From Bacteroidota bacterium (GTDB lineage Bacteria > Bacteroidota > Bacteroidia > NS11-12g > UBA9320): a stretch of DNA of 64,000 bases. Under the pieces are notes generated by a model that made no database searches, had not been told where the DNA came from, and saw only the letters and a list, made by a program, of their open reading frames with translations. The stretch's first letter is position 1. Every line of letters begins with the position of its first letter. The stretch covers positions 62,001 through 126,000 of the forward strand of contig JABIUV010000031.1 of NCBI GenBank assembly GCA_018700895.1, read 5' to 3'. Both the position numbers and the translations under genes were made by a program. This document shows positions 1 to 64,000 of this stretch, piece after piece.

Positions 1-620
1 TTTACTTCAATAATTCCTACACTTACACCATTTATGACACCCAATTTAACAACGGAAACATAGGGATATTTGCGAGTGCAAATACAGCCATTCTGGTAGA
101 CGATTTCGAGCTATCCGTTCCCGTCTCCGAGTTGGGACTACCCTTAGACCAATCAAGCAACACTAAATCAGTAAATACAGATCCAGCCTTTGAAGATGTT
201 ATTCTAATTTTTAAAACCAAAATAGACAAGCAACAAGCAGAGATAAAGGACCTAAAACGGGACATAAATAAGTGCAAAAGCATGCTTACTTATGACACAA
301 CATTACTTACCAAATCAACTAGACTTGAGTCTGAAAATCGTGTACTAAATAAAACGTTAGACTCTACGTCATTTGCACTACGCAAGGCAAATAAAAGATT
401 GAAGTATCTCGAATCAATGAAACAAGATATTGAACAAGGTTCGAATGGAGACTTAGTATTAAACCTTACCTCTATTCTTACAGGTATAAAAAGAGAAAAT
501 CAAACCTTAAAAATAACGACCGAGGAACTAGCAAAGAGTAACGCACAACTCAAAAAAGATAATGCAGTACTTCTGCGTGAGTTAGAGCGGTTAAAATATT
601 CACCAGAAATAGAGGAATAA
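1..620 (+). CDS. Partial protein: end of a ConA/LamG-like domain, then a coiled coil
   Basis: The reading frame is open from base 3 and has no start inside the window, so the 5' part is missing. The first roughly 40 residues read as the end of a lectin-like beta-sandwich: [10 protein letters not shown] followed by [11 protein letters not shown], as in concanavalin A/LamG-type domains where a DDFEL-like strand closes the fold. The remaining 150 residues are rich in K, E, Q and L with heptad-like spacing and few aromatics, which suggests a coiled coil. The gene ends in four consecutive in-frame TAA codons (618-629) and lies 13 bp before panB, so the two may be cotranscribed. Function is unknown. 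A surface protein with a carbohydrate-binding-like module is an inference from a fragment. Confidence 0.7.
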
Positions 621-633
621 TAATAATAATACG

Positions 634-1452
634 ATGAGTGTTGCAAAAAAAGACATAAAAAAGATGACCACTCACCAACTTCAGGAGATGAAGAATAGAG
701 GTGAGAAGATAAGTATGCTGACAGCTTACGATTATTCATATGCCAGAATTGTAGATGACGCTGGAATAGATGTAATCCTCGTGGGAGATTCTGCAAGTAA
801 TGTAATGGCCGGTCACGATAGTACGCTACCTATTACGCTTGACCAAATGATATACCACGCACAATCTGTGGTAAGGGCTATAGATAGAGCCCTTATAGTT
901 GTAGACCTACCCTTTGGCAGCTACCAGGGTAATAGCTCAGAAGCACTAAGAAGTGCTATCCGAATAATGAAAGAAAGTGGAGCTCACTCCGTAAAACTGG
1001 AGGGAGGAAGCGAGGTAATCGATTCTGTAAAGCGTATTTTATCTGCTGGTATCCCAGTAATGGGACACCTAGGCCTTACTCCTCAAAGTATCTATAAATT
1101 CGGCACTTACACCGTAAGAGCAAAAGAAATAGAAGAGGCTGCAAAATTAAAAGAAGACGCTAAGCTCCTTGAGGAAGCTGGTTGCTTTGCCCTCGTACTC
1201 GAAAAAATACCGGCAACTCTGGCTACAGAAGTAGCTAAATCTGTAAACATTCCGGTAATTGGTATAGGAGCGGGTAATGGTGTGGATGGTCAAGTACTCG
1301 TACTACACGATATGCTGGGAGTAACCAAAGAATTCTCTCCGCGTTTCTTGCGTAGATATCTTAATCTGTATGAAGAAATGAAGGGTGCGGTTAGCGAATA
1401 TATCAAGGATGTAAAATCACTTGACTTCCCTAACGATAAGGAGCAATACTAG
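634..1452 (+). CDS. panB: 3-methyl-2-oxobutanoate hydroxymethyltransferase
   Basis: PanB transfers a hydroxymethyl group from 5,10-methylene-tetrahydrofolate to alpha-ketoisovalerate, giving ketopantoate, the first committed step of pantothenate and CoA synthesis. The 272-residue product has the normal family length. The metal-binding aspartates are visible in VGDS (Asp52) and VDLPFGSY (Asp91). KLEGG (Lys121, Glu123), GHLGLTPQS (His148) and the probable catalytic glutamate in LEKIP (Glu193) follow in the usual order, and VIGIGAG plus [12 protein letters not shown] close the barrel. The start is the first Met after the upstream stop codons. The 3' end overlaps convergent clpS by 4 bp. No other pan gene is in the window. 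Confidence 0.97.
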
Positions 1453-1736
1453 AGCTCCTCAATAACTGCACTTAGCCCTTTTTGGGTCAAGGCATTGCAA
1501 ATAGGCAACAGCTCTATTTCCGAACCATTTCTTACTTGGCATTTACCCTTATAATGTACGAGGATAGCACACTGTTCAGCCTGCTCAGCCGTATGTTTAC
1601 AATACTTGATGAGGCAATAGATAACATGATCGAATGTGTTTACGTCATCATTATACAAAATAATAGCCGCACCCGCTTCTACGTCTGTGAGTACGTCAGT
1701 ATCTTCTAATTCTTCCGTTTTTGTATTCCAAATCAT
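1449..1736 (-). CDS. clpS: ATP-dependent Clp protease adaptor ClpS
   Basis: ClpS delivers N-degron substrates to ClpAP or ClpCP in the cytosol. The 95-residue protein has a short acidic N-terminal tail and then the ClpS core. The substrate-pocket region is [14 protein letters not shown]. It is followed by the helix with [18 protein letters not shown] and the final strand ending GLSAVIEEL. All are hallmarks of the family, and the length is normal. The gene overlaps the end of plsY by 4 bp (1733-1736) on the same strand, which points to coupled translation in the order clpS then plsY, although plsY also appears to have its own promoter. The tail overlaps panB convergently. Confidence 0.95.
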
Positions 1737-2368
1737 TGTCTTGCCTTAAATAAATTTGCCTTACTCTCCTCCCCTGTTAACAGTCGAGAGATATTCTTTT
1801 TGTGGGTTAATACCACTAAAATAGCTGCAACTATACCAAAAGTAATAAGCAATGGTTCGTCACGCTTAAACACAAAGATGGTAAGAATAGGAAATGCAAT
1901 TGCGGCTAGTATACTACTCAGTGAAACATACTTAGTAAGCAAAAGTACAAGTATAAACAAACCGACACAAGCTAGGGCTAGCAAATAATGTATCCCTATC
2001 AGCATACCAAATAACGTAGCAATACCCTTGCCTCCTTTAAAATTTTCATACACTGGAAAAATGTGCCCTACAACAGATAACAAGCCAAATAAGAGTTGCA
2101 GGTTTATAAACTGCTCAGTTCCGTGTTCTACCGTCGGGATGTAATGAATAAGGCTAGTGGCTGTAACTCCCTTCACTATATCCAAAAACAAAACAACAAT
2201 ACCCGTAGATGTCCCTAAAACTCTGAATGTATTGGTAGCACCTGCATTTCCACTACCAAAATCTCTAACATCTAGACCGTGGTATGCTTTACCTATCCAT
2301 ACGCTACTTGGCATACTACCTACGAGGTAGGCAACTATAGCGAGTATTACTATCAAAATTATCTCCAT
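1733..2368 (-). CDS. plsY: Glycerol-3-phosphate acyltransferase PlsY
   Basis: PlsY is an inner-membrane enzyme that acylates glycerol-3-phosphate with acyl-phosphate, the first step of phospholipid synthesis. The protein has about five hydrophobic segments. The conserved motifs are GSMPSSVWIGK, the DFGSGNAGATNTFR phosphate-binding loop near the N-terminus, and FKGGKGIAT in the middle. I place the start at the Met at 2368 (211 residues) rather than an upstream codon at 2392. A TATATTTG -7 box (2380-2387) lies between them, so a transcript from that promoter could not carry the longer start. The shorter form begins MEIILIVIL, directly at the first membrane helix. It overlaps downstream clpS by 4 bp. 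Confidence 0.95.
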   Translation of the reverse strand: MEIILIVILAIVAYLVGSMPSSVWIGKAYHGLDVRDFGSGNAGATNTFRVLGTSTGIVVLFLDIVKGVTATSLIHYIPTVEHGTEQFINLQLLFGLLSVVGHIFPVYENFKGGKGIATLFGMLIGIHYLLALACVGLFILVLLLTKYVSLSSILAAIAFPILTIFVFKRDEPLLITFGIVAAILVVLTHKKNISRLLTGEESKANLFKARQ

Positions 2369-2379
2369 GGGATCAAGTG

Positions 2380-2387
2380 CAAATATA
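2380..2387 (-). promoter_or_regulatory. -7 box upstream of plsY
   Basis: TATATTTG matches the Bacteroidota -7 consensus TAnnTTTG and lies 11 nt before the chosen plsY start. No good TTG -33 element is present at the normal spacing, so this rests on the -7 box alone. Confidence 0.5.
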
Positions 2388-2422
2388 TACACCTTACAAT
2401 ATGTAAAGTTAAGAGTGAAAAA

Positions 2423-3472
2423 TTACTTTATAAGCAATGCATCACCGTAACACAAGAAGTTATACCCTTCTTTTACTGCTGTTTCGTATACATCCATAGC
2501 CAGTTTATGATCATCTAAGTAAGCAGATGTAAGCATCATTAAAGTAGACTTTGGTTGATGAAAATTAGTTAAGTATGCATTAGCAATACGTGGCTCATAG
2601 GGTGGGAAAATGAACTTATCTGTCCAACTATCATCTGGGTTCAATGCCCCAAATGCAGAAACTGAACTCTCCAACGCACGCATCACACTACTCCCTACTG
2701 CAAGAACTCTTTTCTTATTTGCTTTTGCATCGTTCACCATATCAGCTGCTTCCTGCTCTATAATATAGTGCTCACTATCCATTTTATGCTTTGTAAGATC
2801 TTCCACTTCTACAGGTCTAAATGCTCCAAGACCTATATTCAAGTTCACCTTTGCAAATTTGACACCTTTTATCTCCAAACGCATCATTAATGCTCGGGTA
2901 AAGTGCAAACCAGCTGCTGGCGGAGCAATAGCCCCCTCTTTTTCAGCAAAAATAGTTTGATACATCTCTGCATCTTCCTCGGTAGCCTCACGCTCTAAAT
3001 ATTTAGGTATCGGAGTATGACCAAGCTTATTTACCACTCCTTTAAATTCCTCATCTGTTCCGTCAAATAAGAAACGTATTGTTCTTCCGCGGCTCGTGGT
3101 ATTGTCTATAACCTCGGCTACTAATTCATCCTCACCAAAGAAAAGTTTGTTACCAACTCTAATTTTACGAGCAGGATCTACCAAAACGTCCCACAAACGC
3201 AGTTCTTTATTAAGCTCTCTTAGCAAGAACACCTCTATTTTAGCTCCTGTTTTCTCCTTGTTACCGTATAGTCTGGCAGGAAAAACCTTTGCATTGTTTA
3301 GCACCATAATGTCACCATCATCAAACTCATCAAGGATGTCTTTGAACATCTTATGCTCTATGGTTTTAGCCACTTTATCTACAACCATAAGTTTACACTC
3401 ATCTCGATTATATGGCGGGGTCTTAGCTATTCTGCTAGGGTCTAATTCTAAGTGGAATTCTGATAATTTCAT
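2423..3472 (-). CDS. queA: tRNA preQ1(34) S-adenosylmethionine ribosyltransferase-isomerase
   Basis: QueA transfers and isomerises the ribosyl group of SAM onto preQ1-modified tRNA to make epoxyqueuosine. The 349 residues match the family length. Diagnostic stretches are the N-terminal [35 protein letters not shown], the AAGLHFT segment in the middle, [11 protein letters not shown], and the C-terminal [20 protein letters not shown]. No frameshift or missing block is visible. It is transcribed from a good promoter (3512-3542) with a leader of roughly 35-40 nt. Downstream plsY lies on the same strand after 54 bp. No other queuosine gene lies in the window. Confidence 0.97.
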
Positions 3473-3511
3473 ATTGTTGGCTTAATGCTATATTTAGTGC
3501 AAAAAAGGCTA

Positions 3512-3542
3512 CAAAAGTAGTGTTTTCAACGCTCGATAACAA
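3512..3542 (-). promoter_or_regulatory. queA promoter, TTG-N20-TACTTTTG
   Basis: On the minus strand a TTG (3540-3542) is followed after 20 bp by TACTTTTG (3512-3519). Both elements and the spacing fit the Bacteroidota housekeeping sigma consensus. The queA start codon is 39 nt downstream of the -7 box. Confidence 0.75.
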
Positions 3543-3654
3543 GAAGTGAAGCCTTAAATATCATGCCTCTAAAAATAAAAAAAACGAACCTTTGTCGAAT
3601 TAATACATCCATTGGCATCTCAATATCATTAACATTGTTGTATTAAGTAAGGAC

Positions 3655-4905
3655 ATGATCATTACTAAGCTCATACGCGAGTCTGCAACGCTATCACTCA
3701 ATTTCTTAAGAGCCAATAAACTAAGAAGTTTCTTGTCTGTGCTGGGTATTACCATCGGTATATTCTGCATCATCGCTATACTCACTGCTACATACTCATT
3801 GGAGCAAAACATTAGAAGCAATATAGATAAGCTTGGCGACAAAATAGTATACGTGCAGAAATGGCCGTGGGGATTTGGTGGTAATTACCAGTGGTGGGAC
3901 TATATGAACAGGCCCGAAACCAATATAAGAGAGTACAAACGAGTGGCCAGAGAGAGTAACAAACAATTCGTAAAAAACACAGCATTCTTTTTTGAGTATG
4001 GAGGCAATAAGGTTAAAAGCCCAATTGAAGAATTAACCAATGTCAAAATTACAGCTGTGATGGGTGATTTCTTTCAAATAAATCAATGGGAACTAGCGGT
4101 GGGACGTACATTTTCTGAACTAGAGCTTAATAAAGGTAAAAATACTGCTGTAGTAGGTTACAACCTAGCTACGAACCTTTTTGCAGGGGCTAATCCCATG
4201 GGAAGAGACATCAAAGTAAATGGTCACAAAGTGAGCATAGTGGGCGTACTTAAACTACAAGGACAAGCCATAGGTGGACCACAATATGACGACGTGGTAG
4301 TACTTCCGGGTTTATTTGCTAATCGATTTAAAAAACCCAATACCCGCGGAGTAAGTTCAGCCATTATCATCAAAGGACAAGATGCTATAGAACTCAAACT
4401 TATCGATTTTGAAATAAAACGAATAATGCGGTCGCTACGTAAACTAAGGCCAAAAGACAAAGACAATTTTGCTATAAATAAACTCACTATGGTAAGCGAT
4501 AGCCTTAGTCAAACTTTTGGTGTTATAGATGTAGTAGCATTTATCATTGGCGGCTTTTCATTGCTGGTAGGTGGCTTTGGAATAGCCAATATTATGTTTG
4601 TGTCGGTAAAGGAGCGTACAGGTATTATTGGACTACAAAAGGCATTAGGAGCTAAACAAAATTTCATTCTTTTTCAATTCTTGTTTGAGGCCATATTGCT
4701 GTGCGTAATAGGTGCCCTCATAGGCATTCTACTTGTCGTAGGATTAGGTTATCTTGCTAGTACATTCTCTACCTTTCAGATTTTTTACAGCGTAAAAATA
4801 TTTGGTACTGGGATAGGATTCTCTATACTTATAGGGCTTATAGCCGGAATAGCTCCCGCTCTTCTTGCCGCACGTATGGATCCCGTAGTGGCATTGAGGA
4901 AGTAA
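3655..4905 (+). CDS. ABC transporter permease of the MacB/FtsX type
   Basis: The 416-residue protein has the four-helix layout of MacB-like permeases. One membrane segment lies near the N-terminus (FLSVLGITIGIFCIIAIL, after the typical NKLRSFLS). A periplasmic MacB_PCD-like domain of about 220 residues contains GDFFQINQWELAVGRTF. Three C-terminal FtsX helices contain GGFGIANIMFVSVKERT, the usual ERTxEIG-like region here read as ERTGIIGLQKALGAK. Such proteins act with a LolD/MacB-type ATPase in lipoprotein release, peptide export or mechanotransmission. No ATPase partner is adjacent, so the substrate is unknown. The start is the Met followed by a basic, amphipathic segment. The gene stands alone between divergent queA and convergent EamA genes. 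Confidence 0.9.
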   Translation: MIITKLIRESATLSLNFLRANKLRSFLSVLGITIGIFCIIAILTATYSLEQNIRSNIDKLGDKIVYVQKWPWGFGGNYQWWDYMNRPETNIREYKRVARESNKQFVKNTAFFFEYGGNKVKSPIEELTNVKITAVMGDFFQINQWELAVGRTFSELELNKGKNTAVVGYNLATNLFAGANPMGRDIKVNGHKVSIVGVLKLQGQAIGGPQYDDVVVLPGLFANRFKKPNTRGVSSAIIIKGQDAIELKLIDFEIKRIMRSLRKLRPKDKDNFAINKLTMVSDSLSQTFGVIDVVAFIIGGFSLLVGGFGIANIMFVSVKERTGIIGLQKALGAKQNFILFQFLFEAILLCVIGALIGILLVVGLGYLASTFSTFQIFYSVKIFGTGIGFSILIGLIAGIAPALLAARMDPVVALRK

Positions 4906-4972
4906 TATAATTCACGGCGTATAAAAATACCTTGGTATTGAGATATTAGTTTTTTCACCGCCAATTACACCA

Positions 4973-5824
4973 TTACTCCCTCTTGTATAGCACATTTGCC
5001 AACACCCCAATCAGCACCATCCCCAACCCTAGAATAACAATATACGAATACCATTCATCAAAGAGAAAATAGCCAAAGAACAAGGCATAAATAACTCCAA
5101 GGTATGATATGATACTTACCTTGCTCACATCACCTATCTGATAAGCACGCGTTAGAAAATACTGAGCAAAGAATGTACAAGCTCCCACCACAGTGAGCAG
5201 AAACCAATTGAGTGGGGTGGTCCACACCCATTCTTGGCGAATAAAAATATAGACTAAAACAAGGGGCACGGTTACGAGCGGAAAGTAGAGCATAATCACG
5301 AAATGGTTCTCTGTTTTTTTCAAAACACTAATGACATTGTAAGCGGCGGCGGCAGCCATAGTGCCCAAAACACCAACAACAAGTGTTAGTGTATCGACCC
5401 TATCATCAAAATCTTTGATAATGTATATACCGACAAAGCACAGAAGAAAAAAGAACCAACGAAGGGGTGCAATCTTCACCCGAGTGATAAATACCGATAC
5501 AATTACTGTAATAATGGGCGTAAGATAATGCACTACTACTGCACTAGCCAATGGCATTTCGTGTAGTGTATAAAAGAAGAACGCGATACCCATAGAGCCA
5601 AATAATCCTCTAAAAACGAGCAACTTCTTACGTGTGCCAAAGGGTTTTATCTTTTTATGTTTCAAAACCACTAGTACCATAAGGAGCATTACGATGCTAC
5701 GCATAAATACAATCTGAGCCACGGGAATTTCCTGCAGGTATTTCACTAACAAGTTCATCAAAGCAAATATGAAAGATGCAAGCATCATATACAGTACGGC
5801 GGTTTTATTGTCTTTGGTACTCAT
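4973..5824 (-). CDS. EamA/DMT-family permease
   Basis: The 283-residue product is almost entirely hydrophobic with about ten membrane helices in two homologous halves, as in the drug/metabolite transporter superfamily. Typical stretches are LASFIFALMNLLVKYL in helix 1, VFMRSIVMLLMV, and the second-half segment with FLTRAYQIGDVSKVSIISYLGVIYALFFGYFLFDE, which matches the conserved EamA helix 8-9 region. These proteins export or import amino acids, nucleotides or other metabolites. Nothing in the sequence or in the neighbouring genes fixes the substrate. It is a single gene with no close partner on its strand; mdh lies upstream behind a terminator. Confidence 0.9.
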   Translation of the reverse strand: MSTKDNKTAVLYMMLASFIFALMNLLVKYLQEIPVAQIVFMRSIVMLLMVLVVLKHKKIKPFGTRKKLLVFRGLFGSMGIAFFFYTLHEMPLASAVVVHYLTPIITVIVSVFITRVKIAPLRWFFFLLCFVGIYIIKDFDDRVDTLTLVVGVLGTMAAAAAYNVISVLKKTENHFVIMLYFPLVTVPLVLVYIFIRQEWVWTTPLNWFLLTVVGACTFFAQYFLTRAYQIGDVSKVSIISYLGVIYALFFGYFLFDEWYSYIVILGLGMVLIGVLANVLYKRE

Positions 5825-5856
5825 TTGTAAAATCGTTATATCGTATAGTTTGGCTC

Positions 5857-5888
5857 AAAAAAAAAGCTGATTGAATATCAACCAGCTT
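5857..5888 (-). terminator. Rho-independent terminator of mdh
   Basis: An 11-bp stem with one mismatch (5864-5874 against 5878-5888) encloses an ATA loop. On the minus strand it is followed by nine T residues (5857-5865 region). It lies downstream of mdh and upstream of the EamA gene. Confidence 0.85.
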
Positions 5889-5940
5889 GTTTCATATGTA
5901 TTCTACCTCATATTAATAAAGGCATCATTTATTTTAAAAT

Positions 5941-6864
5941 TTAATCTAAAAGGCCATTCGTTTTAGTAACGCCAGAAGCACTTTCTTCCAGGTGAGTTCT
6001 TTCAGAATCACTTAGTGAAACTTCTACTATTCGCTCAATGCCGTTTTTGCCCAATATACAAGGAACACCTATGCATAAATCATTCAGTCCGTACTCCCCA
6101 TCTAGCAATGCTGAGCAAGGGAACATTTTATGAGAGTCGAGAGCAATGGCTTTTACCAACTCAGATACAGCTGCTCCTGGTGCGTACCAAGCACTTGTAC
6201 CTAATAGTCCAGTAAGTGTAGCACCACCTACTTTGGTAGCTTGTACTATCTCATCCATTCTGTCCGAAGACAAAAACTCAGAAACATTTACACTATTTCG
6301 TGTAGCTTTCTCTATGAGTGGGACCATTCCCTTATCACTATGGCCACCTATTACCATACCATCTACATCAGACGTAGGGCATTCAAGAGCCTCAGCAAGT
6401 CTATATTTGAAACGAGCACTGTCTAATGCTCCACCCATTCCAATTATTCTATTTTTCGGGATATTTGTACTTTTATGTACCAAGTAGGTCATGGTATCCA
6501 TAGGATTAGAAACTACTATGATGATAGCCTCTGGAGAATGCTCCAATATGCTGGAAGACACCGATTTCACTATGCCAGCATTAATCCCTATTAGTTCCTC
6601 GCGAGTCATTCCTGGTTTACGTGGAATACCACTTGTAATTACCGCTACATCACTACCTGCCGTTTTGCTATAATCATTGGTAGCACCCGTAATCTTAGTA
6701 TCAAAACCATTAAGAGATGACGTTTGCATAAGATCCATTGCCTTACCTTCGGCAAATCCTTCTTTGATATCTACTAATACTACCTCTGAGGCAAAATCCT
6801 TGATGGCGATATACTCGGCACAACTAGCACCTACAGCACCCGCTCCTACTACTGTTACTTTCAT
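5941..6864 (-). CDS. mdh: Malate dehydrogenase
   Basis: This enzyme interconverts malate and oxaloacetate with NAD in the TCA cycle. The 307-residue protein belongs to the lactate-dehydrogenase-like MDH group. The dinucleotide loop is VVGAGAVG (residues 5-12). Asp32 in LVDI selects NAD. IPRKPGMTR carries the mobile-loop arginines, VVSNPMDTMTYL the conserved Asn, and GGHSDKGMVPL the catalytic His. Length and motif order are normal. The start lies only 5 nt after a TACCTTTG promoter box, so the mRNA is probably leaderless or nearly so. A strong terminator follows the gene. Confidence 0.96.
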   Translation of the reverse strand: MKVTVVGAGAVGASCAEYIAIKDFASEVVLVDIKEGFAEGKAMDLMQTSSLNGFDTKITGATNDYSKTAGSDVAVITSGIPRKPGMTREELIGINAGIVKSVSSSILEHSPEAIIIVVSNPMDTMTYLVHKSTNIPKNRIIGMGGALDSARFKYRLAEALECPTSDVDGMVIGGHSDKGMVPLIEKATRNSVNVSEFLSSDRMDEIVQATKVGGATLTGLLGTSAWYAPGAAVSELVKAIALDSHKMFPCSALLDGEYGLNDLCIGVPCILGKNGIERIVEVSLSDSERTHLEESASGVTKTNGLLD

Positions 6865-6869
6865 TGGTG

Positions 6870-6877
6870 CAAAGGTA
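6870..6877 (-). promoter_or_regulatory. mdh -7 box, 5 nt from the start codon
   Basis: TACCTTTG matches TAnnTTTG and ends exactly 5 nt before the ATG. Transcription would begin at or next to the start codon. There is no convincing TTG at the -33 position. Confidence 0.65.
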
Positions 6878-6970
6878 AAAAAAACGAGTTAAGCTTTGAC
6901 ATAAATTGAAAAACAACCGAAATAGTAAAAACACCCATTTTTTATTCATTTATCTTCGTTCTCACTTTAT

Positions 6971-7606
6971 ATGAAAAAAATAGAACTAGCTCTTAAACGA
7001 GGTCTCTTCTATCTTCTCTCAGCGATATTCAAAAGATGGTTTGGGAATATGCCTATGATAGAGTTGGAGCAAAAACACATAGAAGGTTGTGAAGTATTGA
7101 TAAATCGGGATCTTCTGTTACAAAAACTTCCAAAAAATGCTGCCGTAGCGGAGATTGGAGTGGAGAATGCTTTGTTCTCTGAACGTATTATGACTATTTG
7201 TAAACCCGCACACCTGGACTTAAACGATTGGTGGCTTGATAAACAAACTTACCAAACCAGTTTATCCAGAATGAAGCAGTATTCCAATGTTACTTTTCAC
7301 AAAAGCAAATCAGTAGACTACCTAAAGTCTAAAACTGACAACACACTAGATTGGGTATATCTCGATACTGACCATACTTATCCTACCACCAAAGCTGAGC
7401 TGGAAGAAGCCCACAGAGTAATAAGAGAAGATGGTATGATATGCGGTCACGACTACACCTCAGTAGACTACAGTGGACTGAAAAAATACGGTGTGGTAGA
7501 AGCTGTAAACGAATTTTGTATGACATACAATTACAAATTCCTATACCTGACACACGAAGCGAGCCGACACATTTCTTTTGTAATTCAGAAAATAAAGAAC
7601 CCGTAA
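6971..7606 (+). CDS. Class I SAM-dependent methyltransferase, Methyltransf_24-like
   Basis: The 211-residue protein resembles the Methyltransf_24 family often found near glycan and surface-modification genes. The motif I region reads AEIGVENALFSERI. LDLNDWW follows, then the second acidic strand WVYLDTDHTYPTTKAELEEAH, and ICGHDYTSVDY near the end. The D-x-D-H and GHDY motifs are the usual signatures. The glycine-rich cofactor loop is altered: the second glycine of the usual GxxxG is Asn/Ala here (GVENALFS), so activity is less certain. The N-terminal 30 residues are basic and hydrophobic (KRGLFYLLSAIFKRWF), possibly a membrane-associating helix. The substrate is unknown. It lies alone between divergent mdh and convergent scoB. 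Confidence 0.75.
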   Translation: MKKIELALKRGLFYLLSAIFKRWFGNMPMIELEQKHIEGCEVLINRDLLLQKLPKNAAVAEIGVENALFSERIMTICKPAHLDLNDWWLDKQTYQTSLSRMKQYSNVTFHKSKSVDYLKSKTDNTLDWVYLDTDHTYPTTKAELEEAHRVIREDGMICGHDYTSVDYSGLKKYGVVEAVNEFCMTYNYKFLYLTHEASRHISFVIQKIKNP

Positions 7607-7618
7607 CGCTCTTATAAT

Positions 7619-8275
7619 CTAGGATGTGGCTATCTCTGTAAGATTGTCACTTACTCTTAATCTTCCTTGTGTAGCATCCTTTACATCCTGCACGGAAACC
7701 CCTTGAGCTAGCTCCACTAATTCAAAACCTTGAGGAGTTATATTCATCACACACAGATTGGTGACTACCTTTTTTACGCAGCCAAGCCCTGTGACAGGTA
7801 AGCTTAATTCGGAAAGTAATTTACTCTGCCCTGCTCTATTCGTGTGCTGCATAGCTACTATTATATTTTGAGCAGAAGCTACCAAATCCATTGCTCCTCC
7901 CATCCCTTTTACCATTTTTCCAGGTATTTTCCAATTGGCGATATCACCCTTATCGTTAACCTCCATTGCTCCTAGTACTGTAAGATCTACCCTACCACTG
8001 CGTATCATAGCAAAACTCGTTGCACTGTCAAAGAACGAAGACCCTGGTAATGTTGTTACCGTTTGTTTTCCCGCATTTATGAGATCAGCATCTATGGTTT
8101 GTTCTGTGGGAAACGGCCCCATACCAAGCAATCCATTCTCCGATTGTAGCGTGACAGACATCCCTGCTGGAACATAGTTGGCAACTAATGTAGGTATACC
8201 AATTCCAAGATTTACGTAATAACCATCTTGAAGCTCTTGAGCTATGCGTTTTGCTATTTGTTCTTTAGTAAGCAT
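7619..8275 (-). CDS. scoB: 3-oxoacid CoA-transferase, subunit B
   Basis: This is the catalytic subunit of succinyl-CoA:3-ketoacid CoA transferase, which moves CoA from succinyl-CoA to acetoacetate in ketone-body or short-chain acid use. The 218 residues match the family. The N-terminal QDGYYVNLGIGIPTLVANYVP is diagnostic. The catalytic glutamate lies in SENGLLGMGPFP. Later segments include VDLTVLGAMEVNDKGDIANWKIPGKMVKG and TGLGCVKKVVTNL. It lies 20 bp downstream of scoA on the same strand, so the two subunits are cotranscribed in stoichiometric order, as is usual. Confidence 0.95.
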   Translation of the reverse strand: MLTKEQIAKRIAQELQDGYYVNLGIGIPTLVANYVPAGMSVTLQSENGLLGMGPFPTEQTIDADLINAGKQTVTTLPGSSFFDSATSFAMIRSGRVDLTVLGAMEVNDKGDIANWKIPGKMVKGMGGAMDLVASAQNIIVAMQHTNRAGQSKLLSELSLPVTGLGCVKKVVTNLCVMNITPQGFELVELAQGVSVQDVKDATQGRLRVSDNLTEIATS

Positions 8276-8295
8276 TTGTTTCTTAGGTATTGAGG

Positions 8296-8991
8296 TTATA
8301 GCTCTTGAGTAGTTCGTTGTTCAATGCGTTTCTCATAATCGATACCGAGAAAAATTTTATTGACAAAAATCCCAGGGGTATGTATCTCATTGGGGTCTAG
8401 GACACCAGGTGCTACCAGCTCTTCTACCTCAGCTATAGTTATCTTACCAGCCATTGCCATCATAGGATTAAAATTGCGAGCAGTACCTTTAAAAACCAGG
8501 TTACCTTCAGTATCACCTTTCCAAGCTTTCACTATGGCATAGTTCGACTGAAACGCTCGTTCCATAATATACATTTTACCATCAAATTCCCTCACCTCTT
8601 TACCATCAGCTACCTCTGTACCGTAGCCTGCTGGCGTATAAAAGGCCGGAATGCCGGCTCCAGTGGCTCGGCACCTCTCAGCCAACGTACCCTGTGGAAT
8701 AAGCTCTACTTCGAGCTCACCGCTTAATAATTGACGTTCAAACTCGGCATTTTCCCCAACATAAGAACTTATCATTTTTTTGACTTGTCTATTTTGAAGC
8801 AACAATCCTATTCCAAAATCATCTACACCAGCATTATTTGAAATGCATGTAAGTCCACTTACCTTAGATCGAGCAAGTGCCGCAATACAATTTTCTGGAA
8901 TTCCACACAACCCAAAGCCCCCTAGCATCAGTGTCATGTCATTTGTTATTCCCGAAACAGCCTGGTCAGCATTCTTACAAATTTTATTCAT
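8296..8991 (-). CDS. scoA: 3-oxoacid CoA-transferase, subunit A
   Basis: This is the partner subunit of ScoB. The 231-residue protein has the CoA-transferase family I N-terminal signature [15 protein letters not shown]. It continues with [63 protein letters not shown] and a C-terminal [21 protein letters not shown], all in the expected order. Length is normal. A possible variant -7 box, TAACTTCG, lies about 18 nt upstream of the start. The scoAB pair stands alone here. The neighbouring genes do not show whether it serves acetoacetate degradation or succinyl-CoA recycling. Confidence 0.95.
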
Positions 8992-9266
8992 ATAAATGTC
9001 CTGCGAAGTTAACTATTCCCAGAAAAGGAAAAAAATCCAATAGAAAAGTAGGCCAAGATCAATATCTTTGATTCTTTATACGTCCTATTTTAACATTATC
9101 AATTTATCCGCAGATACCTTGAATTATAAATCCATATCATTATTCCTACTTACCGTTTTATGTGTTTTAAGTTTCAATAAAGTTACCTATGAAAGAGTTA
9201 TTTTATTCTTAAAAAAAATCAGAACAAAAATCCAGCTCCTACTTAACAAAAACTAATCTATAAACC

Positions 9267-10055
9267 ATGCTCAACCCTCAACAGATAAAAGATATAGACC
9301 TACTCGTAAAACAAGTAGGTGAATTTCAACTTGAAAATCAAGCCCAAGTACGAAATACCGAGATAGATGAAAAAAGTCTGAACCAACTCGTAAGCTACGT
9401 AGATGTAGAGAGCGAAAAAATGCTCGTAAGCAGCTTAAAAACAATCACTCCTGCAGCTGGCTACCTTACCGAAGAAAGTACAGACACTACCCAAAACAAA
9501 GAATTATATTGGATCATAGACCCCGTAGACGGAACCACCAATTACATATTCGGCCTTAATAAATACGCCATATCAATCGCCTTATATGCTAACGACAAAC
9601 CAGTGTACGGATGTGTATATGTAGCTGCTGACGATGAACTTTTTCACGCCGACCCTTCGGGTGCATATTTGAATGGAACATTGATTAGCGTTGCAGTTAG
9701 ATCTAATATGCAAGATACCTTGATAGCCACTGGATTTCCGTATTACAATTTCGCAGAGATGGATGAATACATCAACGTGCTTACCCAACTGATGCGTGAC
9801 ACGCGTGGATTGCGGCGTATGGGTAGTGCCGCTATAGATTTGGCATACACTGCCGCAGGAAGGTTTGATGCGTTTTTCGAGCTAAATCTGAGTCCTTGGG
9901 ACGTGGCAGCCGGAGCCTACATTGTACAGCAGGCAGGCGGACTCGTTACAGATTTTAAGGGTGGTGATGATTACGTTTTTGGCACAAGCATCTTGGCGAG
10001 TAGTAAGCCTATTTATGCCCCTATGAAAAAGTTGATAGACCAAAATAATTTTTAG
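9267..10055 (+). CDS. Inositol monophosphatase-family protein
   Basis: The 262-residue protein belongs to the Mg-dependent inositol monophosphatase/SuhB/CysQ phosphatase family. The metal ligands are visible in TEES (Glu70), IIDPVDGTTNYIFGL (Asp85 and Asp88) and SPWDVAAGAYIVQQAGG (the third aspartate). Substrates in this family include inositol phosphate, NADP, PAP and fructose-1,6-bisphosphate, and the sequence does not decide between them. The 200 bp upstream contain a TATCTTTG box at 9063-9070. If this is used the leader would be unusually long. A Met-less open frame of 62 codons within that leader is doubtful. The 3' end overlaps convergent ftsB by 4 bp. Confidence 0.9.
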   Translation: MLNPQQIKDIDLLVKQVGEFQLENQAQVRNTEIDEKSLNQLVSYVDVESEKMLVSSLKTITPAAGYLTEESTDTTQNKELYWIIDPVDGTTNYIFGLNKYAISIALYANDKPVYGCVYVAADDELFHADPSGAYLNGTLISVAVRSNMQDTLIATGFPYYNFAEMDEYINVLTQLMRDTRGLRRMGSAAIDLAYTAAGRFDAFFELNLSPWDVAAGAYIVQQAGGLVTDFKGGDDYVFGTSILASSKPIYAPMKKLIDQNNF

Positions 10056-10345
10056 TCTACGGCCTCTTCTATTACATAAACATCCTCATTCTTCTTCTTA
10101 AAAAAGAAATTTTCTCGAGCATATTGTTCTAGCTTATTATCGTCTGAAAAAAGCTCCTCCTTTTGACGAGTCATATCGGTTATGTCTAAAGAGAGAAATC
10201 GCTCTTGAGTCTTAAGGTCCTTTAGTTCATTATACTGTTTGTACATAAACAATGCACTATTCCCATCAAAAAATAGCATCCATACAGAAAAGACAACCAG
10301 ACTGATGGTGTACTTGTACTCCTTTATGTAGCTCAATAATTTCAT
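10052..10345 (-). CDS. DivIC/FtsB-family septum formation initiator
   Basis: The 97-residue protein has the FtsB/DivIC plan: a short cytoplasmic N-terminus, one membrane helix (about residues 12-28, ISLVVFSVWMLFFDG), then an extracytoplasmic coiled coil. It ends with EQYARENFFFKKKNEDVYVI, which matches the conserved ExxAREExxxxKxGExv-like motif of the family. It would work with FtsL/FtsQ homologues in the divisome. It is a single gene with its own promoter 5 nt upstream of the start codon, which suggests a leaderless transcript. Its tail overlaps the convergent inositol monophosphatase-family gene. Confidence 0.88.
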   Translation of the reverse strand: MKLLSYIKEYKYTISLVVFSVWMLFFDGNSALFMYKQYNELKDLKTQERFLSLDITDMTRQKEELFSDDNKLEQYARENFFFKKKNEDVYVIEEAVD

Positions 10346-10350
10346 TTATC

Positions 10351-10380
10351 CAAAAGTAATACCAAAACAGTCTTGATTAA
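10351..10380 (-). promoter_or_regulatory. ftsB/divIC promoter, TTA-N19-TACTTTTG
   Basis: TACTTTTG (10351-10358) ends 5 nt before the start codon, and a near-consensus TTA (10378-10380) lies 19 bp upstream of it. The spacing to the ATG is the same as for mdh, the ZIP gene, gcvT and the small membrane gene at 19393. Confidence 0.65.
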
Positions 10381-10406
10381 TCACGGGAGTTTGCCAACTG
10401 TACCCA

Positions 10407-10922
10407 TTACCATACAGAGTGTTCGGTACTTTCCCATTTATCCTGAGCAATAAGTACTTTTTCCATAATCTCACGTACGGCTCCTTTGCCGCCTTTTGCT
10501 TTTGTCACAATATCGGCTTCTTCTTGCACTTGCCACGCTGCATCAGCAGGACACACTTTTACTCCACACATACGCATAATACTCAAGTCTGGGTAATCAT
10601 CACCCATGTAAATAGCATTATCAAGATCAAGATTGAGTTCCTGTACCAGCTGTTTGAGCAAGGCTCGTTTATCTGCTACTGCTGTATGCACTTGTGTTAT
10701 GCCCAAACCTTTAAGTCGTTGACGTACACCCGCAGAATTTCCTCCGCTTATGATAATGACGTTGTATCCTATTTTGACTACATACTGCAGTGCAAATCCA
10801 TCTTTGATATTAAAATCTCGACGCATCTCACCCTCATCGGTAGCTAATACCGTACCAGTAGTTAACACCCCATCCACATCGAGTATAAAGGTATTAATGT
10901 TAGAAAATTTATCTAAAATCAC
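10407..10922 (-). CDS. kdsC: 3-deoxy-D-manno-octulosonate 8-phosphate phosphatase (KdsC family)
   Basis: KdsC removes the 8-phosphate from Kdo-8-phosphate in the cytosol, giving Kdo for lipid A inner core synthesis. The 171-residue protein is a cap-less C0 HAD phosphatase of normal length. The nucleophile and acid are Asp15 and Asp17 in FILDVDGVLT. Motif II is IIISGGNSAGV, the motif III lysine is in ADKRALL, and motif IV is YMGDDYPDL. It is the last gene of a probable fdx-iscX-kdsC operon and lies 10 bp after iscX. The pairing of an LPS gene with iron-sulphur genes probably reflects operon packing rather than shared function. Confidence 0.92.
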   Translation of the reverse strand: MILDKFSNINTFILDVDGVLTTGTVLATDEGEMRRDFNIKDGFALQYVVKIGYNVIIISGGNSAGVRQRLKGLGITQVHTAVADKRALLKQLVQELNLDLDNAIYMGDDYPDLSIMRMCGVKVCPADAAWQVQEEADIVTKAKGGKGAVREIMEKVLIAQDKWESTEHSVW

Positions 10923-10932
10923 TTAATATGAT

Positions 10933-11178
10933 TTACTGATTATCTCGCCATTCGTACACCCAGCTGCTTTGTATCATTTCTAGGTGTCCTTCATTACTAT
11001 CTTCTTTTACTCCCTCAAAGTTAGGAAGCTCTAGCACCCAAGTGAGCAAGTCTGTAAAGCGGATGCGGTATATTTTACTCTCCGTAAAATCATCGCCAAA
11101 TTTCTCGTACAAGGCTAGTGCTATGTCTTCGTAATCACTCCAATTCATTGGAGGCTCAAAAAATTTATTTTCGCTCAT
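10933..11178 (-). CDS. iscX: IscX-like Fe-S assembly protein
   Basis: IscX is a small acidic partner of the cysteine desulphurase IscS that modulates iron-sulphur cluster assembly. The 81-residue protein carries the family pattern: an N-terminal WSDYEDIALALYEKFGDDF, then IRFTDLLTWVLELPNFEG, and finally NEGHLEMIQSSWVYEW. It is somewhat longer than the approximately 65-residue enterobacterial form because of extra residues at both ends. I chose the Met at 11178 because the longer frame runs into the upstream ferredoxin gene. It starts 5 bp after the fdx stop, so the two are clearly cotranscribed, as in classical isc operons. Confidence 0.85.
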   Translation of the reverse strand: MSENKFFEPPMNWSDYEDIALALYEKFGDDFTESKIYRIRFTDLLTWVLELPNFEGVKEDSNEGHLEMIQSSWVYEWRDNQ

Positions 11179-11183
11179 TATTG

Positions 11184-11513
11184 TTAATGTCCTATTATGC
11201 TTCTTTGATCTGGAATGGTAACCTCTATATCCGCAGTCACCACACATTGGCAACCTAGTCGGGAGTTTATGCGTGGGTTTATCGCTCTATCTATGAAGTC
11301 TTCTTCTTTGTCTGTAATTTCTGGCAAGCTATCCATCCCTTTGTCTATATGTACCTGACACGTACTACACGCACATACTGCACCACAGTTGTGATTGAGG
11401 TGTACTCCATTGTCGTGTGCAGCATCCAATACTGTATCTCCTTCGTTTATTTCCACCGTGAGCTCCTTGCCTGGTTCGGTCTCAAACCTAAAAGTAACCT
11501 TATGTTTCTTCAT
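11184..11513 (-). CDS. fdx: [2Fe-2S] ferredoxin, ISC type
   Basis: The 109-residue protein is an adrenodoxin/Fdx-type ferredoxin. Cluster ligands are seen in NHNCGAVCACSTCQVH plus the distal RLGCQC, and the conserved DSLPEITDKEEDF lies between. It supplies electrons for Fe-S assembly or to other cytosolic partners. The start at 11513 (MKKHKVTFRF) is preferred over a TTG at 11531, because that TTG is part of the TAGCTTTG promoter box. It is the first gene of the fdx-iscX-kdsC operon. The scaffold and desulphurase genes iscS and iscU are not in the window. Confidence 0.93.
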   Translation of the reverse strand: MKKHKVTFRFETEPGKELTVEINEGDTVLDAAHDNGVHLNHNCGAVCACSTCQVHIDKGMDSLPEITDKEEDFIDRAINPRINSRLGCQCVVTADIEVTIPDQRSIIGH

Positions 11514-11528
11514 TTCTTGTTCGTAGTG

Positions 11529-11536
11529 CAAAGCTA
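11529..11536 (-). promoter_or_regulatory. -7 box of the fdx-iscX-kdsC operon
   Basis: TAGCTTTG fits TAnnTTTG and lies 15 nt before the chosen fdx start. It overlaps an upstream alternative start codon and so rules it out. No clear -33 TTG is visible. Confidence 0.55.
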
Positions 11537-11724
11537 ATCTTTCCGAATGAGTTATATAATTTGTTTAGATGCCAATTGGAATACCTGAGTATAACAGATA
11601 TAGCATACTTAGTGTCAGTATTTATTTCTCACTATTATTTTTTTTTAAAAAATGAGTAGTCAAGACAACTTACTCCATCTATTCAAAGTCTTACATCCAA
11701 TAACTTATCGGGTTAATAGCTTAC

Positions 11725-11757
11725 TTTGCTATTTAAACTATTCTTCAGATACTTTTG
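11725..11757 (+). promoter_or_regulatory. Promoter of the MORN-repeat gene, TTTG-N21-TACTTTTG
   Basis: TTTG at 11725-11728 and TACTTTTG at 11750-11757 are separated by 21 bp, close to consensus. The start codon at 11776 is 18 nt downstream. The remaining 190 bp upstream of it (from about 11537) hold no recognisable gene. Confidence 0.7.
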
Positions 11758-11775
11758 TTTTACGTTTAGAACACA

Positions 11776-12912
11776 ATGACACAAAATCATTTCATAAAAA
11801 TATTCGCACTACTAATAAGTTTTAATTGGTTACCTCAAGCCAAGGCTCAATCTCCCGAACAATTACTCGGTCAGCCCTATATCTCGCTCGAGACCAAGCA
11901 GTTTTTAAGTTCATTAAACACCACAAAACCAACCGAAGAATTTTTGCCTTACTTGAGGTTGTATAAACAAAACTATGCTGAGGATGGTATGGCATTGGAG
12001 TTTAATTCTGATATTGCTCTCTACCGTATTATGTTATACGATAGCGGATACGCCTACAAACAATATAAACGTGAATTACCATTTGGTATATCGTGGGGAA
12101 TGCGTTTGCCTGCCATTGAAGAACTAACGGGTATACATGACCCTATGCCTAATAATGAGTTTGCAACCAAACTATCTACAGCAGATTATCAAATTGAATT
12201 TTATTTTACCAACAAAAAACTTGCTCACCTGCGTATTACAGCCACTATCGAACGCCTAAAAAACAACGCCTTCATACTGAAACAAGCTAATGCTACTCGA
12301 CTATTACCCAACGGCGTGGTAAAGGAGGGAGACGTAATAGATGGTGAGGGAACGATGATTTGGGGCAATGGTGCAGCTGCTTACCAAGGGGAATGGTCTT
12401 ATGGATTACCTCATGGCCGAGGCCAATATATCGATACATTCGGCAATAAGTATGAGGGTGATTTTAAGCTTGGTTTTTTCTGGGGGCAAGGAAAATTTTA
12501 CTCTAAAGCCTATGGATACTCGCACTCTGGCTCGTACGCTATGAGTAAAAAACATGGCGAAGGTCGTATACAATATGCCAACGGGGTGAAATATCAAGGA
12601 GATTGGGCTCAAGATGCGATGCATGGCTACGGACTGTACACTATGAAAAACCGGTATAAGTACAAAGGACAAGTACAAGCCAACCAACTTACGGGGCAAG
12701 GTACAGTAGAAACACCAGAAGGTACTATAACGGGCTCATTCAAGAATGGGAAACCGCATGGAGTATGCACTCAGGCTACCAAAGACAACCTACAACAGAT
12801 TACGGGACCATTTGTAAACGGTAAGAAGAATGGTACTTTCAAAGCCATTATTCTAGGTGAAGAACGAACAATTATTTACGAAAACGATGTAGAAGTTGTT
12901 CCGCAACGTTAA
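11776..12912 (+). CDS. Secreted MORN-repeat protein
   Basis: The 378-residue protein starts with a cleavable signal peptide (hydrophobic IFALLISFNWLP, probable cut after AKAQ). A region of about 160 residues without recognised domain follows. From about residue 195 come repeated MORN units of the form YxGxWxxGxxHGxGxxxxxxG: for example YQGEWSYGLPHGRGQYIDTF, then YEGDFKLGFFWGQGKFY, HSGSYAMSKKHGEGRIQY, YQGDWAQDAMHGYGLYTM and ITGSFKNGKPHGVCTQ. MORN repeats are short beta-hairpins that mediate protein or membrane contacts. There is no catalytic domain and no T9SS tail, so the protein is periplasmic or outer-membrane attached and its role is unknown. It has its own promoter and no operon partner. 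Confidence 0.88.
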   Translation: MTQNHFIKIFALLISFNWLPQAKAQSPEQLLGQPYISLETKQFLSSLNTTKPTEEFLPYLRLYKQNYAEDGMALEFNSDIALYRIMLYDSGYAYKQYKRELPFGISWGMRLPAIEELTGIHDPMPNNEFATKLSTADYQIEFYFTNKKLAHLRITATIERLKNNAFILKQANATRLLPNGVVKEGDVIDGEGTMIWGNGAAAYQGEWSYGLPHGRGQYIDTFGNKYEGDFKLGFFWGQGKFYSKAYGYSHSGSYAMSKKHGEGRIQYANGVKYQGDWAQDAMHGYGLYTMKNRYKYKGQVQANQLTGQGTVETPEGTITGSFKNGKPHGVCTQATKDNLQQITGPFVNGKKNGTFKAIILGEERTIIYENDVEVVPQR

Positions 12913-12930
12913 ACTAAATCAATGTGTGAG

Positions 12931-14202
12931 CTAGTCTACTAGGAGTAATTGCAAAGCACTACTCGATTTTTGTTCCAAGGCTATCTTGCGACTAGCCACT
13001 ACTTTGTCTAGTTGATTTTTATCATCGGAATAGTTAAACACTGTGAGTAATGTATAACCCATGCTCCATTCTACATCAAATTTGCTTTCTAATAAGTCAA
13101 TTAGAGCATTTCGCTTTAGTTCATCTGCATTGAAACATGCCATAAAACTTATGGCTGAATTTTGCATCAAGTTCAACTGAATACCTGCTTTATTAAAAGC
13201 ATTGAAGATAAGTTCCAAATTGTCTTCTACGATAAATGAAAAATCTTTAGATGCAATTTTAATCAGGGATTGATTTTCTTTCACAATATAACATTGGGTT
13301 TCGTTCAGTGTACGGCTTGCATTTTCTAACACTACAGTTCCTGGCATACTTGGGTCTATAAATGACTTTACGTAAAGTGGAATATCTTTATTCTTAAGGG
13401 GCTGAATAGTTTTGGGATGTATTACAGATGCACCGTAATAGGCCAATTCTATGGCTTCATTGTATGAGAGCTTAGGAATGAGCACCGCATCATCAAATCT
13501 ACGCGGATCACCATTCATTACACCATCTACGTCTTTCCAGATGGTCACCGACTCTGCATCTAGAGCGTAAGCAAAAATTGCTGCTGAATAATCTGACCCT
13601 TCTCGTCCTAGGGTCGTGTTCTTGTGATTCAGCCCTCTACCTATAAAACCTTGAGTAATGACTGTTTGTCGTTCTACGAGCGGTTTCAAACTGCTATTAA
13701 TAAGCGGAACGCTCTCATCCCACAATACATTTGCTGCTCTATTTTTTGAGGTTGTTATCACAAAATTACGAGCATCTATCCAACGATTCTTGTACCCAAT
13801 CTTATTAAGATATGTACTCACTATTTTAGTGCTTATCAGCTCGCCAAAAGGCACAATTCTATCATATTCAGTATCGTAAGATGATGATTCATCCCGTTTT
13901 TTTTCGATGATACACTCTAGCTCAATAAGTAAATTCTCAACCTCGTAATAGTCAAATTCATCAATCTGAAGGCCTGCTGTGATCTCTTGATGAAAGCTAC
14001 GCACATCTTCAAGTATCATTTTTTTAGTTTCTTTGGAATGAAAGTACGCGTCAACCAATAATTCTAACTTATTGGTGATCTTGCCCATAGCGGATGTCAC
14101 GATTAATAAAGGACCATCAGACTGTCTCTGTAACACGTGTGCAACGTTCCTTACGGCCTCTGCACTTTTCACACTTGCACCTCCAAATTTGAATACTCTC
14201 AT
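12931..14202 (-). CDS. lysC: Aspartate kinase
   Basis: Aspartate kinase phosphorylates aspartate, the entry step to lysine, threonine, methionine and diaminopimelate. The 423-residue monofunctional protein begins with the family signature KFGGASVKSAEAV. It contains VTSAMGKITNKL, FGELISTKIVSTYL, the substrate/nucleotide loop TTLGREGSDYSAAIFA and WKDVDGVMNGDPRRF. The C-terminal 130 residues are a diverged regulatory part, expected to contain ACT domains but not scored here. There is no fused homoserine dehydrogenase. It is divergent from fbp, and the two promoters overlap in a 47-bp gap. The start is the Met 18 nt after its TAGTTTTG box. Confidence 0.93.
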   Translation of the reverse strand: MRVFKFGGASVKSAEAVRNVAHVLQRQSDGPLLIVTSAMGKITNKLELLVDAYFHSKETKKMILEDVRSFHQEITAGLQIDEFDYYEVENLLIELECIIEKKRDESSSYDTEYDRIVPFGELISTKIVSTYLNKIGYKNRWIDARNFVITTSKNRAANVLWDESVPLINSSLKPLVERQTVITQGFIGRGLNHKNTTLGREGSDYSAAIFAYALDAESVTIWKDVDGVMNGDPRRFDDAVLIPKLSYNEAIELAYYGASVIHPKTIQPLKNKDIPLYVKSFIDPSMPGTVVLENASRTLNETQCYIVKENQSLIKIASKDFSFIVEDNLELIFNAFNKAGIQLNLMQNSAISFMACFNADELKRNALIDLLESKFDVEWSMGYTLLTVFNYSDDKNQLDKVVASRKIALEQKSSSALQLLLVD

Positions 14203-14228
14203 TAAAGTTTAATTTTGCTGCAAAACTA
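14188..14228. promoter_or_regulatory. Interleaved divergent promoters of lysC and fbp
   Basis: On the minus strand TAGTTTTG (14221-14228) precedes lysC by 18 nt. On the plus strand TTTG (14188-14191), 18 bp, then TAATTTTG (14210-14217) precede fbp. The two -7 boxes are only 3 bp apart and face opposite ways, so simultaneous polymerase binding is unlikely. Confidence 0.6.
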
Positions 14229-14249
14229 CCCATTTATAGACATTAAGAA

Positions 14250-15257
14250 ATGAGAATTAACCAAGTAATCAGCCTAAGTCAATTTATTGCGGACCAACAA
14301 AGTAAATATCCTGACGCTACCGGCGATTTATCTAAAATCTTTAGGGATATCAAATTTGGTGCAAAAATCGTAAACCGAGACGTAAGAAAGGCTGGCTTGG
14401 TAGATATACTTGGTGAGCACGGCACCATAAATGTACAAGGTGAAGAGGTGAAAAAATTGGACATGATTGCCAATGAAGAATTTAAGTCTTCACTTACACT
14501 TGGAGGTGACTGCTGTGCTATTATATCCGAAGAAGAAGAAGATATACATCACATAGAAACCACACTAAATCAAGATAGTAAATACATCGTAGCGATGGAC
14601 CCATTAGACGGGAGCAGCAATATAGATGTTAACGCAAGTATTGGCACCATATTCTCCGTATATCAACGCATTAGTCCTGTAGGTGGACCAGTTACTATGG
14701 AAGATGTACTCCAAAAAGGCACGAACCAAGTAGCTGCGGGATATATCATATACGGAAGTAGTACGATGATTGTTTTCACCACCGGGCAAGGTGTAAATGC
14801 CTTCACTCTGGATTCATCTATTGGTGATTTTCTACTAAGTCACCCGAATATTCAGATACCTGAAGATGGTAAAATCTATTCTTTCAACGACGGGATATAT
14901 GACCGAATGGGTAAAGGAGTACAGAAATATGTAGACTACTGTCGTAACTCCATAGATAAAGAAAAGTATAGTGCACGATACATAGGCAGTATGGTGGCTG
15001 ATTTTCACCGTAATATGCTGAAAGGTGGTATATTTATGTACCCGTCTACTACAGATGCTCCAAAGGGTAAACTACGCTTAATGTTTGAGAGTAATCCCAT
15101 GGCTTTCATCACAGAACAAGCAGGTGGTAAAGCAACATTGGGAGATGGCACCCGTATAATGGACTTACAACCTACTGAAATACACGAGCGTAATCCTGTA
15201 TTTATGGGCAGCCCTAATATGGTGGACAAGGTAGAGGAGTTTATGGAAGAAAACTAG
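14250..15257 (+). CDS. fbp: Fructose-1,6-bisphosphatase, class I
   Basis: FBPase hydrolyses fructose-1,6-bisphosphate to fructose-6-phosphate, the committed step of gluconeogenesis. The 335-residue protein matches the class I family throughout. Metal and phosphate-binding motifs are SEEEEDIHHIE, then VAMDPLDGSSNIDVN. YSARYIGSMVADFHRNMLKGGIFMYP near residue 245 and the C-terminal GGKATLGDGTRIMDL binding motif also match. No truncation or frameshift is visible. It is divergent from lysC and is followed by a decayed stretch with no intact gene until 16157. Confidence 0.96.
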   Translation: MRINQVISLSQFIADQQSKYPDATGDLSKIFRDIKFGAKIVNRDVRKAGLVDILGEHGTINVQGEEVKKLDMIANEEFKSSLTLGGDCCAIISEEEEDIHHIETTLNQDSKYIVAMDPLDGSSNIDVNASIGTIFSVYQRISPVGGPVTMEDVLQKGTNQVAAGYIIYGSSTMIVFTTGQGVNAFTLDSSIGDFLLSHPNIQIPEDGKIYSFNDGIYDRMGKGVQKYVDYCRNSIDKEKYSARYIGSMVADFHRNMLKGGIFMYPSTTDAPKGKLRLMFESNPMAFITEQAGGKATLGDGTRIMDLQPTEIHERNPVFMGSPNMVDKVEEFMEEN

Positions 15258-15408
15258 TATTTTTTTGCAGCTGGCAATTGCCTATTCCCAACCAAAGTCA
15301 TTAGAGGCAACACCCTTTCCATTATTAGGCGAATGGCTGCTATGCGGACGACCAAATTTGCGATTATCCTAGCTTTATACATTTGTAACATAGCTAGTGT
15401 AAATAAGT
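15258..15408. other. Gap with a relic promoter for the DUF2200 pseudogene
   Basis: I see no gene here. TTTG (15357-15360), 17 bp, then TACATTTG (15378-15385) resembles a promoter 23 nt before the start of the broken DUF2200 gene, probably its old promoter. Confidence 0.4.
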
Positions 15409-15768
15409 ATGAAAGTCACAGCAAAAAAAATGAACAGGTAGCCAATATGATATTTGGATCCATATACCCACTGCACCTCAAAAGATTAGAGAAAAACGGA
15501 AGAACTGAACCAAGTTATCCAATGGTTTACAGGTTTTGATGCGGACGCAATACAGGAAATTATAGATGAAAAGCAACCTATTGCACATTCTTCCAAAAAG
15601 CTACTATTCACCCCAACGCACACATAATAAGAGGAGTGGTGTGTGGATACCGTATAGAAAGAAATAGAAGATAAGTTTTAAGTTTATAAGAAACGTAGGC
15701 AGATGGAAAAGCTCATAGATGAATTGGCACGCGGTCGTAAGATGGAAAAAATATTGCGAGCAGGTTAG
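15409..15768 (+). pseudogene. DUF2200-family protein, broken by several frameshifts
   Basis: Reading across frames gives an almost complete DUF2200 protein. It starts MKVTAKKMN at 15409 and then shifts to VANMIFGSIYPLHLKRLEKN and GRTE. A second shift leads to QVIQWFTGFDADAIQEIIDE, a third to HPNAHIIRGVVCGYRIE, and a last to MEKLIDELARGRKMEKILRA before TAG at 15766. Each block is recognisable in DUF2200 proteins (about 115 residues), in the right order and with normal spacing, so at least four indels broke one gene. The function of the family is unknown. Because so many shifts lie within 360 bp, this is real decay, not one sequencing error. A PIN-domain relic follows directly. Confidence 0.85.
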
Positions 15769-15788
15769 AAAAAAGACTAGGCCTCCCA

Positions 15789-15974
15789 ATGAATAAGTAC
15801 GTAGTAGAAAATACCTTAAACTCAGGATTTAAAGATTTAGAAGACGATCTGCATAACTTTTCTGCAACTCTAAATGATGGTATAGATTTAATTCTAACTC
15901 GGAACACCAATGATTACAAATCAAGTAAACTTGGTGTTTTTTTTGCACCCGAAACTTACCTGAAGTCCATCTAG
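15789..15974 (+). pseudogene. C-terminal relic of a PIN-domain (VapC-like) protein
   Basis: The 61-codon open frame reads NSGFKDLEDDLHNFSA, then DLILTRNTNDYKSSKLGV and APETYL. This is the C-terminal half of Bacteroidota PIN-domain proteins, where FKDFEDALQ and IITRNxKDF carry conserved acidic and Asn/Asp residues of the nuclease site. The N-terminal half with the first catalytic aspartate is absent, and upstream lies only the DUF2200 pseudogene. So this is a fragment and is not expected to be an active toxin. No antitoxin gene adjoins it. The next 180 bp (15975-16156) hold nothing I can name. Confidence 0.7.
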
Positions 15975-16156
15975 GTTCCGTTTTTTCGTAAATCTTGAGG
16001 CAGGATAGACACATTTATTTTCTTAAATAGAAGTTATTTAAACTTTCTTTTGAAAAATGATTATCCAAAGGGAGTAGGAAATAACAATTCAAGATAGTCG
16101 AGAGTTTACATAAATACAAATAGCGGACGAATGACAATCTACATCTCAGACAAAAT

Positions 16157-16954
16157 ATGATCAACCTCCTCAGAATAAACTCCATACTTAGCACACCACA
16201 AATAAGTGAAGAATTCACCGGTGTTGTGACATTTGATTTAGCAAGTCTGCAATTGGACGCTCCACCGCATTGCATTCTGCCTAGTAATATCCGCTTAGGA
16301 CACTTGGCAGAGCGTGTAGTCTCTGAAGCTATAAAATCTTCAGTGAATTATGAAACACTTCACGAAAATGTACAGATAAAGGACAATAATCAAACCATAG
16401 GCGAGTTAGATTTCATCATCAGAAACCTCCAAAACCAAAGCATCGTCCACGTTGAGATAGCGTATAAATTTTACTTACTAGACCCTTCCCTACCTGCTGA
16501 AAATATGAATCAGTGGATTGGTCCCAACAGACGAGACTCACTTGCCGAAAAACTCTACAAACTAAAGACCAAGCAATTTCCATTACTGCATCACTCCCTT
16601 ACCAAACAAGCCTTAAAACCGCTTCATAGTGGCGATATAACTCAAGCCTTATGCCTCTTAGCCTGCTTATATGTACCACTTGGATATGTTTATGAACTAA
16701 CACCAGAACTAAATAAAGCTGTGAGGGGGTATTACGTTAATAAACAGGCATTTACACAACGTCACCAAGTAGACTACCACTACTACATCCCAACCAAAAA
16801 AGAATGGGGTATGAATCCAACTCAACACACAACTTGGTATGACTATGACCACATTAAAAACGAACTAGGTACGCACCTCAGTGAGCAGCGAGCTCCGCTT
16901 ATTTGGCAAAAAAACGGCTCTTATTTCTGCGAGTACTTTGTAATATGGTGGTAA
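16157..16954 (+). CDS. DUF1853-family protein, possible PD-(D/E)XK-like fold
   Basis: The 265-residue protein matches DUF1853. The region LGHLAERV is followed by the YETLHENVQI block, TIGELDFIIRN, VHVEIAYKFYL, WIGPNRRDSLAEKLYKLKTKQFPLL and a C-terminal WYDYDH. The family has no established function. I see an arrangement like that of PD-(D/E)XK nucleases: Glu52, Asp85 in GELDF, Glu100 and Lys104 in an E-x3-K pattern. This is an inference from spacing only. The gene is intact although it sits in a decayed region, which suggests continuing selection or recent arrival. It is 39 bp upstream of a hypothetical gene on the same strand. Confidence 0.75.
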   Translation: MINLLRINSILSTPQISEEFTGVVTFDLASLQLDAPPHCILPSNIRLGHLAERVVSEAIKSSVNYETLHENVQIKDNNQTIGELDFIIRNLQNQSIVHVEIAYKFYLLDPSLPAENMNQWIGPNRRDSLAEKLYKLKTKQFPLLHHSLTKQALKPLHSGDITQALCLLACLYVPLGYVYELTPELNKAVRGYYVNKQAFTQRHQVDYHYYIPTKKEWGMNPTQHTTWYDYDHIKNELGTHLSEQRAPLIWQKNGSYFCEYFVIWW

Positions 16955-16993
16955 CCACCAAAATCACCGACCTTTGTCCCTTATAACAATCAC

Positions 16994-17446
16994 ATGAATA
17001 TTGAGATACAACCCTTTATAGGCTTCGGGCAAATAAAATTTGGACAAACACTAGAGCAAGTAAAACTGCTACTTGGCGAACCTACAAGTACCGCTAAAGA
17101 AAAACACGAAGACGGAACTGATGATATATCCCTGCTTTTTGGCGAACAAGGCGTAGAACTTAGTTTTATGTCAGAAGACAATTTCCGACTTGGACTTATT
17201 ACCTGCTACGCTCCTACTTACGTGGTAGACGGCCAATCTTATGCAGGACTCAGTGAAGCTGATTTTCTAAAGATGGCAAAATTTGATGACTTAGTGCAAG
17301 ATGAAGAGTTTGCAGAACCCGACTCCAAAGATTACACCGTGGAGAGTAAGGGTCTTAGCTTTTGGATACAAGATGGATTCGTGGAGAGCATCACTCTTTT
17401 TCCTGAATACACCGAAGATGGTGAGGGAATTGTGTGGCCTTCGTAA
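16994..17446 (+). CDS. Acidic cytosolic protein of unknown function
   Basis: I do not recognise this 150-residue protein. It has no signal peptide or membrane segment and is strongly acidic. The N-terminus reads PFIGFGQIKFGQTLEQVKLL followed by LGEP, a pattern seen in small bacterial proteins that open with a G-x-I/M-x-F/L-G-x-T-x-x-x-V motif, some annotated as immunity-type proteins. That link is weak. A GACCTTTG sequence at 16969-16976 could be a diverged -7 box. The stop codon at 17444-17446 overlaps, in another frame, the relic of an SPFH gene. Confidence 0.65.
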   Translation: MNIEIQPFIGFGQIKFGQTLEQVKLLLGEPTSTAKEKHEDGTDDISLLFGEQGVELSFMSEDNFRLGLITCYAPTYVVDGQSYAGLSEADFLKMAKFDDLVQDEEFAEPDSKDYTVESKGLSFWIQDGFVESITLFPEYTEDGEGIVWPS

Positions 17447-17613
17447 AAAGAAGTATCATATCAGGTACGCGTGATGCTCAAAAAATATTAGCAGAAGGAC
17501 TTACACCTGAAATAATTAAGCTAAAAAGCATAGAAGCATTCAGAGAACTAGCTAAATCGCCTAATAGTAAGATCATTGTGACCGATGGTGAAGCTCCGCT
17601 ATTGATAGAATAA
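17434..17613 (+). pseudogene. C-terminal relic of an SPFH/prohibitin-like protein
   Basis: From about 17443 one frame reads RDAQKILAEGLTPEIIKLKS, then IEAFRELAKSPNSKIIVTDG, and stops at 17611. This is the characteristic C-terminus of Bacteroidota prohibitin/SPFH proteins (AEGLTPEIxxLKAIEAFxxLAxSPN, then TDGKxPxLI). The SPFH domain itself is missing, and the frame enters directly from the end of the preceding gene, so a deletion removed the rest. An alternative GTG start at 17434 exists, but a 59-residue tail is unlikely to work alone. An intact, different SPFH gene lies at 26915. Confidence 0.72.
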
Positions 17614-17928
17614 AACACCCTCCCGACTTATTTTAACACCTTATTTTAAGCCCTCTACCGAGTAGAGGGCTTACTACTCGCTTACTTCGTCATCAACTCC
17701 TATGATAACAGGTCGTCTTTCTTCGCTAATTCTCAAGAGTATTTGGAAAATTCCATCATCTCATTCGTCATTACTGGCATAGTGGCATAAGATTTTTTTT
17801 AACTCAAAAACACGTCAATAAACACAAATTTTTAGAAAATACTGACTTAGAAGAACTAGGCAAAGAATAAGTAGTCGTTGATAAAACCATAACTGAGGTT
17901 ATCACCCGACTAGAAAAAATCCTCGAGC
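17614..17928. other. Gap with a hairpin and coding remnants
   Basis: No intact gene. A perfect 11-bp stem with a CGA loop (17648-17672) lacks a T-run on either strand, so it is a weak terminator at best. Around 17840-17925 the plus strand reads like a decayed helical protein: TDLEELGKE, one stop, then [17 protein letters not shown] do not recognise its source. Confidence 0.45.
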
Positions 17929-19215
17929 TTAATCCCTGCCTCCGTTGTTAGGCTTACGACCTTGGTTTCGTCCACCGCCACCATTGCGATTATTGGAGTT
18001 GCGATTTCTGTTTGGGCCCCCGCCGCCTCTATGATTTCCGCCTCGTCCTTGCACACGCTTTTTACCTCCTTCTACCGGGCCTTTAGTTGGCTCAAAGCCT
18101 TCTATCACTTCTTGATTTAATGCCATACCCAGCAATTTTTCTATCCCACGTACATATTCCAACTCTTCGGCACATACCAATGAGATAGCAATACCTTCTG
18201 CTCCTGCTCTACCTGTACGACCTATACGGTGCACGTAATCTTCGGGCACGTTGGGCAATTCAAAGTTGATCACGTAAGGTAACAATGGAATATCGAGTCC
18301 ACGAGCAGCGATATCAGTAGCTACCAGCACACTTACTTCCCCTTTTTTGAAATTAGCCAAGGCCTTGGTGCGGGCCGATTGCGACTTATTACCGTGTATG
18401 GCAGCTGCCGTTATTTTGCTTTTTTCAAGTTTTTGTACGAGTCTATTGGCTCCGTGTTTAGTGCGGGTAAATACCAACACCTTATGCCAGTTACCTTCCC
18501 ATATCAGTTTGGTAATCAGTTCGGTCTTTCGTTTTTGATCTACCTTGTATATAATCTGGTCTACCCTTTCAGCCGTACTATTTTCTGGTGTGGCTTCTAC
18601 CGTCACCGGATTGGTAAGCAAACCATTGGCTAGTTTGCGTATGTCTTTGCTAAAGGTGGCAGAGAACAATAAGTTCTGACGCTTGGTAGGCATCATCGCG
18701 ATAATGCGTTTGATATCGCGTAAGAAGCCCATATCGAGCATTCTATCTGCTTCATCCAGCACCAAAAACTCAATCTGACGTAAGTCTATGAAACCTTGGC
18801 TTTCGAGGTCCATTAGTCTACCAGGACAAGCTACGAGTATATCTACTCCATTTCTGAGCTTATTCACTTGAGCATTTTGCTTTACTCCTCCAAATATGAC
18901 CGTACTTCTTAGGTCTACGTGCTTACTGTAAGTATCTACATCCTCCTGCACTTGTGAGGCTAGCTCGCGTGTAGGTGTTAGTACTAATGCTCGGATAGGA
19001 CGGCGTTGTCGAGGTGGCTCTTGAGCGAGTAATTGTATCATTGGCATAGCAAAACCTGCAGTTTTACCTGTTCCTGTTTGTGCACTAGCCAGCACATCTA
19101 ATCCTTTGAGTATTTGGGGTATGGCCTTCTCTTGTATAGGGCTTGGTGTTTCGTAACCTTTGTCGGCTACCGCTTTGAGTAAGGCATCTGATAAGCCTAA
19201 GTCTTTGAATGTCAT
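17929..19215 (-). CDS. DEAD-box ATP-dependent RNA helicase, RhlE-like
   Basis: This 428-residue helicase would unwind RNA duplexes in ribosome assembly or RNA decay, often under cold stress. All core motifs are present: the Q motif ([11 protein letters not shown]), Walker A AQTGTGKT (45-52), PTRELASQ, the DEAD box, SAT, and [10 protein letters not shown]. The last 60 residues are a basic Gly/Arg/Asn-rich tail ([11 protein letters not shown] and similar), typical of RhlE-type proteins and likely RNA-binding. A TACCTTTG box at 19282-19289 implies a 5' leader of about 60 nt. The leader contains GGTCGA and TCGACC, which could pair. There is no operon partner. Confidence 0.95.
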
Positions 19216-19281
19216 GTGTTATATTTTTGGTCGAAATGACAATCCACCGCAATCCGCTCGACCTCACTCCTTTTGATAGCA

Positions 19282-19289
19282 CAAAGGTA
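19282..19289 (-). promoter_or_regulatory. -7 box of the DEAD-box helicase gene
   Basis: TACCTTTG lies 66 nt before the start codon. The intervening leader has complementary hexamers at its two ends (19233-19262), which may fold. Autoregulation through such leaders is known for cold-shock helicases, but here it is only an inference. Confidence 0.5.
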
Positions 19290-19379
19290 GGTGGTAAGTA
19301 GTGACAACGATTAGAGATTATTCATTATTTGCTCAGTAGCAGCTAATAATAGACACAAGTACAATTATGCTATAATTTT

Positions 19380-19387
19380 TAACTTTG
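19380..19387 (+). promoter_or_regulatory. -7 box 5 nt before a small membrane gene
   Basis: TAACTTTG matches TAnnTTTG and ends exactly 5 nt before the ATG at 19393, the same geometry as for mdh. No -33 TTG is obvious. Confidence 0.6.
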
Positions 19388-19392
19388 GAGCT

Positions 19393-19518
19393 ATGAAATT
19401 TTTAGGCACAATTCTAAAGTGGATTCTGATTATTCTCTTCTTCCCCCTATCTCTGATTTTTGTTGCGTACTACCGGCAAAAGAAAACCAACGAAACCTAT
19501 TTTGACGATGAGGAGTGA
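19393..19518 (+). CDS. Small single-pass membrane protein, 41 residues
   Basis: This short gene encodes a basic start (MKFLGTILKW), one strong membrane helix of about 20 residues (ILIILFFPLSLIFVAYY), and a charged tail ending TYFDDEE. It supports a real protein: the helix is followed by RQKK as expected from the positive-inside rule, and the ATG lies 5 nt after a promoter box. I do not recognise a family or function. It is transcribed towards the dioxygenase-like gene, which begins 93 bp later. Confidence 0.6.
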   Translation: MKFLGTILKWILIILFFPLSLIFVAYYRQKKTNETYFDDEE

Positions 19519-19611
19519 AAATAGTTACTCCCCTGTCATAAGATAGATCAAATAGGATCATACGACTAAATATTGCACATACGTGTGAATGAGAAGTTCT
19601 ACCTTTACGCC

Positions 19612-20575
19612 ATGGCTAAATCTAAGGACAATCGTCGTCAATTTTTGAAAAAACGCTTCACTAGCAACCCTCGCACTTGGATTATCTCCACTTCGTTCTA
19701 TAGCTAAATCCAATGTCACGCAAGAGCAACTAGACTGCGACCAAACGACCTTTGACTATTATGGTGAAGGCCCTTTTTACACCGACAATCCGCCTGTAAT
19801 ACAAGACGGTAAGCTTGCTCCCGACACTGAAATAGGCACGCGTATCAGTATCACTGGTCGTGTACAAAACTTAGATTGCTCGGAATTTATACCTAACACG
19901 GTTGTAGATATGTGGCACGCCAACAATGCGGGAGAATATGACAATGACGGCTACCACCTGAGAGGTAAGGTGACTACTAATGCACAGGGTTTTTATTCCA
20001 TAGAAACCATAAAACCAGGCAAATACCTCAATGGTGCCCAATACCGCCCATCACACATTCATTTTAAGATTACTCCCCCTAATTTCCCCACTGTCACAAC
20101 CCAACTTTACTTTGCCGGAGATACCAGCATAGAACAAGATGCGGCTGCAAGTATTACCACTGGCCCGTACGATGCTACTCATCGTATTATTGAACTTACC
20201 GACGATGGCACGGGTGTACTAGAAGGAACGTGGGATATTGCCGTAAGTGGAGAGGGTATCGTTGGCTCAAGTGATATTCATCTAGACAAAGGCATCATTT
20301 ACGCTGCAAATCCTAATCCATTTACTAAGGAGTTGGCAATTAACTTTGGTGTATTTCAGGCATCGGAAGTGAGTCTATTGGTATTTGATATGCAGGGTCG
20401 TGAAGTCGCCACCCTAGAACGCCAGCACCGAACGCCCGAAAAATATAATGCCACGTGGATTCCAGATGCTAAGTTACCCAATGGGTACTATTTCATAGCA
20501 CTCAAAATAAATGCTATACAAGTACATTATCTGAAGGTGAAATTCGAACGACAGGCAAGTCCTTATGGCCAATAA
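19612..20575 (+). pseudogene. Intradiol dioxygenase-like T9SS protein with a frameshift in its signal peptide
   Basis: The gene starts with MAKSKDNRRQFLKK, a twin-arginine motif. The frame then needs a -1 correction within an A6 run (about 19650-19655) to continue NASLATLALGLSPLRSIAKS, the rest of a Tat-like signal. Downstream is a beta-sandwich of the protocatechuate 3,4-dioxygenase type: YYGEGPFYTDNPP, then VVDMWHANNAGEYDN and YRPSHIHFKI. The Tyr, His and His of these motifs are the iron ligands of the family. The last 85 residues (NPNPFTKELAINF to the end) are a type A T9SS sorting domain. So export by Tat and then T9SS is implied. With one base removed it would be an intact protein of about 320 residues. 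The break may be a real mutation or a homopolymer error. The substrate is unknown. Confidence 0.8.
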
Positions 20576-20612
20576 TCGTAAGCCTTTAACTTAAAGTGAG
20601 AGAAACTTTGTC

Positions 20613-21722
20613 TTACACTAAGAAAGGTATTTTACATACCTTAGCTTTCAAGGTCTTTTTGCGAACCTGGACATATATGTCAGCATCTAGCTTCGCAAAT
20701 TCGGGCTTCACATAGCCCATACCAATGGCTTTGCCTAGGCTGGGACTTTGCGTTCCGCTAGTCACCTCTCCTATTTGGTTACCCTCCGCATCTACCAGCA
20801 CATAATGCTGACGCGGGATTCCACGGTCTATCATTTCAAAACCTACCAACTTACGAGACACGCCATTTTCTTTAAGATTTTGGTGATAAGCCTGATTGTT
20901 AAATGGTTCCGCAAATTTGGTAATCCAACTCAACCCCGCTTCTAAGGGGCTAGTCGTATCATCTATATCATTTCCATATAAGCAGTATCCTTTTTCTAGT
21001 CGGAGGGTATCTCTGGCACCAAGACCGCAAGGTACGATTCCAAACTCTTCTCCTGCTTGCATCACTGCATCCCATATCATTTCGGCATCCTTGTTCCATA
21101 CATATAGCTCAAACCCACCACTACCGGTATAACCTGTGTTGCTTATTACTACGTCATCACTTCCACCAAAAGATCCTGCGTCAAAATGGTAAAATTGGAT
21201 AGCACTCAGATCTATATCTGTCAATTTTTGAAGTGCCTTAGTCGCATTAGGTCCTTGTACGGCAAGTAGCGATATATCATCGCTCATATCTTCCAACTCA
21301 CAATCAAATCCTTTGGCAACTTTCTGCTTCATTATCCAGTCCCAGTCTTTACTGATATTACTAGCATTTACCACGAGGGTATATTCCTCAGCACTCCATC
21401 GGTACACGATGAGATCGTCTACGATACCGCCTTCGTCATTGGGCATACAGTTATATTGAGCCTGCATATCAACCACCTTGCTAATATTATTGCTACATAT
21501 CCAAGCTACGAGTGCTTCGGCATCTTTACCCTTCACACCAAATTCGCCCATATGACTCACATCAAACATACCAATACTCTCTCTCACGGCATGATGTTCT
21601 GGGGTAAGTCCTGCGTATTGTACAGGCATATCAAATCCTGCAAATGGGACCATTTTTGCACCAAGCTCTATATGCTTATTGTACAATTTCGTTCGCTTCA
21701 GTACATCAGTGTTTGTAGACAT
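20613..21722 (-). CDS. gcvT: Aminomethyltransferase (glycine cleavage T protein)
   Basis: GcvT transfers the aminomethyl carbon of glycine from lipoylated H protein to tetrahydrofolate, releasing ammonia. The 369-residue protein begins MSTNTDVLKRTKLYNKHIEL. It has FAGFDMPVQYAG, the signature FDVSHMGEFGVKG, NTGYTGSGGFELYV, GLGARDTLRLEKGYCLYG, and the C-terminal VTSGTQSPSLGKAIGMGYV. The start at 21722 lies 5 nt after a TTACTTTG box, which the longer frame would overlap. gcvP is in this window at 43.5-46.4 kb and gcvH is not, so the system is dispersed. Confidence 0.96.
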   Translation of the reverse strand: MSTNTDVLKRTKLYNKHIELGAKMVPFAGFDMPVQYAGLTPEHHAVRESIGMFDVSHMGEFGVKGKDAEALVAWICSNNISKVVDMQAQYNCMPNDEGGIVDDLIVYRWSAEEYTLVVNASNISKDWDWIMKQKVAKGFDCELEDMSDDISLLAVQGPNATKALQKLTDIDLSAIQFYHFDAGSFGGSDDVVISNTGYTGSGGFELYVWNKDAEMIWDAVMQAGEEFGIVPCGLGARDTLRLEKGYCLYGNDIDDTTSPLEAGLSWITKFAEPFNNQAYHQNLKENGVSRKLVGFEMIDRGIPRQHYVLVDAEGNQIGEVTSGTQSPSLGKAIGMGYVKPEFAKLDADIYVQVRKKTLKAKVCKIPFLV

Positions 21723-21727
21723 AGATG

Positions 21728-21735
21728 CAAAGTAA
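21728..21735 (-). promoter_or_regulatory. -7-like box 5 nt before gcvT
   Basis: TTACTTTG differs from TAnnTTTG at one position and ends 5 nt before the gcvT ATG, repeating the mdh, ftsB and ZIP geometry. Confidence 0.45.
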
Positions 21736-21804
21736 AATGAACAAGGCGGATTCACGGTCTAACCTTGTACTTTTTTGATTAAAAAAGAAAGAGTCTATGG
21801 AGTG

Positions 21805-22227
21805 CTAATTGCCTGACGTGATAGTAAGAATAGCTCCACGTTTCCAATTAGTAAGCGTGGGTGTTGGTCTACAAGCAGCCTCATTACTTGTGCCTGAGGT
21901 AAGTATAGCCTGCAAATGTTCTAATTGTACACGGCCTTTTTTCCCTTTAGTGGAGAGTACTACGGCACTTACCAAGCCTTCTGATATAGTTACGTTATAA
22001 GCAAAACCCTTAACTCCTTGATAACGCATTTTTTTGATGGAGACCACACCAGAGTTATATAAAGAATCTGGAATATGTATATCCAAGTCTTTCAATTTCC
22101 ATTTTTCACAAGGCAAGTGAATGCTGTCTGTAGCCCAGCTCCGTTGGTAGTGAGAGATAGAAGCCTCATTTTGAGCAAAGCCTGATATGGAGAACAAAAC
22201 AAAGAGTACCGTATAAATTTTAGCCAT
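21805..22227 (-). CDS. Secreted protein of unknown function
   Basis: The 140-residue product opens with a signal peptide (MAKIYTVLFVLFSISGFAQ, probable cut after FAQ). The mature part has no domain I recognise. It contains a mixed-charge N-terminal half and a central strand-rich part (GFAYNVTISEGLVSAVVLST). I place the start at 22227 because a longer frame beginning at 22248 would read through the terminator hairpin at 22229-22261. The gene directly follows that terminator, downstream of three TRL-like lipoprotein genes on the same strand. It could be expressed by readthrough. Confidence 0.7.
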   Translation of the reverse strand: MAKIYTVLFVLFSISGFAQNEASISHYQRSWATDSIHLPCEKWKLKDLDIHIPDSLYNSGVVSIKKMRYQGVKGFAYNVTISEGLVSAVVLSTKGKKGRVQLEHLQAILTSGTSNEAACRPTPTLTNWKRGAILTITSGN

Positions 22228-22228
22228 T

Positions 22229-22261
22229 AAAAAAATCCCTAGGCACAAACCTAAGGATTTT
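22229..22261 (-). terminator. Terminator after the TRL-like lipoprotein genes
   Basis: Stem halves 22233-22243 and 22250-22260 pair over ten base pairs with one mismatch around a six-base loop. On the minus strand seven T residues follow (22229-22235). The ATG of the next gene lies 1 nt past the T-run. Confidence 0.8.
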
Positions 22262-22284
22262 AATATAAGTATGAGTACGCCAGC

Positions 22285-22563
22285 TTATTCGCCAGTAACT
22301 ACAGTTACTATTCTTGTTATAAAAAGACCCGCTTCTACTTTTTGATCTACAGTAGAAATTTTAGTGATTTTCCCATTTTCAGCAGCCTTTGCAATACCAG
22401 CGTTTCCGCCGTCCAATGCTAAACCAAAAATCGTTCTATAACTAGATTCCCCAGTTTTAGAACCTGCTGGATTATCTGTTACAAATAATGGACCTGCTGC
22501 ACTGCATGCAGTAAGTGATACCACAATAAAACCTGCTATTAATGTTTTTGCTATATTTTTCAT
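22285..22563 (-). CDS. TRL-like lipoprotein, copy 3
   Basis: The 92-residue precursor has a lipoprotein signal with the lipobox SLTACS, then a short TRL-like domain. It reads PLFVTDNPAGSKTGESSYRT, then IFGLALDGGNAGIAKAAENG, then KITKISTVDQKVEAGLF. The pattern of a Gly-rich strand followed by AAxNGxIxKIxTVD is shared with the two upstream genes. TRL-domain proteins are small, probably envelope-bound and of unknown role. It is the last gene of the three-gene set, 11 bp after copy 2 and before a terminator. Confidence 0.8.
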   Translation of the reverse strand: MKNIAKTLIAGFIVVSLTACSAAGPLFVTDNPAGSKTGESSYRTIFGLALDGGNAGIAKAAENGKITKISTVDQKVEAGLFITRIVTVVTGE

Positions 22564-22574
22564 GATTTTACTTC

Positions 22575-22892
22575 TTAGTTGCTTGCTTCTGTTCCTGTTA
22601 CAATAATTCTCACGATGCTAAACAAACCGTAGTTTGCAGTTTGTACATCTACTGTAGCTATTTTATCTATTTCGCCATTTTTAGCAGCTTGGATTACTCC
22701 AAACTCTTTGTTAGTAGAGAATACACCTGCTTGGAGACTTGTTCCTGACGAAGTACCAAAAATTACGGTTGTTTTAGATGTTCCTACGGCATCTCCTATT
22801 TCGTTGTTAGTAACGGCATAAGGTCTGGTTACGGTACAAGAAGCAAAGAATAATACAGTTGCTCCTAGCAATAATGTTTTTAAATTTTTCAT
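22575..22892 (-). CDS. TRL-like lipoprotein, copy 2
   Basis: The 105-residue precursor has a lipobox (FFASCT) after a hydrophobic signal. The mature domain reads RPYAVTNNEIGDAVGTSKTT, then VIQAAKNGEIDKIATVDVQT. It is the longest of the three copies and carries the best AAKNGxIxKIATVD motif. It lies 2 bp after copy 1 and 11 bp before copy 3, so one transcript is expected. It has the same envelope location and unknown function as its neighbours. Divergence among the three copies is large enough to suggest an old duplication. Confidence 0.82.
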   Translation of the reverse strand: MKNLKTLLLGATVLFFASCTVTRPYAVTNNEIGDAVGTSKTTVIFGTSSGTSLQAGVFSTNKEFGVIQAAKNGEIDKIATVDVQTANYGLFSIVRIIVTGTEASN

Positions 22893-22894
22893 AA

Positions 22895-23155
22895 TTATTC
22901 TCCAGTTACTGTTGTTTTAAAAATTGGAAAAATGAATTGAGTTACTTTGAATTCTGCAATTCCTACTTTACTGATATCGCCGTTTTCTTTGGCTTTTTTG
23001 AAAGAAATGTCAGAATCCTTTTGAAAAGGTTTAGCTGTAGCTACGCCCACCTTGTAGCCTACAGAATTGTTGGTTACGAGAGCTGTATGTGTTAGTACGC
23101 AAGAAGAGAAACTCATTGCTACAATAACAGCTACCGATAGTTGTTTTAGATTCAT
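22895..23155 (-). CDS. TRL-like lipoprotein, copy 1
   Basis: This 86-residue precursor is the promoter-proximal member of the set. The signal peptide ends in the lipobox SFSSCV. The mature part is TALVTNNSVGYKVGVATAKP followed by ISFKKAKENGDISKVGIAEF, the same VTNNxxGxKxG and KxNGxIxKV pattern as the other two. All three end with a strand close to a VTG motif. It is transcribed from a consensus promoter (23186-23215) with about 30 nt between the -7 box and the ATG. No enzyme or transporter gene is included in the unit. Confidence 0.78.
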   Translation of the reverse strand: MNLKQLSVAVIVAMSFSSCVLTHTALVTNNSVGYKVGVATAKPFQKDSDISFKKAKENGDISKVGIAEFKVTQFIFPIFKTTVTGE

Positions 23156-23185
23156 TGTTTAAAATTATTTTCAGTTAATATTCCC

Positions 23186-23215
23186 CAAATATATAGCTTA
23201 ATACACGCAAATCAA
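23186..23215 (-). promoter_or_regulatory. Promoter of the TRL-like operon, TTG-N19-TATATTTG
   Basis: TTG (23213-23215) and TATATTTG (23186-23193) are separated by 19 bp on the minus strand, a full match to the Bacteroidota consensus and spacing. The first lipoprotein start codon is 30 nt downstream of the box. Confidence 0.8.
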
Positions 23216-23241
23216 GCTATGTTGAGAGAATAAGGAAAAGC

Positions 23242-24885
23242 CTAAAGTGATTTAAACGCGTTATAAAAACGCTGATTCAGTTCCCTATCGGTAAATACTT
23301 CGAGTATAGCAGTCTCTTCTGACGAGATTAAATCATCCATACCTTGAGCGAACTTACCGAAGGTATCTGCACCATAATAATGTAATCCAAAATGCTGTGC
23401 TATGTGCTCCGCCGTATACGTTTGTGGTGTTATTTGGTAAGCTAGTGCCTCTCCCATCTGCTGAGGCCCTTTTATCATTTCAAATATGCCACCAGCTCCA
23501 TTATTGAGGAGTATAATTTTCAGGTTACTTGGCAATTTATTATTGTACAAACCATTGATGTCATAAAAGAAGGCCACATCTCCCGTGATAAGGTATACAT
23601 CCTCTTCTACCATCATCGCATTGCCCACAGCAGTACTCGTGCTACCATCTATACCACTCGTTCCTCGGTTGCTATATATGATATTATCGCTATTATCACT
23701 ATTGAGCAGGTAAGATACATAACGTACCGGCATACTATTACTTAGGTGTACAATTGCTTTTTTCGGTATTTTGCTTAGCACATAATTAGTTACACAAAAC
23801 TCATTGTAACTGGACCAATCAAGCTGACTAAACCGCCCAATAAACTCCTGTGTAATATTAAGCCATGCTTTAATATAGGCTCCACTTCTTACTCCATTGA
23901 TATCTTCATCTTTCTCCGCTACATTCACAATTTCTGAAGGATGTAAAATTTTAGGCTCGGTTTCAAACATATCACCTACCTCGTAATGACTGCTCAAGTG
24001 TATATGATGCTCTGGCTTATGATGGCGTAAAAACTGTTTCAACCCTTTGGACACCGTTGTAGTGCCTGTAGTAATTAGGATATCTGGCTTTAGTAAATGT
24101 AAAAATTCTAACCCATTCTCTTTACTCTGTGCGGAGAATAACATCGCATCCCAATAATGCACATCGCTGCTTTGGTTAGAAGTAAGATCACTCAGGACCA
24201 CACTATGATTATCGCTTGCAATACGTATATCTTCTCCATCGTCCATCCCGTTGAAAATCAATACTTTCTTCATATCAAGGCTCAACCCATCACTATTAGC
24301 TATACCTCTAACCGTGGTATAATGAACCTTAGGCTGAGGGAGTACTCGCGACGATGGTTTTAAGCCTTCTTGTGTAAAATCATAAAATGGCTCACGAATA
24401 GGCACATTTATATGAATAGGACCGGGAATTTCGGAATCCAAGCATCTACGTACACAGGCTGCCACATCTGCAAATGATGACGCATCCTCATAATAATCAG
24501 GCGTTTGAAATTCAGCACGGATGTGATTACGGAACACTCCTTTTTGGCGTATGGCCTGTCCATCCCACGCATCTATTTTCTCTGGAGGCCGATCGGCCGT
24601 GACAATAATAAGCGGCACTCGAGCATAATACGCCTCTGCTATAGCAGGATAATAATTGAGAGCCGCGGTACCACTTGTACAACTTAATACAACAGGCAAT
24701 CGCGTGAACTTAGCCATACCTAGTGCCACAAATCCTGCACTACGTTCGTCTACTACGCTGTGGCACACCTTATCACTATGATGCAATGCATAAATTACGG
24801 GTGCATTTCTACTTCCAGGAGATAACACTGCGTGCTCTCCAGGCAACTGGGCTATGAGTGTATTTATGCACTTTTGTATGTCCAT
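23242..24885 (-). CDS. menD: 2-succinyl-5-enolpyruvyl-6-hydroxy-3-cyclohexene-1-carboxylate synthase
   Basis: MenD is a thiamine diphosphate enzyme that joins isochorismate and 2-oxoglutarate in menaquinone synthesis. The 547-residue protein shows the N-terminal SPGSRNAPVIYAL and VDERSAGFVALGMAK with the ThDP-activating glutamate. SCTSGTAALNYYPAIAEAYY, LIIVTADRPPE and QAIRQKGVF follow, and the C-terminal GDVAFFYDINGLYNN carries the ThDP/Mg binding loop GDxxFxxD-N. The start at 24885 (MDIQKCINTLIAQL) begins the conserved fold; nine extra upstream residues are possible but not conserved-looking. No other men gene is in the window. Confidence 0.95.
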   Translation of the reverse strand: MDIQKCINTLIAQLPGEHAVLSPGSRNAPVIYALHHSDKVCHSVVDERSAGFVALGMAKFTRLPVVLSCTSGTAALNYYPAIAEAYYARVPLIIVTADRPPEKIDAWDGQAIRQKGVFRNHIRAEFQTPDYYEDASSFADVAACVRRCLDSEIPGPIHINVPIREPFYDFTQEGLKPSSRVLPQPKVHYTTVRGIANSDGLSLDMKKVLIFNGMDDGEDIRIASDNHSVVLSDLTSNQSSDVHYWDAMLFSAQSKENGLEFLHLLKPDILITTGTTTVSKGLKQFLRHHKPEHHIHLSSHYEVGDMFETEPKILHPSEIVNVAEKDEDINGVRSGAYIKAWLNITQEFIGRFSQLDWSSYNEFCVTNYVLSKIPKKAIVHLSNSMPVRYVSYLLNSDNSDNIIYSNRGTSGIDGSTSTAVGNAMMVEEDVYLITGDVAFFYDINGLYNNKLPSNLKIILLNNGAGGIFEMIKGPQQMGEALAYQITPQTYTAEHIAQHFGLHYYGADTFGKFAQGMDDLISSEETAILEVFTDRELNQRFYNAFKSL

Positions 24886-25180
24886 AGGTTTAAAAATAAC
24901 AGCAATACTCACTTTTTGTGACGATATGGTGTTATGGTTTCTGTGGTCAAAAATACACGGATGCCTTCGCGTTTCATTACATAGTTATTCACCAAGGCAA
25001 AAATTCTTTGAGATTGTTCACCTAAATTTGAGCCAGATCAAGAAACTCCCGACTTACAACCACTATATTTTACCACCTAAGTTGTATTTGAGATACTTCT
25101 AAGTAATTGGAAGAGGGTGTAACTTAAAAAGTTACGTCTTTTTCGCTCAAATATTTGAGACGAAGTTCAAAACGTTTTTT
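24886..25180. other. Gap between menD and sucB with a possible coding remnant
   Basis: No convincing gene. A short hairpin (GTAACTT, AAA, AAGTTAC at 25119-25135) precedes the sucB promoter. On the minus strand one frame reads protein-like for about 40 codons (SQRIFALVNNYVMKREGIRV and onwards) but lacks a start codon with a promoter. I do not recognise it. Confidence 0.4.
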
Positions 25181-25188
25181 TACCTTTG
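25181..25188 (+). promoter_or_regulatory. sucB -7 box
   Basis: TACCTTTG lies 17 nt before the sucB ATG at 25206. A TTTG (25154-25157) lies 23 bp upstream of the box, slightly beyond the usual spacing. The box excludes a longer start at 25155. Confidence 0.6.
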
Positions 25189-25205
25189 ACATACATTTAA
25201 GAAAA

Positions 25206-26456
25206 ATGGCAATCGAATTAAAAATTCCTTCCGTAGGAGAATCAGTAACCGAGGTGACTATAGCAGCTTGGCTAAAAGAAGACGGTGATTACGTAGAAAT
25301 GGATGAAGCAGTAGCAGAACTTGAAAGTGACAAGGCTACCGTGGAACTGAACGCTGAAAAAAGTGGTGTTCTGAAGATTCTAGTAGAAGAAGGTGAAGAT
25401 GTAGCTATAGATGCAGTAGTAGCAACAATAGACACTGACGCTCCAGCTCCAGAAGGTGTAAAAACTGAAAGCGAAAAACCAAAAGCTGAACCCGCTACAC
25501 CCACTCCTGATAGCAAACCCTTTAATTCGGAGATAAAAACAGAAGGACCCGCGGCAAATACGAACTACGCCACTGGGACACCAAGTCCTGCAGCAGGTAA
25601 GATATTAGCAGAGAAGGGAATCTCGGCTTCTGCTGTAAAAGGCACTGGCAAAGACGGCCGAATTACAAAGTATGATGCAATGATGGCCGAAGCTGGAGCA
25701 ATGGACTACAGCACTCCATCTGAACCAAGCCGTGAGCAGGAACGCAAAAAAATGAGTAACCTGCGTAAAACAATTGCACGCAGACTCGTATCAGCCAAAA
25801 ATGAAACGGCTATGCTAACTACCTTCAATGAGGTAAATATGCAGCCTATATTTGACACACGTAATCAATACAAAGAAAAATTCCGTGAGGAGCACGGCGT
25901 AGGTCTTGGCTTTATGTCATTCTTTACCCGAGCGTGTGCTCTTGCACTGCAGAAGTATCCTAAAGTAAATGCTTTCTTGGATGGTGAAGAAATCGTGATG
26001 AACGACTTTGTAGATGTATCTATAGCAGTAAGTAGTCCAAAGGGACTTATGGTTCCTGTAATGCGTAATGTTGAAAACATGACCATGTGGGAAATAGAAG
26101 CAGAGGTAAAACGCCTTGCACTCAAAGCACGAGACGGCAAACTTACCATCCCTGAAATGACTGGAGGTACATTTACCATCACAAATGGTGGCGTTTTTGG
26201 CAGTATGCTAAGCACACCAATAATTAACCCACCACAAAGTGCAATACTCGGTATGCACAACATAGTAGAGCGTGCAGTTGTGGAAAATGGCAACATTGTA
26301 GCTCGCCCAGTAATGTACGTAGCACTTAGCTATGACCACCGAATCATAGATGGCAAGGAGTCAGTAGGATTCTTAGTAACTGTGAAAAACTACCTAGAAA
26401 ATCCGGAGACTATGCTAATGGGTAAAGACCCAATGGATGTGCTAATGGGTATGTAA
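25206..26456 (+). CDS. sucB: Dihydrolipoyl succinyltransferase, E2 of 2-oxoglutarate dehydrogenase
   Basis: This E2 subunit carries succinyl groups on lipoate and passes them to CoA in the TCA cycle. The 416 residues have one N-terminal lipoyl domain (about 1-78) with the lipoylated lysine in [12 protein letters not shown] Pro/Ala/Glu-rich linker follows, then the E3-binding domain ([14 protein letters not shown] to GRITKYDAM, about 120-160). The C-terminal acyltransferase core ends in [16 protein letters not shown] with the catalytic His and Asp. DKATVEL plus a single lipoyl domain and the SucB-like core favour 2-oxoglutarate over pyruvate dehydrogenase. The sucA and lpd genes are not adjacent. 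Its own promoter and terminator make it monocistronic. Confidence 0.92.
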
Positions 26457-26479
26457 TACCATAATAGATATAACCAACA

Positions 26480-26517
26480 AAAAATCCCTAGCCTGAATAA
26501 GACTAGGGATTTTTTTG
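26480..26517 (+). terminator. Rho-independent terminator of sucB
   Basis: AAAATCCCTAG (26481-26491) pairs with CTAGGGATTTT (26503-26513) around an 11-nt loop, followed by a T-run. The arms resemble those of the TRL-operon terminator. Confidence 0.85.
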
Positions 26518-26565
26518 TAATATGATAACACATTACTAAGCTTTAGAGAGTAATATACAGTGTGA

Positions 26566-26730
26566 TTAATCCAATGCTTCGATACGTTTCAATATCGCAT
26601 CTGCTTCAGCAGCCTTAGCATCTGAAGCCGTTCTATTTACCGTACTAAGTTTGTGAGCTTCGCCCAGTAACTTCTCGTATTTATCCTCGAGTTTCTCCTT
26701 CTCCGTTTTTTTCTTAAATAATCCAAACAT
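26566..26730 (-). CDS. Lacal_2735-family small protein
   Basis: The 54-residue protein begins MFGLFKKKTEKEKLEDKYEK, continues LLGEAHKLSTVNRTASDAKA, then ends AILKRIEALD. This is the pattern of a small family found in many Bacteroidota (annotated after Lacal_2735). It is probably a soluble helical hairpin or coiled coil, and its function is unknown. I use the Met at 26730 because the family begins there; eight extra upstream residues have no support. It is convergent with sucB and divergent from the SPFH operon. Confidence 0.8.
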   Translation of the reverse strand: MFGLFKKKTEKEKLEDKYEKLLGEAHKLSTVNRTASDAKAAEADAILKRIEALD

Positions 26731-26858
26731 ACTTACGTAACACATTAACTTCACGATAGTTTAAGCAGCTATAGTAGTAGATGCTTAAGTGCCCTCTTAT
26801 CGGTTGTTTTGATAAATTGATAGCAATTTCGATAATAATTAAAAAATAATATTGATAT

Positions 26859-26903
26859 ATTTTTAATATCATTTTAATATCATTTTAATATCATTTTAAT
26901 ATC
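26859..26903 (+). repeat. Four tandem 11-bp AT-rich repeats before the SPFH operon
   Basis: Three perfect copies of ATTTTAATATC (26871-26903) follow one copy with an extra T (26859-26870). They end 11 bp before the ATG at 26915. The period is close to one helical turn, so the same face is presented each time. They may bind a regulator or bend DNA, or may be a slippage-prone promoter region. No clear TAnnTTTG box is present in this gap. Confidence 0.9.
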
Positions 26904-26914
26904 AAAACAACAAT

Positions 26915-27787
26915 ATGACACCATCAGGAACAACCTTTAAACCAATGAGTGGCTACATCGGCCTACTCGCTATGTTCATCATCGCACCTGCCGGCATTGC
27001 ACATGGTATAATGAACCAAAACGCATTCATCGTAGTAGCGGCTTTACTCATTTTCATATTTCTAGCCCTTGGACTTACCGCAGTAAGCCCAAATGGTTCC
27101 AGAGTTCTCACCTTGTTTGGTGCGTACAAAGGTACTGTGAGAGAAAATGGATTCTTTTTTATTAATCCTTTTTACAAAAAACAAAAAATAAGTTTGCGTG
27201 CTCGCAACTTAGATACTCCTCCTATCAAGGTAAATGACAGTCTAGGCAATCCTATCAAGATAGGAGCTGTAGTCGTATGGAAGGTAAAAGAGACGTTTAG
27301 AGCGGCATTTGATGTAGATGATTACCAAAACTTTGTAAACATACAGAGCGAGGCTGCTATTCGCAAGCTAGCTGGTGCGTACCCTTACGATGATTTTGAA
27401 GACGAAGACACTGGAGAGGTAAATCACCTCACACTAAGGAGTGGTGGTGCAGAAATAGACGAACGACTAGAAGACGCCCTTACTCGCAGACTAGAAATAG
27501 CTGGTATAGAAGTTATTGAAGCACGAATAAGCTACCTAGCATACTCTGAAGAAATAGCCAGTGCGATGTTACAGCGACAACAAGCCACTGCTATCATTGC
27601 CGCAAGACGTAAAATAGTAGAAGGTGCCGTGGGTATGGTAGACGATGCTCTACAACAACTCAGTGCAAAAAAAATAGTAGAGCTAGACGATGACAAAAAA
27701 GCTGCTATGGTGAGTAATCTCCTGGTCGTACTTTGTTCAGACAAAGCAGCCAACCCGATAGTAAATGCAGGCACATTGCATAACTAA
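26915..27787 (+). CDS. SPFH/Band 7 domain membrane protein
   Basis: The 290-residue protein has two adjacent membrane segments at the N-terminus (about 14-32 and 38-55). The SPFH domain follows (SPNGSRVLTLFGAYKGTVRE, VNDSLGNPIKIGAVVVWKV, then the YVNF-like YQNFVNIQSEAAIRKLAGAY). A helical region with RQQATAIIAARRKIVEGAVG and DDDKKAAMVSNLLVVLCSD closes it. Such proteins form cage-like oligomers in membrane microdomains. It is a different subgroup from FloA at 42 kb and from prohibitin-like proteins. It heads a four-gene unit whose last member is a ribbon-helix-helix protein, so the unit may be self-regulated. Confidence 0.9.
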   Translation: MTPSGTTFKPMSGYIGLLAMFIIAPAGIAHGIMNQNAFIVVAALLIFIFLALGLTAVSPNGSRVLTLFGAYKGTVRENGFFFINPFYKKQKISLRARNLDTPPIKVNDSLGNPIKIGAVVVWKVKETFRAAFDVDDYQNFVNIQSEAAIRKLAGAYPYDDFEDEDTGEVNHLTLRSGGAEIDERLEDALTRRLEIAGIEVIEARISYLAYSEEIASAMLQRQQATAIIAARRKIVEGAVGMVDDALQQLSAKKIVELDDDKKAAMVSNLLVVLCSDKAANPIVNAGTLHN

Positions 27788-27813
27788 ATAAGGTTAAGTC
27801 TAAGATTAGAACA

Positions 27814-28305
27814 ATGAATCGACTAAATGCAAGTTTTAAGGAAGAGCAATACATCAATATGTGGTGGTTTCGTCTAATCCTAGCAGGGTCATTGGCAGTA
27901 GTTATTTGGGCAGTCTACGAAACATGGGGGAGCACTCAATTATATGAAAATATCGGAGCTGCCATTTTGTTTTGGGGTTCTCTTCTAATAGGCACGCTAA
28001 TAATAATTGCGGTCTGGTTCTGGAAACTAACTACACATATAGACAACTATGGCATTACTGTAAAATGCCTGTTTATCAATAAAAAAGTAAACTGGGACGA
28101 GATAGAGCACTTGGAAGTACTAGACTATGGATTTATAGGTGGATGGGGCGTGCGTATAGGCACCAAATATGGCACAGTGTACAATACTTCTGGGAGCAAA
28201 GGGATGGCTGTAGTACTCAAGAACAATAAGAAGTTCCTAATAGGAATACAAAAAGAACAAGAATTAAAAAAGATAGTAGAGAAATGGAAAAATACATCAT
28301 TATAA
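27814..28305 (+). CDS. Membrane protein with a PH-like domain
   Basis: The 163-residue protein has two membrane helices (about 17-37 and 47-68). It then has a soluble beta-rich part reading ITVKCLFINKKVNWDEIEHL, EVLDYGFIGGWGVRIG, TVYNTSGSKGMAVVLKNNKK and FLIGIQKEQELKKIVEKW. This looks like the YdbT/YdbS type of bacterial PH domain with the conserved GWGxR turn. It lies 26 bp after the SPFH gene, so it is probably an accessory of the SPFH assembly. The 3' end overlaps the next small gene by 22 bp, which supports coupled translation. Function is unknown. Confidence 0.78.
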   Translation: MNRLNASFKEEQYINMWWFRLILAGSLAVVIWAVYETWGSTQLYENIGAAILFWGSLLIGTLIIIAVWFWKLTTHIDNYGITVKCLFINKKVNWDEIEHLEVLDYGFIGGWGVRIGTKYGTVYNTSGSKGMAVVLKNNKKFLIGIQKEQELKKIVEKWKNTSL

Positions 28306-28436
28306 GAGCAAAGGCTTTTCAAGGAATGGACAAATTTGACAAGAAGATAAACGAGATGGCTCAAAAAGGATATCGACCTATCGCAATGTCCGGAGAGTCA
28401 GGCACTAATGTTTTAATGGGAAAAATACAGTATTAA
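28284..28436 (+). CDS. Small DUF4177-like protein, 50 residues
   Basis: This gene overlaps the upstream membrane-protein gene by 22 bp and encodes MEKYIIIRAKAFQGMDKFDK, then KINEMAQKGYRPIAMSG, then a final strand. A short strand, a helix with NEMAQKGYR and two final strands match the small DUF4177/DUF1737-type fold, although I cannot confirm a family. Its frame, overlap and lack of gaps to either neighbour make a real gene likely. It lies 4 bp before the ribbon-helix-helix gene. Confidence 0.68.
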   Translation: MEKYIIIRAKAFQGMDKFDKKINEMAQKGYRPIAMSGESGTNVLMGKIQY

Positions 28437-28440
28437 GCCG

Positions 28441-28602
28441 ATGGGCAAGAAAAAAGCTTTTGCACTCAGAGTAGACGAAAAAATGCTAGCTGCATTAGAA
28501 AAATGGGCGGCAGATGAATTCAGAAGCACCAATGGGCAAATAGAATACTTGCTGCACGCAGCATTGAAAAAGGCTAAGAGGCAGCCTAAGGACAAGGCAT
28601 AG
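28441..28602 (+). CDS. Arc-like ribbon-helix-helix DNA-binding protein
   Basis: The 53-residue protein reads KKAFALRVDEKMLAALEKWA, then ADEFRSTNGQIEYLLHAALK and a basic tail. That is the Arc/MetJ ribbon-helix-helix fold: a strand FALRVD, a first helix, the turn RSTNGQ, and a second helix. RHH proteins bind operators as dimers or tetramers. As the last gene of the SPFH operon, it may autoregulate the unit, possibly through the 11-bp repeats at 26859-26903, but this is an inference. The repeats have a spacing that would suit cooperative dimers. No toxin-like partner is adjacent. Confidence 0.8.
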   Translation: MGKKKAFALRVDEKMLAALEKWAADEFRSTNGQIEYLLHAALKKAKRQPKDKA

Positions 28603-28710
28603 ATGTGACAATCATAACATTGGATACATTCAATAAATCATTTTGAAACTATGCTCTGATTGCCCCAAGTGAGAACCGTCTCTTGTATCAATTTGCTTAA
28701 AGTCAATTAC

Positions 28711-28740
28711 TTAAATCTTCACGAAGAATTGATACTTTTG
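28711..28740 (+). promoter_or_regulatory. Promoter of the ZIP gene, TTA-N19-TACTTTTG
   Basis: TTA (28711-28713), 19 bp, then TACTTTTG (28733-28740) lies exactly 5 nt before the ATG at 28746. This implies a leaderless transcript. Confidence 0.65.
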
Positions 28741-28745
28741 CAGCC

Positions 28746-29462
28746 ATGCATTTTTGGTGGCTTTTTCTACTATTTTTCTTTCCGTTCATAGGCGGAGTAA
28801 TTGGTCTTGTGATACAGTCTGAGAAGACCCGCCAGCTCAAACTTTTCTTGGCATTTAGTGGAGCATTCCTCATAAGCATTACCATACTCAACCTAATACC
28901 AGAGGTATACGAAAAAGTAGGACACAAAGCTGGTTACTACATTCTTGCAGGATTTTTTCTGCAAATCGTCCTCGATTTTTTCACCAAGGGAATAGAGCAC
29001 GGACACCTTCATATACACGACCTAAAGAGAGGATTTCCCTTCTCATTATTCATAGCCTTGAGCTTACACGCTCTCGTAGAAGGATTAGGTCTGGGCGGAG
29101 GAGCTTTTAGTGAGTCCATTCAGAATAACATGGTGTTGGCCATTGGGCTACACGAGCTTCCTGCTGCTTTTGCTCTAGCCGTAGTCCTCAAAAGCGTATT
29201 TTCCAAAAGCAATACCAACTATCTGTATATCGCCATATATGCAGCAATGGTGCCATTAGGAATGCTAATTGGCTCATCATTAGTAGGGTATGAAGAGTTT
29301 CTGACTGGACTAATTGGGCTTGTAATAGGTGTGTTTCTGCACATCAGCACTACCATTCTTTTTGAGAACAATGAGAGCCATACCTACGGAAGGTACAAAT
29401 TAGTGGCTATAGTCATTGGACTAGGAGTAGCTCTACTCGCTGTAAATTTCCACATACATTGA
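28746..29462 (+). CDS. ZIP-family metal transporter
   Basis: The 238-residue membrane protein has about eight helices. The two ZIP signature helices are visible as SLHALVEGLGLG and IGLHELPAAFALA, whose His and Glu residues form the binuclear metal site. A His-rich loop, IEHGHLHIHDL, precedes them, as is typical of zinc/iron transporters. The metal is probably zinc, but the sequence does not exclude iron or manganese. The stop codon TGA overlaps the TTG start of the downstream L,D-transpeptidase-like gene (TTGA at 29459-29462). Confidence 0.9.
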   Translation: MHFWWLFLLFFFPFIGGVIGLVIQSEKTRQLKLFLAFSGAFLISITILNLIPEVYEKVGHKAGYYILAGFFLQIVLDFFTKGIEHGHLHIHDLKRGFPFSLFIALSLHALVEGLGLGGGAFSESIQNNMVLAIGLHELPAAFALAVVLKSVFSKSNTNYLYIAIYAAMVPLGMLIGSSLVGYEEFLTGLIGLVIGVFLHISTTILFENNESHTYGRYKLVAIVIGLGVALLAVNFHIH

Positions 29463-30103
29463 ACCCCAATTTCTTAATACGGGTCTTATTGTACATCGCG
29501 ATGTTGGTAATGGCGATTTACTTTGTATATGTATTATTGCCCAATAGCAACGAATCTAGACCTCCAAAAACCTCCATTCCCATTCGAGTGGAATACCTGC
29601 AGAAATCTGACCGTATAGATGAGGCCACAACCTATGCAGATAGCTTAGGTTACTACAAAGAACTAGCACTACTCATAGACCTAACGGCACATTCTGGCAA
29701 TTATCGACTTTTTGGCATAAATCTGAACACCAAAGACATACTAGTGAAAGGACTCGTAGCTCACGGTCATTGCCAAAGTACCGACAACAGATTTGCTCAG
29801 TTCAGCAACCAAACAGGAAGCAATTGCTCTAGCCTAGGCCATTATAAAATTGGTGGCAAGTATGACGGTAATTTTGGGACAAGCTATAAACTGCTAGGCA
29901 AAGATACTAGCAACAGCAATGCTATGGAACGTTACGTAGTGCTCCACTCCCACGCGTGCATACCCAATGAAGAGCAGGACGACGACATTTGCCTCAGTGA
30001 AGGTTGTCCTACGGTATCACCAGAGGTCTTAAGTAAGCTTGAGCCGCTTATTGACAGAGCAGACAAACCCATATTGCTTTGGATATATGCCGATGAGCTA
30101 TAG
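29459..30103 (+). CDS. Murein L,D-transpeptidase catalytic domain-like protein (YkuD_2)
   Basis: The 214-residue protein starts with a TTG that overlaps the ZIP stop codon. It has one N-terminal membrane anchor (FLIRVLLYIAMLVMAIYFVY). The periplasmic domain matches the YkuD_2 family: ALLIDLTAHSGNYRLF, VAHGHCQ, FSNQTGSNCSSLGHYKIGG, ERYVVLHSHACIP and SEGCPTVS with the likely catalytic cysteine. Such proteins are thought to act on peptidoglycan, but activity is unproven for most. An ATG inside the anchor (residue 15) would shorten the helix, so the TTG is preferred. Its end overlaps the convergent response-regulator gene by 6 bp. Confidence 0.82.
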   Translation: MNPNFLIRVLLYIAMLVMAIYFVYVLLPNSNESRPPKTSIPIRVEYLQKSDRIDEATTYADSLGYYKELALLIDLTAHSGNYRLFGINLNTKDILVKGLVAHGHCQSTDNRFAQFSNQTGSNCSSLGHYKIGGKYDGNFGTSYKLLGKDTSNSNAMERYVVLHSHACIPNEEQDDDICLSEGCPTVSPEVLSKLEPLIDRADKPILLWIYADEL

Positions 30104-30847
30104 CCCCAAATGCTCTAACAAGGCACTTTTCATGCGGGCAGAGACTTCTACTTCGCTCCCATCGGTCATTACGAGCACACCTCCTCTTCCTCTGCGGTAA
30201 GCAGCTATATAATCAGTATTTACAATGTGTGATTTATGTACACGCATAATATTTGCGTTGTCTTCTAAACTCTCAAAAAATTTGAGTGTCTTACTGATGA
30301 TTTTCTTTTTACCATCGGCAAGGTATATATCGGCATAATTTCCACTTCCAGATATGCGAATAATTTGAGCGGCGACTACTATTTCAAAACCACTTTGATT
30401 AGGCAAAACAATTCGTTGAATGTTGGTTTGACCTAAGTTATCTTTCAGTACCTTTTTTAGTTCACCAATGTTATCTTCTTGTGCCATGGCTTGCACCTTT
30501 TCTACTGCATTTACCAGTTCGTCTATACTTATAGGTTTCAGTATATAATAGGCTGCACTGTAATTGAGTGCTTTTATAGCATAATCGCTATAGGCTGTGA
30601 TAAATATAGTCTGGTAGTCTACACCTTCCGTCTGTTCTAGTACATCAAAGGCGTTGCCAAAAGGCATCTCCACATCTAGAAACACTAAATCAGGCTTATG
30701 CTCGTGAATAGCAACAATGGCTTGTTTAGCGTCATTGGCCTTGGCTACAATTTTTAGATTAGTGCAATATTTCAGCACATAACTTTCTATTAAGTCTCTG
30801 CTCGTTTGCTCATCATCGGCTATTATCACGCTTAATGTGTTAGGCAT
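30098..30847 (-). CDS. LytTR-family response regulator
   Basis: The 249-residue regulator has an N-terminal receiver domain: ADDEQTSR, the phospho-accepting Asp in LVFLDVEMPFG (about residue 57), the conserved Thr in IFITAYSDYAI, and Lys in ILKPISI. Its C-terminal LytTR DNA-binding domain runs from about residue 150 (RISGSGNYADIYLADGKKKI, then MRVHKSHIVNTDYI). The 5' end overlaps the sensor-kinase gene by 8 bp, so the two form a coupled two-component unit. The targets are unknown; LytTR regulators often control envelope or extracellular functions in this phylum. Confidence 0.93.
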   Translation of the reverse strand: MPNTLSVIIADDEQTSRDLIESYVLKYCTNLKIVAKANDAKQAIVAIHEHKPDLVFLDVEMPFGNAFDVLEQTEGVDYQTIFITAYSDYAIKALNYSAAYYILKPISIDELVNAVEKVQAMAQEDNIGELKKVLKDNLGQTNIQRIVLPNQSGFEIVVAAQIIRISGSGNYADIYLADGKKKIISKTLKFFESLEDNANIMRVHKSHIVNTDYIAAYRRGRGGVLVMTDGSEVEVSARMKSALLEHLGL

Positions 30848-32714
30848 AAATCGGCAATTTTAATTCAACATCGGTTCCTGTTTCGCCCTCCGTATTCAGA
30901 TCAGTCACTGTGACCGCATAGTGGCGTTTGTAAAGTTTATTGAGTAGCAATAGTCGTTCTTGCGTATGCGACATTCCAGTACTTTTATAGTCTTTCTGAT
31001 GGGTTGTTTTGAGTTGTTGCGATTGCTTTCTGCCAATGCCATTATCTGTTATACCCACAATTAAGGTATCGTCTTTCTGTGATATGCTTACCAGCAGTAA
31101 CCCTTTAGATTCGCGGTAGCGTAAGCCGTGCCACACGGCATTTTCGATGTATGGCTGAATAAGCATAGGCGGCACAGTGATGAGCTGCGTTTGCGTGTCG
31201 GTATCTACATCAAGCTGATAATCAAACTTATCTGGAAAACGTGAGTGCTCCAAAGATAAGTAAATCTCTAACGAACGTAGCTCCTCATCTAACGGGATGG
31301 ACTCGTTATTAGAATTATTAAGTACAGAACGCATGAGTTTAGAGAAATCGGCCAAGTACCTATTTGCCTTGCGTTCTTCGTTTTGACTTATAAAACCGTT
31401 GACTGAATTGAGGGAATTGAAAATAAAATGAGGATTCATCTGACTACGAAGCGATGCCAATCGTATCCGCATATTCGATTCTTGTTTTTCACGAATATTT
31501 TTTACCAAGAAGTAGGTAAGCACTGCAAATAAGGCCAATCCTAGCACTAACAATCCGATAGTCCATTGTTGACGGCGAATGGATTTTTCTTTCTCCAGCT
31601 GCTTTTCTTCCAGCTCGCGAATTCGCGTTTCTTGAATCTCATACTTGGTGGTTAGCATTTCATTCTGCATACGGCTTGCCATTTCTAAGAGTTTTATAGA
31701 ATCTAACAAGGCAATGTACTCCTTATATTTAGCAAGTGCCTTATCATACTCACCTGATTTCTCATAGGCTTGCGACAGTTTTTCGACGGCCCGTATTCGG
31801 TCTATAGAAGGTTCCTCGTCGGGTATTGGGGCACTACTCTTCTCCAAAAACGGCTTTGCTTTTTCGGCATCGGTATTCAGGAGTGTATTACCGATGTTAT
31901 AGTTAATTGTACGTTGTACTTCGGGGCTTATGTCATCTCGCGAAGAGTCTGCATATGCTTGCTGTGTTTCGAGATTAATCTCAGTTAATCCGTTTTGATC
32001 ATACACGTTCCAAGCAGAGTTTAACGTATTGATACCAACACTATCGTTGCGTGTTTTCTTGGCGTTTTGTAGTGCTTGCCCTATCAATTTTACCCCTTGG
32101 GCGGTATCTTTTTGGGCGAGGTATAAGTCACCCAATTCCAGGTAAATATCTATTTTTTGAACGGGGTCTAGGGCCAAGTTATATTTCAACTCCTGTTCCA
32201 AGTCATTTATGGCTTCTTTGCTCCTGCCAGCTTGCTTTTTTATCTTAGAGTTGCTGATGGTATAACCTGTTTTGCGGTAGCTCGAGTTAGTTTTTTGCTC
32301 GGCTTGTTCGTAGCTACTACTTGAACTCTTATAATCATTGATAGCCTCGTAACTTTTACCGAGGTACTTTAGTGTGTATTCTTCGCTTTTTTCGTCTTTT
32401 ATCTTTTGATAAATGACTTTAGCCTTATTAAAGTACTCAATGGCTTTGGTGTAATCTCCCGCATTAAAATACAAAGTACCCAAAGTGTTGTATGCACTCG
32501 CCTCAGAGCGTAAATCTTTTTGCTGCTTACTCTGAACTACCGCATCGGTTGCCAGTTTGAAGGCGTCCAAAGGTTCTGATATCACCTTCTTATTAGCATC
32601 GTCAACTAACCGGGTTGCACGATTTACATCTTGGTCTTGCTTGCTTTGAGCAAGAGTCCCATTCGCTGCTAGACTCAATACCAGTAGGACACTATATTTT
32701 AACCAAACCTTCAC
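30840..32714 (-). CDS. LytS-type sensor histidine kinase with a periplasmic TPR region
   Basis: The protein of about 624 residues has a signal peptide (YSVLLVLSLAANGTLAQ). About 300 residues of TPR-like helical repeats follow (for example AYNTLGTLYFNAGDYTKAIE), then a coiled-coil and one membrane helix (QWTIGLLVLGLALFAVLTYF). The cytosolic part is a His_kinase domain with SQMNPHFIFNSLNSV, whose His is the phosphorylation site. A HATPase follows (PYIENAVWHGLRY, ITDNGIGRK). I prefer the GTG at 32714, since a TATATTCG box (32725-32732) lies just upstream. The alternative GTG at 32753 would add 13 residues before the signal peptide. It pairs with the overlapping LytTR regulator. Confidence 0.9.
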   Translation of the reverse strand: MKVWLKYSVLLVLSLAANGTLAQSKQDQDVNRATRLVDDANKKVISEPLDAFKLATDAVVQSKQQKDLRSEASAYNTLGTLYFNAGDYTKAIEYFNKAKVIYQKIKDEKSEEYTLKYLGKSYEAINDYKSSSSSYEQAEQKTNSSYRKTGYTISNSKIKKQAGRSKEAINDLEQELKYNLALDPVQKIDIYLELGDLYLAQKDTAQGVKLIGQALQNAKKTRNDSVGINTLNSAWNVYDQNGLTEINLETQQAYADSSRDDISPEVQRTINYNIGNTLLNTDAEKAKPFLEKSSAPIPDEEPSIDRIRAVEKLSQAYEKSGEYDKALAKYKEYIALLDSIKLLEMASRMQNEMLTTKYEIQETRIRELEEKQLEKEKSIRRQQWTIGLLVLGLALFAVLTYFLVKNIREKQESNMRIRLASLRSQMNPHFIFNSLNSVNGFISQNEERKANRYLADFSKLMRSVLNNSNNESIPLDEELRSLEIYLSLEHSRFPDKFDYQLDVDTDTQTQLITVPPMLIQPYIENAVWHGLRYRESKGLLLVSISQKDDTLIVGITDNGIGRKQSQQLKTTHQKDYKSTGMSHTQERLLLLNKLYKRHYAVTVTDLNTEGETGTDVELKLPIYA

Positions 32715-32900
32715 TTTGTGGATACGAATATACGCTATCAGAAATGAGGACACACGCTATCTTGTAGCACGAGGACACTATTCTTACCACATTATCTCCG
32801 CCTTTTACACGTTCACACACTCAGCAAGCACATTCACCTATTTACGCCAAAACAGAAGAATGCATCCCGCAATTTTGAACTGAAATTAATCGTAAAACAA

Positions 32901-33881
32901 ATGAAAAAAATAATTGGAATCTTAACACTCCTATGCATCCTACAAGCTGTACAAGCTCAGTATAAAATGGGCAATTGGGCTTACTCATCTACCGCACCTA
33001 TTGTTCTCAATGCCAACAACATTGCTGTGCCCGTGAATTACAAGGAGAACAATGTCATCACCATAAAAGGAATGTACAATGCCACTCCTGATGCTTACGT
33101 CGCCATTTTCAGTCTATCGCAAGAAGCCTTAACCGAGAAGGAGGCCAACCAACTAATCAACCAAAAAATAGACGCTGTAAGAGCTGGACTAAAGGAAGTG
33201 AATCCAAGATTGGAACTGTACGTAGACATTATATCCTTCGTGCCTATTTATGACCAAACGCTCGAAAAAAAGATTTTTTCGAAAAACACATTCACTGAAA
33301 GACCTGTAGGTTTTGAGCTTAAGAAAAACATCATCATAGAGTATAAAAAGACCAGCGAACTCAATAAAATTTTCTCTGTATGCACGGCCAATGGCATATA
33401 CGACTATATCCGATCCGATGCGGTGATTACTGATATGGGCAAAATAAAAAGTCGCCTACGTAAGAGTGCCGACAGTATGGTGTACTTACAATTAGATCGC
33501 TACACCAAGTTGCGTGATATTGATATTAAAGATTACAAACGTACCCTCGCCGAAGGTTACACGGTAGTATATCCCGGTGAAAAATACTCCAACTACACCG
33601 CCTTCTCGTGCACTTCGTACTTCACCAAAAAGTTCAACTTGAATAACGATGCCAAAAAGAAAATCACTAAGCACTACTTGCCTATAATAGACAAGGAATT
33701 TGACTTTGTAGTAAACCCCGTAATTGCAGAACCTGCTATACAAGTGATGTATCAAATCAACATCGCACTCTCCAAAAAACCAACGCCCAAACCCACATCA
33801 AAGCCTGCACCTGCAGCACCAACTAAAGAAGTATTTATTATCACTCCACAAGGAGATCTCAAACAGATTAACATAAATTAA
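32901..33881 (+). CDS. Secreted SIMPL/DUF541-like protein
   Basis: The 326-residue product has a signal peptide (MKKIIGILTLLCILQAVQA, then Q). The mature part resembles the SIMPL (DUF541) layout: VITIKGMYNATPDAYVAIFS, the long helix with TEKEANQLINQKIDAVRAGL, a SFVPIYD strand, and FELKKNIIIEYKKTSELNKI. I base this on pattern, so the family link is moderate. The tail is Pro/Lys-rich (KPTPKPTSKPAPAAP) followed by a short strand. It lies 7 bp before a VWA-domain gene on the same strand, which suggests one envelope-localised system of unknown role. Confidence 0.68.
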   Translation: MKKIIGILTLLCILQAVQAQYKMGNWAYSSTAPIVLNANNIAVPVNYKENNVITIKGMYNATPDAYVAIFSLSQEALTEKEANQLINQKIDAVRAGLKEVNPRLELYVDIISFVPIYDQTLEKKIFSKNTFTERPVGFELKKNIIIEYKKTSELNKIFSVCTANGIYDYIRSDAVITDMGKIKSRLRKSADSMVYLQLDRYTKLRDIDIKDYKRTLAEGYTVVYPGEKYSNYTAFSCTSYFTKKFNLNNDAKKKITKHYLPIIDKEFDFVVNPVIAEPAIQVMYQINIALSKKPTPKPTSKPAPAAPTKEVFIITPQGDLKQININ

Positions 33882-33888
33882 ACACAGT

Positions 33889-35079
33889 ATGAAAAAGAAC
33901 ATTTTAATTATCGGCGGTGTACTCGCCATTGCCGTTGCCATATTTGGCTTTAGATTCAAGACTTCACATTATAAAAGAAGTATAACTGCACACCTAGAAT
34001 TACCTATAAGAGAGGAAGTTACGCAGCGTGATGCTACACAAAATGAGAGTCAAATACAAATAGCTCTTATCTTAGACACCAGCGGAAGTATGGATGGCCT
34101 ACTAGACCAAGCCAAATCACAACTATGGAACATCATAAACGAGCTAGCTCGTGCCGAAAAAGACTCTACTCAAGCTGCCATAAGTATAGCCCTCTACGAA
34201 TATGGTAATGATAATATCTCGGTGCGTCAGGGCTATGTAAGGCAAGTCTTACCCTTCACAGCAGATTTAGATCTATTGTCTGAAAAACTATTTGCCTTGA
34301 GCACAAATGGTGGCAGCGAGTATTGTGGCAAAGCGATTCACACCTCATTAAAAGAACTAGAGTGGAGTGCAAATGACGAGAGTATGAAAGCCATATACAT
34401 CGCAGGAAATGAGCCATTCAATCAAGGAACATTTTCACACCAAGAAGCTTGCCAAATGGCATCACAAAAAGGTGTAACAGTATTTCCTATATTCTGTGGT
34501 GATATGGCCGAAGGTCAACGTACCCACTGGGGCGATTGTGCTCAACTCACCGCGGGTCAGTTTATGAATATAGATAGTGACGTTAAAGTGGTACACGTAG
34601 CCACACCTTACGATGACCAGATAAACCAACTCAACTATCAGCTAAATAATACTTATATCTACTATGGAAATGATGGTAGAAGAATGAAAAGCGACCAACT
34701 ACGCCAAGATGAGAACCAAGCAAAGTACTCAAAAATGAATAGTGTATCGCGAGCACTGTCTAAGTCCTCCAACATATACATGAACAGCAATTGGGATCTA
34801 CTAGACGCCTATAATGCAGACACTACGGTGATTACCTCCATAGACAAAGAAACACTACCCGACTCGCTACAAGAAATGAATACAATAGAACTCAAAAATG
34901 TGGTATTGGAAAAGCAACAAGAACGCGAAAAAATAAAAAATGAAATAGCAAAACTAGGCGTTGAACGAGCCAACTACATCGCAGACAACAATACTTCAGC
35001 CAACGAAGTAACCTTAGGCGAAAAAATGGTGAACACCATTAAAATAGAAGCCAAGAAAAAAGGTTATGTTTTTCACTAA
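33889..35079 (+). CDS. von Willebrand factor A-domain protein, membrane-anchored
   Basis: The 396-residue protein has an N-terminal hydrophobic segment (about 4-20), which is a signal or anchor. Its VWA domain has the metal-binding MIDAS motif DTSGSMD (63-69) and GGSEYCG. The last MIDAS aspartate, usually in a TDG-like turn, is replaced by an Asn in IYIAGNEPFNQG. The C-terminal 90 residues are a charged coiled coil (VLEKQQEREKIKNEIAKLGV). VWA proteins mediate metal-dependent protein contacts. A strong terminator follows 23 bp after the stop. With the SIMPL-like gene it forms a two-gene unit. Confidence 0.88.
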   Translation: MKKNILIIGGVLAIAVAIFGFRFKTSHYKRSITAHLELPIREEVTQRDATQNESQIQIALILDTSGSMDGLLDQAKSQLWNIINELARAEKDSTQAAISIALYEYGNDNISVRQGYVRQVLPFTADLDLLSEKLFALSTNGGSEYCGKAIHTSLKELEWSANDESMKAIYIAGNEPFNQGTFSHQEACQMASQKGVTVFPIFCGDMAEGQRTHWGDCAQLTAGQFMNIDSDVKVVHVATPYDDQINQLNYQLNNTYIYYGNDGRRMKSDQLRQDENQAKYSKMNSVSRALSKSSNIYMNSNWDLLDAYNADTTVITSIDKETLPDSLQEMNTIELKNVVLEKQQEREKIKNEIAKLGVERANYIADNNTSANEVTLGEKMVNTIKIEAKKKGYVFH

Positions 35080-35101
35080 TTCAGCCTCTGAACACTCTGC
35101 G

Positions 35102-35138
35102 AATCCTCACTTGTACCGCGAGTGAGGATTTTTTTTGA
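35102..35138 (+). terminator. Terminator of the SIMPL-like/VWA unit
   Basis: AATCCTCACT (35102-35111) pairs perfectly with AGTGAGGATT (35121-35130) around a 9-nt loop, followed by eight T residues. Confidence 0.88.
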
Positions 35139-35171
35139 GTGAAAAAAAAAGTTTAATAAACACCTAACAAC

Positions 35172-36860
35172 CTACTTCACATCAAAAATATACCACGCTA
35201 CCTTTCCTTTAAATTGAGCGGGAGCCAGTACGGTATTATCGTCCATCACCTTACGGTAGTCAAAATACTTACGACGCATTCCCGGCACTTTTACACGTTG
35301 GTCAAATGCCTGCAATTCGTAATCTATAACCTGCTCTAGGTCTTCATCAGCCTGCACTACATGGCCTTGTGTCACCACCGTAACTTCGCCATCCTCTTCC
35401 ACTACATTTATACTCGTGGTTAACGGGGCATTTACTTTTAAAAAGTTTTTTTGATAGTAATTCTGAGCTACTTCATCCTCAAAAAACTTCATTAATATAA
35501 GATCGTCGTAATTGTAATAATACGTGGTGGTGGTAGTGGTCGAACCATTTGCATTAGTAGTAGTGGTGGTAACCACACGCACATAATACTCCTCCAGCAC
35601 TACATAGGCATTCCCTTCTTCATCCAGGCTACTGTAGGCGATGGTACTCACGTTTAGAGCCGCACGTTTCGATATCTCGGCATAGGCTTTCTCCTCGTCA
35701 GTAAGTTTAGCCTCTCGTTTTTGGCTACGTTTTTTTCGGCGTTTGTTCATGTTCTGCTCCGCCACTCGAACATTATTCACCGCTTCTAGCACATCTTCAC
35801 TGAAATCTTCTGTAGTCTCACTTAGTATATCTAAATCATCACCATCCAATATCAAGCGACTCACTCCAGTCGTAACCAGTCTGCTATACACCTGCTCTCC
35901 TTCCAATCCAATGAGATTCACATTCCCATTTTTGTCAAAGAGAATATCCATGTCCACAAACAAGGTTTCCTCGGGTGTAACTTGTTGCTCACTGCTTCCA
36001 TCAGGCGAAATTTTTTCGAGGATAAAGGCACTTTTTTTAATATCTACCCACTCCGTTCTATTGGATTTTTTGCGTTCTCGTCGGGAGAGTTGGTCGGCAT
36101 ACGCATTTTTACCGAGGATATAGATAGCACCATTATCATCTACCTCATAATCATTCACATAAAATTTATCTGTCGAGTTTTCTACTTTGAGCACATAGTC
36201 TTTTTCGTGACTCACCTCCTTCATAGAGGGGTCAAACAACCAAAACGTGAAGTTAAAATCATACGTACCAATTTCCTCTTCGTCAGTTTGCCTTTTGTTA
36301 AAAATGGTTGAACGGGATCTTCGTTTAGAATCATTACCAAATACAACCATATACTCCTTATTCTCAGAGATAGATACCTTAAACGATGGAAAAGTATAAC
36401 CTCGCTGTCCTACATACTCTACTTCAGATAAGAGGATTGGGCTACCTCTCACTTCACCAGTTGCTGCATCTACTGATGAGTAGTACAATCCCATTTTGTT
36501 TTTTTGCGGATCGGCAAAGGTGGTAAGCAAGTAATATTCTCCACCAAACTGCACAAAATCATAATACGACATTCGTTTACCATCCATCTTTAAGCTAAAC
36601 TCTGTCTCACTCACCAAGTTCATCGCCTCATCAAACTGTTGTATAAAATACTTGGGCTTTAGTGTTACGATAAGTGCCACCCTACGGGTAGGCAATATAC
36701 TTGCTGCTAAGTAGCCATCACTTGGCTTCTTGTAAATCTCTAAGTACCTGTATCCCTTAGGTTTGAATACCTCCCCATGGGTTTCTGATACGTCTATTTT
36801 TTGTGCGATTGCCGCACTGCCTATGAAAAGTGCGGTAAGAAATATTATTGTCTTTTTCAT
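35172..36860 (-). CDS. Large secreted protein of unknown function
   Basis: I do not recognise this 562-residue protein. A cleavable signal peptide (TIIFLTALFIGSAAIAQ) precedes strand-rich repeats of about 60-80 residues that look like beta-propeller blades (for example YYLLTTFADPQKNKMGLYYS). There are two low-complexity parts: a basic segment (NMNKRRKKRSQKREAK) and a Thr/Tyr-rich stretch (VVTTTTTNANGSTTTTTT, followed by YYY). There is no T9SS tail and no catalytic motif. It is divergent from nothing close and follows the S1/P1 nuclease gene on the same strand by 92 bp. Confidence 0.75.
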   Translation of the reverse strand: MKKTIIFLTALFIGSAAIAQKIDVSETHGEVFKPKGYRYLEIYKKPSDGYLAASILPTRRVALIVTLKPKYFIQQFDEAMNLVSETEFSLKMDGKRMSYYDFVQFGGEYYLLTTFADPQKNKMGLYYSSVDAATGEVRGSPILLSEVEYVGQRGYTFPSFKVSISENKEYMVVFGNDSKRRSRSTIFNKRQTDEEEIGTYDFNFTFWLFDPSMKEVSHEKDYVLKVENSTDKFYVNDYEVDDNGAIYILGKNAYADQLSRRERKKSNRTEWVDIKKSAFILEKISPDGSSEQQVTPEETLFVDMDILFDKNGNVNLIGLEGEQVYSRLVTTGVSRLILDGDDLDILSETTEDFSEDVLEAVNNVRVAEQNMNKRRKKRSQKREAKLTDEEKAYAEISKRAALNVSTIAYSSLDEEGNAYVVLEEYYVRVVTTTTTNANGSTTTTTTYYYNYDDLILMKFFEDEVAQNYYQKNFLKVNAPLTTSINVVEEDGEVTVVTQGHVVQADEDLEQVIDYELQAFDQRVKVPGMRRKYFDYRKVMDDNTVLAPAQFKGKVAWYIFDVK

Positions 36861-36952
36861 AATTTATTGCTTGATTATTGAGTCTTTTTTTGACGCTAAG
36901 CCTTTACTCTAAAACTAATTTTCAGCAGAAATAGTATATGAAATCAGGAAGG

Positions 36953-37732
36953 TTAGCCATAAATTTCGTTGAGAATTCCTGCGAGTCGCACACCTGCACG
37001 CTCTAGTCGCTCTTCTATTGTATGAATATGGCGATAAATGTATCTGTACTTCAGATTGGTATATTTACCAAAATCATAACAAGCCGTTCTTAAAGATTGG
37101 CTCTCTTCAGCCCAACCTATTACTGTACTCGCCTGCCACTGTGCTACTTGCGTACTATCTACTCCGCGATTGATGTGGTTGCCCCACTCGGTATAACTCA
37201 GCCCTTGGTGGTCTATCAACTCACTGTCCCATACACGATGCAGGTTACTCTCCTCTCCAAAAAACTCTACCTTGACACTATTGCCTCCTCTATCCTCTGC
37301 CAAGCCCACGTGAAGCGGTTGATGTATGTCGCCTACCAAATGTACCAGTACCATTATTGCAAATTCTTCGTTGGGAACTATTTTAAATTGCTTGGTCTTT
37401 AACTCCGCGATTAATGTTTCTATAGCCCATATCACGTCACCTTTAGGATTTGGGGTAATATCCTCGTAGCTCTGACCATCGGGGATACTCACATAATGCC
37501 AGCTGCCCATGTGTCTGTAAGCCGTATCCGCTTTTATAAAATCCATAAAATTACCGCTCATCTCCAAAGCGTAATTACTCAATATACTATCTACACGTTG
37601 ACTAGCTACTTCGCTTAAATGTTGCTGAGCTACGTAACCCACCACACGATGACCTGTTTTGCCCCAAGCCAAAGCCGATACACTCCAAACACTTAAGATA
37701 GTCAAGATTCCTATCCTGCTCCATTTCACCAT
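36953..37732 (-). CDS. S1/P1 zinc-dependent nuclease
   Basis: The 259-residue secreted enzyme cleaves single-stranded RNA or DNA and has 3'-nucleotidase activity in this family. After the signal peptide (VKWSRIGILTILSVWSVSALA) the mature protein starts W-GKTGHR, where the N-terminal Trp and His are zinc ligands. Further ligands are in HMGSWHYVSIP and in VLVHLVGDIHQPLHVG followed by DRGGN and LHRVWDSELI. All motifs are in order and the length is normal. It may feed on extracellular nucleic acid. A TATAATTG sequence 4 nt before the ATG resembles a diverged -7 box. Confidence 0.93.
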   Translation of the reverse strand: MVKWSRIGILTILSVWSVSALAWGKTGHRVVGYVAQQHLSEVASQRVDSILSNYALEMSGNFMDFIKADTAYRHMGSWHYVSIPDGQSYEDITPNPKGDVIWAIETLIAELKTKQFKIVPNEEFAIMVLVHLVGDIHQPLHVGLAEDRGGNSVKVEFFGEESNLHRVWDSELIDHQGLSYTEWGNHINRGVDSTQVAQWQASTVIGWAEESQSLRTACYDFGKYTNLKYRYIYRHIHTIEERLERAGVRLAGILNEIYG

Positions 37733-38030
37733 ACCACAATTATAATATGATGAGGCATTTATTAAGGAAGAAAATTGGGTAAATCACAAAATAGCTACAC
37801 CCTTACAGATAATAAGAAAGACTCACCGAAGAATAAAGGGACACTCATATAAGCAAATACGCTCCTTACGTTTGGACAAACAATATTGGAAAATCCGTTA
37901 TGAAAAAAACACTCCATATTAAGCCAATACAGAACCTGCAATCTAGTACACGGTATAAGGTAAAAATAGATGTGAACGCACTCCAATATTCGACCGCTGT
38001 TATCGAGGAATTACCCCCAGTTTTATACGC
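37733..38030. other. Gap with a 52-codon open frame of unknown origin
   Basis: From an ATG near 37900 a plus-strand frame encodes MKKTLHIKPIQNLQSSTRYK, then 32 more residues including AVIEELPPVLY, and stops at 38056-38058 inside the palindrome. No promoter box or family is recognisable. It could be a relic. The rest of the gap holds nothing I can name. Confidence 0.35.
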
Positions 38031-38068
38031 CAAAAATCATCTAGGGGGTACCCCCTAGATGATTTTTG
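38031..38068. repeat. 38-bp perfect palindrome
   Basis: Each half begins CAAAAATCATCTAGGGG and the other half is its exact reverse complement, with the centre at GTAC (38048-38051). It has no spacer and no mismatch over 38 bp. As RNA it would form a 17-bp hairpin with a 4-nt loop, A-rich before and T-rich after on both strands, so a bidirectional terminator is one explanation. It could also be a protein-binding or insertion-derived site. Confidence 0.95.
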
Positions 38069-38103
38069 AATAACTTTGTTATTCAATTAATAAAAGGCAC
38101 TAA

Positions 38104-38316
38104 AGATGTAAAGCCTACACAATCAGTGAGCCTGCACCTTATGTAGAAACAGAAGAATTTGGCGACCACAACATAAAATTGGCCGCTCGTACACATAGTT
38201 CAGATGCTGATTATTGGGATGTATTCTTTGGTGCTAATAGAGTATTAAAAGAGGCATTTGCTAAAGCAGGTATCAAGATCAACTACGCAGAAGGTGTACA
38301 AGAAGGACACTACTAG
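38104..38316 (+). pseudogene. C-terminal relic of an MscS-type mechanosensitive channel
   Basis: A frame open after TAA at 38101 reads SEPAPYVETEEFGDHNIKLA, then DYWDVFFGANRVLKEAFAKA and GIKINY, stopping at 38314-38316. The pattern PAPYVExxEFGD, then DYWxVxF, then K-x-AF-x-x-AGI is the end of the MscS beta and alpha/beta domains. The pore helix, membrane part and start codon are absent, so this is a fragment of a deleted gene. A hairpin terminator, probably that of the former gene, follows at 38355. Confidence 0.78.
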
Positions 38317-38354
38317 TTCAAATACACAATAAACAGATAAATACTTAATTAGAG

Positions 38355-38381
38355 AGGCGTTCCAACGGGACGCCTTTTTTT
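38355..38381 (+). terminator. Terminator after the MscS relic
   Basis: AGGCGTTCC pairs with GGGACGCCT (38355-38363 against 38367-38375) around AAC, with one G-T pair, then a run of T residues. Confidence 0.8.
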
Positions 38382-38430
38382 ATTTTAAAATCTACGAGTT
38401 ATTGGTGTAATGATACAGAAAAAGAAAGGC

Positions 38431-38604
38431 TCACATTCCCTTACCAAAAAGACCTTCTTGTCTTCCTCGTTTCTTTTTACCCGATTTCTTTTTGTAGCCT
38501 TCCATATCATCTTGAAGTGCAGCACAATGCTTTGCTTTACAACTAGACACTCCTGCCGATATAAATAAAGCTAAACTTACGTAAAGAATGGTTTTTTTCA
38601 TCAT
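38431..38604 (-). CDS. Small basic lipoprotein, about 57 residues
   Basis: A short gene encodes MMKKTILYVSLALFISAGVS, then the lipobox SSC and a mature part of about 35 residues ending in a basic KKSGKKKRGRQEGLFGKG. The lipobox Cys, signal length and basic tail make this a credible lipoprotein. Two adjacent ATGs (38604 and 38601) are possible. The TAAATTTG box ends only 2 nt upstream of the first, so the second may be used. Function is unknown; the sequence resembles small orphan lipoproteins common in this phylum. Confidence 0.68.
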   Translation of the reverse strand: MMKKTILYVSLALFISAGVSSCKAKHCAALQDDMEGYKKKSGKKKRGRQEGLFGKGM

Positions 38605-38606
38605 TA

Positions 38607-38614
38607 CAAATTTA
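38607..38614 (-). promoter_or_regulatory. -7 box 2 nt before the small lipoprotein gene
   Basis: TAAATTTG matches TAnnTTTG. The transcription start would fall at or just inside the first ATG, so initiation from the second ATG as a leaderless mRNA is plausible. Confidence 0.5.
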
Positions 38615-38639
38615 ACGCAAATACTCTATTATTATTTTA

Positions 38640-38772
38640 ATGTTGGCAGCAATCATTGGCATCTTATTGTATAAAGCAAGACAATTACGTGTGAACCGTG
38701 GCCTGCAACGAGCTAACCTTACTAAATCAAAATTCAAAAAAACCGCATCTGACAAAGGTCAGATGCGGTTTT
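38640..38772 (+). other. Doubtful 43-codon open frame ending in a terminator
   Basis: MLAAIIGILLYKARQLRVNR followed by a basic segment would be a tiny membrane protein. Its last codons lie inside the terminator stem at 38741-38770, and I see no promoter box, so I do not call it a gene. Confidence 0.25.
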
Positions 38773-38774
38773 AA
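38741..38774. terminator. Strong bidirectional terminator upstream of the yceI stop
   Basis: AACCGCATCTGAC (38741-38753) pairs perfectly with its complement (38758-38770) around AAAG, a 13-bp stem with A-run before and T-run after. It serves yceI on the minus strand and any plus-strand transcript from the gap. Confidence 0.92.
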
Positions 38775-38804
38775 CAATTCTAATCGCTCTATTAGAAATA
38801 TGCT

Positions 38805-39437
38805 TTATTTAGCTGTGGCGACTAGCTTAACGTCAAACTTAACCGCATCATCAATCAGATAATCACCTAAATTTTGAAAGAAATTCCCACTATTGTATGT
38901 CACACCCCATAGCGTTCTGTCTATGGTAAAAGAAGCATTAACCATTGCCTTGCCGCCATCTACCTGAGCGAAGTAAGGAACAGTTATAGACTTGGTCACA
39001 TCTTTTATCGTTAGATTTCCTGTCAAGCTATCAGCAGTTGCTCCAGTCACCTCAAAAGCAGCAGTTGGATACTTCTCCACTTCAAAAAAGTCTCCAGTAG
39101 TTAGATGCCCTATTAGCTTCGCCTTAGATTCGTCGTCCATGCCCTCGTCAGTCACGGTCATCTGAGTAAGATCTATTACAAAGTTACCTCCTGCTATTGC
39201 CCCGTTATCCATAGCTAGTTTACCTGACTTAAGAGCTACAGTTCCAGTATGGCTGTCTCCGTTAGGCTTGGTACCCTCCCAAGCTATACTACTCTCGGTT
39301 GTACTTGCGGCAAAATCACTTGTTGCACCTGTTGTAGTTTCTACTTCTTGAGCTTCACCTGTTTCTGTCGTTGCTGTCTGATTGTCACACGCCATCAAAA
39401 ACGCCGCAAACACTGTTACTAAAAATATTTTTTTCAT
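38805..39437 (-). CDS. YceI-like lipoprotein
   Basis: The 210-residue precursor starts MKKIFLVTVFAAFLMACDNQ, a lipoprotein signal with Cys17-type lipobox (FLMAC), followed by a Thr/Glu-rich linker. The YceI lipocalin-like domain follows: ESSIAWEGTKPNGDSHTGTV, AGGNFVIDLTQMTVTDEG, FFEVEKYPTAAFEVTG, LTIKDVTKSITVPYF and FTIDRTLWGVTYNSG. YceI proteins bind polyprenyl or similar hydrophobic ligands. The Met at 39437 is the true start, as 29 upstream residues in the same frame have no signal character. A strong terminator follows. Confidence 0.92.
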   Translation of the reverse strand: MKKIFLVTVFAAFLMACDNQTATTETGEAQEVETTTGATSDFAASTTESSIAWEGTKPNGDSHTGTVALKSGKLAMDNGAIAGGNFVIDLTQMTVTDEGMDDESKAKLIGHLTTGDFFEVEKYPTAAFEVTGATADSLTGNLTIKDVTKSITVPYFAQVDGGKAMVNASFTIDRTLWGVTYNSGNFFQNLGDYLIDDAVKFDVKLVATAK

Positions 39438-39552
39438 GTTACTGTTTATTTGGCTCGAATATAGATGTACAAACATGTAAATTCCTATTTTAGTTTTACC
39501 AATTTCGGAATATTTTTTGAACATTAATTATAAACTTGCACCTTACCAGAAC

Positions 39553-41934
39553 ATGCGACACCTCACCTTTGTATTATTTACACTCTTTTTTGGCGGAGTG
39601 TTAGCACAGATAACTGTGGTAGACGCACAACTAAACCCCATCGCTGGGGCTCAACTCTTTCACGAAAATCGTTTTTTAGCAATATCTAATGATGATGGTG
39701 TCCTCCAGATAGACACTTCGTCAATAAAAGGCGACACATGGCTGATCAGTCACCCTAATTTTTACCCTCAAAAAGTAACTAAAACATCATTGCTAAATGG
39801 CATTACATTGCTACTCAAAATAAAAGTTAGTAGTTTTCTCCCTATTATCATTACGCCAAGATATGGTGACCGTCTTTCATCGGACATATCGGTAATGGTA
39901 GATGCTGTAGTTAGTAAAAAAATAGAGCTATTCCAACCCCAAACCGCAGCGGACTTACTCAACATCAATCAAAAGGTTTATATCCAGAAAAGTCAACAGG
40001 GTGGCGGCAGCCCTATGATACGTGGATTTGCTACCAACAGGATATTACTAGTGGTAGATGGTGTACGTATGAACACAGCTATATTCAGAGCAGGGAATGT
40101 ACAAAATGTAATAAACATAGACCCCTTTAGCGTAGCAAGTAGCGAGGTACTATTTGGCCCTGCAAGTCAATTTTATGGAAGCGATGCCATAGGAGGCGTA
40201 CTTAGCTTTACTACCAAAGAACTAGATTTCAATGATTCTACAACTCACGGCAGTCAAGTGAATCTACGTTTCAGCTCCGCAAGTCGCGAAGGCACTTGGC
40301 ATTTTGATTATGGTGTTGCAAGCAAAAAACTCACATCGTTGAGCAGCGTAAGCTTCTCAAATTTTAGCGATTTGAGAATGGGGACAAATGGACCTAGCGA
40401 ATATACCCGACCTGATTATATACTATACGGAGCAGAAATAGGCGACACCATATTACGCAACAGCAACCCAAATCTCCAAGTAATGAGTGCATATAGGCAA
40501 TTAAACCTTATGCAGAAGTTCGCTTATAAAATCAATAAAAACCAAATACTAAAGTATGGCCTACACTGGAGTAATACTTCCAATATACCTCGGTATGATC
40601 GACTTATACTAAGAGGGAATAACGACACATTGGTTAATGGCGATTGGTATTACGGTCCTCAAAGCTGGCTTATGAATAACTTGAGTTATACCAATACAAA
40701 GAGAAGTACATTCAGCGACAAGTTACAAGTAACCGTTGCACATCAATTATTTGGTGAAAGTAGGAATAATAGGCAGTATGGAACCATAGACCTAATACAA
40801 CGAACTGAACGTCTAAGTGCATTAAGTGCCAACCTTGACATTCAAAAATTGATGAAGCAAAATCTGACATTTAGCTATGGCGGGGAGCTCGTACAAAATA
40901 TTGTAGGTAGCAAAGGTCAACTATTAGACATAACCAACGGAACGGCTATACCCACAAGTTCCAGATACCCTGATGGATCAACCTGGATCTCTCAAGGAAT
41001 ATATATTAATGCTCAGAGAAAGTGGAACAAACGACTATCAACAGAAGGAGGAGTAAGGTACAATCATGTTCGTACGAAAGGCACCTTTGACCCTATTTAC
41101 AATCCATTACCTATACCAAACTTTGATAATAATAACCAAGCGATAACCGGTTCACTTTCTCAGTTATTAAACTTCGCAAAAGGTAAAATAGGAATCTTAG
41201 TGTCTACAGCTTTTAAATCACCGAACATAGACGATATAGCCAAAGTATTTGATAGTAACCCAGGATATGTAACGATACCAAACCCAAATCTAAAACCGGA
41301 GTATGCTTATAATGGAGAAGTAAACGGTGAGTATTGTTTTGGTGATAAGGTAAAACTAAGTGCCTCTGTGTTTTACACCTACCTTACCAATGCTCTTTCT
41401 ACAGCCAGCAGCACTATTAATGGAGAGGATAGTATCTTTTATGATGGCCGATTAAGCAAGGTACAAACATTAGTAAATCAAGACTTCGCTGCTATATACG
41501 GTTCGCAGATTTCTGCGTCTTTTATTGTTACCAAAAATCTTGTTTTAAATAGCTCATACACTCTGTTGAAAAGTGAAGCAGGCAATAATGAGCCAATAAG
41601 ACACATCACACCAAACTTTGGCGGTACTAGTTTAACCTACTCGCTGGAGAAGGCAAAACTTATCTTGTATACTAATTATAATCAAGAGTTTAAAAATTCT
41701 CAATTTACCATTAATGAGCAATCTGAAGGATTCCTCTACACGAAGGATGACAATGGCTTACCCTACTCTCCTGCTTGGGCTATTTTAAATGTACGGGGCA
41801 CGTTCCCCATTACCGAAAGCATCTTTGGGAATGTTGCCTTAGAAAATATTTTAGACAAGCGTTATCGCCCATACAGTTCTGGGATCACCGCACCCGGTCG
41901 TAACCTTATCATTAGTATAAAGGCTCTATTATAG
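39553..41934 (+). CDS. TonB-dependent outer-membrane receptor
   Basis: The 793-residue receptor has a signal peptide (MRHLTFVLFTLFFGGVLAQ). A short carboxypeptidase-D-like regulatory domain follows (ITVVDAQLNPIAGAQLFHEN). The plug domain shows SPMIRGFATNRILLVVDGVR, then MNTAIFRAGNVQNVINIDPF and EVLFGPASQFYGSDAIGG. The rest is a 22-stranded barrel that ends with ENILDKRYRPYSSGITAPGRNLIIS. The plug resembles those of haem/siderophore-type receptors such as HmuR, but this is a guess. No SusD-like partner is adjacent. I start at the ATG at 39553, which begins the signal peptide, rather than a TTG at 39517. Confidence 0.92.
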   Translation: MRHLTFVLFTLFFGGVLAQITVVDAQLNPIAGAQLFHENRFLAISNDDGVLQIDTSSIKGDTWLISHPNFYPQKVTKTSLLNGITLLLKIKVSSFLPIIITPRYGDRLSSDISVMVDAVVSKKIELFQPQTAADLLNINQKVYIQKSQQGGGSPMIRGFATNRILLVVDGVRMNTAIFRAGNVQNVINIDPFSVASSEVLFGPASQFYGSDAIGGVLSFTTKELDFNDSTTHGSQVNLRFSSASREGTWHFDYGVASKKLTSLSSVSFSNFSDLRMGTNGPSEYTRPDYILYGAEIGDTILRNSNPNLQVMSAYRQLNLMQKFAYKINKNQILKYGLHWSNTSNIPRYDRLILRGNNDTLVNGDWYYGPQSWLMNNLSYTNTKRSTFSDKLQVTVAHQLFGESRNNRQYGTIDLIQRTERLSALSANLDIQKLMKQNLTFSYGGELVQNIVGSKGQLLDITNGTAIPTSSRYPDGSTWISQGIYINAQRKWNKRLSTEGGVRYNHVRTKGTFDPIYNPLPIPNFDNNNQAITGSLSQLLNFAKGKIGILVSTAFKSPNIDDIAKVFDSNPGYVTIPNPNLKPEYAYNGEVNGEYCFGDKVKLSASVFYTYLTNALSTASSTINGEDSIFYDGRLSKVQTLVNQDFAAIYGSQISASFIVTKNLVLNSSYTLLKSEAGNNEPIRHITPNFGGTSLTYSLEKAKLILYTNYNQEFKNSQFTINEQSEGFLYTKDDNGLPYSPAWAILNVRGTFPITESIFGNVALENILDKRYRPYSSGITAPGRNLIISIKALL

Positions 41935-41938
41935 AGCG

Positions 41939-41990
41939 TAAAAAAGAGCTTTTGCCTTTAGCAAAATCTTCTTTTATGTTTATAAAAGCT
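41939..41990. terminator. Weak hairpin between the receptor and floA
   Basis: GCTTTTGC (41949-41956) can pair with GCAAAATC around CTTTA, flanked by A-rich and T-rich stretches on the two sides. It may end both convergent transcripts, but the stem is imperfect. Confidence 0.4.
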
Positions 41991-42000
41991 GCTTCTGAGC

Positions 42001-42966
42001 TTATTTCTTTTTAGAATCAGGCTTAGCGATACTTTCTCTCATATCGGTATCTGCTTCTATGTTTTTCATTTTGTAATAATCCATTATTCCAAGATTACCA
42101 CTTCTGAATGCCTCTGCCATAGCTTTTGGCACTTCAGCTTCAGCTAAGATTACAAGAGCTCGTGCATCTTGTGCCTTCGCTTTCATCTCCTGCTCTTCAG
42201 CTACCGCCATAGCTCTGCGCTCTTCTGCTTTTGCATTAGCTACTTTAAGATCTGCTTCAGCTTGATCTGTTTGCAGCTCTGCACCAATGTTTTTGCCTAT
42301 ATCTATATCTGCTATATCAATAGATAAGATCTCGAATGCAGTACCAGCGTCTAATCCTTTTGCCAAAACTGTTTTAGAAATCATATCAGGGTTCTCCAAT
42401 ACTGCTTTGTGACTCGTAGCAGAACCTATGGTAGTTACAATACCTTCTCCTACCCTAGCCAGAATTGTATCTTCACCAGCACCACCTACTAGTTGAGCAA
42501 TATTAGCTCTTACTGTTACACGGGCTTTTGCTATCAGTTGTATACCATCCTTGGCTACTGCAGCCACAGGTGGCGTATTAATCACACGGGGGTTTACCGA
42601 TAATTGCACCGCATCAGCCACATCTCTTCCTGCCAAATCTATGGCGGCCGCCATATTAAAGTCCAAAGGAATATTTGCTTTATCAGCCGAGATAAGAGCC
42701 TTTACCACATTATTCACATTACCACCTGCCATATAATGCGTTTCTAAGTCATTTGCAGTAACCTGAAGTCCGGCTTTATTAGCATTGATAAGTGCGTTAA
42801 CGATAAGTGATGGTGGAACCTTACGTATACGCATAATAATCAGTTGTACAATACCTACACGTACACCAGACACTTGGGCTGTAACCCATAAGCCTACTGG
42901 AACGAAGTATAAGAAAACAAAGAGTAATACTACTCCTATAATAATGAATGGTAAAATTGCTGGCAT
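42001..42966 (-). CDS. floA: Flotillin-like protein FloA
   Basis: The 321-residue protein is a bacterial flotillin that scaffolds membrane microdomains. It has an N-terminal membrane hairpin (about 3-25). The family signature follows: [73 protein letters not shown] and [15 protein letters not shown]. The flotillin coiled-coil helix [20 protein letters not shown] is complete. It is 12 bp downstream of an NfeD-like gene on the same strand, the standard pair. Confidence 0.95.
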
Positions 42967-42978
42967 ATTGATTTAGTT

Positions 42979-43446
42979 TTAAGTATTTATTTTTTTTATA
43001 AATATTCTATGTTGTACTTTTTTTACAACTTCTATTTTTCCCTTCGCGAGAATAAATTCCCCGTCGGAGTGTACTTCTACTTTTTGATTATTAATAATAG
43101 CAGTACCTGCTGGTCTTAGTGCACTCATGGTTATACCTACATCTCCTACTTTCACATCAAGCTTATGAGCGTCATTAGCTTTCCCGTCTATCACATCATT
43201 GAGAGCAAACCTACTCCAAGCTCCGTTGCGAAAAGCTAAAATTAACGCAACCCCAAGAAAAAAACTCGTAGATACTAATACGATGTTGCCATAAAAGTTG
43301 CCGTGTCCTTTGTACATATAGGCTACACCTAACACCAAAAGAACCGAACCAAGTAAGCCAACGACAAATCCTGGGGTGATGAAAATCTCAATCAGAATTA
43401 AGGTTATCCCAGTAAGTATTAGTCCTATTATTAGTGACAATGTCAT
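42979..43446 (-). CDS. NfeD-like membrane protein, partner of FloA
   Basis: The 155-residue protein has three to four hydrophobic helices in its N-terminal half (TLSLIIGLILTGITLILIEI, FVVGLLGSVLLVLGVAYMY, IVLVSTSFFLGVALILAF). A C-terminal OB-like NfeD domain follows (VGDVGITMSALRPAGTAIIN, then KVEVHSDGEFILAKGKIEVV). It lacks the serine-protease domain of long NfeD proteins. Such short NfeD proteins are found with flotillins. It is the first gene of the two-gene unit with floA. Confidence 0.9.
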   Translation of the reverse strand: MTLSLIIGLILTGITLILIEIFITPGFVVGLLGSVLLVLGVAYMYKGHGNFYGNIVLVSTSFFLGVALILAFRNGAWSRFALNDVIDGKANDAHKLDVKVGDVGITMSALRPAGTAIINNQKVEVHSDGEFILAKGKIEVVKKVQHRIFIKKINT

Positions 43447-43506
43447 AGACAGCAGCTAATGTAGTATATTTTTTTACAATGTAACCTTAAAAGCTCAATC
43501 TAAAAA

Positions 43507-46365
43507 CTACGCTGTATCCTCGGCATAAACAGAAATAGGCAGACAGCTGCAAACCAAATTTCGATCGCCATACGTATTATCTACACGTCCTACACTTGGC
43601 CAAAACTTATTAGCCATCACATAAGGTGCCGGATATACTGCTTTCTCTCTACTGTAAGGCTTATCCCACTCTGAACTTAGAGCTGATGCCGCAGTATGAG
43701 GTGCATTTTTAAGTACATTATTCTCCTTATCAGCAGTACCATTTTCTATCTCAGCGATCTCTTGGCGAATGGACAGTAATGCATCGCAGAATCTGTCTAA
43801 TTCCGCTTTACTCTCACTCTCCGTAGGCTCTATCATCATAGTACCTGGTATAGGAAAACTCACCGTAGGAGCGTGAAAACCGTAATCTATAAGACGCTTC
43901 GCAATATCCTCTACCAACACGCCACTTGCCAATTTGAGCGGTCGTGGATCTACTATCATCTCGTGAGCTACAGTACCATTTTGACCGGTATATAAGACTT
44001 CATACCCTTCGGCCAATCGGTGCTTCATATAATTAGCATTGAGTATAGCGAGTGCAGTCGCACGCTTGAGCCCATCGGTACCCATCATTTTTATATAGGC
44101 ATAACTTATGAGCAATATGCTTGCACTACCAAATGGGGCGGCACTTACCGCTCGCATTCCTTTGAGAGTACTTACGCCTTCTACCACTGCGTGACCGGGC
44201 AAGTACGGGCTCAAGTGTTTGGCCACACCAATAGGCCCCATACCTGGACCACCGCCGCCATGAGGAATACAGAACGTTTTGTGTAGATTAAGGTGACAAA
44301 CATCCGCTCCAATATTCGCAGGATTGGTGTATCCTACTTGTGCATTCATATTTGCACCATCCATGTATACTTGACCACCATAATTATGAATCACGGAAGT
44401 AATTTCTTTGATCGTCTCTTCATATACACCTGTAGTACTTGGATAGGTAACCATTACCGCCGCCAAATTTTCCTTGTTGGCTTCAGCTTTTTCACGCAGG
44501 TCGTTCAAGTCAATATAGCCGTTAGGGTGACATTTTACCACCACAACCTTCATACCTGCCATTACTGCACTGGCAGGGTTGGTGCCGTGGGCTGACTCTG
44601 GTATAATTACAATATCTCTGTGAGCTTGATTATTATCCATAAAGTACTGACGTATGGTCATCAATCCTGCATATTCGCCTTGTGCTCCTGCATTGGGCTG
44701 TAAGCTTACCTTATGAAAACCTGTAATCTCGGACAAATCTCGCTCCAACTCATTAAGCATTTGGGTATACCCTGCGAGTTGATGCTTAGGAGCAAATGGA
44801 TGAATATTCCCAAATGATTCCCACGTAACAGGGATCATCTCTGTAGTTGCATTTAGCTTCATAGTGCAGCTTCCCAAGGCAATCATAGAGTGAGCTAGCG
44901 ATAAATCTTTATTCTCTAATGATTTCAAGTACCTGAGCATTTGATGCTCTGTGTGATGTGAATTAAAAACGGGGTGCTCCAAATATGGCGTATTCCTGTT
45001 CAACGATTCGTGCCACAATGATGAAACTGTGGTTTCAAAATTTAACTGGGCATCATTTGCCTGAGCAAATAACCTAGCGAGTTGCTCAACATCTTGAATC
45101 TCTGTAGTTTCATCTAAACTTACACCTACAAATCCATCGGCATATCTCACATTCACATTTTCAGCCTCTAAAATTTGCCTTAATTTGGCTTGAGTTGCTT
45201 TGTCCAGTTCAATGGCCACGGTATCAAAAGCAGAACTATTTTTGAGCGTATAACCCATTTTAGTGAGGTTAGAAGACAGAACACTCGTAAGTTGATTAAC
45301 TTTTTGAGCTATCTCTTTAATCCTCTTAGGACCATGGTAGGCGGCATACATACCCGCCATAATAGCAAGAAGGGCTTGAGCGGTACATATATTACTCGTC
45401 GCTTTATCACGCTTAATATGTTGCTCTCTGGTTTGCAACGCCATTCGCAACGCATAATTCCCATTGCTATCTTGTGAGACACCTATTATTCTACCTGGCA
45501 ATCTTCTTTTATGCTCTTCTTTAGTAGCAAAGTATGCTGCATGTGGACCACCATTACCCATAGGAATACCAAACCGTTGTGTACTTCCCACTACCACTTC
45601 TGCACCCCATTCTCCAGGAGCTTTGAGCACTGCTAGTGATAAAATATCTGCAGCAACTACCGTTTTTACTCCGTGTTCTAAAGCAGACGCCGTAAGTTGA
45701 GAGTAGTCTTCTACAGACCCTTCACCAGTAGGGTATTGAACAAATACACCAAAATACTCCTCAGAAAAAGTTACCTCAAAAGGGTTCCCAACCGTCACAT
45801 CTATATTCAAGGGTTCCGCTCTTGTTTTTATGACATCAATGGTTTGAGGAAAAGCTTTGTCGGATACAAAAAATTTATCGCCTATATTTTTTTTCTTAGC
45901 TGAAAAGAGCATAGCCATAGCCTCTGCTGCCGCGGTTGCTTCATCTAATAAGGAGGCATTAGCCATCTCCATCCCTGTAAGATCGCACACCATGGTTTGA
46001 AAGTTAAGTAGTGCCTCTAACCTACCTTGAGCTATCTCTGCCTGGTACGGTGTATACTGGGTGTACCACCCTGGATTTTCAAGAATATTTCTTAAGATAA
46101 CTTTCGGGGTATGTGTGCCATAGTAACCCATACCAATGTAGCTTTTGGCAACAGTATTTTTTTTACCCATTGCTTTTAACTTATCCAGCAACTGAACCTC
46201 GGTGAGAGCTTCTTCCATATTCAACTCTTTTTTAAGTCTAATTTCGCTTGGGATAGTTTTCTCTATAAGCTGCTCGATAGTACCGTAGCCTAAAATATTA
46301 AGCATCTCTTGCTCCTCCTGCGAAGTTATGCTATTGTGACGGTCAGAAAAACATTCTCTGTACAT
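43507..46365 (-). CDS. gcvP: Glycine dehydrogenase (decarboxylating), P protein
   Basis: GcvP decarboxylates glycine with pyridoxal phosphate and passes the aminomethyl group to H protein. The 952-residue single-chain form has both halves. Motifs are [84 protein letters not shown] and the PLP lysine in [17 protein letters not shown]. Length is normal for the family. The start is the first Met after the promoter box at 46387. The gcvT gene is 22 kb away on the same strand and gcvH is absent from the window, so the system is not an operon here. Confidence 0.96.
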
Positions 46366-46386
46366 AATGCTGTTTTAAATGTGGTG

Positions 46387-46394
46387 CAAATTTA
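46387..46394 (-). promoter_or_regulatory. gcvP -7 box
   Basis: TAAATTTG lies 21 nt before the gcvP start. A TTG at the right spacing is not present, so support comes from the -7 box alone. Confidence 0.5.
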
Positions 46395-46698
46395 ATTATA
46401 AGTACTAGGTAAACTTTTATGTTCAATATAAGTTCACAAAAATATATCGAGATGCAATCAAATTGTATTGGGTTGCTAGGATTAACTAGGCAGCTGACAA
46501 GAAATTTCTGTTTTCCCCGCCGAAAAATTTGGATTCTTTACGTGCAAATACACATACTCTTTATCCATCCTAGCAATAAAACGAAATTTCTAACAATGAG
46601 AATTTAAAGTCTCGAAATACCAAAATATTACATGTATTTTTTTGCCATTGTAGACTTCTATCGTTCATATTTGAGCACCCCTCCCCCAAACAATTAGT
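46395..46698. other. Gap upstream of the broken DUF6089-like gene
   Basis: About 300 bp, AT-rich. I see no gene, hairpin terminator or repeat that I can support. A 62-codon open frame within it is Cys- and Ile-rich and has no family or promoter. Confidence 0.4.
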
Positions 46699-47635
46699 CG
46701 AACACTATCAACAGCCCTATCAATCCTTTTTATAACCATCTCGGTTTTTTCTCAAAAAAGAAAATCTCACCGCTCATACTTAACCTCGCAAGTAATCCTT
46801 TTCACATCGCATTTCTTAAGTGACTTAGGCGGTAAAGACGCCCGCGGCACCAACAGTTTTTCAGATATGGACTTAAATAGCACATCAATAGCCGTTGGTG
46901 GTGGGTTACAATACAATATGCCAAATGGCTTATGTATTGGCAGTGAACTTTTCTACACACGACTTGCAGCAAGTGACGCCTTCACGACATCTAGTCGGGC
47001 GTACAGAAAAATCAATGTACGCACCGACGTCCTGGAATCATCCATTAAATTGGAATACACGATTCCTACCGGGCTGTTGGCTGGGTTTTATGGAAATATA
47101 GGAGCCGGAGCATTATACTGCAACCCCAAAGGACTATACAATGGAACGTGGTACGACCTCCGCCCCTTTGGCACGGAAGGCCAAATACACAACCCTAATC
47201 AAGAAATATACAAACCTATATCTGCGATCATCCCTTTCGGATTTGGGAAAAAATCACTTTACGTAAAGGCGTCATATTAGCTTTTGACATTTCACCAAGA
47301 AAACGTTTATGGATTATCTAGATGACGTATCTGGCAAGTATTACGATCAAACTGCAATAAGAGACCAAGGAGAAGTTGCTGCTTATTTCGCAAATCCTTC
47401 TATTGTAGACCCTTTAAACGGCCGTGTTATTGGTGAGCCTGGGTCTATAAGAGGCAATCCAAATTATAATGATAATTATTTCTTATTTGAATTCAAACTT
47501 CACTTCACAGTAAACCGAAACGGATATAACAATACGACCAGCTGCTTGTACAACAACGGGTGGATTAAACCAAATGGCAGCACACCTAAAATAAAAAAAA
47601 CAGGAAGAAGAAGAAAAATAAGGCTTTTTAGGTAA
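46699..47635 (+). pseudogene. DUF6089-like outer-membrane barrel, broken by two frameshifts and a lost start
   Basis: Across frames the region encodes a signal peptide (STALSILFITISVFSQKR), FLSDLGGKDARGTNSFSD, GGGLQYNMPNGLCIGSELFY, TDVLESSIKLEYTIPTG, YNGTWYDLRPFGTEGQI and ISAIIPFGFG. A frameshift in an A6 run (about 47250) gives TLRKGVILAFDISPRK. A second shift in an AAAA run (about 47301) gives TFMDYLDDVSGKYYDQ and SIRGNPNYNDNYFLFEFKL. This order matches the DUF6089 barrel proteins common in Bacteroidota. No ATG precedes the signal peptide in frame. So there is loss of start plus two shifts. Either this is a pseudogene or several homopolymer errors occurred. Confidence 0.82.
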
Positions 47636-47659
47636 AAAATCATTTCTTACAAAACGGAA

Positions 47660-47667
47660 TAAATTTG
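47660..47667 (+). promoter_or_regulatory. -7 box of the DUF819 gene
   Basis: TAAATTTG lies 23 nt before the ATG at 47691. No TTG is found at the expected -33 position. Confidence 0.45.
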
Positions 47668-47690
47668 CGAACAATTAAGCAAATGTATTT

Positions 47691-49016
47691 ATGGAAGAAA
47701 CACTTAAATCTATTCCTCTAGTCACCAATGACACTATTGTCTTTGGCTTACTTGTTATCAGTCTAGGATTAGTATTTTATACGTCTAGCTTCAAGTCAGG
47801 ACCGTTTGTTACTTTTTACAAGTTTGTCCCTGCTCTATTTATGGCATACCTACTTCCCGCACTGCTTACTACAACTGGAATTATAGCCCCTGAGTGGGGA
47901 ACTCTGAACGAAAACGGTGAAATGATTATAGAGGGTAAGAGCTCACTCTATTATGTTGCTAGTCGTTATTTACTTCCAGCTGCACTTGTATTAATGACGC
48001 TAAGTCTAGACTTAAAAGCTGTTTTCAATCTAGGCCCTAAAGCCCTAATTATGTTCCTTACTGGAACTGTAGGCATTATCATTGGCGGTCCTATTGCAGT
48101 ATTCATAATGTCTGTAGTCAGTCCCGAATCTGTTGGAGGTGCAGGACCAGAAGCAGTCTGGAGGGGATTATCCACACTAGCAGGTAGCTGGATAGGGGGC
48201 GGGGCCAACCAAACCGCAATGTTGGAAATTTACGGTTATGATCAAAAGCTATATGGCGGGATGGTATTTGTAGACATTGTTATTGCCAATATATGGATGG
48301 CAATCTTGCTTATAGGTATAGGAAAAACTGAAAAAATAGATGCTTGGTTAAAATCAGACACGAGCGCTATAGAAGAACTTAAGGCAAAAGTTTCTAAATT
48401 CAGTCTCGCAGTAGAACGTAAACCTACTCTCCCGGATTTAATGATTCTTTTGGCTATCGGATTTGGAGTAGTTGGCCTGGCTCACTTGGGAGCACAATTC
48501 CTTGCCCCGTATTTTGATTCGCTTGTAGGTACAGTCCAAAACTCCACCATACGAAATACATTTACCTTCCTAGGATCTGGCTTCTTTTGGATGATTAGCA
48601 TAGCTACTATTTTCGCTGTTATCTTGTCATTTACTAATGCTCGCAAACTTGAAGGTGCGGGAGCTAGCAAAATTGGAACTGTATTCATATACATACTTGT
48701 TGCTACTATTGGAATGAAAATGGATTTAACAATGATATTTGATAATCTTGGCTTGCTAGTGGTAGGATTTATCTGGATGACATTCCACGCCGCTTTACTA
48801 ATACTAGTAGCTAAGTGGATAAGAGCCCCGTATTTCTTTTTAGCCGTTGGCAGTCAGGCCAATGTAGGGGGGGCAGCTTCGGCACCCATCGTAGCCTCAG
48901 CGTTTCATCCCTCGCTGGCTACCGTAGGTGTTTTGCTAGCTGTTTTTGGCTATGCTGTGGGAACTATAGGAGCAATTGCGTGTACTCTTTTGATGCAACT
49001 TGCAGCTCCTATTTGA
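47691..49016 (+). CDS. DUF819-family membrane transporter
   Basis: The 441-residue protein has about 11 hydrophobic segments and belongs to DUF819, a family of probable transporters of the cation/acid-symporter superfamily. Signatures include VASRYLLPAALVLMTLSLDL, GSWIGGGANQTAMLEIY in the loop of the first repeat, GMVFVDIVIANIWMAIL, and the second-repeat SQANVGGAASAPIVASAF. The two G/S/N-rich loops (GGGANQTA and NVGGAASAP) lie at equivalent positions of an inverted repeat. The substrate is unknown. It is cotranscribed at most with the DUF937 gene, which starts 50 bp later. Confidence 0.9.
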   Translation: MEETLKSIPLVTNDTIVFGLLVISLGLVFYTSSFKSGPFVTFYKFVPALFMAYLLPALLTTTGIIAPEWGTLNENGEMIIEGKSSLYYVASRYLLPAALVLMTLSLDLKAVFNLGPKALIMFLTGTVGIIIGGPIAVFIMSVVSPESVGGAGPEAVWRGLSTLAGSWIGGGANQTAMLEIYGYDQKLYGGMVFVDIVIANIWMAILLIGIGKTEKIDAWLKSDTSAIEELKAKVSKFSLAVERKPTLPDLMILLAIGFGVVGLAHLGAQFLAPYFDSLVGTVQNSTIRNTFTFLGSGFFWMISIATIFAVILSFTNARKLEGAGASKIGTVFIYILVATIGMKMDLTMIFDNLGLLVVGFIWMTFHAALLILVAKWIRAPYFFLAVGSQANVGGAASAPIVASAFHPSLATVGVLLAVFGYAVGTIGAIACTLLMQLAAPI

Positions 49017-49066
49017 TTTTTTCATTAGCAAATTGTATCTTAGCTCCTAAAGTGATCATCATCAAG

Positions 49067-49687
49067 ATGAACGATATCCTAAATCAACTACTGGAACAAT
49101 TAGGGCCTCAAGGCCTTGAAGCTATCTCCGCTCAAATAGGAGCTACAGAAGAGCAAACCACCTCGGCATTAGGTGGAATGACACCTACTTTGCTCGGTGC
49201 TATGGCATCTAACTCTAAATCCAAATCTGGTGCTAAAGGTCTACTGGTGGCGTTAGATGCTAATCACGACGGCAGTATCTTAGATGATATGATCGGTTTC
49301 GTGGAAAATTACGATAATGGGTCTGGTGACGCTAGATTAAAGCGTGTTTTGAGCTCACAACGTCCAACAGTGGAGCAAGGGCTAAGCAGCAAAACAGGCT
49401 TAAATAGCTCACAGGTATCTAATCTTCTTAAAATCGCAGCTCCATTAATTCTTGGCTATCTAGGCAAACAAAAAAAGCAAGATTCTCAAGGCAATTTCAA
49501 TATTGCCAACATAGCATCGTTGCTTGGCGGCAAGACACAGCAAGCTAACCAATCTACTGGTTTAGACGCAGGAGATATAATGCAAGTCGTAGGCGGATTG
49601 TCTGAAAATTCTGGCAACAAGACATCTAGTGCGATAGGTGTTGGCAAACTATTTAAGAGACAATCACAAGTACATTACGTTTGGTAA
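49067..49687 (+). CDS. DUF937-domain protein
   Basis: The 206-residue protein matches DUF937: LNQLLEQLGPQGLEAISAQI, then GATEEQTTSALGGMTPTLLG and a second repeat with GLNSSQVSNLLKIAAPLILG. Between and after them lie Gly/Ser/Asp-rich loops. The start at 49067 is chosen because the longer frame overlaps the DUF819 gene by 200 bp in another frame. The C-terminus lacks the Gly-Lys tail usual in this family and ends in a basic, unusual segment (KLFKRQSQVHYVW), which could reflect a late frameshift. The role is unknown. Confidence 0.85.
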   Translation: MNDILNQLLEQLGPQGLEAISAQIGATEEQTTSALGGMTPTLLGAMASNSKSKSGAKGLLVALDANHDGSILDDMIGFVENYDNGSGDARLKRVLSSQRPTVEQGLSSKTGLNSSQVSNLLKIAAPLILGYLGKQKKQDSQGNFNIANIASLLGGKTQQANQSTGLDAGDIMQVVGGLSENSGNKTSSAIGVGKLFKRQSQVHYVW

Positions 49688-49708
49688 CAAAAATAAAATA
49701 ATTCAGAA

Positions 49709-51307
49709 ATGGCAACAACTTCAAAAGCAAGAACAGACTCTGGAATCGCACCATACGCCGGCCTTTGGGACCGCTCGGCAATATTACACCTACTTAGAAG
49801 AGTGCACTTTGGTGTCGTAAAGGAGGATATAGATTACTACCTCTCAAAAACGCTAACACAATCGGTAGATGATATTCTAAATATAGACTACACCCCTCCT
49901 GCTCCGCCTATCAATAATTACAATGACCGGAATACCGACCCAAATGTACCAGCTGGCAGTAGTTGGGTGAATGATTATAATGCGGCACTCAATGGCACCA
50001 GAAGACAGTCATACCAAATGTGGTGGTCAGGACAAATAATCAATCACGACCGAAGTATTCGAGAGCAAATGGTCCTCTTTTGGCACAACCATTTTGCAAC
50101 GCAAACAGATGTAGTAGGATGGGCAAATTTTTGCTATCAGAATAATGCTACTTTACGAAAAAGTTGTTTAAAGAACTTCAAAACACTTGTAAAGGATATA
50201 ACACTTGATCCCGCTATGCTCATTTTCCTAAACGGTGAAAGAAATACTGCTTCTGCTCCGGATGAGAATTACTCTAGGGAGCTTCAAGAGTTATTTACCC
50301 TGGGCAAAAGCCTTGACAGTCAATATACAGAAAGTGACGTTATTTCTGGAGCCAAGGTACTCACAGGTTGGAGAATTAATAAGCAAGATGGCACTGTTTA
50401 TTTCCAAGAGAACAGACACGACACCAACGACAAGCAATTCTCAGCATATTATAACAATAAAATAATTGCAGGCAAAACGGGACCGACAGCAGGGGAAGAA
50501 GAACTTGACGAAATGTTGGCAATGATTTTCGCACAAAACGAGGTAGCCAAATTCATAGTACGTAAGCTGTACAGATGGTTTGTATATTACGACATAGATG
50601 AGGCCACAGAGAATAATGTCATTACTCCTTTGGCCAATATTTTTAGAGATAGTGATTACGAAATAAAGCCGGTATTAGAAGCACTATTTAGGAGTGAACA
50701 TTTTTATGATGTAGCAAATAGAGGTGCCCTGATAAAAAGCCCTGCATCCTTTACCCATGGCCTAATTAGAACATATGATATAGTAATGCCTCAAAGTACG
50801 GAGTACGTAACACAGTACAGTGCTTGGGGGTCTATATCTAATTTTTCTAGATTATTACAACAAGAACTAGGTGACCCTCCAAGTGTATCTGGCTGGCCAG
50901 CCTATTATCAACTGCCTCAGTATCATGAGCTTTGGATAAATAGTGACACTCTACCCAACAGAAACCGAATAACAGACATACTCACTACCAACGGGTATAA
51001 TTATAATGGATATAGTCTCAAAATAGATGCAGTATCTTTTGCCGAAAAATTCGACTCGGTAAGTGACCCGAATTTATTTATCAAGGACCTATTGGAATTT
51101 CTTCATACGCTACCGGCAGAAGACGCTCAATTGGCATACATGAAATCTATCCTCCTTTCAGGACAGCTAGAAGACCATTACTGGAGTGATGCTTGGAATG
51201 CATATATAAATGACCGCAATAATGATGCAAAAAGAACAGTTGTGTCTCAGCGGTTATCATTCTTATTAAAATATTTAATGAACTTAGGAGAGTTCCAACT
51301 TTCATAA
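49709..51307 (+). CDS. DUF1800-family protein
   Basis: The 532-residue protein is a DUF1800 member. Matching parts are LHLLRRVHFGVVKEDIDYYL, then REQMVLFWHNHFATQ, PAMLIFLNGERNTASAPDENYSRELQELFTLG, VLTGWRIN, and FVVRKLYRWFVYYDID-like FIVRKLYRWFVYYDID. No signal peptide or sorting domain is seen. In Bacteroidota it is commonly encoded just before DUF1501, and here the gap is 18 bp. The pair is considered a secreted, possibly chaperone- or enzyme-linked unit, with no established function. It is 21 bp after the DUF937 gene. Confidence 0.9.
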   Translation: MATTSKARTDSGIAPYAGLWDRSAILHLLRRVHFGVVKEDIDYYLSKTLTQSVDDILNIDYTPPAPPINNYNDRNTDPNVPAGSSWVNDYNAALNGTRRQSYQMWWSGQIINHDRSIREQMVLFWHNHFATQTDVVGWANFCYQNNATLRKSCLKNFKTLVKDITLDPAMLIFLNGERNTASAPDENYSRELQELFTLGKSLDSQYTESDVISGAKVLTGWRINKQDGTVYFQENRHDTNDKQFSAYYNNKIIAGKTGPTAGEEELDEMLAMIFAQNEVAKFIVRKLYRWFVYYDIDEATENNVITPLANIFRDSDYEIKPVLEALFRSEHFYDVANRGALIKSPASFTHGLIRTYDIVMPQSTEYVTQYSAWGSISNFSRLLQQELGDPPSVSGWPAYYQLPQYHELWINSDTLPNRNRITDILTTNGYNYNGYSLKIDAVSFAEKFDSVSDPNLFIKDLLEFLHTLPAEDAQLAYMKSILLSGQLEDHYWSDAWNAYINDRNNDAKRTVVSQRLSFLLKYLMNLGEFQLS

Positions 51308-51325
51308 TTTAAACCAATACAGGAA

Positions 51326-52909
51326 ATGAAGAGAAGAGATTTTTTAAAACGTGTTGCTCCTATGTCATTATTGCCATTTGCTATGAATGGTCAACCCATC
51401 AGGGCCTACGGCAAGCTAATGGGTGCTGAGCAAGAAGATTTTACAGAAACTGACAATGTTTTGGTTCTAGTACAACTAAATGGAGGTAACGATGGACTAA
51501 ACACACTTATCCCCTTAGATCAATATACTAACCTTACAGCAGCAAGACCCGATGTTATCATTCCAGAAAACAAAGTTTTAGGTCTGGAAGGCATCGATGG
51601 AACAGGCATACATCCTAGTATGCACAAAATGCGCGACATGTACAATAACGGGAAACTCCACATTTTACAATCTGTAGGATATCCTAATCAAAACTATTCT
51701 CACTTTAGAAGTACAGATATATGGATGACAGGATCTGACACTGACGAAATACTTGAAAGCGGATGGATAGGACGATACCTGAGCGAAGAGTGGCCAAACT
51801 ATCCCAATGGATTCCCCAATGAAAACATGGAAGACCCGCTTGCTATACAGATAGGGAGTGTAGTATCTCAGGTATGCCAAGGCTTAGCTGTGAATATGGG
51901 TTTTGCAATTACCAATCCTAACAATTACTATCAACTGCTTACGGGTAATTACCCAGACGCTCCAGACTCCTGGGCAGGAAAGGAACTAGATTATGTTCGT
52001 ACAGTTGCTCGACAAACCAACGAGTACAGTCTAAAAGTAAAAGCTGCAGCAGAGAAAGCTACGAACTTATCTGACTTATACCCAGAGGGAAACAGATTAG
52101 CTGATCAGCTTAAAATTGTAGCTCAACTGATAGCAGGCGGATTAAAAACCCGTGTATACGTAGTATCTTTGGGCGGATTTGACACGCACGCCAATCAGGT
52201 AGATCCTGTGGACAGTAACGAAACAGGCCAACACGCTTTCTTACTCGAATCTGTATCAGAAGCTATCAATGCATTCCAAGATGATATAGAAAAATTAAAG
52301 GTAGATCATCGCGTATTGGGGATGACATTTAGTGAATTTGGCAGAAGAATAATCAGCAACGCAAGCACAGGTACGGACCACGGAAGCTCCGCACCTCTGT
52401 TTATGTTTGGGAACAAAGTGAAAGCAGGAATGACTGGCACCAACCCAACTATACCAGCGAATGCTACTGCAAAAGACAACCTCGAAATGCAGACAGATTT
52501 CAGAGACATCTATAGTACTATTTTGCAAGATTGGTTCTGTTTAGATAAAACCACCTCTGATAGCGTTTTGCTGCAAGATTTTGACAAGATAGATCTAATA
52601 CAAGACTCGTGCAACACCACATCTATTGATCAAACAAGGAAACAAAAAGCTGGGGACGCTTATGTCAGTAATTATCCTAATCCGTTTGGTAGTCAAACCA
52701 CCATCAAATATTACTCGGATGGAGGGGATGTGAACATAGTAATCCTAGATACACAAGGAAAAGAAGTGTACCAATTGGTACAATCTACTATTCCAAAAGG
52801 CACACATGAGGTGCTATTTGACGCATCATTTTTACCCACTGGGACATACTACTGCAGATACCAAAACGGATTTAATCAACAAACGAGAAGCTTGTTAAAA
52901 GTGAGATAG
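51326..52909 (+). CDS. DUF1501-family protein with Tat-like signal and T9SS sorting domain
   Basis: The 527-residue protein starts MKRRDFLKRVAPMSLLPFAM, a twin-arginine motif (KRRDFLK) followed by a hydrophobic segment. DUF1501 (a sulphatase/phosphatase-like fold) follows: VLVQLNGGNDGLNTLIPLDQ, then GIHPSMHKM, and GGFDTHANQV, EFGRRIISNASTGTDHGSSA with the probable metal-binding residues. The last 80 residues (NYPNPFGSQTTIKYYSDGGD onwards, ending TRSLLKVR) are a type A T9SS domain, so the protein is exported to the cell surface. It is coupled to the DUF1800 gene. Confidence 0.93.
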   Translation: MKRRDFLKRVAPMSLLPFAMNGQPIRAYGKLMGAEQEDFTETDNVLVLVQLNGGNDGLNTLIPLDQYTNLTAARPDVIIPENKVLGLEGIDGTGIHPSMHKMRDMYNNGKLHILQSVGYPNQNYSHFRSTDIWMTGSDTDEILESGWIGRYLSEEWPNYPNGFPNENMEDPLAIQIGSVVSQVCQGLAVNMGFAITNPNNYYQLLTGNYPDAPDSWAGKELDYVRTVARQTNEYSLKVKAAAEKATNLSDLYPEGNRLADQLKIVAQLIAGGLKTRVYVVSLGGFDTHANQVDPVDSNETGQHAFLLESVSEAINAFQDDIEKLKVDHRVLGMTFSEFGRRIISNASTGTDHGSSAPLFMFGNKVKAGMTGTNPTIPANATAKDNLEMQTDFRDIYSTILQDWFCLDKTTSDSVLLQDFDKIDLIQDSCNTTSIDQTRKQKAGDAYVSNYPNPFGSQTTIKYYSDGGDVNIVILDTQGKEVYQLVQSTIPKGTHEVLFDASFLPTGTYYCRYQNGFNQQTRSLLKVR

Positions 52910-52920
52910 CACTCACTAAT

Positions 52921-53463
52921 CTAGAATGGAGAAACAAAATCCGTAAACGCTGGGGCTTCTTTGTCTTTTTCTGAAAGAAGCGGATTATCTATTCCCCAAG
53001 GGATATGGAGTGAGGGGGAGTTCCATCTAATCGCTCCTTCTGACTTTTTATTGTAGTATTTAGTACATTTATACAAGAAGAGCGTATTGTCCTCCAAAGT
53101 GAGAAAACCATGGGCAAAACCAGGCGGAATATAAAACATTTTCTTATCCTCGGCATCTAGCCTAATGCTGACGTGTTTCCCGTAAGTTTTCGAATTTTTA
53201 CGAATGTCTACTGCCACATCTAGTACAGCACCTTGCAATACTCTTACCAGTTTACCTTGTGCGTAAGGGTTTTCTTGATAATGAAGCCCTCGTAATATCC
53301 CTTTATGACTATAGCTCTGATTATCTTGTACAAAATCCTCTTTTACACCGGCCTCTTTCAGCACATCATCACGAAAGGATTCGTAAAAATATCCTCGCTC
53401 ATCACCAAAAATGGTGGGTTCTATTATTAATAAGCCTTCTATTTCCGTAGCAATTAACTTCAT
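52921..53463 (-). CDS. rfbC: dTDP-4-dehydrorhamnose 3,5-epimerase
   Basis: RfbC epimerises dTDP-4-dehydro-6-deoxyglucose at C3 and C5 in dTDP-rhamnose synthesis. The 180-residue cupin has IEPTIFGDERGYFYESFRDD, DNQSYSHKGILRGLHYQ with the catalytic His, DVAVDIRKNSKTYGKH and the loop IPPGFAHGFLTLEDNTLFLY with the second His, then YYNKKSEGAIRWNSPSL. Length and motifs are normal. The start follows a TACCATTG sequence, close to the -7 consensus, by 7 nt. The other rhamnose genes (rfbA, B, D) are absent from the window. Confidence 0.96.
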   Translation of the reverse strand: MKLIATEIEGLLIIEPTIFGDERGYFYESFRDDVLKEAGVKEDFVQDNQSYSHKGILRGLHYQENPYAQGKLVRVLQGAVLDVAVDIRKNSKTYGKHVSIRLDAEDKKMFYIPPGFAHGFLTLEDNTLFLYKCTKYYNKKSEGAIRWNSPSLHIPWGIDNPLLSEKDKEAPAFTDFVSPF

Positions 53464-53573
53464 TTCTTTGCAATGGTAAAAAAACTTACTAAGTTGTGAA
53501 AAAATGTTTTAGCCCACCTTAACAATCTCCGTGTTTATATGACGAAATTTGTGAGGTATAACTTACACATTCA

Positions 53574-55835
53574 ATGAGCGACGCACCATACCTAAATTCC
53601 TTAAATCCTGAACAAAAAGCTGCAGTATTACAAACTACTGGGCCGGTAATGATAATAGCAGGAGCGGGATCAGGCAAAACTCGTGTATTGACCTATCGCA
53701 TTGCCCACCTCATTGCTACTGGTGTAGATGCTTTCAACATACTTTCACTCACCTTTACCAATAAAGCAGCTAAGGAGATGCGTCAACGAATAGAAAGTGT
53801 CGTAGGTACAGAAGCACGAAATATATGGATGGGGACATTTCACTCTGTATTTGCCAAAATACTACGCATAGAAGCTGAAAAAATAGGCTACCCAAGCAAC
53901 TTTACTATCTATGATTCTGATGATAGTAAAAGCCTCATAAAATCTATTGTGAAAGAAATGAATCTGGATGACAAGGTGTATAAGCCTAATTACATACTAT
54001 CTAGAATAAGTAATGCTAAGAACAACCTAATACAAGCCCACGTATATCTCAAACAAAGTGAACTAGTAACCTACGACGAAACTACTGGTAGAGGAAAAAT
54101 ACACGAGATATACTCTGAATACGCAAAGCGATGTTTTAAGGCGGGAGCTATGGATTTTGATGATTTACTACTCAATACCTTTAAGCTACTCAACAATTTC
54201 CCTGACGTGCTACATAAGTACCAGCACAAGTTCAAATATGTAATGGTAGATGAGTATCAAGATACTAATCACTGTCAGTATATGATCGTAAAAAAACTGG
54301 CTAGTGTTTTTGAAAATATTTGTGTAGTAGGCGATGATGCTCAGAGTATATACTCATTCAGAGGAGCGACCATTAAAAACATTCTGAATTTCGAAAAGGA
54401 CTATCCAGACCTAAATGTATTTAAGCTAGAACAAAACTACCGATCGAGTGATACTATAGTAAGTGCTGCAAATAGTGTAATAGCCAAAAATAAGGACCAA
54501 CTACAGAAAAACGTATGGACTGACAATCAACTAGGTAATAAGATAAGGGTTATAAGAGCAGTCACTGATAATGAGGAAGGCCGTCTTATTGCTCAAAACA
54601 TTTTTGAAACCAAAATGACTGAACAAAAGATGAATAGTGATTTTGCAATCTTGTATCGCACCAACTCCCAGTCTCGTAGTTTGGAGGAAGCCTTACGCAA
54701 ATTAAACATCTCTTACCGCATATACGGAGGCATGAGTTTTTATCAGCGTAAAGAAATAAAGGATATTATCGCTTACTTACGTATAGTGCTCAATCAAAAT
54801 GACGAACAAGCACTGAAACGAATTATTAATTATCCTGCAAGAGGCATAGGTAAAACATCTATGGATCGAGTCACGGTTCTTGCCGCACAGGATGACAAAA
54901 GTCCTTGGGAAATCATAGCAAATGCACATTTATACGCGGAGCTCAAAAACGCCATCCCAAAGTTCAGAAACTTTGTAAACATGGTGCAAAGCTTTATCGT
55001 AATGAACCAAACATGCAACGCTTACGATATTGCAATGCACGTAGCTCGTTCTACCCAACTCCTTAAAATATTAAACGAGGATAAAACCATAGAAGGTATC
55101 AGTAAGTACGAAAACGTAGTAGAATTGCTCAATGGAATCAAAGAATTTGTAGAGGACGACACCAATGAAGTGGAAAAGACACTATCAAACTACTTACAAG
55201 ATATAGCACTACTTACAGACGCGGATAAGCAAGATGACCATGCGGATAATGTATCGCTAATGACCATTCACCAAAGTAAGGGACTTGAGTATAAAAACGT
55301 ATTTGTAGCAGGACTAGAAGAGAACCTGTTTCCTTCTCAAATGTCTCTAGGAAGCAGAAGTGACTTAGAAGAAGAACGCAGACTTTTTTATGTAGCCATC
55401 ACTCGAGCCGAAGAAGATTTAACATTATCATTTGCTACATCCCGCTTCAGATTTGGCAGTCTATTGCCATGTGAGCCTAGTAGATTTATAGACGAGATAG
55501 ACAATAACTACCTCCAGTTGGAACGAAAATCGATCACCCGACCAAAGCAGACCATTGGGAATATAAGTAAGCCCTCAAGCTCAGTACCCAACCTCCGAAA
55601 AACTATAGCCAAGCAAAACCCCAGAACCGCTAATCGTCCTCCTGCTCTAGAAAATTTTGAAGCAGAAGCCATGGATGATATTCAAGTAAATATGCGAGTA
55701 GAGCACCAGCGATTTGGCAAAGGAATGGTAACCAAGTTAGAGGGGGAAGCTAGTTCTATGAAGGCAACTATTATATTTGAAGAGTTTGGTGAGAAAACCT
55801 TAGTACTGAAATTCGCTAAACTACGAAAATTGTAA
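53574..55835 (+). CDS. UvrD/PcrA-family ATP-dependent DNA helicase
   Basis: The 753-residue helicase has all SF1A motifs. These are the Q-like NSLNPEQKAAV, Walker A AGAGSGKTRVLTYRIA (31-46), TFTNKAAKEMRQRI, Walker B VDEYQDTN, GDDAQSIYSFRGA, LEQNYRSSDTIV, MTIHQSKGLEYKNVFVAGLE and RRLFYVAITRAEEDL. The C-terminal tail, EHQRFGKGMVTKLEGE, is a typical PcrA/UvrD end with an RNA-polymerase-interacting fold. It acts in nucleotide excision repair, plasmid replication or transcription-coupled repair. It stands alone on its strand with about 110 bp upstream to the rfbC start. Confidence 0.95.
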   Translation: MSDAPYLNSLNPEQKAAVLQTTGPVMIIAGAGSGKTRVLTYRIAHLIATGVDAFNILSLTFTNKAAKEMRQRIESVVGTEARNIWMGTFHSVFAKILRIEAEKIGYPSNFTIYDSDDSKSLIKSIVKEMNLDDKVYKPNYILSRISNAKNNLIQAHVYLKQSELVTYDETTGRGKIHEIYSEYAKRCFKAGAMDFDDLLLNTFKLLNNFPDVLHKYQHKFKYVMVDEYQDTNHCQYMIVKKLASVFENICVVGDDAQSIYSFRGATIKNILNFEKDYPDLNVFKLEQNYRSSDTIVSAANSVIAKNKDQLQKNVWTDNQLGNKIRVIRAVTDNEEGRLIAQNIFETKMTEQKMNSDFAILYRTNSQSRSLEEALRKLNISYRIYGGMSFYQRKEIKDIIAYLRIVLNQNDEQALKRIINYPARGIGKTSMDRVTVLAAQDDKSPWEIIANAHLYAELKNAIPKFRNFVNMVQSFIVMNQTCNAYDIAMHVARSTQLLKILNEDKTIEGISKYENVVELLNGIKEFVEDDTNEVEKTLSNYLQDIALLTDADKQDDHADNVSLMTIHQSKGLEYKNVFVAGLEENLFPSQMSLGSRSDLEEERRLFYVAITRAEEDLTLSFATSRFRFGSLLPCEPSRFIDEIDNNYLQLERKSITRPKQTIGNISKPSSSVPNLRKTIAKQNPRTANRPPALENFEAEAMDDIQVNMRVEHQRFGKGMVTKLEGEASSMKATIIFEEFGEKTLVLKFAKLRKL

Positions 55836-55891
55836 CTACCTTAGATAGCAAGATTCAATTTCTGTAACATCAAAATCAAATCAAAAATAAC

Positions 55892-55899
55892 TACCTTTG
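55892..55899 (+). promoter_or_regulatory. -7 box of the sugar dehydratase gene
   Basis: TACCTTTG ends 21 nt before the ATG at 55921. It overlaps a TTG start candidate at 55897 and so argues against the longer form. Confidence 0.5.
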
Positions 55900-55920
55900 G
55901 TTCATTATGTACACCCTATT

Positions 55921-57834
55921 ATGATACATCACTTAAAACGAATCGCACAAAATAACACACCTCGGTGGGTCGTATTGACAATTGACTTATTACTCACTGC
56001 ATTTTCATTTGGTATCGCTTCATTAGTCGCTGATGCATTCTCATACGTAAATTTTACGGCACTAGATTATATAATTCCCCTATTCACAGTGCTCTCATTT
56101 AGATTTTTTGCATTTGTGAGCACAAAGTCTTACACAGGTATCATACGATATACAAGCACGCAGGATGCTGTTCGTATTTTTTTTGCTGTAGCGATCAGTA
56201 CATTTCTTACACTCTCTCTTGAGGGTGTTTATTTTATCGCATTAGGTAAACACTTCCTTAAACCAGGAGTAATTATTATAGATGCTTTCATCCTAATAAC
56301 CCTATTATCAGGATTTAGAATCACATTTAAACAGCTATACAATCAATACGCTCCATCTACTATTAGTACTGTTAACAAAGAAGTAATAATATACGGTGCT
56401 GGAGAGGCCGGAATTATAGCCAAAAGATCATTTGAACAATATACAAAATATAGCCGAAAGGTCATTGCATTTATAGATGATAACCCAAAGCTACATGGAA
56501 AGTCTGTAGAGGGAATTAGAATATATCCATCTAATTTGAACTTAGAGCTTATAATCACTTCACGTAAAAGCGTAGAACTTGTCATCGCTATTAATAATCT
56601 CTCTCCTAGTCGCAAGAAAAAAATTATTGAAACTTGCTTACAGTATGCTATCAAGGTAAAGACCATACCTCCTGTTAGTGCTTGGATAAATGGAGAGTTT
56701 AGTCCTCAGAGTGTTAAATCTGTCAGAATACAAGATCTGTTAGAGAGAGAACCGATAGAACTTAGTATTACAAAAATTAAAAAAGAGCTCAAAGGTGAGA
56801 TAATCTTAATCACGGGTGCTGCTGGATCTATTGGCAGTGAGATAGCCAGACAATGTCTTACTTTTAAACCAAAAAAACTCGTATTATTAGACCAAGGAGA
56901 AACACCGTTATACGAACTAGACCACGAATTTAACAGAGCGAAAAATGTAGAAGTAGTTATTGCTAACGTATGCAACACCGCTCGTATTGACAAGGTTTTT
57001 CAACACTTCAAACCTGCATACGTCTTCCACGCTGCTGCATATAAGCATGTTCCGTTAATGGAAGACAATCCTTATGAGGCTATCAATACAAACGTTTTCG
57101 GTACTCAAAACGTTGCAAATATTGCTGTGAAGTACAAGGTGAAAAAATTTGTATTTGTAAGTACTGATAAGGCCGTAAACCCTACTAACATTATGGGAGC
57201 TAGCAAACGTATAGCTGAGATATACATACAATCCTTAAACTCAAAATTAAAATTAGATTCCGATAATCACACTAAGTTCGTGACGACTAGATTTGGAAAT
57301 GTCTTGGGTAGTAATGGCTCGGTGATTCCATTATTCAGAAAACAAATAGAAAACGGCGGACCACTTACAGTGACTCACCCAGAAATCACACGATACTTCA
57401 TGACAATCCCCGAGGCATGTCAGCTAGTGCTAGAAGCTGGCGTGATGGGCAAGGGCGGTGAGATCTACATATTTGATATGGGAGAATCTGTAAAGATCGT
57501 AGACCTCGCTCGTAAGATGATTAAATTATCAGGACTCAAAGAAGATGAAGACATCGAAATAAAGTATACAGGGCTAAGACCCGGAGAAAAGCTTAAGGAA
57601 GAACTTCTTAATGACCAAGAAAACACTATCGGGACTCACAATCCAAAAATAATGGTTGCTCAAGTAAGTGAATACAATTATATAGAAGTGAATGAATTGA
57701 TAAACGATATGTACCAAGAACGGGATAACTTAAAAAACAGTCACTTAGTTCGTACGATGAAGGCCATCGTTCCTGAATACATTAGTAACAATTCTATTTA
57801 CGAAGAATTGGACAAAAAGACCATAGAAAGCTAA
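55921..57834 (+). CDS. Membrane-bound UDP-sugar 4,6-dehydratase, CapD/FlaA1/PglF type
   Basis: The 637-residue protein has four N-terminal membrane helices (about 20-130), then a CoA-binding-like Rossmann segment (EVIIYGAGEAGIIAKRSFEQ). The catalytic SDR domain follows, with ITGAAGSIGSEIARQCL, FHAAAYKHVPLMEDNPYEAI, and STDKAVNPTNIMGASKRIAE. In the catalytic motif the usual Tyr is replaced by Met (NIMGxSKR), as in this group. It makes UDP-4-keto-6-deoxy sugars for surface polysaccharide or protein glycans. It lies near rfbC but on the other strand, so a glycan locus is possible but not shown. The start at 55921 is preferred because the promoter box overlaps the upstream TTG. Confidence 0.93.
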   Translation: MIHHLKRIAQNNTPRWVVLTIDLLLTAFSFGIASLVADAFSYVNFTALDYIIPLFTVLSFRFFAFVSTKSYTGIIRYTSTQDAVRIFFAVAISTFLTLSLEGVYFIALGKHFLKPGVIIIDAFILITLLSGFRITFKQLYNQYAPSTISTVNKEVIIYGAGEAGIIAKRSFEQYTKYSRKVIAFIDDNPKLHGKSVEGIRIYPSNLNLELIITSRKSVELVIAINNLSPSRKKKIIETCLQYAIKVKTIPPVSAWINGEFSPQSVKSVRIQDLLEREPIELSITKIKKELKGEIILITGAAGSIGSEIARQCLTFKPKKLVLLDQGETPLYELDHEFNRAKNVEVVIANVCNTARIDKVFQHFKPAYVFHAAAYKHVPLMEDNPYEAINTNVFGTQNVANIAVKYKVKKFVFVSTDKAVNPTNIMGASKRIAEIYIQSLNSKLKLDSDNHTKFVTTRFGNVLGSNGSVIPLFRKQIENGGPLTVTHPEITRYFMTIPEACQLVLEAGVMGKGGEIYIFDMGESVKIVDLARKMIKLSGLKEDEDIEIKYTGLRPGEKLKEELLNDQENTIGTHNPKIMVAQVSEYNYIEVNELINDMYQERDNLKNSHLVRTMKAIVPEYISNNSIYEELDKKTIES

Positions 57835-57837
57835 GAT

Positions 57838-58326
57838 CTACTTCTGCCCTTCTTCGTTTTCCCACTCAGCAAGAGTCCTAAACTGTTGAAGCAACTCAAC
57901 GATGCTCACTACCGGCTCTGGTGCTAGCTTATTTTCATACGTAAGAGTAATCATATCACGCTGTTTATTCGAAAAACGAACGACGGTACTAGGCAAATCT
58001 GAATACCCCGTCATATAACTACTATCATATGTATCCCAAGTAGCCTGTTGGGTTAAGCTCACGATCTCATTAAATAGGGAATCAGGCATAGCTGCGTGAT
58101 ACTCCCCTATCCTTGGCAGAAAACGCTTGGCTGACAGCCGTACTTGTTGATTCCCATCAATGCTCATTTGATAAATAGGACATTTGCCAAAACACGGGGT
58201 TTGTTCCACGCTCAAATACCAAGACAATCTTTCTTTATCGCTAAGTCCGCTCTTTTTGCTGGAAGAACAAGCCAAAAAAAACGCTGCAGAAAGCAGCGTT
58301 ATTATCCTTTTATGGTTAACTGACAT
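57838..58326 (-). CDS. DUF6438-type lipoprotein
   Basis: The 162-residue precursor has a lipoprotein signal (LLSAAFFLACSSSKK). The mature domain contains the DUF6438 signature TPCFGKCPIYQMSIDGNQQV, with its paired cysteines, followed by GEYHAAMPDSLFNEIVSLTQ. It probably lies on the envelope; function is unknown. Its start overlaps the lolA-like stop by one base (TAATG), so it is coupled to lolA and part of the ftsK-lolA-DUF6438 unit. It ends 3 bp from the end of the convergent dehydratase gene. Confidence 0.85.
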   Translation of the reverse strand: MSVNHKRIITLLSAAFFLACSSSKKSGLSDKERLSWYLSVEQTPCFGKCPIYQMSIDGNQQVRLSAKRFLPRIGEYHAAMPDSLFNEIVSLTQQATWDTYDSSYMTGYSDLPSTVVRFSNKQRDMITLTYENKLAPEPVVSIVELLQQFRTLAEWENEEGQK

Positions 58327-58982
58327 TATCTTAAATCTATCTCAATAACCCCTGGCTTATCTTTAGGATTGAATTTAAAATAGCTATCGTTGATATTCAC
58401 ATTAGGTTCGAACTTGGAGATTACATAAGTAGTTATCAATCCGTTTTTGCTAAATACTGACATCTCCTTCACTTTGTTTGCGAGCTTATCAATTCCCAAT
58501 TTCACCTTAAAGTATCCTTTATTTTTATCAATCGGTGTCAACTCTACGACGTCAAGAGTTTTTGTTCCATTGGTAACCTGCCCAGCATACTTATGCATAA
58601 AACCTTTTTCGTAGATGGTGAAAATTTCTGAAGGGTTAATATCCATTGACTTAGCGTCGAATTTAGATATCTGCACCTCATTGGCATCTTCTAGATATGT
58701 CCAGATTGTCTTTCCATCACAAAAGATTTCTTGTCCTGACATATTTACTCTGAACTTTTTACCTTTTTGATACAAAGTGCCACTTTGTTTTACGCTCGTG
58801 TTAGCCTGCTTGTTGCGAATGTTTACAGTAAACTGAGCTTTTACAGATTTGTATGATTTATACGTTTTGCTAAGTTTATTAAGCAATGCTGTGCTTCTAC
58901 TATCTTGTGATTCTGAAACGGAGCTTATTGGAGCTGAAAGTATCAATCCAATTAAGCCTACTATTAGTAATGTTTTTTTCAT
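58326..58982 (-). CDS. LolA-like outer-membrane lipoprotein carrier
   Basis: The 218-residue protein has a signal peptide (LLIVGLIGLILSAPISSVSE). A LolA/LolB-type half-barrel follows: YKSVKAQFTVNIRN, SGTLYQKGKKFRVNMSGQEI, FCDGKTIWTYLEDANEVQIS, then KFDAKSMDINPSEIFTIYEK. It carries lipoproteins from the inner to the outer membrane. It starts 12 bp after ftsK and overlaps the DUF6438 gene by one base. The ftsK-lolA pairing is conserved in Bacteroidota. The rest of the Lol system is not in the window, though a MacB-like permease lies at 3.7 kb. Confidence 0.88.
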   Translation of the reverse strand: MKKTLLIVGLIGLILSAPISSVSESQDSRSTALLNKLSKTYKSYKSVKAQFTVNIRNKQANTSVKQSGTLYQKGKKFRVNMSGQEIFCDGKTIWTYLEDANEVQISKFDAKSMDINPSEIFTIYEKGFMHKYAGQVTNGTKTLDVVELTPIDKNKGYFKVKLGIDKLANKVKEMSVFSKNGLITTYVISKFEPNVNINDSYFKFNPKDKPGVIEIDLR

Positions 58983-58994
58983 GGTATTAAAATT

Positions 58995-61448
58995 CTAATG
59001 AAGGTTATTCAAGAACTGTTCCAAAGCATATTCATCTGGCAACAATACTTGACGAGCCTTACTCCCTTCAAACGGGCCTACAATATTAGATGCTTCTAAT
59101 TGATCTATCAAGCGACCTGCTCTATTATATCCTACCTTTAGTCTTCTCTGTATCAAACTTGTGCTACCCTGCTGGTGCTGCACCACTATACGTGCGGCCT
59201 CCTCAAATAGGGCATCTCTATCATTAGGGTCAAACTCCTTTGCCTCACCCTCCGCTTCTTCTCGTACCTCTGGAAGTAAATGAGCATCAGGGTAGCCACG
59301 CTGATTACCAATGAACCCTGTTATGGTGTCTACTTCTGGTGTATCTACAAATGGACACTGGAGTCTAATCATGTCACTGCCGGTAGAGTATAACATGTCT
59401 CCTTTACCTATCAGTTGGTCTGCCCCGTTTCCATCCAAAATGGTTCTACTGTCTATCTTACTACTTACTCTAAACGCTATTCGTGCCGGGAAATTAGCTT
59501 TGATCGTACCTGTAATAATATTTACCGATGGCCTCTGTGTAGCAAGGATTAGATGTATACCTATAGCACGAGCAAGCTGAGCAATTCTTCCAATGGGATG
59601 CTCTACTTCTTTGCCAGCAGTCATTATCAAGTCGGCTACCTCGTCTATGATTACCACAATGTAGGGCAGATACTTATGTCCCTCCTCAGGGTTTAATTTG
59701 CGTTTTTTGAACTTATCGTTGTACTCCTTAATATTACGTACTAAGGCAATTTGGAGCAGTGCATAACGCTCATCCATCTCTACGCACAGTGAGTTTAGAG
59801 TCGTAATTACGCGTTTGTTATCAGTGATAATAGCTTCTCCCTCACCAGGCAACTTAGCCAGGTAATGACGCTCAATTGTTTGGTATAAGGTAAGCTCCAC
59901 TTTCTTAGGATCCACCATCACAAACTTAAGCTCTGCAGGATGCTTTCGATACAATAGCGATACTATGATAGCATTCAACCCTACCGACTTACCCTGACCT
60001 GTAGCCCCTGCCATCAGCAGGTGTGGCATTTTAGCCAAATCAGCGACGTATACTTCGTTGGATATCGTTTTACCCAAGCATACAGGCAAGGCCGCGTCAG
60101 AATTTTTATACTTCGCACTATTTATGACGGAGTGCATGCTCACTATCTCAGGTTTCTTATTTGGCACCTCTATTCCTATCGTTCCTTTACCGGGTATGGG
60201 TGCTATAATTCGGATACCTAGGGCGGCCAAACTCAATGCAATATCATCTTCCAGATTTTTTATTTTAGAAATACGTACTCCCGCCTCTGGCACTATTTCA
60301 AACAATGTTACTGTTGGCCCGATAGTCGCTTTTATGGAGGCAATTCCTATTTTATAATTATTCAAGGTCTGAACAATCATATTCTTACTTTTCTCTAAGT
60401 CTTCCTTACTAACTTCGGTTTTACCTCCATGACCATACTTGTTAAGAAACTCTACTTTAGGAAAAATGTAGCCTCGTAAATCTAGCCTTGGGTCAAACGG
60501 CTCATCTATACCATAATGCTCTTTATGCTTGGACTTATCTACTATTTCATCTGGCACTGACTCCTCTATTTTGAGCTCTACATCTGGTTCGGCGGCTAAA
60601 TCGATTTCCTTAGCTTGAGGTGCTTCTTTATGCTCGATTAGTGCCGGTTCTTGCTTTTTAATTATTTGAGGTTCCTCTTCTTTCGTTTCCTCTATGGTAA
60701 GGGATAGGCCGCTATCTACTGTTTCTGATTGGGTAACATCGTCTGCTACAGCGATTTCGTCTTTGGCAAAGAGCGATTCATCTGGGTCAAAATTACGTTG
60801 GTTATCATCACTCGAAACTTCCTCTCCTTGCTTCTTGGCAGAGCCTCCAAGTCTATTTCTTAACGTATGCAGTAAATCTATTCCAAATGCAACGTAGAAG
60901 AAAAATATGGTTACCATAACCAGCAATAAGATTATTCCTATCGTGCCGATTAGGGATTTGGAAAACATATAAACGCCATAACCTAATAGTCCACTAAGTA
61001 ACGATGAGTTCTTGCCGAAGAGCAACGCACACACAAGTGATACCCAAATACCAATAATGATTAATCTACTTGCTGTCTTAGGTTTGATTCGGAATACGCG
61101 ATTGAAATATAGATTATAACCAATGATAAAAAAAATGGGATACAACAAAAATGCTCCTATTCCTATACCATTATAAATGAAAAAATGAGCGAAAAAAGCT
61201 CCTAACTTACCCATAAAATTGGCAGGTATATTTTCAGTCAAATCAAACACAAAGTTGACTATTCCGTCATCTAAAATACTCTGATCAGCCCTCCAAGAGA
61301 ATAAATAACTGACAGACGCCAGCGTTACAAACACCGAAAATAGGAGTAAAACTCCTCCGGCTATTTTGGTAAATAGTATGGCATTAAGCGAGCTACTTTT
61401 ATCCGAGTCGCTCTTCGTTTTGCTTTTTTTTCGCTTCAGTAGTGGCAT
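58995..61448 (-). CDS. ftsK: DNA translocase FtsK/SpoIIIE
   Basis: FtsK pumps chromosomal DNA at the division septum and activates XerCD. The 817-residue protein has four to five N-terminal membrane helices (about 24-185). A Glu/Lys-rich linker follows. The motor has GVRISKIKNLEDDIALSLAA, Walker A MAGATGQGKSVGLNAI, Walker B IVVIIDEVADLIM, ATQRPSVNIITGTIKANFPA and GNGADQLIGKGDMLY. The C-terminal gamma winged helix reads GYNRAGRLIDQLEASNIVGP and recognises KOPS-type sites. The linker is short compared with E. coli. It is the first gene of an ftsK-lolA-DUF6438 unit. A TAATTTCG sequence upstream resembles a diverged -7 box. Confidence 0.95.
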   Translation of the reverse strand: MPLLKRKKSKTKSDSDKSSSLNAILFTKIAGGVLLLFSVFVTLASVSYLFSWRADQSILDDGIVNFVFDLTENIPANFMGKLGAFFAHFFIYNGIGIGAFLLYPIFFIIGYNLYFNRVFRIKPKTASRLIIIGIWVSLVCALLFGKNSSLLSGLLGYGVYMFSKSLIGTIGIILLLVMVTIFFFYVAFGIDLLHTLRNRLGGSAKKQGEEVSSDDNQRNFDPDESLFAKDEIAVADDVTQSETVDSGLSLTIEETKEEEPQIIKKQEPALIEHKEAPQAKEIDLAAEPDVELKIEESVPDEIVDKSKHKEHYGIDEPFDPRLDLRGYIFPKVEFLNKYGHGGKTEVSKEDLEKSKNMIVQTLNNYKIGIASIKATIGPTVTLFEIVPEAGVRISKIKNLEDDIALSLAALGIRIIAPIPGKGTIGIEVPNKKPEIVSMHSVINSAKYKNSDAALPVCLGKTISNEVYVADLAKMPHLLMAGATGQGKSVGLNAIIVSLLYRKHPAELKFVMVDPKKVELTLYQTIERHYLAKLPGEGEAIITDNKRVITTLNSLCVEMDERYALLQIALVRNIKEYNDKFKKRKLNPEEGHKYLPYIVVIIDEVADLIMTAGKEVEHPIGRIAQLARAIGIHLILATQRPSVNIITGTIKANFPARIAFRVSSKIDSRTILDGNGADQLIGKGDMLYSTGSDMIRLQCPFVDTPEVDTITGFIGNQRGYPDAHLLPEVREEAEGEAKEFDPNDRDALFEEAARIVVQHQQGSTSLIQRRLKVGYNRAGRLIDQLEASNIVGPFEGSKARQVLLPDEYALEQFLNNLH

Positions 61449-61543
61449 AGGCTATAATCAAACGAAATTAAGGGTACATCTCGTGTGAATTTATCCGGTG
61501 TTTTTCACATTACTTAGCATGTGTACTTTATTGTGTAGTATCT

Positions 61544-63217
61544 CTACCTTACTATCTCCACGATACCTTTGGCAAGTCTATCTTCTTTTTCGCAATGATA
61601 CCCGTATTTTAAGACATGAAAATACGTGCCATCTGGCAATTCCTTTCCTTGGTTTTGGTGCCTCCCGTTCCAACCTACTTGCAGTTGCTTTGTATCAAAT
61701 ACACGCTCGCCATATCTATTATATACAAGCAGATGATACATTCGCTCATTCTCTATTTCAAAGAAAAATTCTTCGTTCATACCATCTCCATTCGGCGAAA
61801 AAATAGCATCTTCAGGCTTTACAAAAGAAACTTCTTTATTGGCGGTACTCGTGCATCCAGTTGCTCTATCTATAACGTAAAGCTCTATTTTCATACAGCC
61901 CGTATCCATGTAAAAATGCTGACTATTCTCGTTAGAGTCTCTATTACAATTTTGCTTATACCCAAAACAATTTGCGGCTTTCCCGTCTCCAAAATCCCAA
62001 AAGTAACTTGGTTTTGCTGTAGGGTATTTCTTTGTAAGGTTAAGTGTATATACGGTATCTTGAGAGACACACTGCACGGCATTGAGTGGTATAAAATCTG
62101 CAACTACGCCCACAGCACTGTATTTTATAAACCGTGATTCTTTATCACAATTCCCTTTGGTAATGGTGAGTTTTACGTAGAAATCACCCGGTTCATTGGA
62201 ACGAATATTTTGAACTATGCCTGTGCCCACTACGCCTATCAATTTCTTATCGGCATCATATAGCTCCCACTTATAACTAGCACCACCTAGGATAGAATTA
62301 CTTAACACAAGGTTTTGCCCCATACATAATACGGTATCGGTGAGTCTATTTACATCAGGTTCAAATTTTTCAATCTTAATACCAAACTTGGCACTATACT
62401 CATTCTCACACCCATTGGTTAACACGACTTTTAGTGTCACTGTATAGGTTCCATCGGCAGTGTAGTTGTGACATTCTCCATCCCAGTCGGTCGTATTGGT
62501 ACTCCCGTCACCATAGTCCCACTCAAAACTAGCAACACTAGCTGGCAAAGACGCAACATTGTTCGTAAAACACACCTCCTGTCCATCACAATCTGCTCCT
62601 TATACGCTACCTAAAAAGCCGGGAATAAAATCGGGTAGAATAGATATATCCTGTTGCCACTTAGCCTCACAACCTTTATCATTCACCACCTCTACGAGGA
62701 TAGTATAAGGATTATTGGCTGTACTCTGATAGCCTGTATAGCAAATATTTTTGGCGGAAGAGGGGCTATTACTTGAGGTTGTTGCCCCATTACCCCAAAG
62801 CACAATTCGTGAAGCATAACCAATCGTGGTAGTCCCCATTGTACTGTTATCAGTAAGGCAAATATTTTGATTATTCAGACAAAAACTTGAACCATCCAAG
62901 CTAAAATCTGGCTGCGGTAAATCGTGTACGACGATATTTTTTGTGGCATTCACACTGGTGCCGTTAGCTAAGACCACTTGAACCGAAACTGTGGTGGGTC
63001 CTGGGGTAGAAAATGTATGCGAAGGACTAGCCTGGGTAGACGATAACCCATCACCAAAATCCCACGTTTGTGAGGAGGCAGTGCCACTCGTTGAGTACTG
63101 AAAAGTAATCAACTCTCCCAGACACACCGAAGCTGGTGATGAAATGCTAGCAGATTGCCCAAGTGCTAAGATGGGTGCCGCTATAAGAACTATTGGTAAT
63201 AGAATTTTACTAATCAC
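61544..63217 (-). pseudogene. PKD-repeat T9SS type-B surface protein with one internal stop
   Basis: One frame runs from a GTG at 63217 (signal peptide KILLPIVLIAAPILALGQS) to 61544. It is interrupted only by TAA at 62600-62602, in the position FLGSV-stop-GADCDGQEVCF. The first part has a PKD domain (QTWDFGDGLSSTQASPSHTF) and the second has further PKD-like domains (FEWDYGDGSTNTTDW, SYFWDFGDGKAANCF). It ends in the type B T9SS gliding-motility C-terminal domain (FSPNGDGMNEEFFF, YNRYGERVFDTKQLQVGWNG, ELPDGTYFHVL). Without the stop it would be an intact adhesin-like protein of about 557 residues. The unit follows enolase, with the eno terminator just upstream of the GTG. Confidence 0.85.
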
Positions 63218-63228
63218 GGTAAAAAGAT

Positions 63229-63258
63229 AGGGCGAACAACTCAAAAGTTGCTCGCCCT
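63229..63258 (-). terminator. Terminator of eno
   Basis: Stem 63229-63241 pairs with 63246-63258 with one mismatch around CAAA. On the minus strand it is followed by ATCTTTTT. It lies 21 bp downstream of the eno stop and just upstream of the PKD gene start. Confidence 0.85.
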
Positions 63259-63279
63259 ACTCAAAATTTCTAATTTATT

Positions 63280-64000
<721 letters not shown>

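Follow-up and report, generated by a model that had tools for sequence, protein, structure and literature searches.

A frame-broken Bacteroidota gene from a conserved family of putative surface intradiol dioxygenases that join a twin-arginine start to a T9SS tail

What kind of gene encodes an apparent twin-arginine (Tat) signal, an intradiol dioxygenase, and a T9SS tail in sequence, but spreads them over two reading frames? The gene in question lies in a 64-kb window (the whole stretch of DNA that was analysed), and its features are collected in Table 1. The initial annotation had located it at 19612-20575, with an RRQFLK motif, a dioxygenase-like protein, and a T9SS tail, and was correct in both coordinates and content. 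We conclude that the locus is probably a signal-broken copy of a conserved group of Bacteroidota surface intradiol dioxygenases that, to judge from their sequences, pair a Tat start with a T9SS tail and would be exported by way of both systems.

Table 1. Features of the broken dioxygenase gene and of a second protein with the same pair of signals (positions in the window)
Feature	Position	Strand	Basis
Frame 1 (start codon, 31-residue N-terminal piece, twin-arginine region, then stop)	19612..19707	+	Sequence, translation
RRQFLK twin-arginine motif	19633..19650	+	Pattern match; RRxFL of relatives
A6 run, meeting place of both frames	19648..19653	+	Sequence, reading frames
Frame 2 (signal remainder, intradiol dioxygenase, T9SS tail, stop)	19649..20575	+	ORF, Pfam, hexamer score
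Dioxygenase_C domain (PF00775)	19766..20242	+	Pfam
Tyr97 codon, predicted iron ligand	19937..19939	+	Alignment to 2pcd; 77/77
Tyr126 codon, predicted iron ligand	20024..20026	+	Alignment to 2pcd; 77/77
His-Ile-His codons, His136 and His138 predicted iron ligands	20054..20062	+	Alignment to 2pcd; both 77/77
T9SS type A sorting tail (PF18962 / TIGR04183)	20312..20521	+	Pfam, NCBIfam, model strands
DUF1501 protein (MKRRDFLK start, DUF1501 domain, T9SS tail; intact)	51326..52909	+	Tail, pattern, and domain matches

From the ATG at 19612, the window translation of frame 1 runs for 31 codons, including NRRQFLKK, to the stop at 19707; it opens with MAKSKDNRRQFLKK... and reads in full MAKSKDNRRQFLKKRFTSNPRTWIISTSFYS. 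Frame 2 opens at 19649 with KNASLATLALGLSP..., ahead of the dioxygenase domain and the tail, and ends at TAA 20573-20575. Its earliest start codon, ATG 19910, lies within the dioxygenase domain and is preceded by 87 codons without a start. By a hexamer coding score trained on the long open segments of the window, in which 47 open segments score >15, frame 2 reaches 152.6, and 44.6 of this falls in the 87 codons that precede any start; the runner-up start-less segment, which is cut by the window edge, gathers 14.1 before its first start. Frame 2 is the sole strong start-less coding frame of the 64-kb window, and this is more than chance. The frame break is present in the assembled sequence. From the copy as assembled, an exported enzyme cannot be made, because the signal frame ends after 31 residues and translation of the other frame could begin no earlier than within the catalytic domain.

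The sequence TACCTTTA occupies 19600-19611, directly 5' of the ATG, and similar words occur in some relatives from the genus; we presume that it may be a Bacteroidota-type -7 element, in which case the leader would be very short. A conserved operon around the gene was considered and rejected: when flank ORFs of >=90 amino acids were clustered at 80 loci (with flanks often ended by contig ends), the best-shared neighbour cluster was present at just 8 loci, and the dioxygenase gene thus appears to stand alone. No Rfam family was found in the window at gathering scores. Further along, on the minus strand (22285-23155), three short, adjacent, related ORFs with similar lipoprotein-like starts are probably tandem paralogues.

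The domain assignments of frame 2 are above their thresholds. Dioxygenase_C is matched over residues 40-198 (Pfam; E 2.2e-25, 89.6 bits, cut-off 27.3) and Por_Secre_tail over residues 222-291 (Pfam; E 5.4e-07, 30.2 bits, cut-off 27), and NCBIfam scores the latter as a type A tail (25.8 bits, cut-off 23). An intradiol iron site of Tyr, His, and His had been proposed for this protein. The intradiol site stands, but not the number of ligands: the four positions that we take to be the iron ligands of the protocatechuate 3,4-dioxygenase beta chain (2pcd) align with Tyr97, Tyr126, His136, and His138, i.e., two Tyr and two His. Conservation of these residues in homologues had been set beforehand as a test, and they are invariant in all 77 rows of the alignment described below, as are Arg133, Gln152, Cys30, and Cys77. 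The codons of the two cysteines lie at 19736-19738 and 19877-19879 of frame 2, and the pair may form a disulfide after export. Scores against the NCBI equivalogs for catechol 1,2-, chlorocatechol 1,2-, and protocatechuate 3,4-dioxygenase stay below their cut-offs (e.g., 77.6 against 359.25 bits and 68.4 against 296.4 bits). The structure model has a mean pLDDT of 80.8, with residues 1-29 below 50, and among solved folds it lies nearest to that of the SACTE_2871 dioxygenase domain (TM 0.88-0.91 by target across five chains, 0.47 by query). Seven strands are predicted between residues 215 and 299, in the tail; seven strands are also given for the tails of RgpB and PorZ in the excerpted text of PMC5445135.

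In the window gene, the motif and the h-region lie in different frames; Tat-type features were judged in its relatives. A set of 58 genomes (the own genome and 57 relatives) holds 12 matches to the enzyme at E <1e-60, the own one among them; nine other genomes hold copies that match almost the entire query, and when eight intact copies were aligned with frame 2, RRQFL was present in all eight. A search of named genomes gave 111 relatives, of which the top 80 were taken for analysis, ranked by similarity to all of frame 2 including the tail, which favours tail-bearing proteins; some of these share their contigs with the 58-genome set. The taxonomic labels of the relatives include Saprospiraceae, Cryomorphaceae, other Flavobacteriales, and Chitinophagales, some Ignavibacteria, and also Lewinella cohaerens DSM 23179 and Aureispira sp. 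CCB-QB1. RRxFL is present in 78 of the 80, and in the remaining two (L119 and L135) a contig edge cuts the sequence at its start. Every fetched relative whose N terminus is on the contig thus has the motif, and the sequences do not bear out a Sec-only signal in homologues, which had been named beforehand as a refuting condition.

The alignment comprises 77 rows, i.e., the window frame and 76 relatives; L080, L119, and L135, whose starts are off the contig, and L121, which has an in-frame stop, were left out. Counted along the motif, positions 0, 1, 3, 4, and 6 are R, R, F, L, and N in all 76 aligned relatives, and the residues before the motif vary. The Tat consensus is a motif of the type S/T-R-R-x-F-L-K. 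The curated NCBI model TAT_signal_seq is matched at E 0.1 by 51 of the 77 rows; the 26 that do not reach this level include the window row, from which the motif is absent by construction. Dioxygenase_C is found in all 77 rows and Por_Secre_tail in 76 (E 0.01); the remaining row may be L149, which leaves its contig inside the tail. The predicted double signal is real and conserved, and it marks a family rather than a one-off. This bears on the initial annotation, which had called the combination with an iron site unusual in one protein and had proposed a search for both signals in related genomes: the double signal itself holds up, and it recurs in the DUF1501 proteins described below. In a more divergent intradiol protein (L015, in G024), RRDFL goes with a tail that scores 24.0 bits against the cut-off of 27.

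A second sample was chosen independently of the tail. A PF00775 search of 296 genomes of the class gave a match in 62, from which 29 new loci (L188-L216) were taken as the best-scoring, one per genome; at least six of them are genes already present among the 80, and 27 were scanned for the tail. A tail at E 0.01 was found in 15 of the 27, nine over the Pfam cut-off and six below, and all nine proteins over the cut-off carry RR. RR is present in 13 of the 14 tail-bearing proteins with a readable start (12 RRxF and one RRxA), L207 being the one with a tail and no RR; L192, the start of which is off the contig, was kept out of the table. Twelve proteins have no tail, and three of these have RR, seven have R-K, and two have neither. 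The difference in RR between tail-bearing and tail-less proteins (13/14 versus 3/12) gives a Fisher p of 0.0008 with kinship ignored and with two RR calls made indirectly (L208, SRRTAIK, by eye; L210 from the identical start of L111). As RR also occurs in tail-less proteins, RR alone is no mark of T9SS cargo. The two loci outside the tail scan were viewed by eye: L209 reads KRRDF, L216 has a lipoprotein-like start, and an evident tail is absent from both.

Several starts in the wider intradiol group deserve mention in their own right. M-x-R-K-x-F or M-K-R-K opens the tail-less Bacteroidota proteins L195, L197, L200, L201, L202, L204, L211, and L014, and L032, which lay outside the tail scan, likewise has an R-K-type start. 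L205 combines RRKFLK with a lipobox-like cysteine and is possibly a Tat lipoprotein; its C terminus resembles that of the dioxygenase family, yet there is no Pfam tail match.

How, then, did the window copy come to be broken? The frame break itself is ordinary. It had been described as lying at the A6 run inside the signal with all else intact, and this is true of the assembled sequence, in which frame 2 is undecayed. At 106 columns conserved in >=90% of rows, frame 2 departs from the consensus twice (range over the 77 rows, 0-11), and in comparison with three relatives pN is 0.17-0.23 and pS is near-saturated at 0.78-0.81. These values, the strong coding score of a start-less frame, and the position of the break at a homopolymer are consistent with a mistake in assembly or sequencing at a short run of A and an intact gene in the living organism, an explanation that in our judgment stands an even chance of being right. 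However, a recent real mutation would leave the same picture, and an A6 run is short for a typical short-read error, which counts against this explanation. Of the 18 further genomes from the genus, a number of which are incomplete, only 7 match the enzyme, and among these 7 the G001 copy has a break at another place, so loss in this genus is plausible.

It is possible, with a likelihood that we place a little short of even, that the organism itself carries the break, as a recent mutation that inactivated a gene on its way out of the genus. The patchy distribution within the genus, the separate and different frame break of the G001 copy (L012), and the in-frame stop of L121 in another genome all agree with such a loss. 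However, further damage is absent across the 308 codons of frame 2, and some of the absences in the genus may reflect genome incompleteness. The G001 copy, too, looks constrained (pN/pS of ~0.11 versus G018), and thus both breaks could be draft-assembly errors; though broken, this copy is 96-97% identical to three neighbours from the genus.

For an intact member, we propose the following route as the most likely. The enzyme would fold and load Fe(III) in the cytosol, and its twin-arginine signal would direct the folded protein through Tat rather than Sec. In the periplasm, the Ig-like tail would be recognised by the T9SS; the protein would then exit via SprA, lose its tail, and remain surface-bound or be released, and outside the cell it would open rings of the catechol type. 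This order of transport, from the cytosol through Tat to the T9SS, is plausible. Alternatively, the twin arginine could be incidental and the dioxygenase exported by Sec like other T9SS cargo, but we consider this unlikely. In its favour, the reviews, as excerpted, name Sec as the inner-membrane route of T9SS cargo (PMC5445135, PMC9251779, PMC5449463), one of them stating that Tat feeds the T2SS only (PMC5449463), and seven of the 12 tail-less proteins of the class sample have R-K in place of R-R. Against it, R-R is fixed in 76 of 76 relatives next to positions that vary, whereas R/K swaps would be expected in a Sec n-region, and the curated Tat model recognises two signals in three, as counted above (51/77). 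The h-region of the family is weak as well, which speaks against Sec and is as expected for Tat: its mean hydrophobicity is 1.70 (n=76), versus 2.30 for other T9SS proteins of the own genome (n=9), a small control in which one row, L065, has no signal peptide. The control was drawn from 30 own-genome tail loci; in 11 of them the locus includes the ORF start, and nine of these could be scored, none of which has RR. Last, programmed frameshifting or transcript slippage that unites both frames, for which the homopolymer at the junction might speak, is rejected as exceedingly improbable, as the two-frame arrangement is not conserved (the signal is in one unbroken frame in 76 of 76 aligned relatives) and the few broken draft assemblies are each broken at their own site, which fits errors or recurrent loss instead.

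The own genome encodes one TatC (201.4 bits) and one full-length SprA (2455.8 bits) and has 74 T9SS-tail matches. Of 44 genomes of good quality in the set, counting the own one, 43 have TatC, and its presence thus discriminates little. The RRxFLK DNA pattern occurs 22 times genome-wide, against 20 for the reversed control; since this count does not rise above background, the pattern was used only where it coincides with a tail ORF. Two of the 74 tail matches and 22 pattern matches coincide at an ORF start under this strict pattern, which needs a K after FL and may miss other RR starts: one is the dioxygenase and the other is an intact DUF1501 protein in the same window. The DUF1501 protein is unrelated to the dioxygenase but has the same double signal. 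It is matched at E <1e-60 in 51 of the 58 genomes, own included, and RRxF is found near the start in 25 of 29 fetched relatives; three (L176, L183, and L187) have R-K instead of RR, and for L181 the neighbouring gene was the one taken. In 28 of the 29, the match extends to query residue 521 or beyond and hence, as judged by match extent, spans the tail. A scan of viral contigs with this protein gave one candidate stretch and no relative. A DUF1800 gene (49709-51307) adjoins the DUF1501 gene.

On the evidence of these two groups, we lean towards the view that Tat may be a regular and conserved entry to the T9SS, by which Bacteroidota would bring cofactor-loaded enzymes to their surface: these would fold in the cytosol and pass from Tat to SprA, and at least two families that are unrelated to each other, the intradiol dioxygenases and the DUF1501 proteins, would take this path. 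According to the excerpt of PMC9251779, T9SS cargo crosses the outer membrane folded, and the second step therefore does not forbid cargo that folds before the first. Two-step secretion in general may begin with Sec or Tat according to PMC5445135 and PMC7073777, whose excerpts name no T9SS cargo of the latter kind. The literature searched, which excludes most subscription journals, gave no account of a T9SS cargo exported by Tat: such cargo is absent from the excerpts of PMC5445135, PMC9251779, PMC9127263, PMC5449463, PMC5561996, PMC6549377, PMC4804311, and PMC7073777, and the main text of PMC5742166 refers to neither TatC nor Tat.

If our reading is right, a family with both signals hints that the T9SS may also have a second feeding route, one that carries ready-folded proteins. 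It makes testable whether the T9SS accepts cargo that arrives in the periplasm folded and loaded with metal. Enzymes that open catechol rings would also be expected at the surface of many Bacteroidota, which would matter for the extracellular attack on phenolic carbon.

The putative enzyme overlaps only in part with each of the known systems that it resembles. Protocatechuate 3,4-dioxygenase is a cytosolic alpha/beta enzyme without signal or tail. Its beta chain (2pcd) aligns with the window frame at four ligand positions and at a nearby Arg and Gln, whereas the score of the frame, 68.4 bits, is far below the NCBI equivalog cut-off of 296.4. The spider-mite intradiol dioxygenases (PDB 5vg2 and 6bdj) are among the fold matches of the window model and are described in the excerpt of PMC9167512 as secreted and as homologous to enzymes from bacteria and fungi by which catecholic rings are cleaved; they differ in being animal proteins, acquired from fungi according to the same excerpt, and have no T9SS. 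SACTE_2871 of Streptomyces sp. SirexAA-E (PDB 4ilt and 4ilv) shares the fold at 29% identity, likewise joins an intradiol domain to a second domain, and is termed secreted in the title of its paper; there, however, the second domain binds carbohydrate or lignin, whereas that of the window gene is a T9SS sorting tail. With type A cargo of the T9SS (TIGR04183 / PF18962), finally, the family shares a C-terminal tail that scores over curated cut-offs and has the strand number of RgpB and PorZ, but where the reviews, as excerpted, give such cargo Sec signals, the dioxygenase family has a signal of the Tat type.
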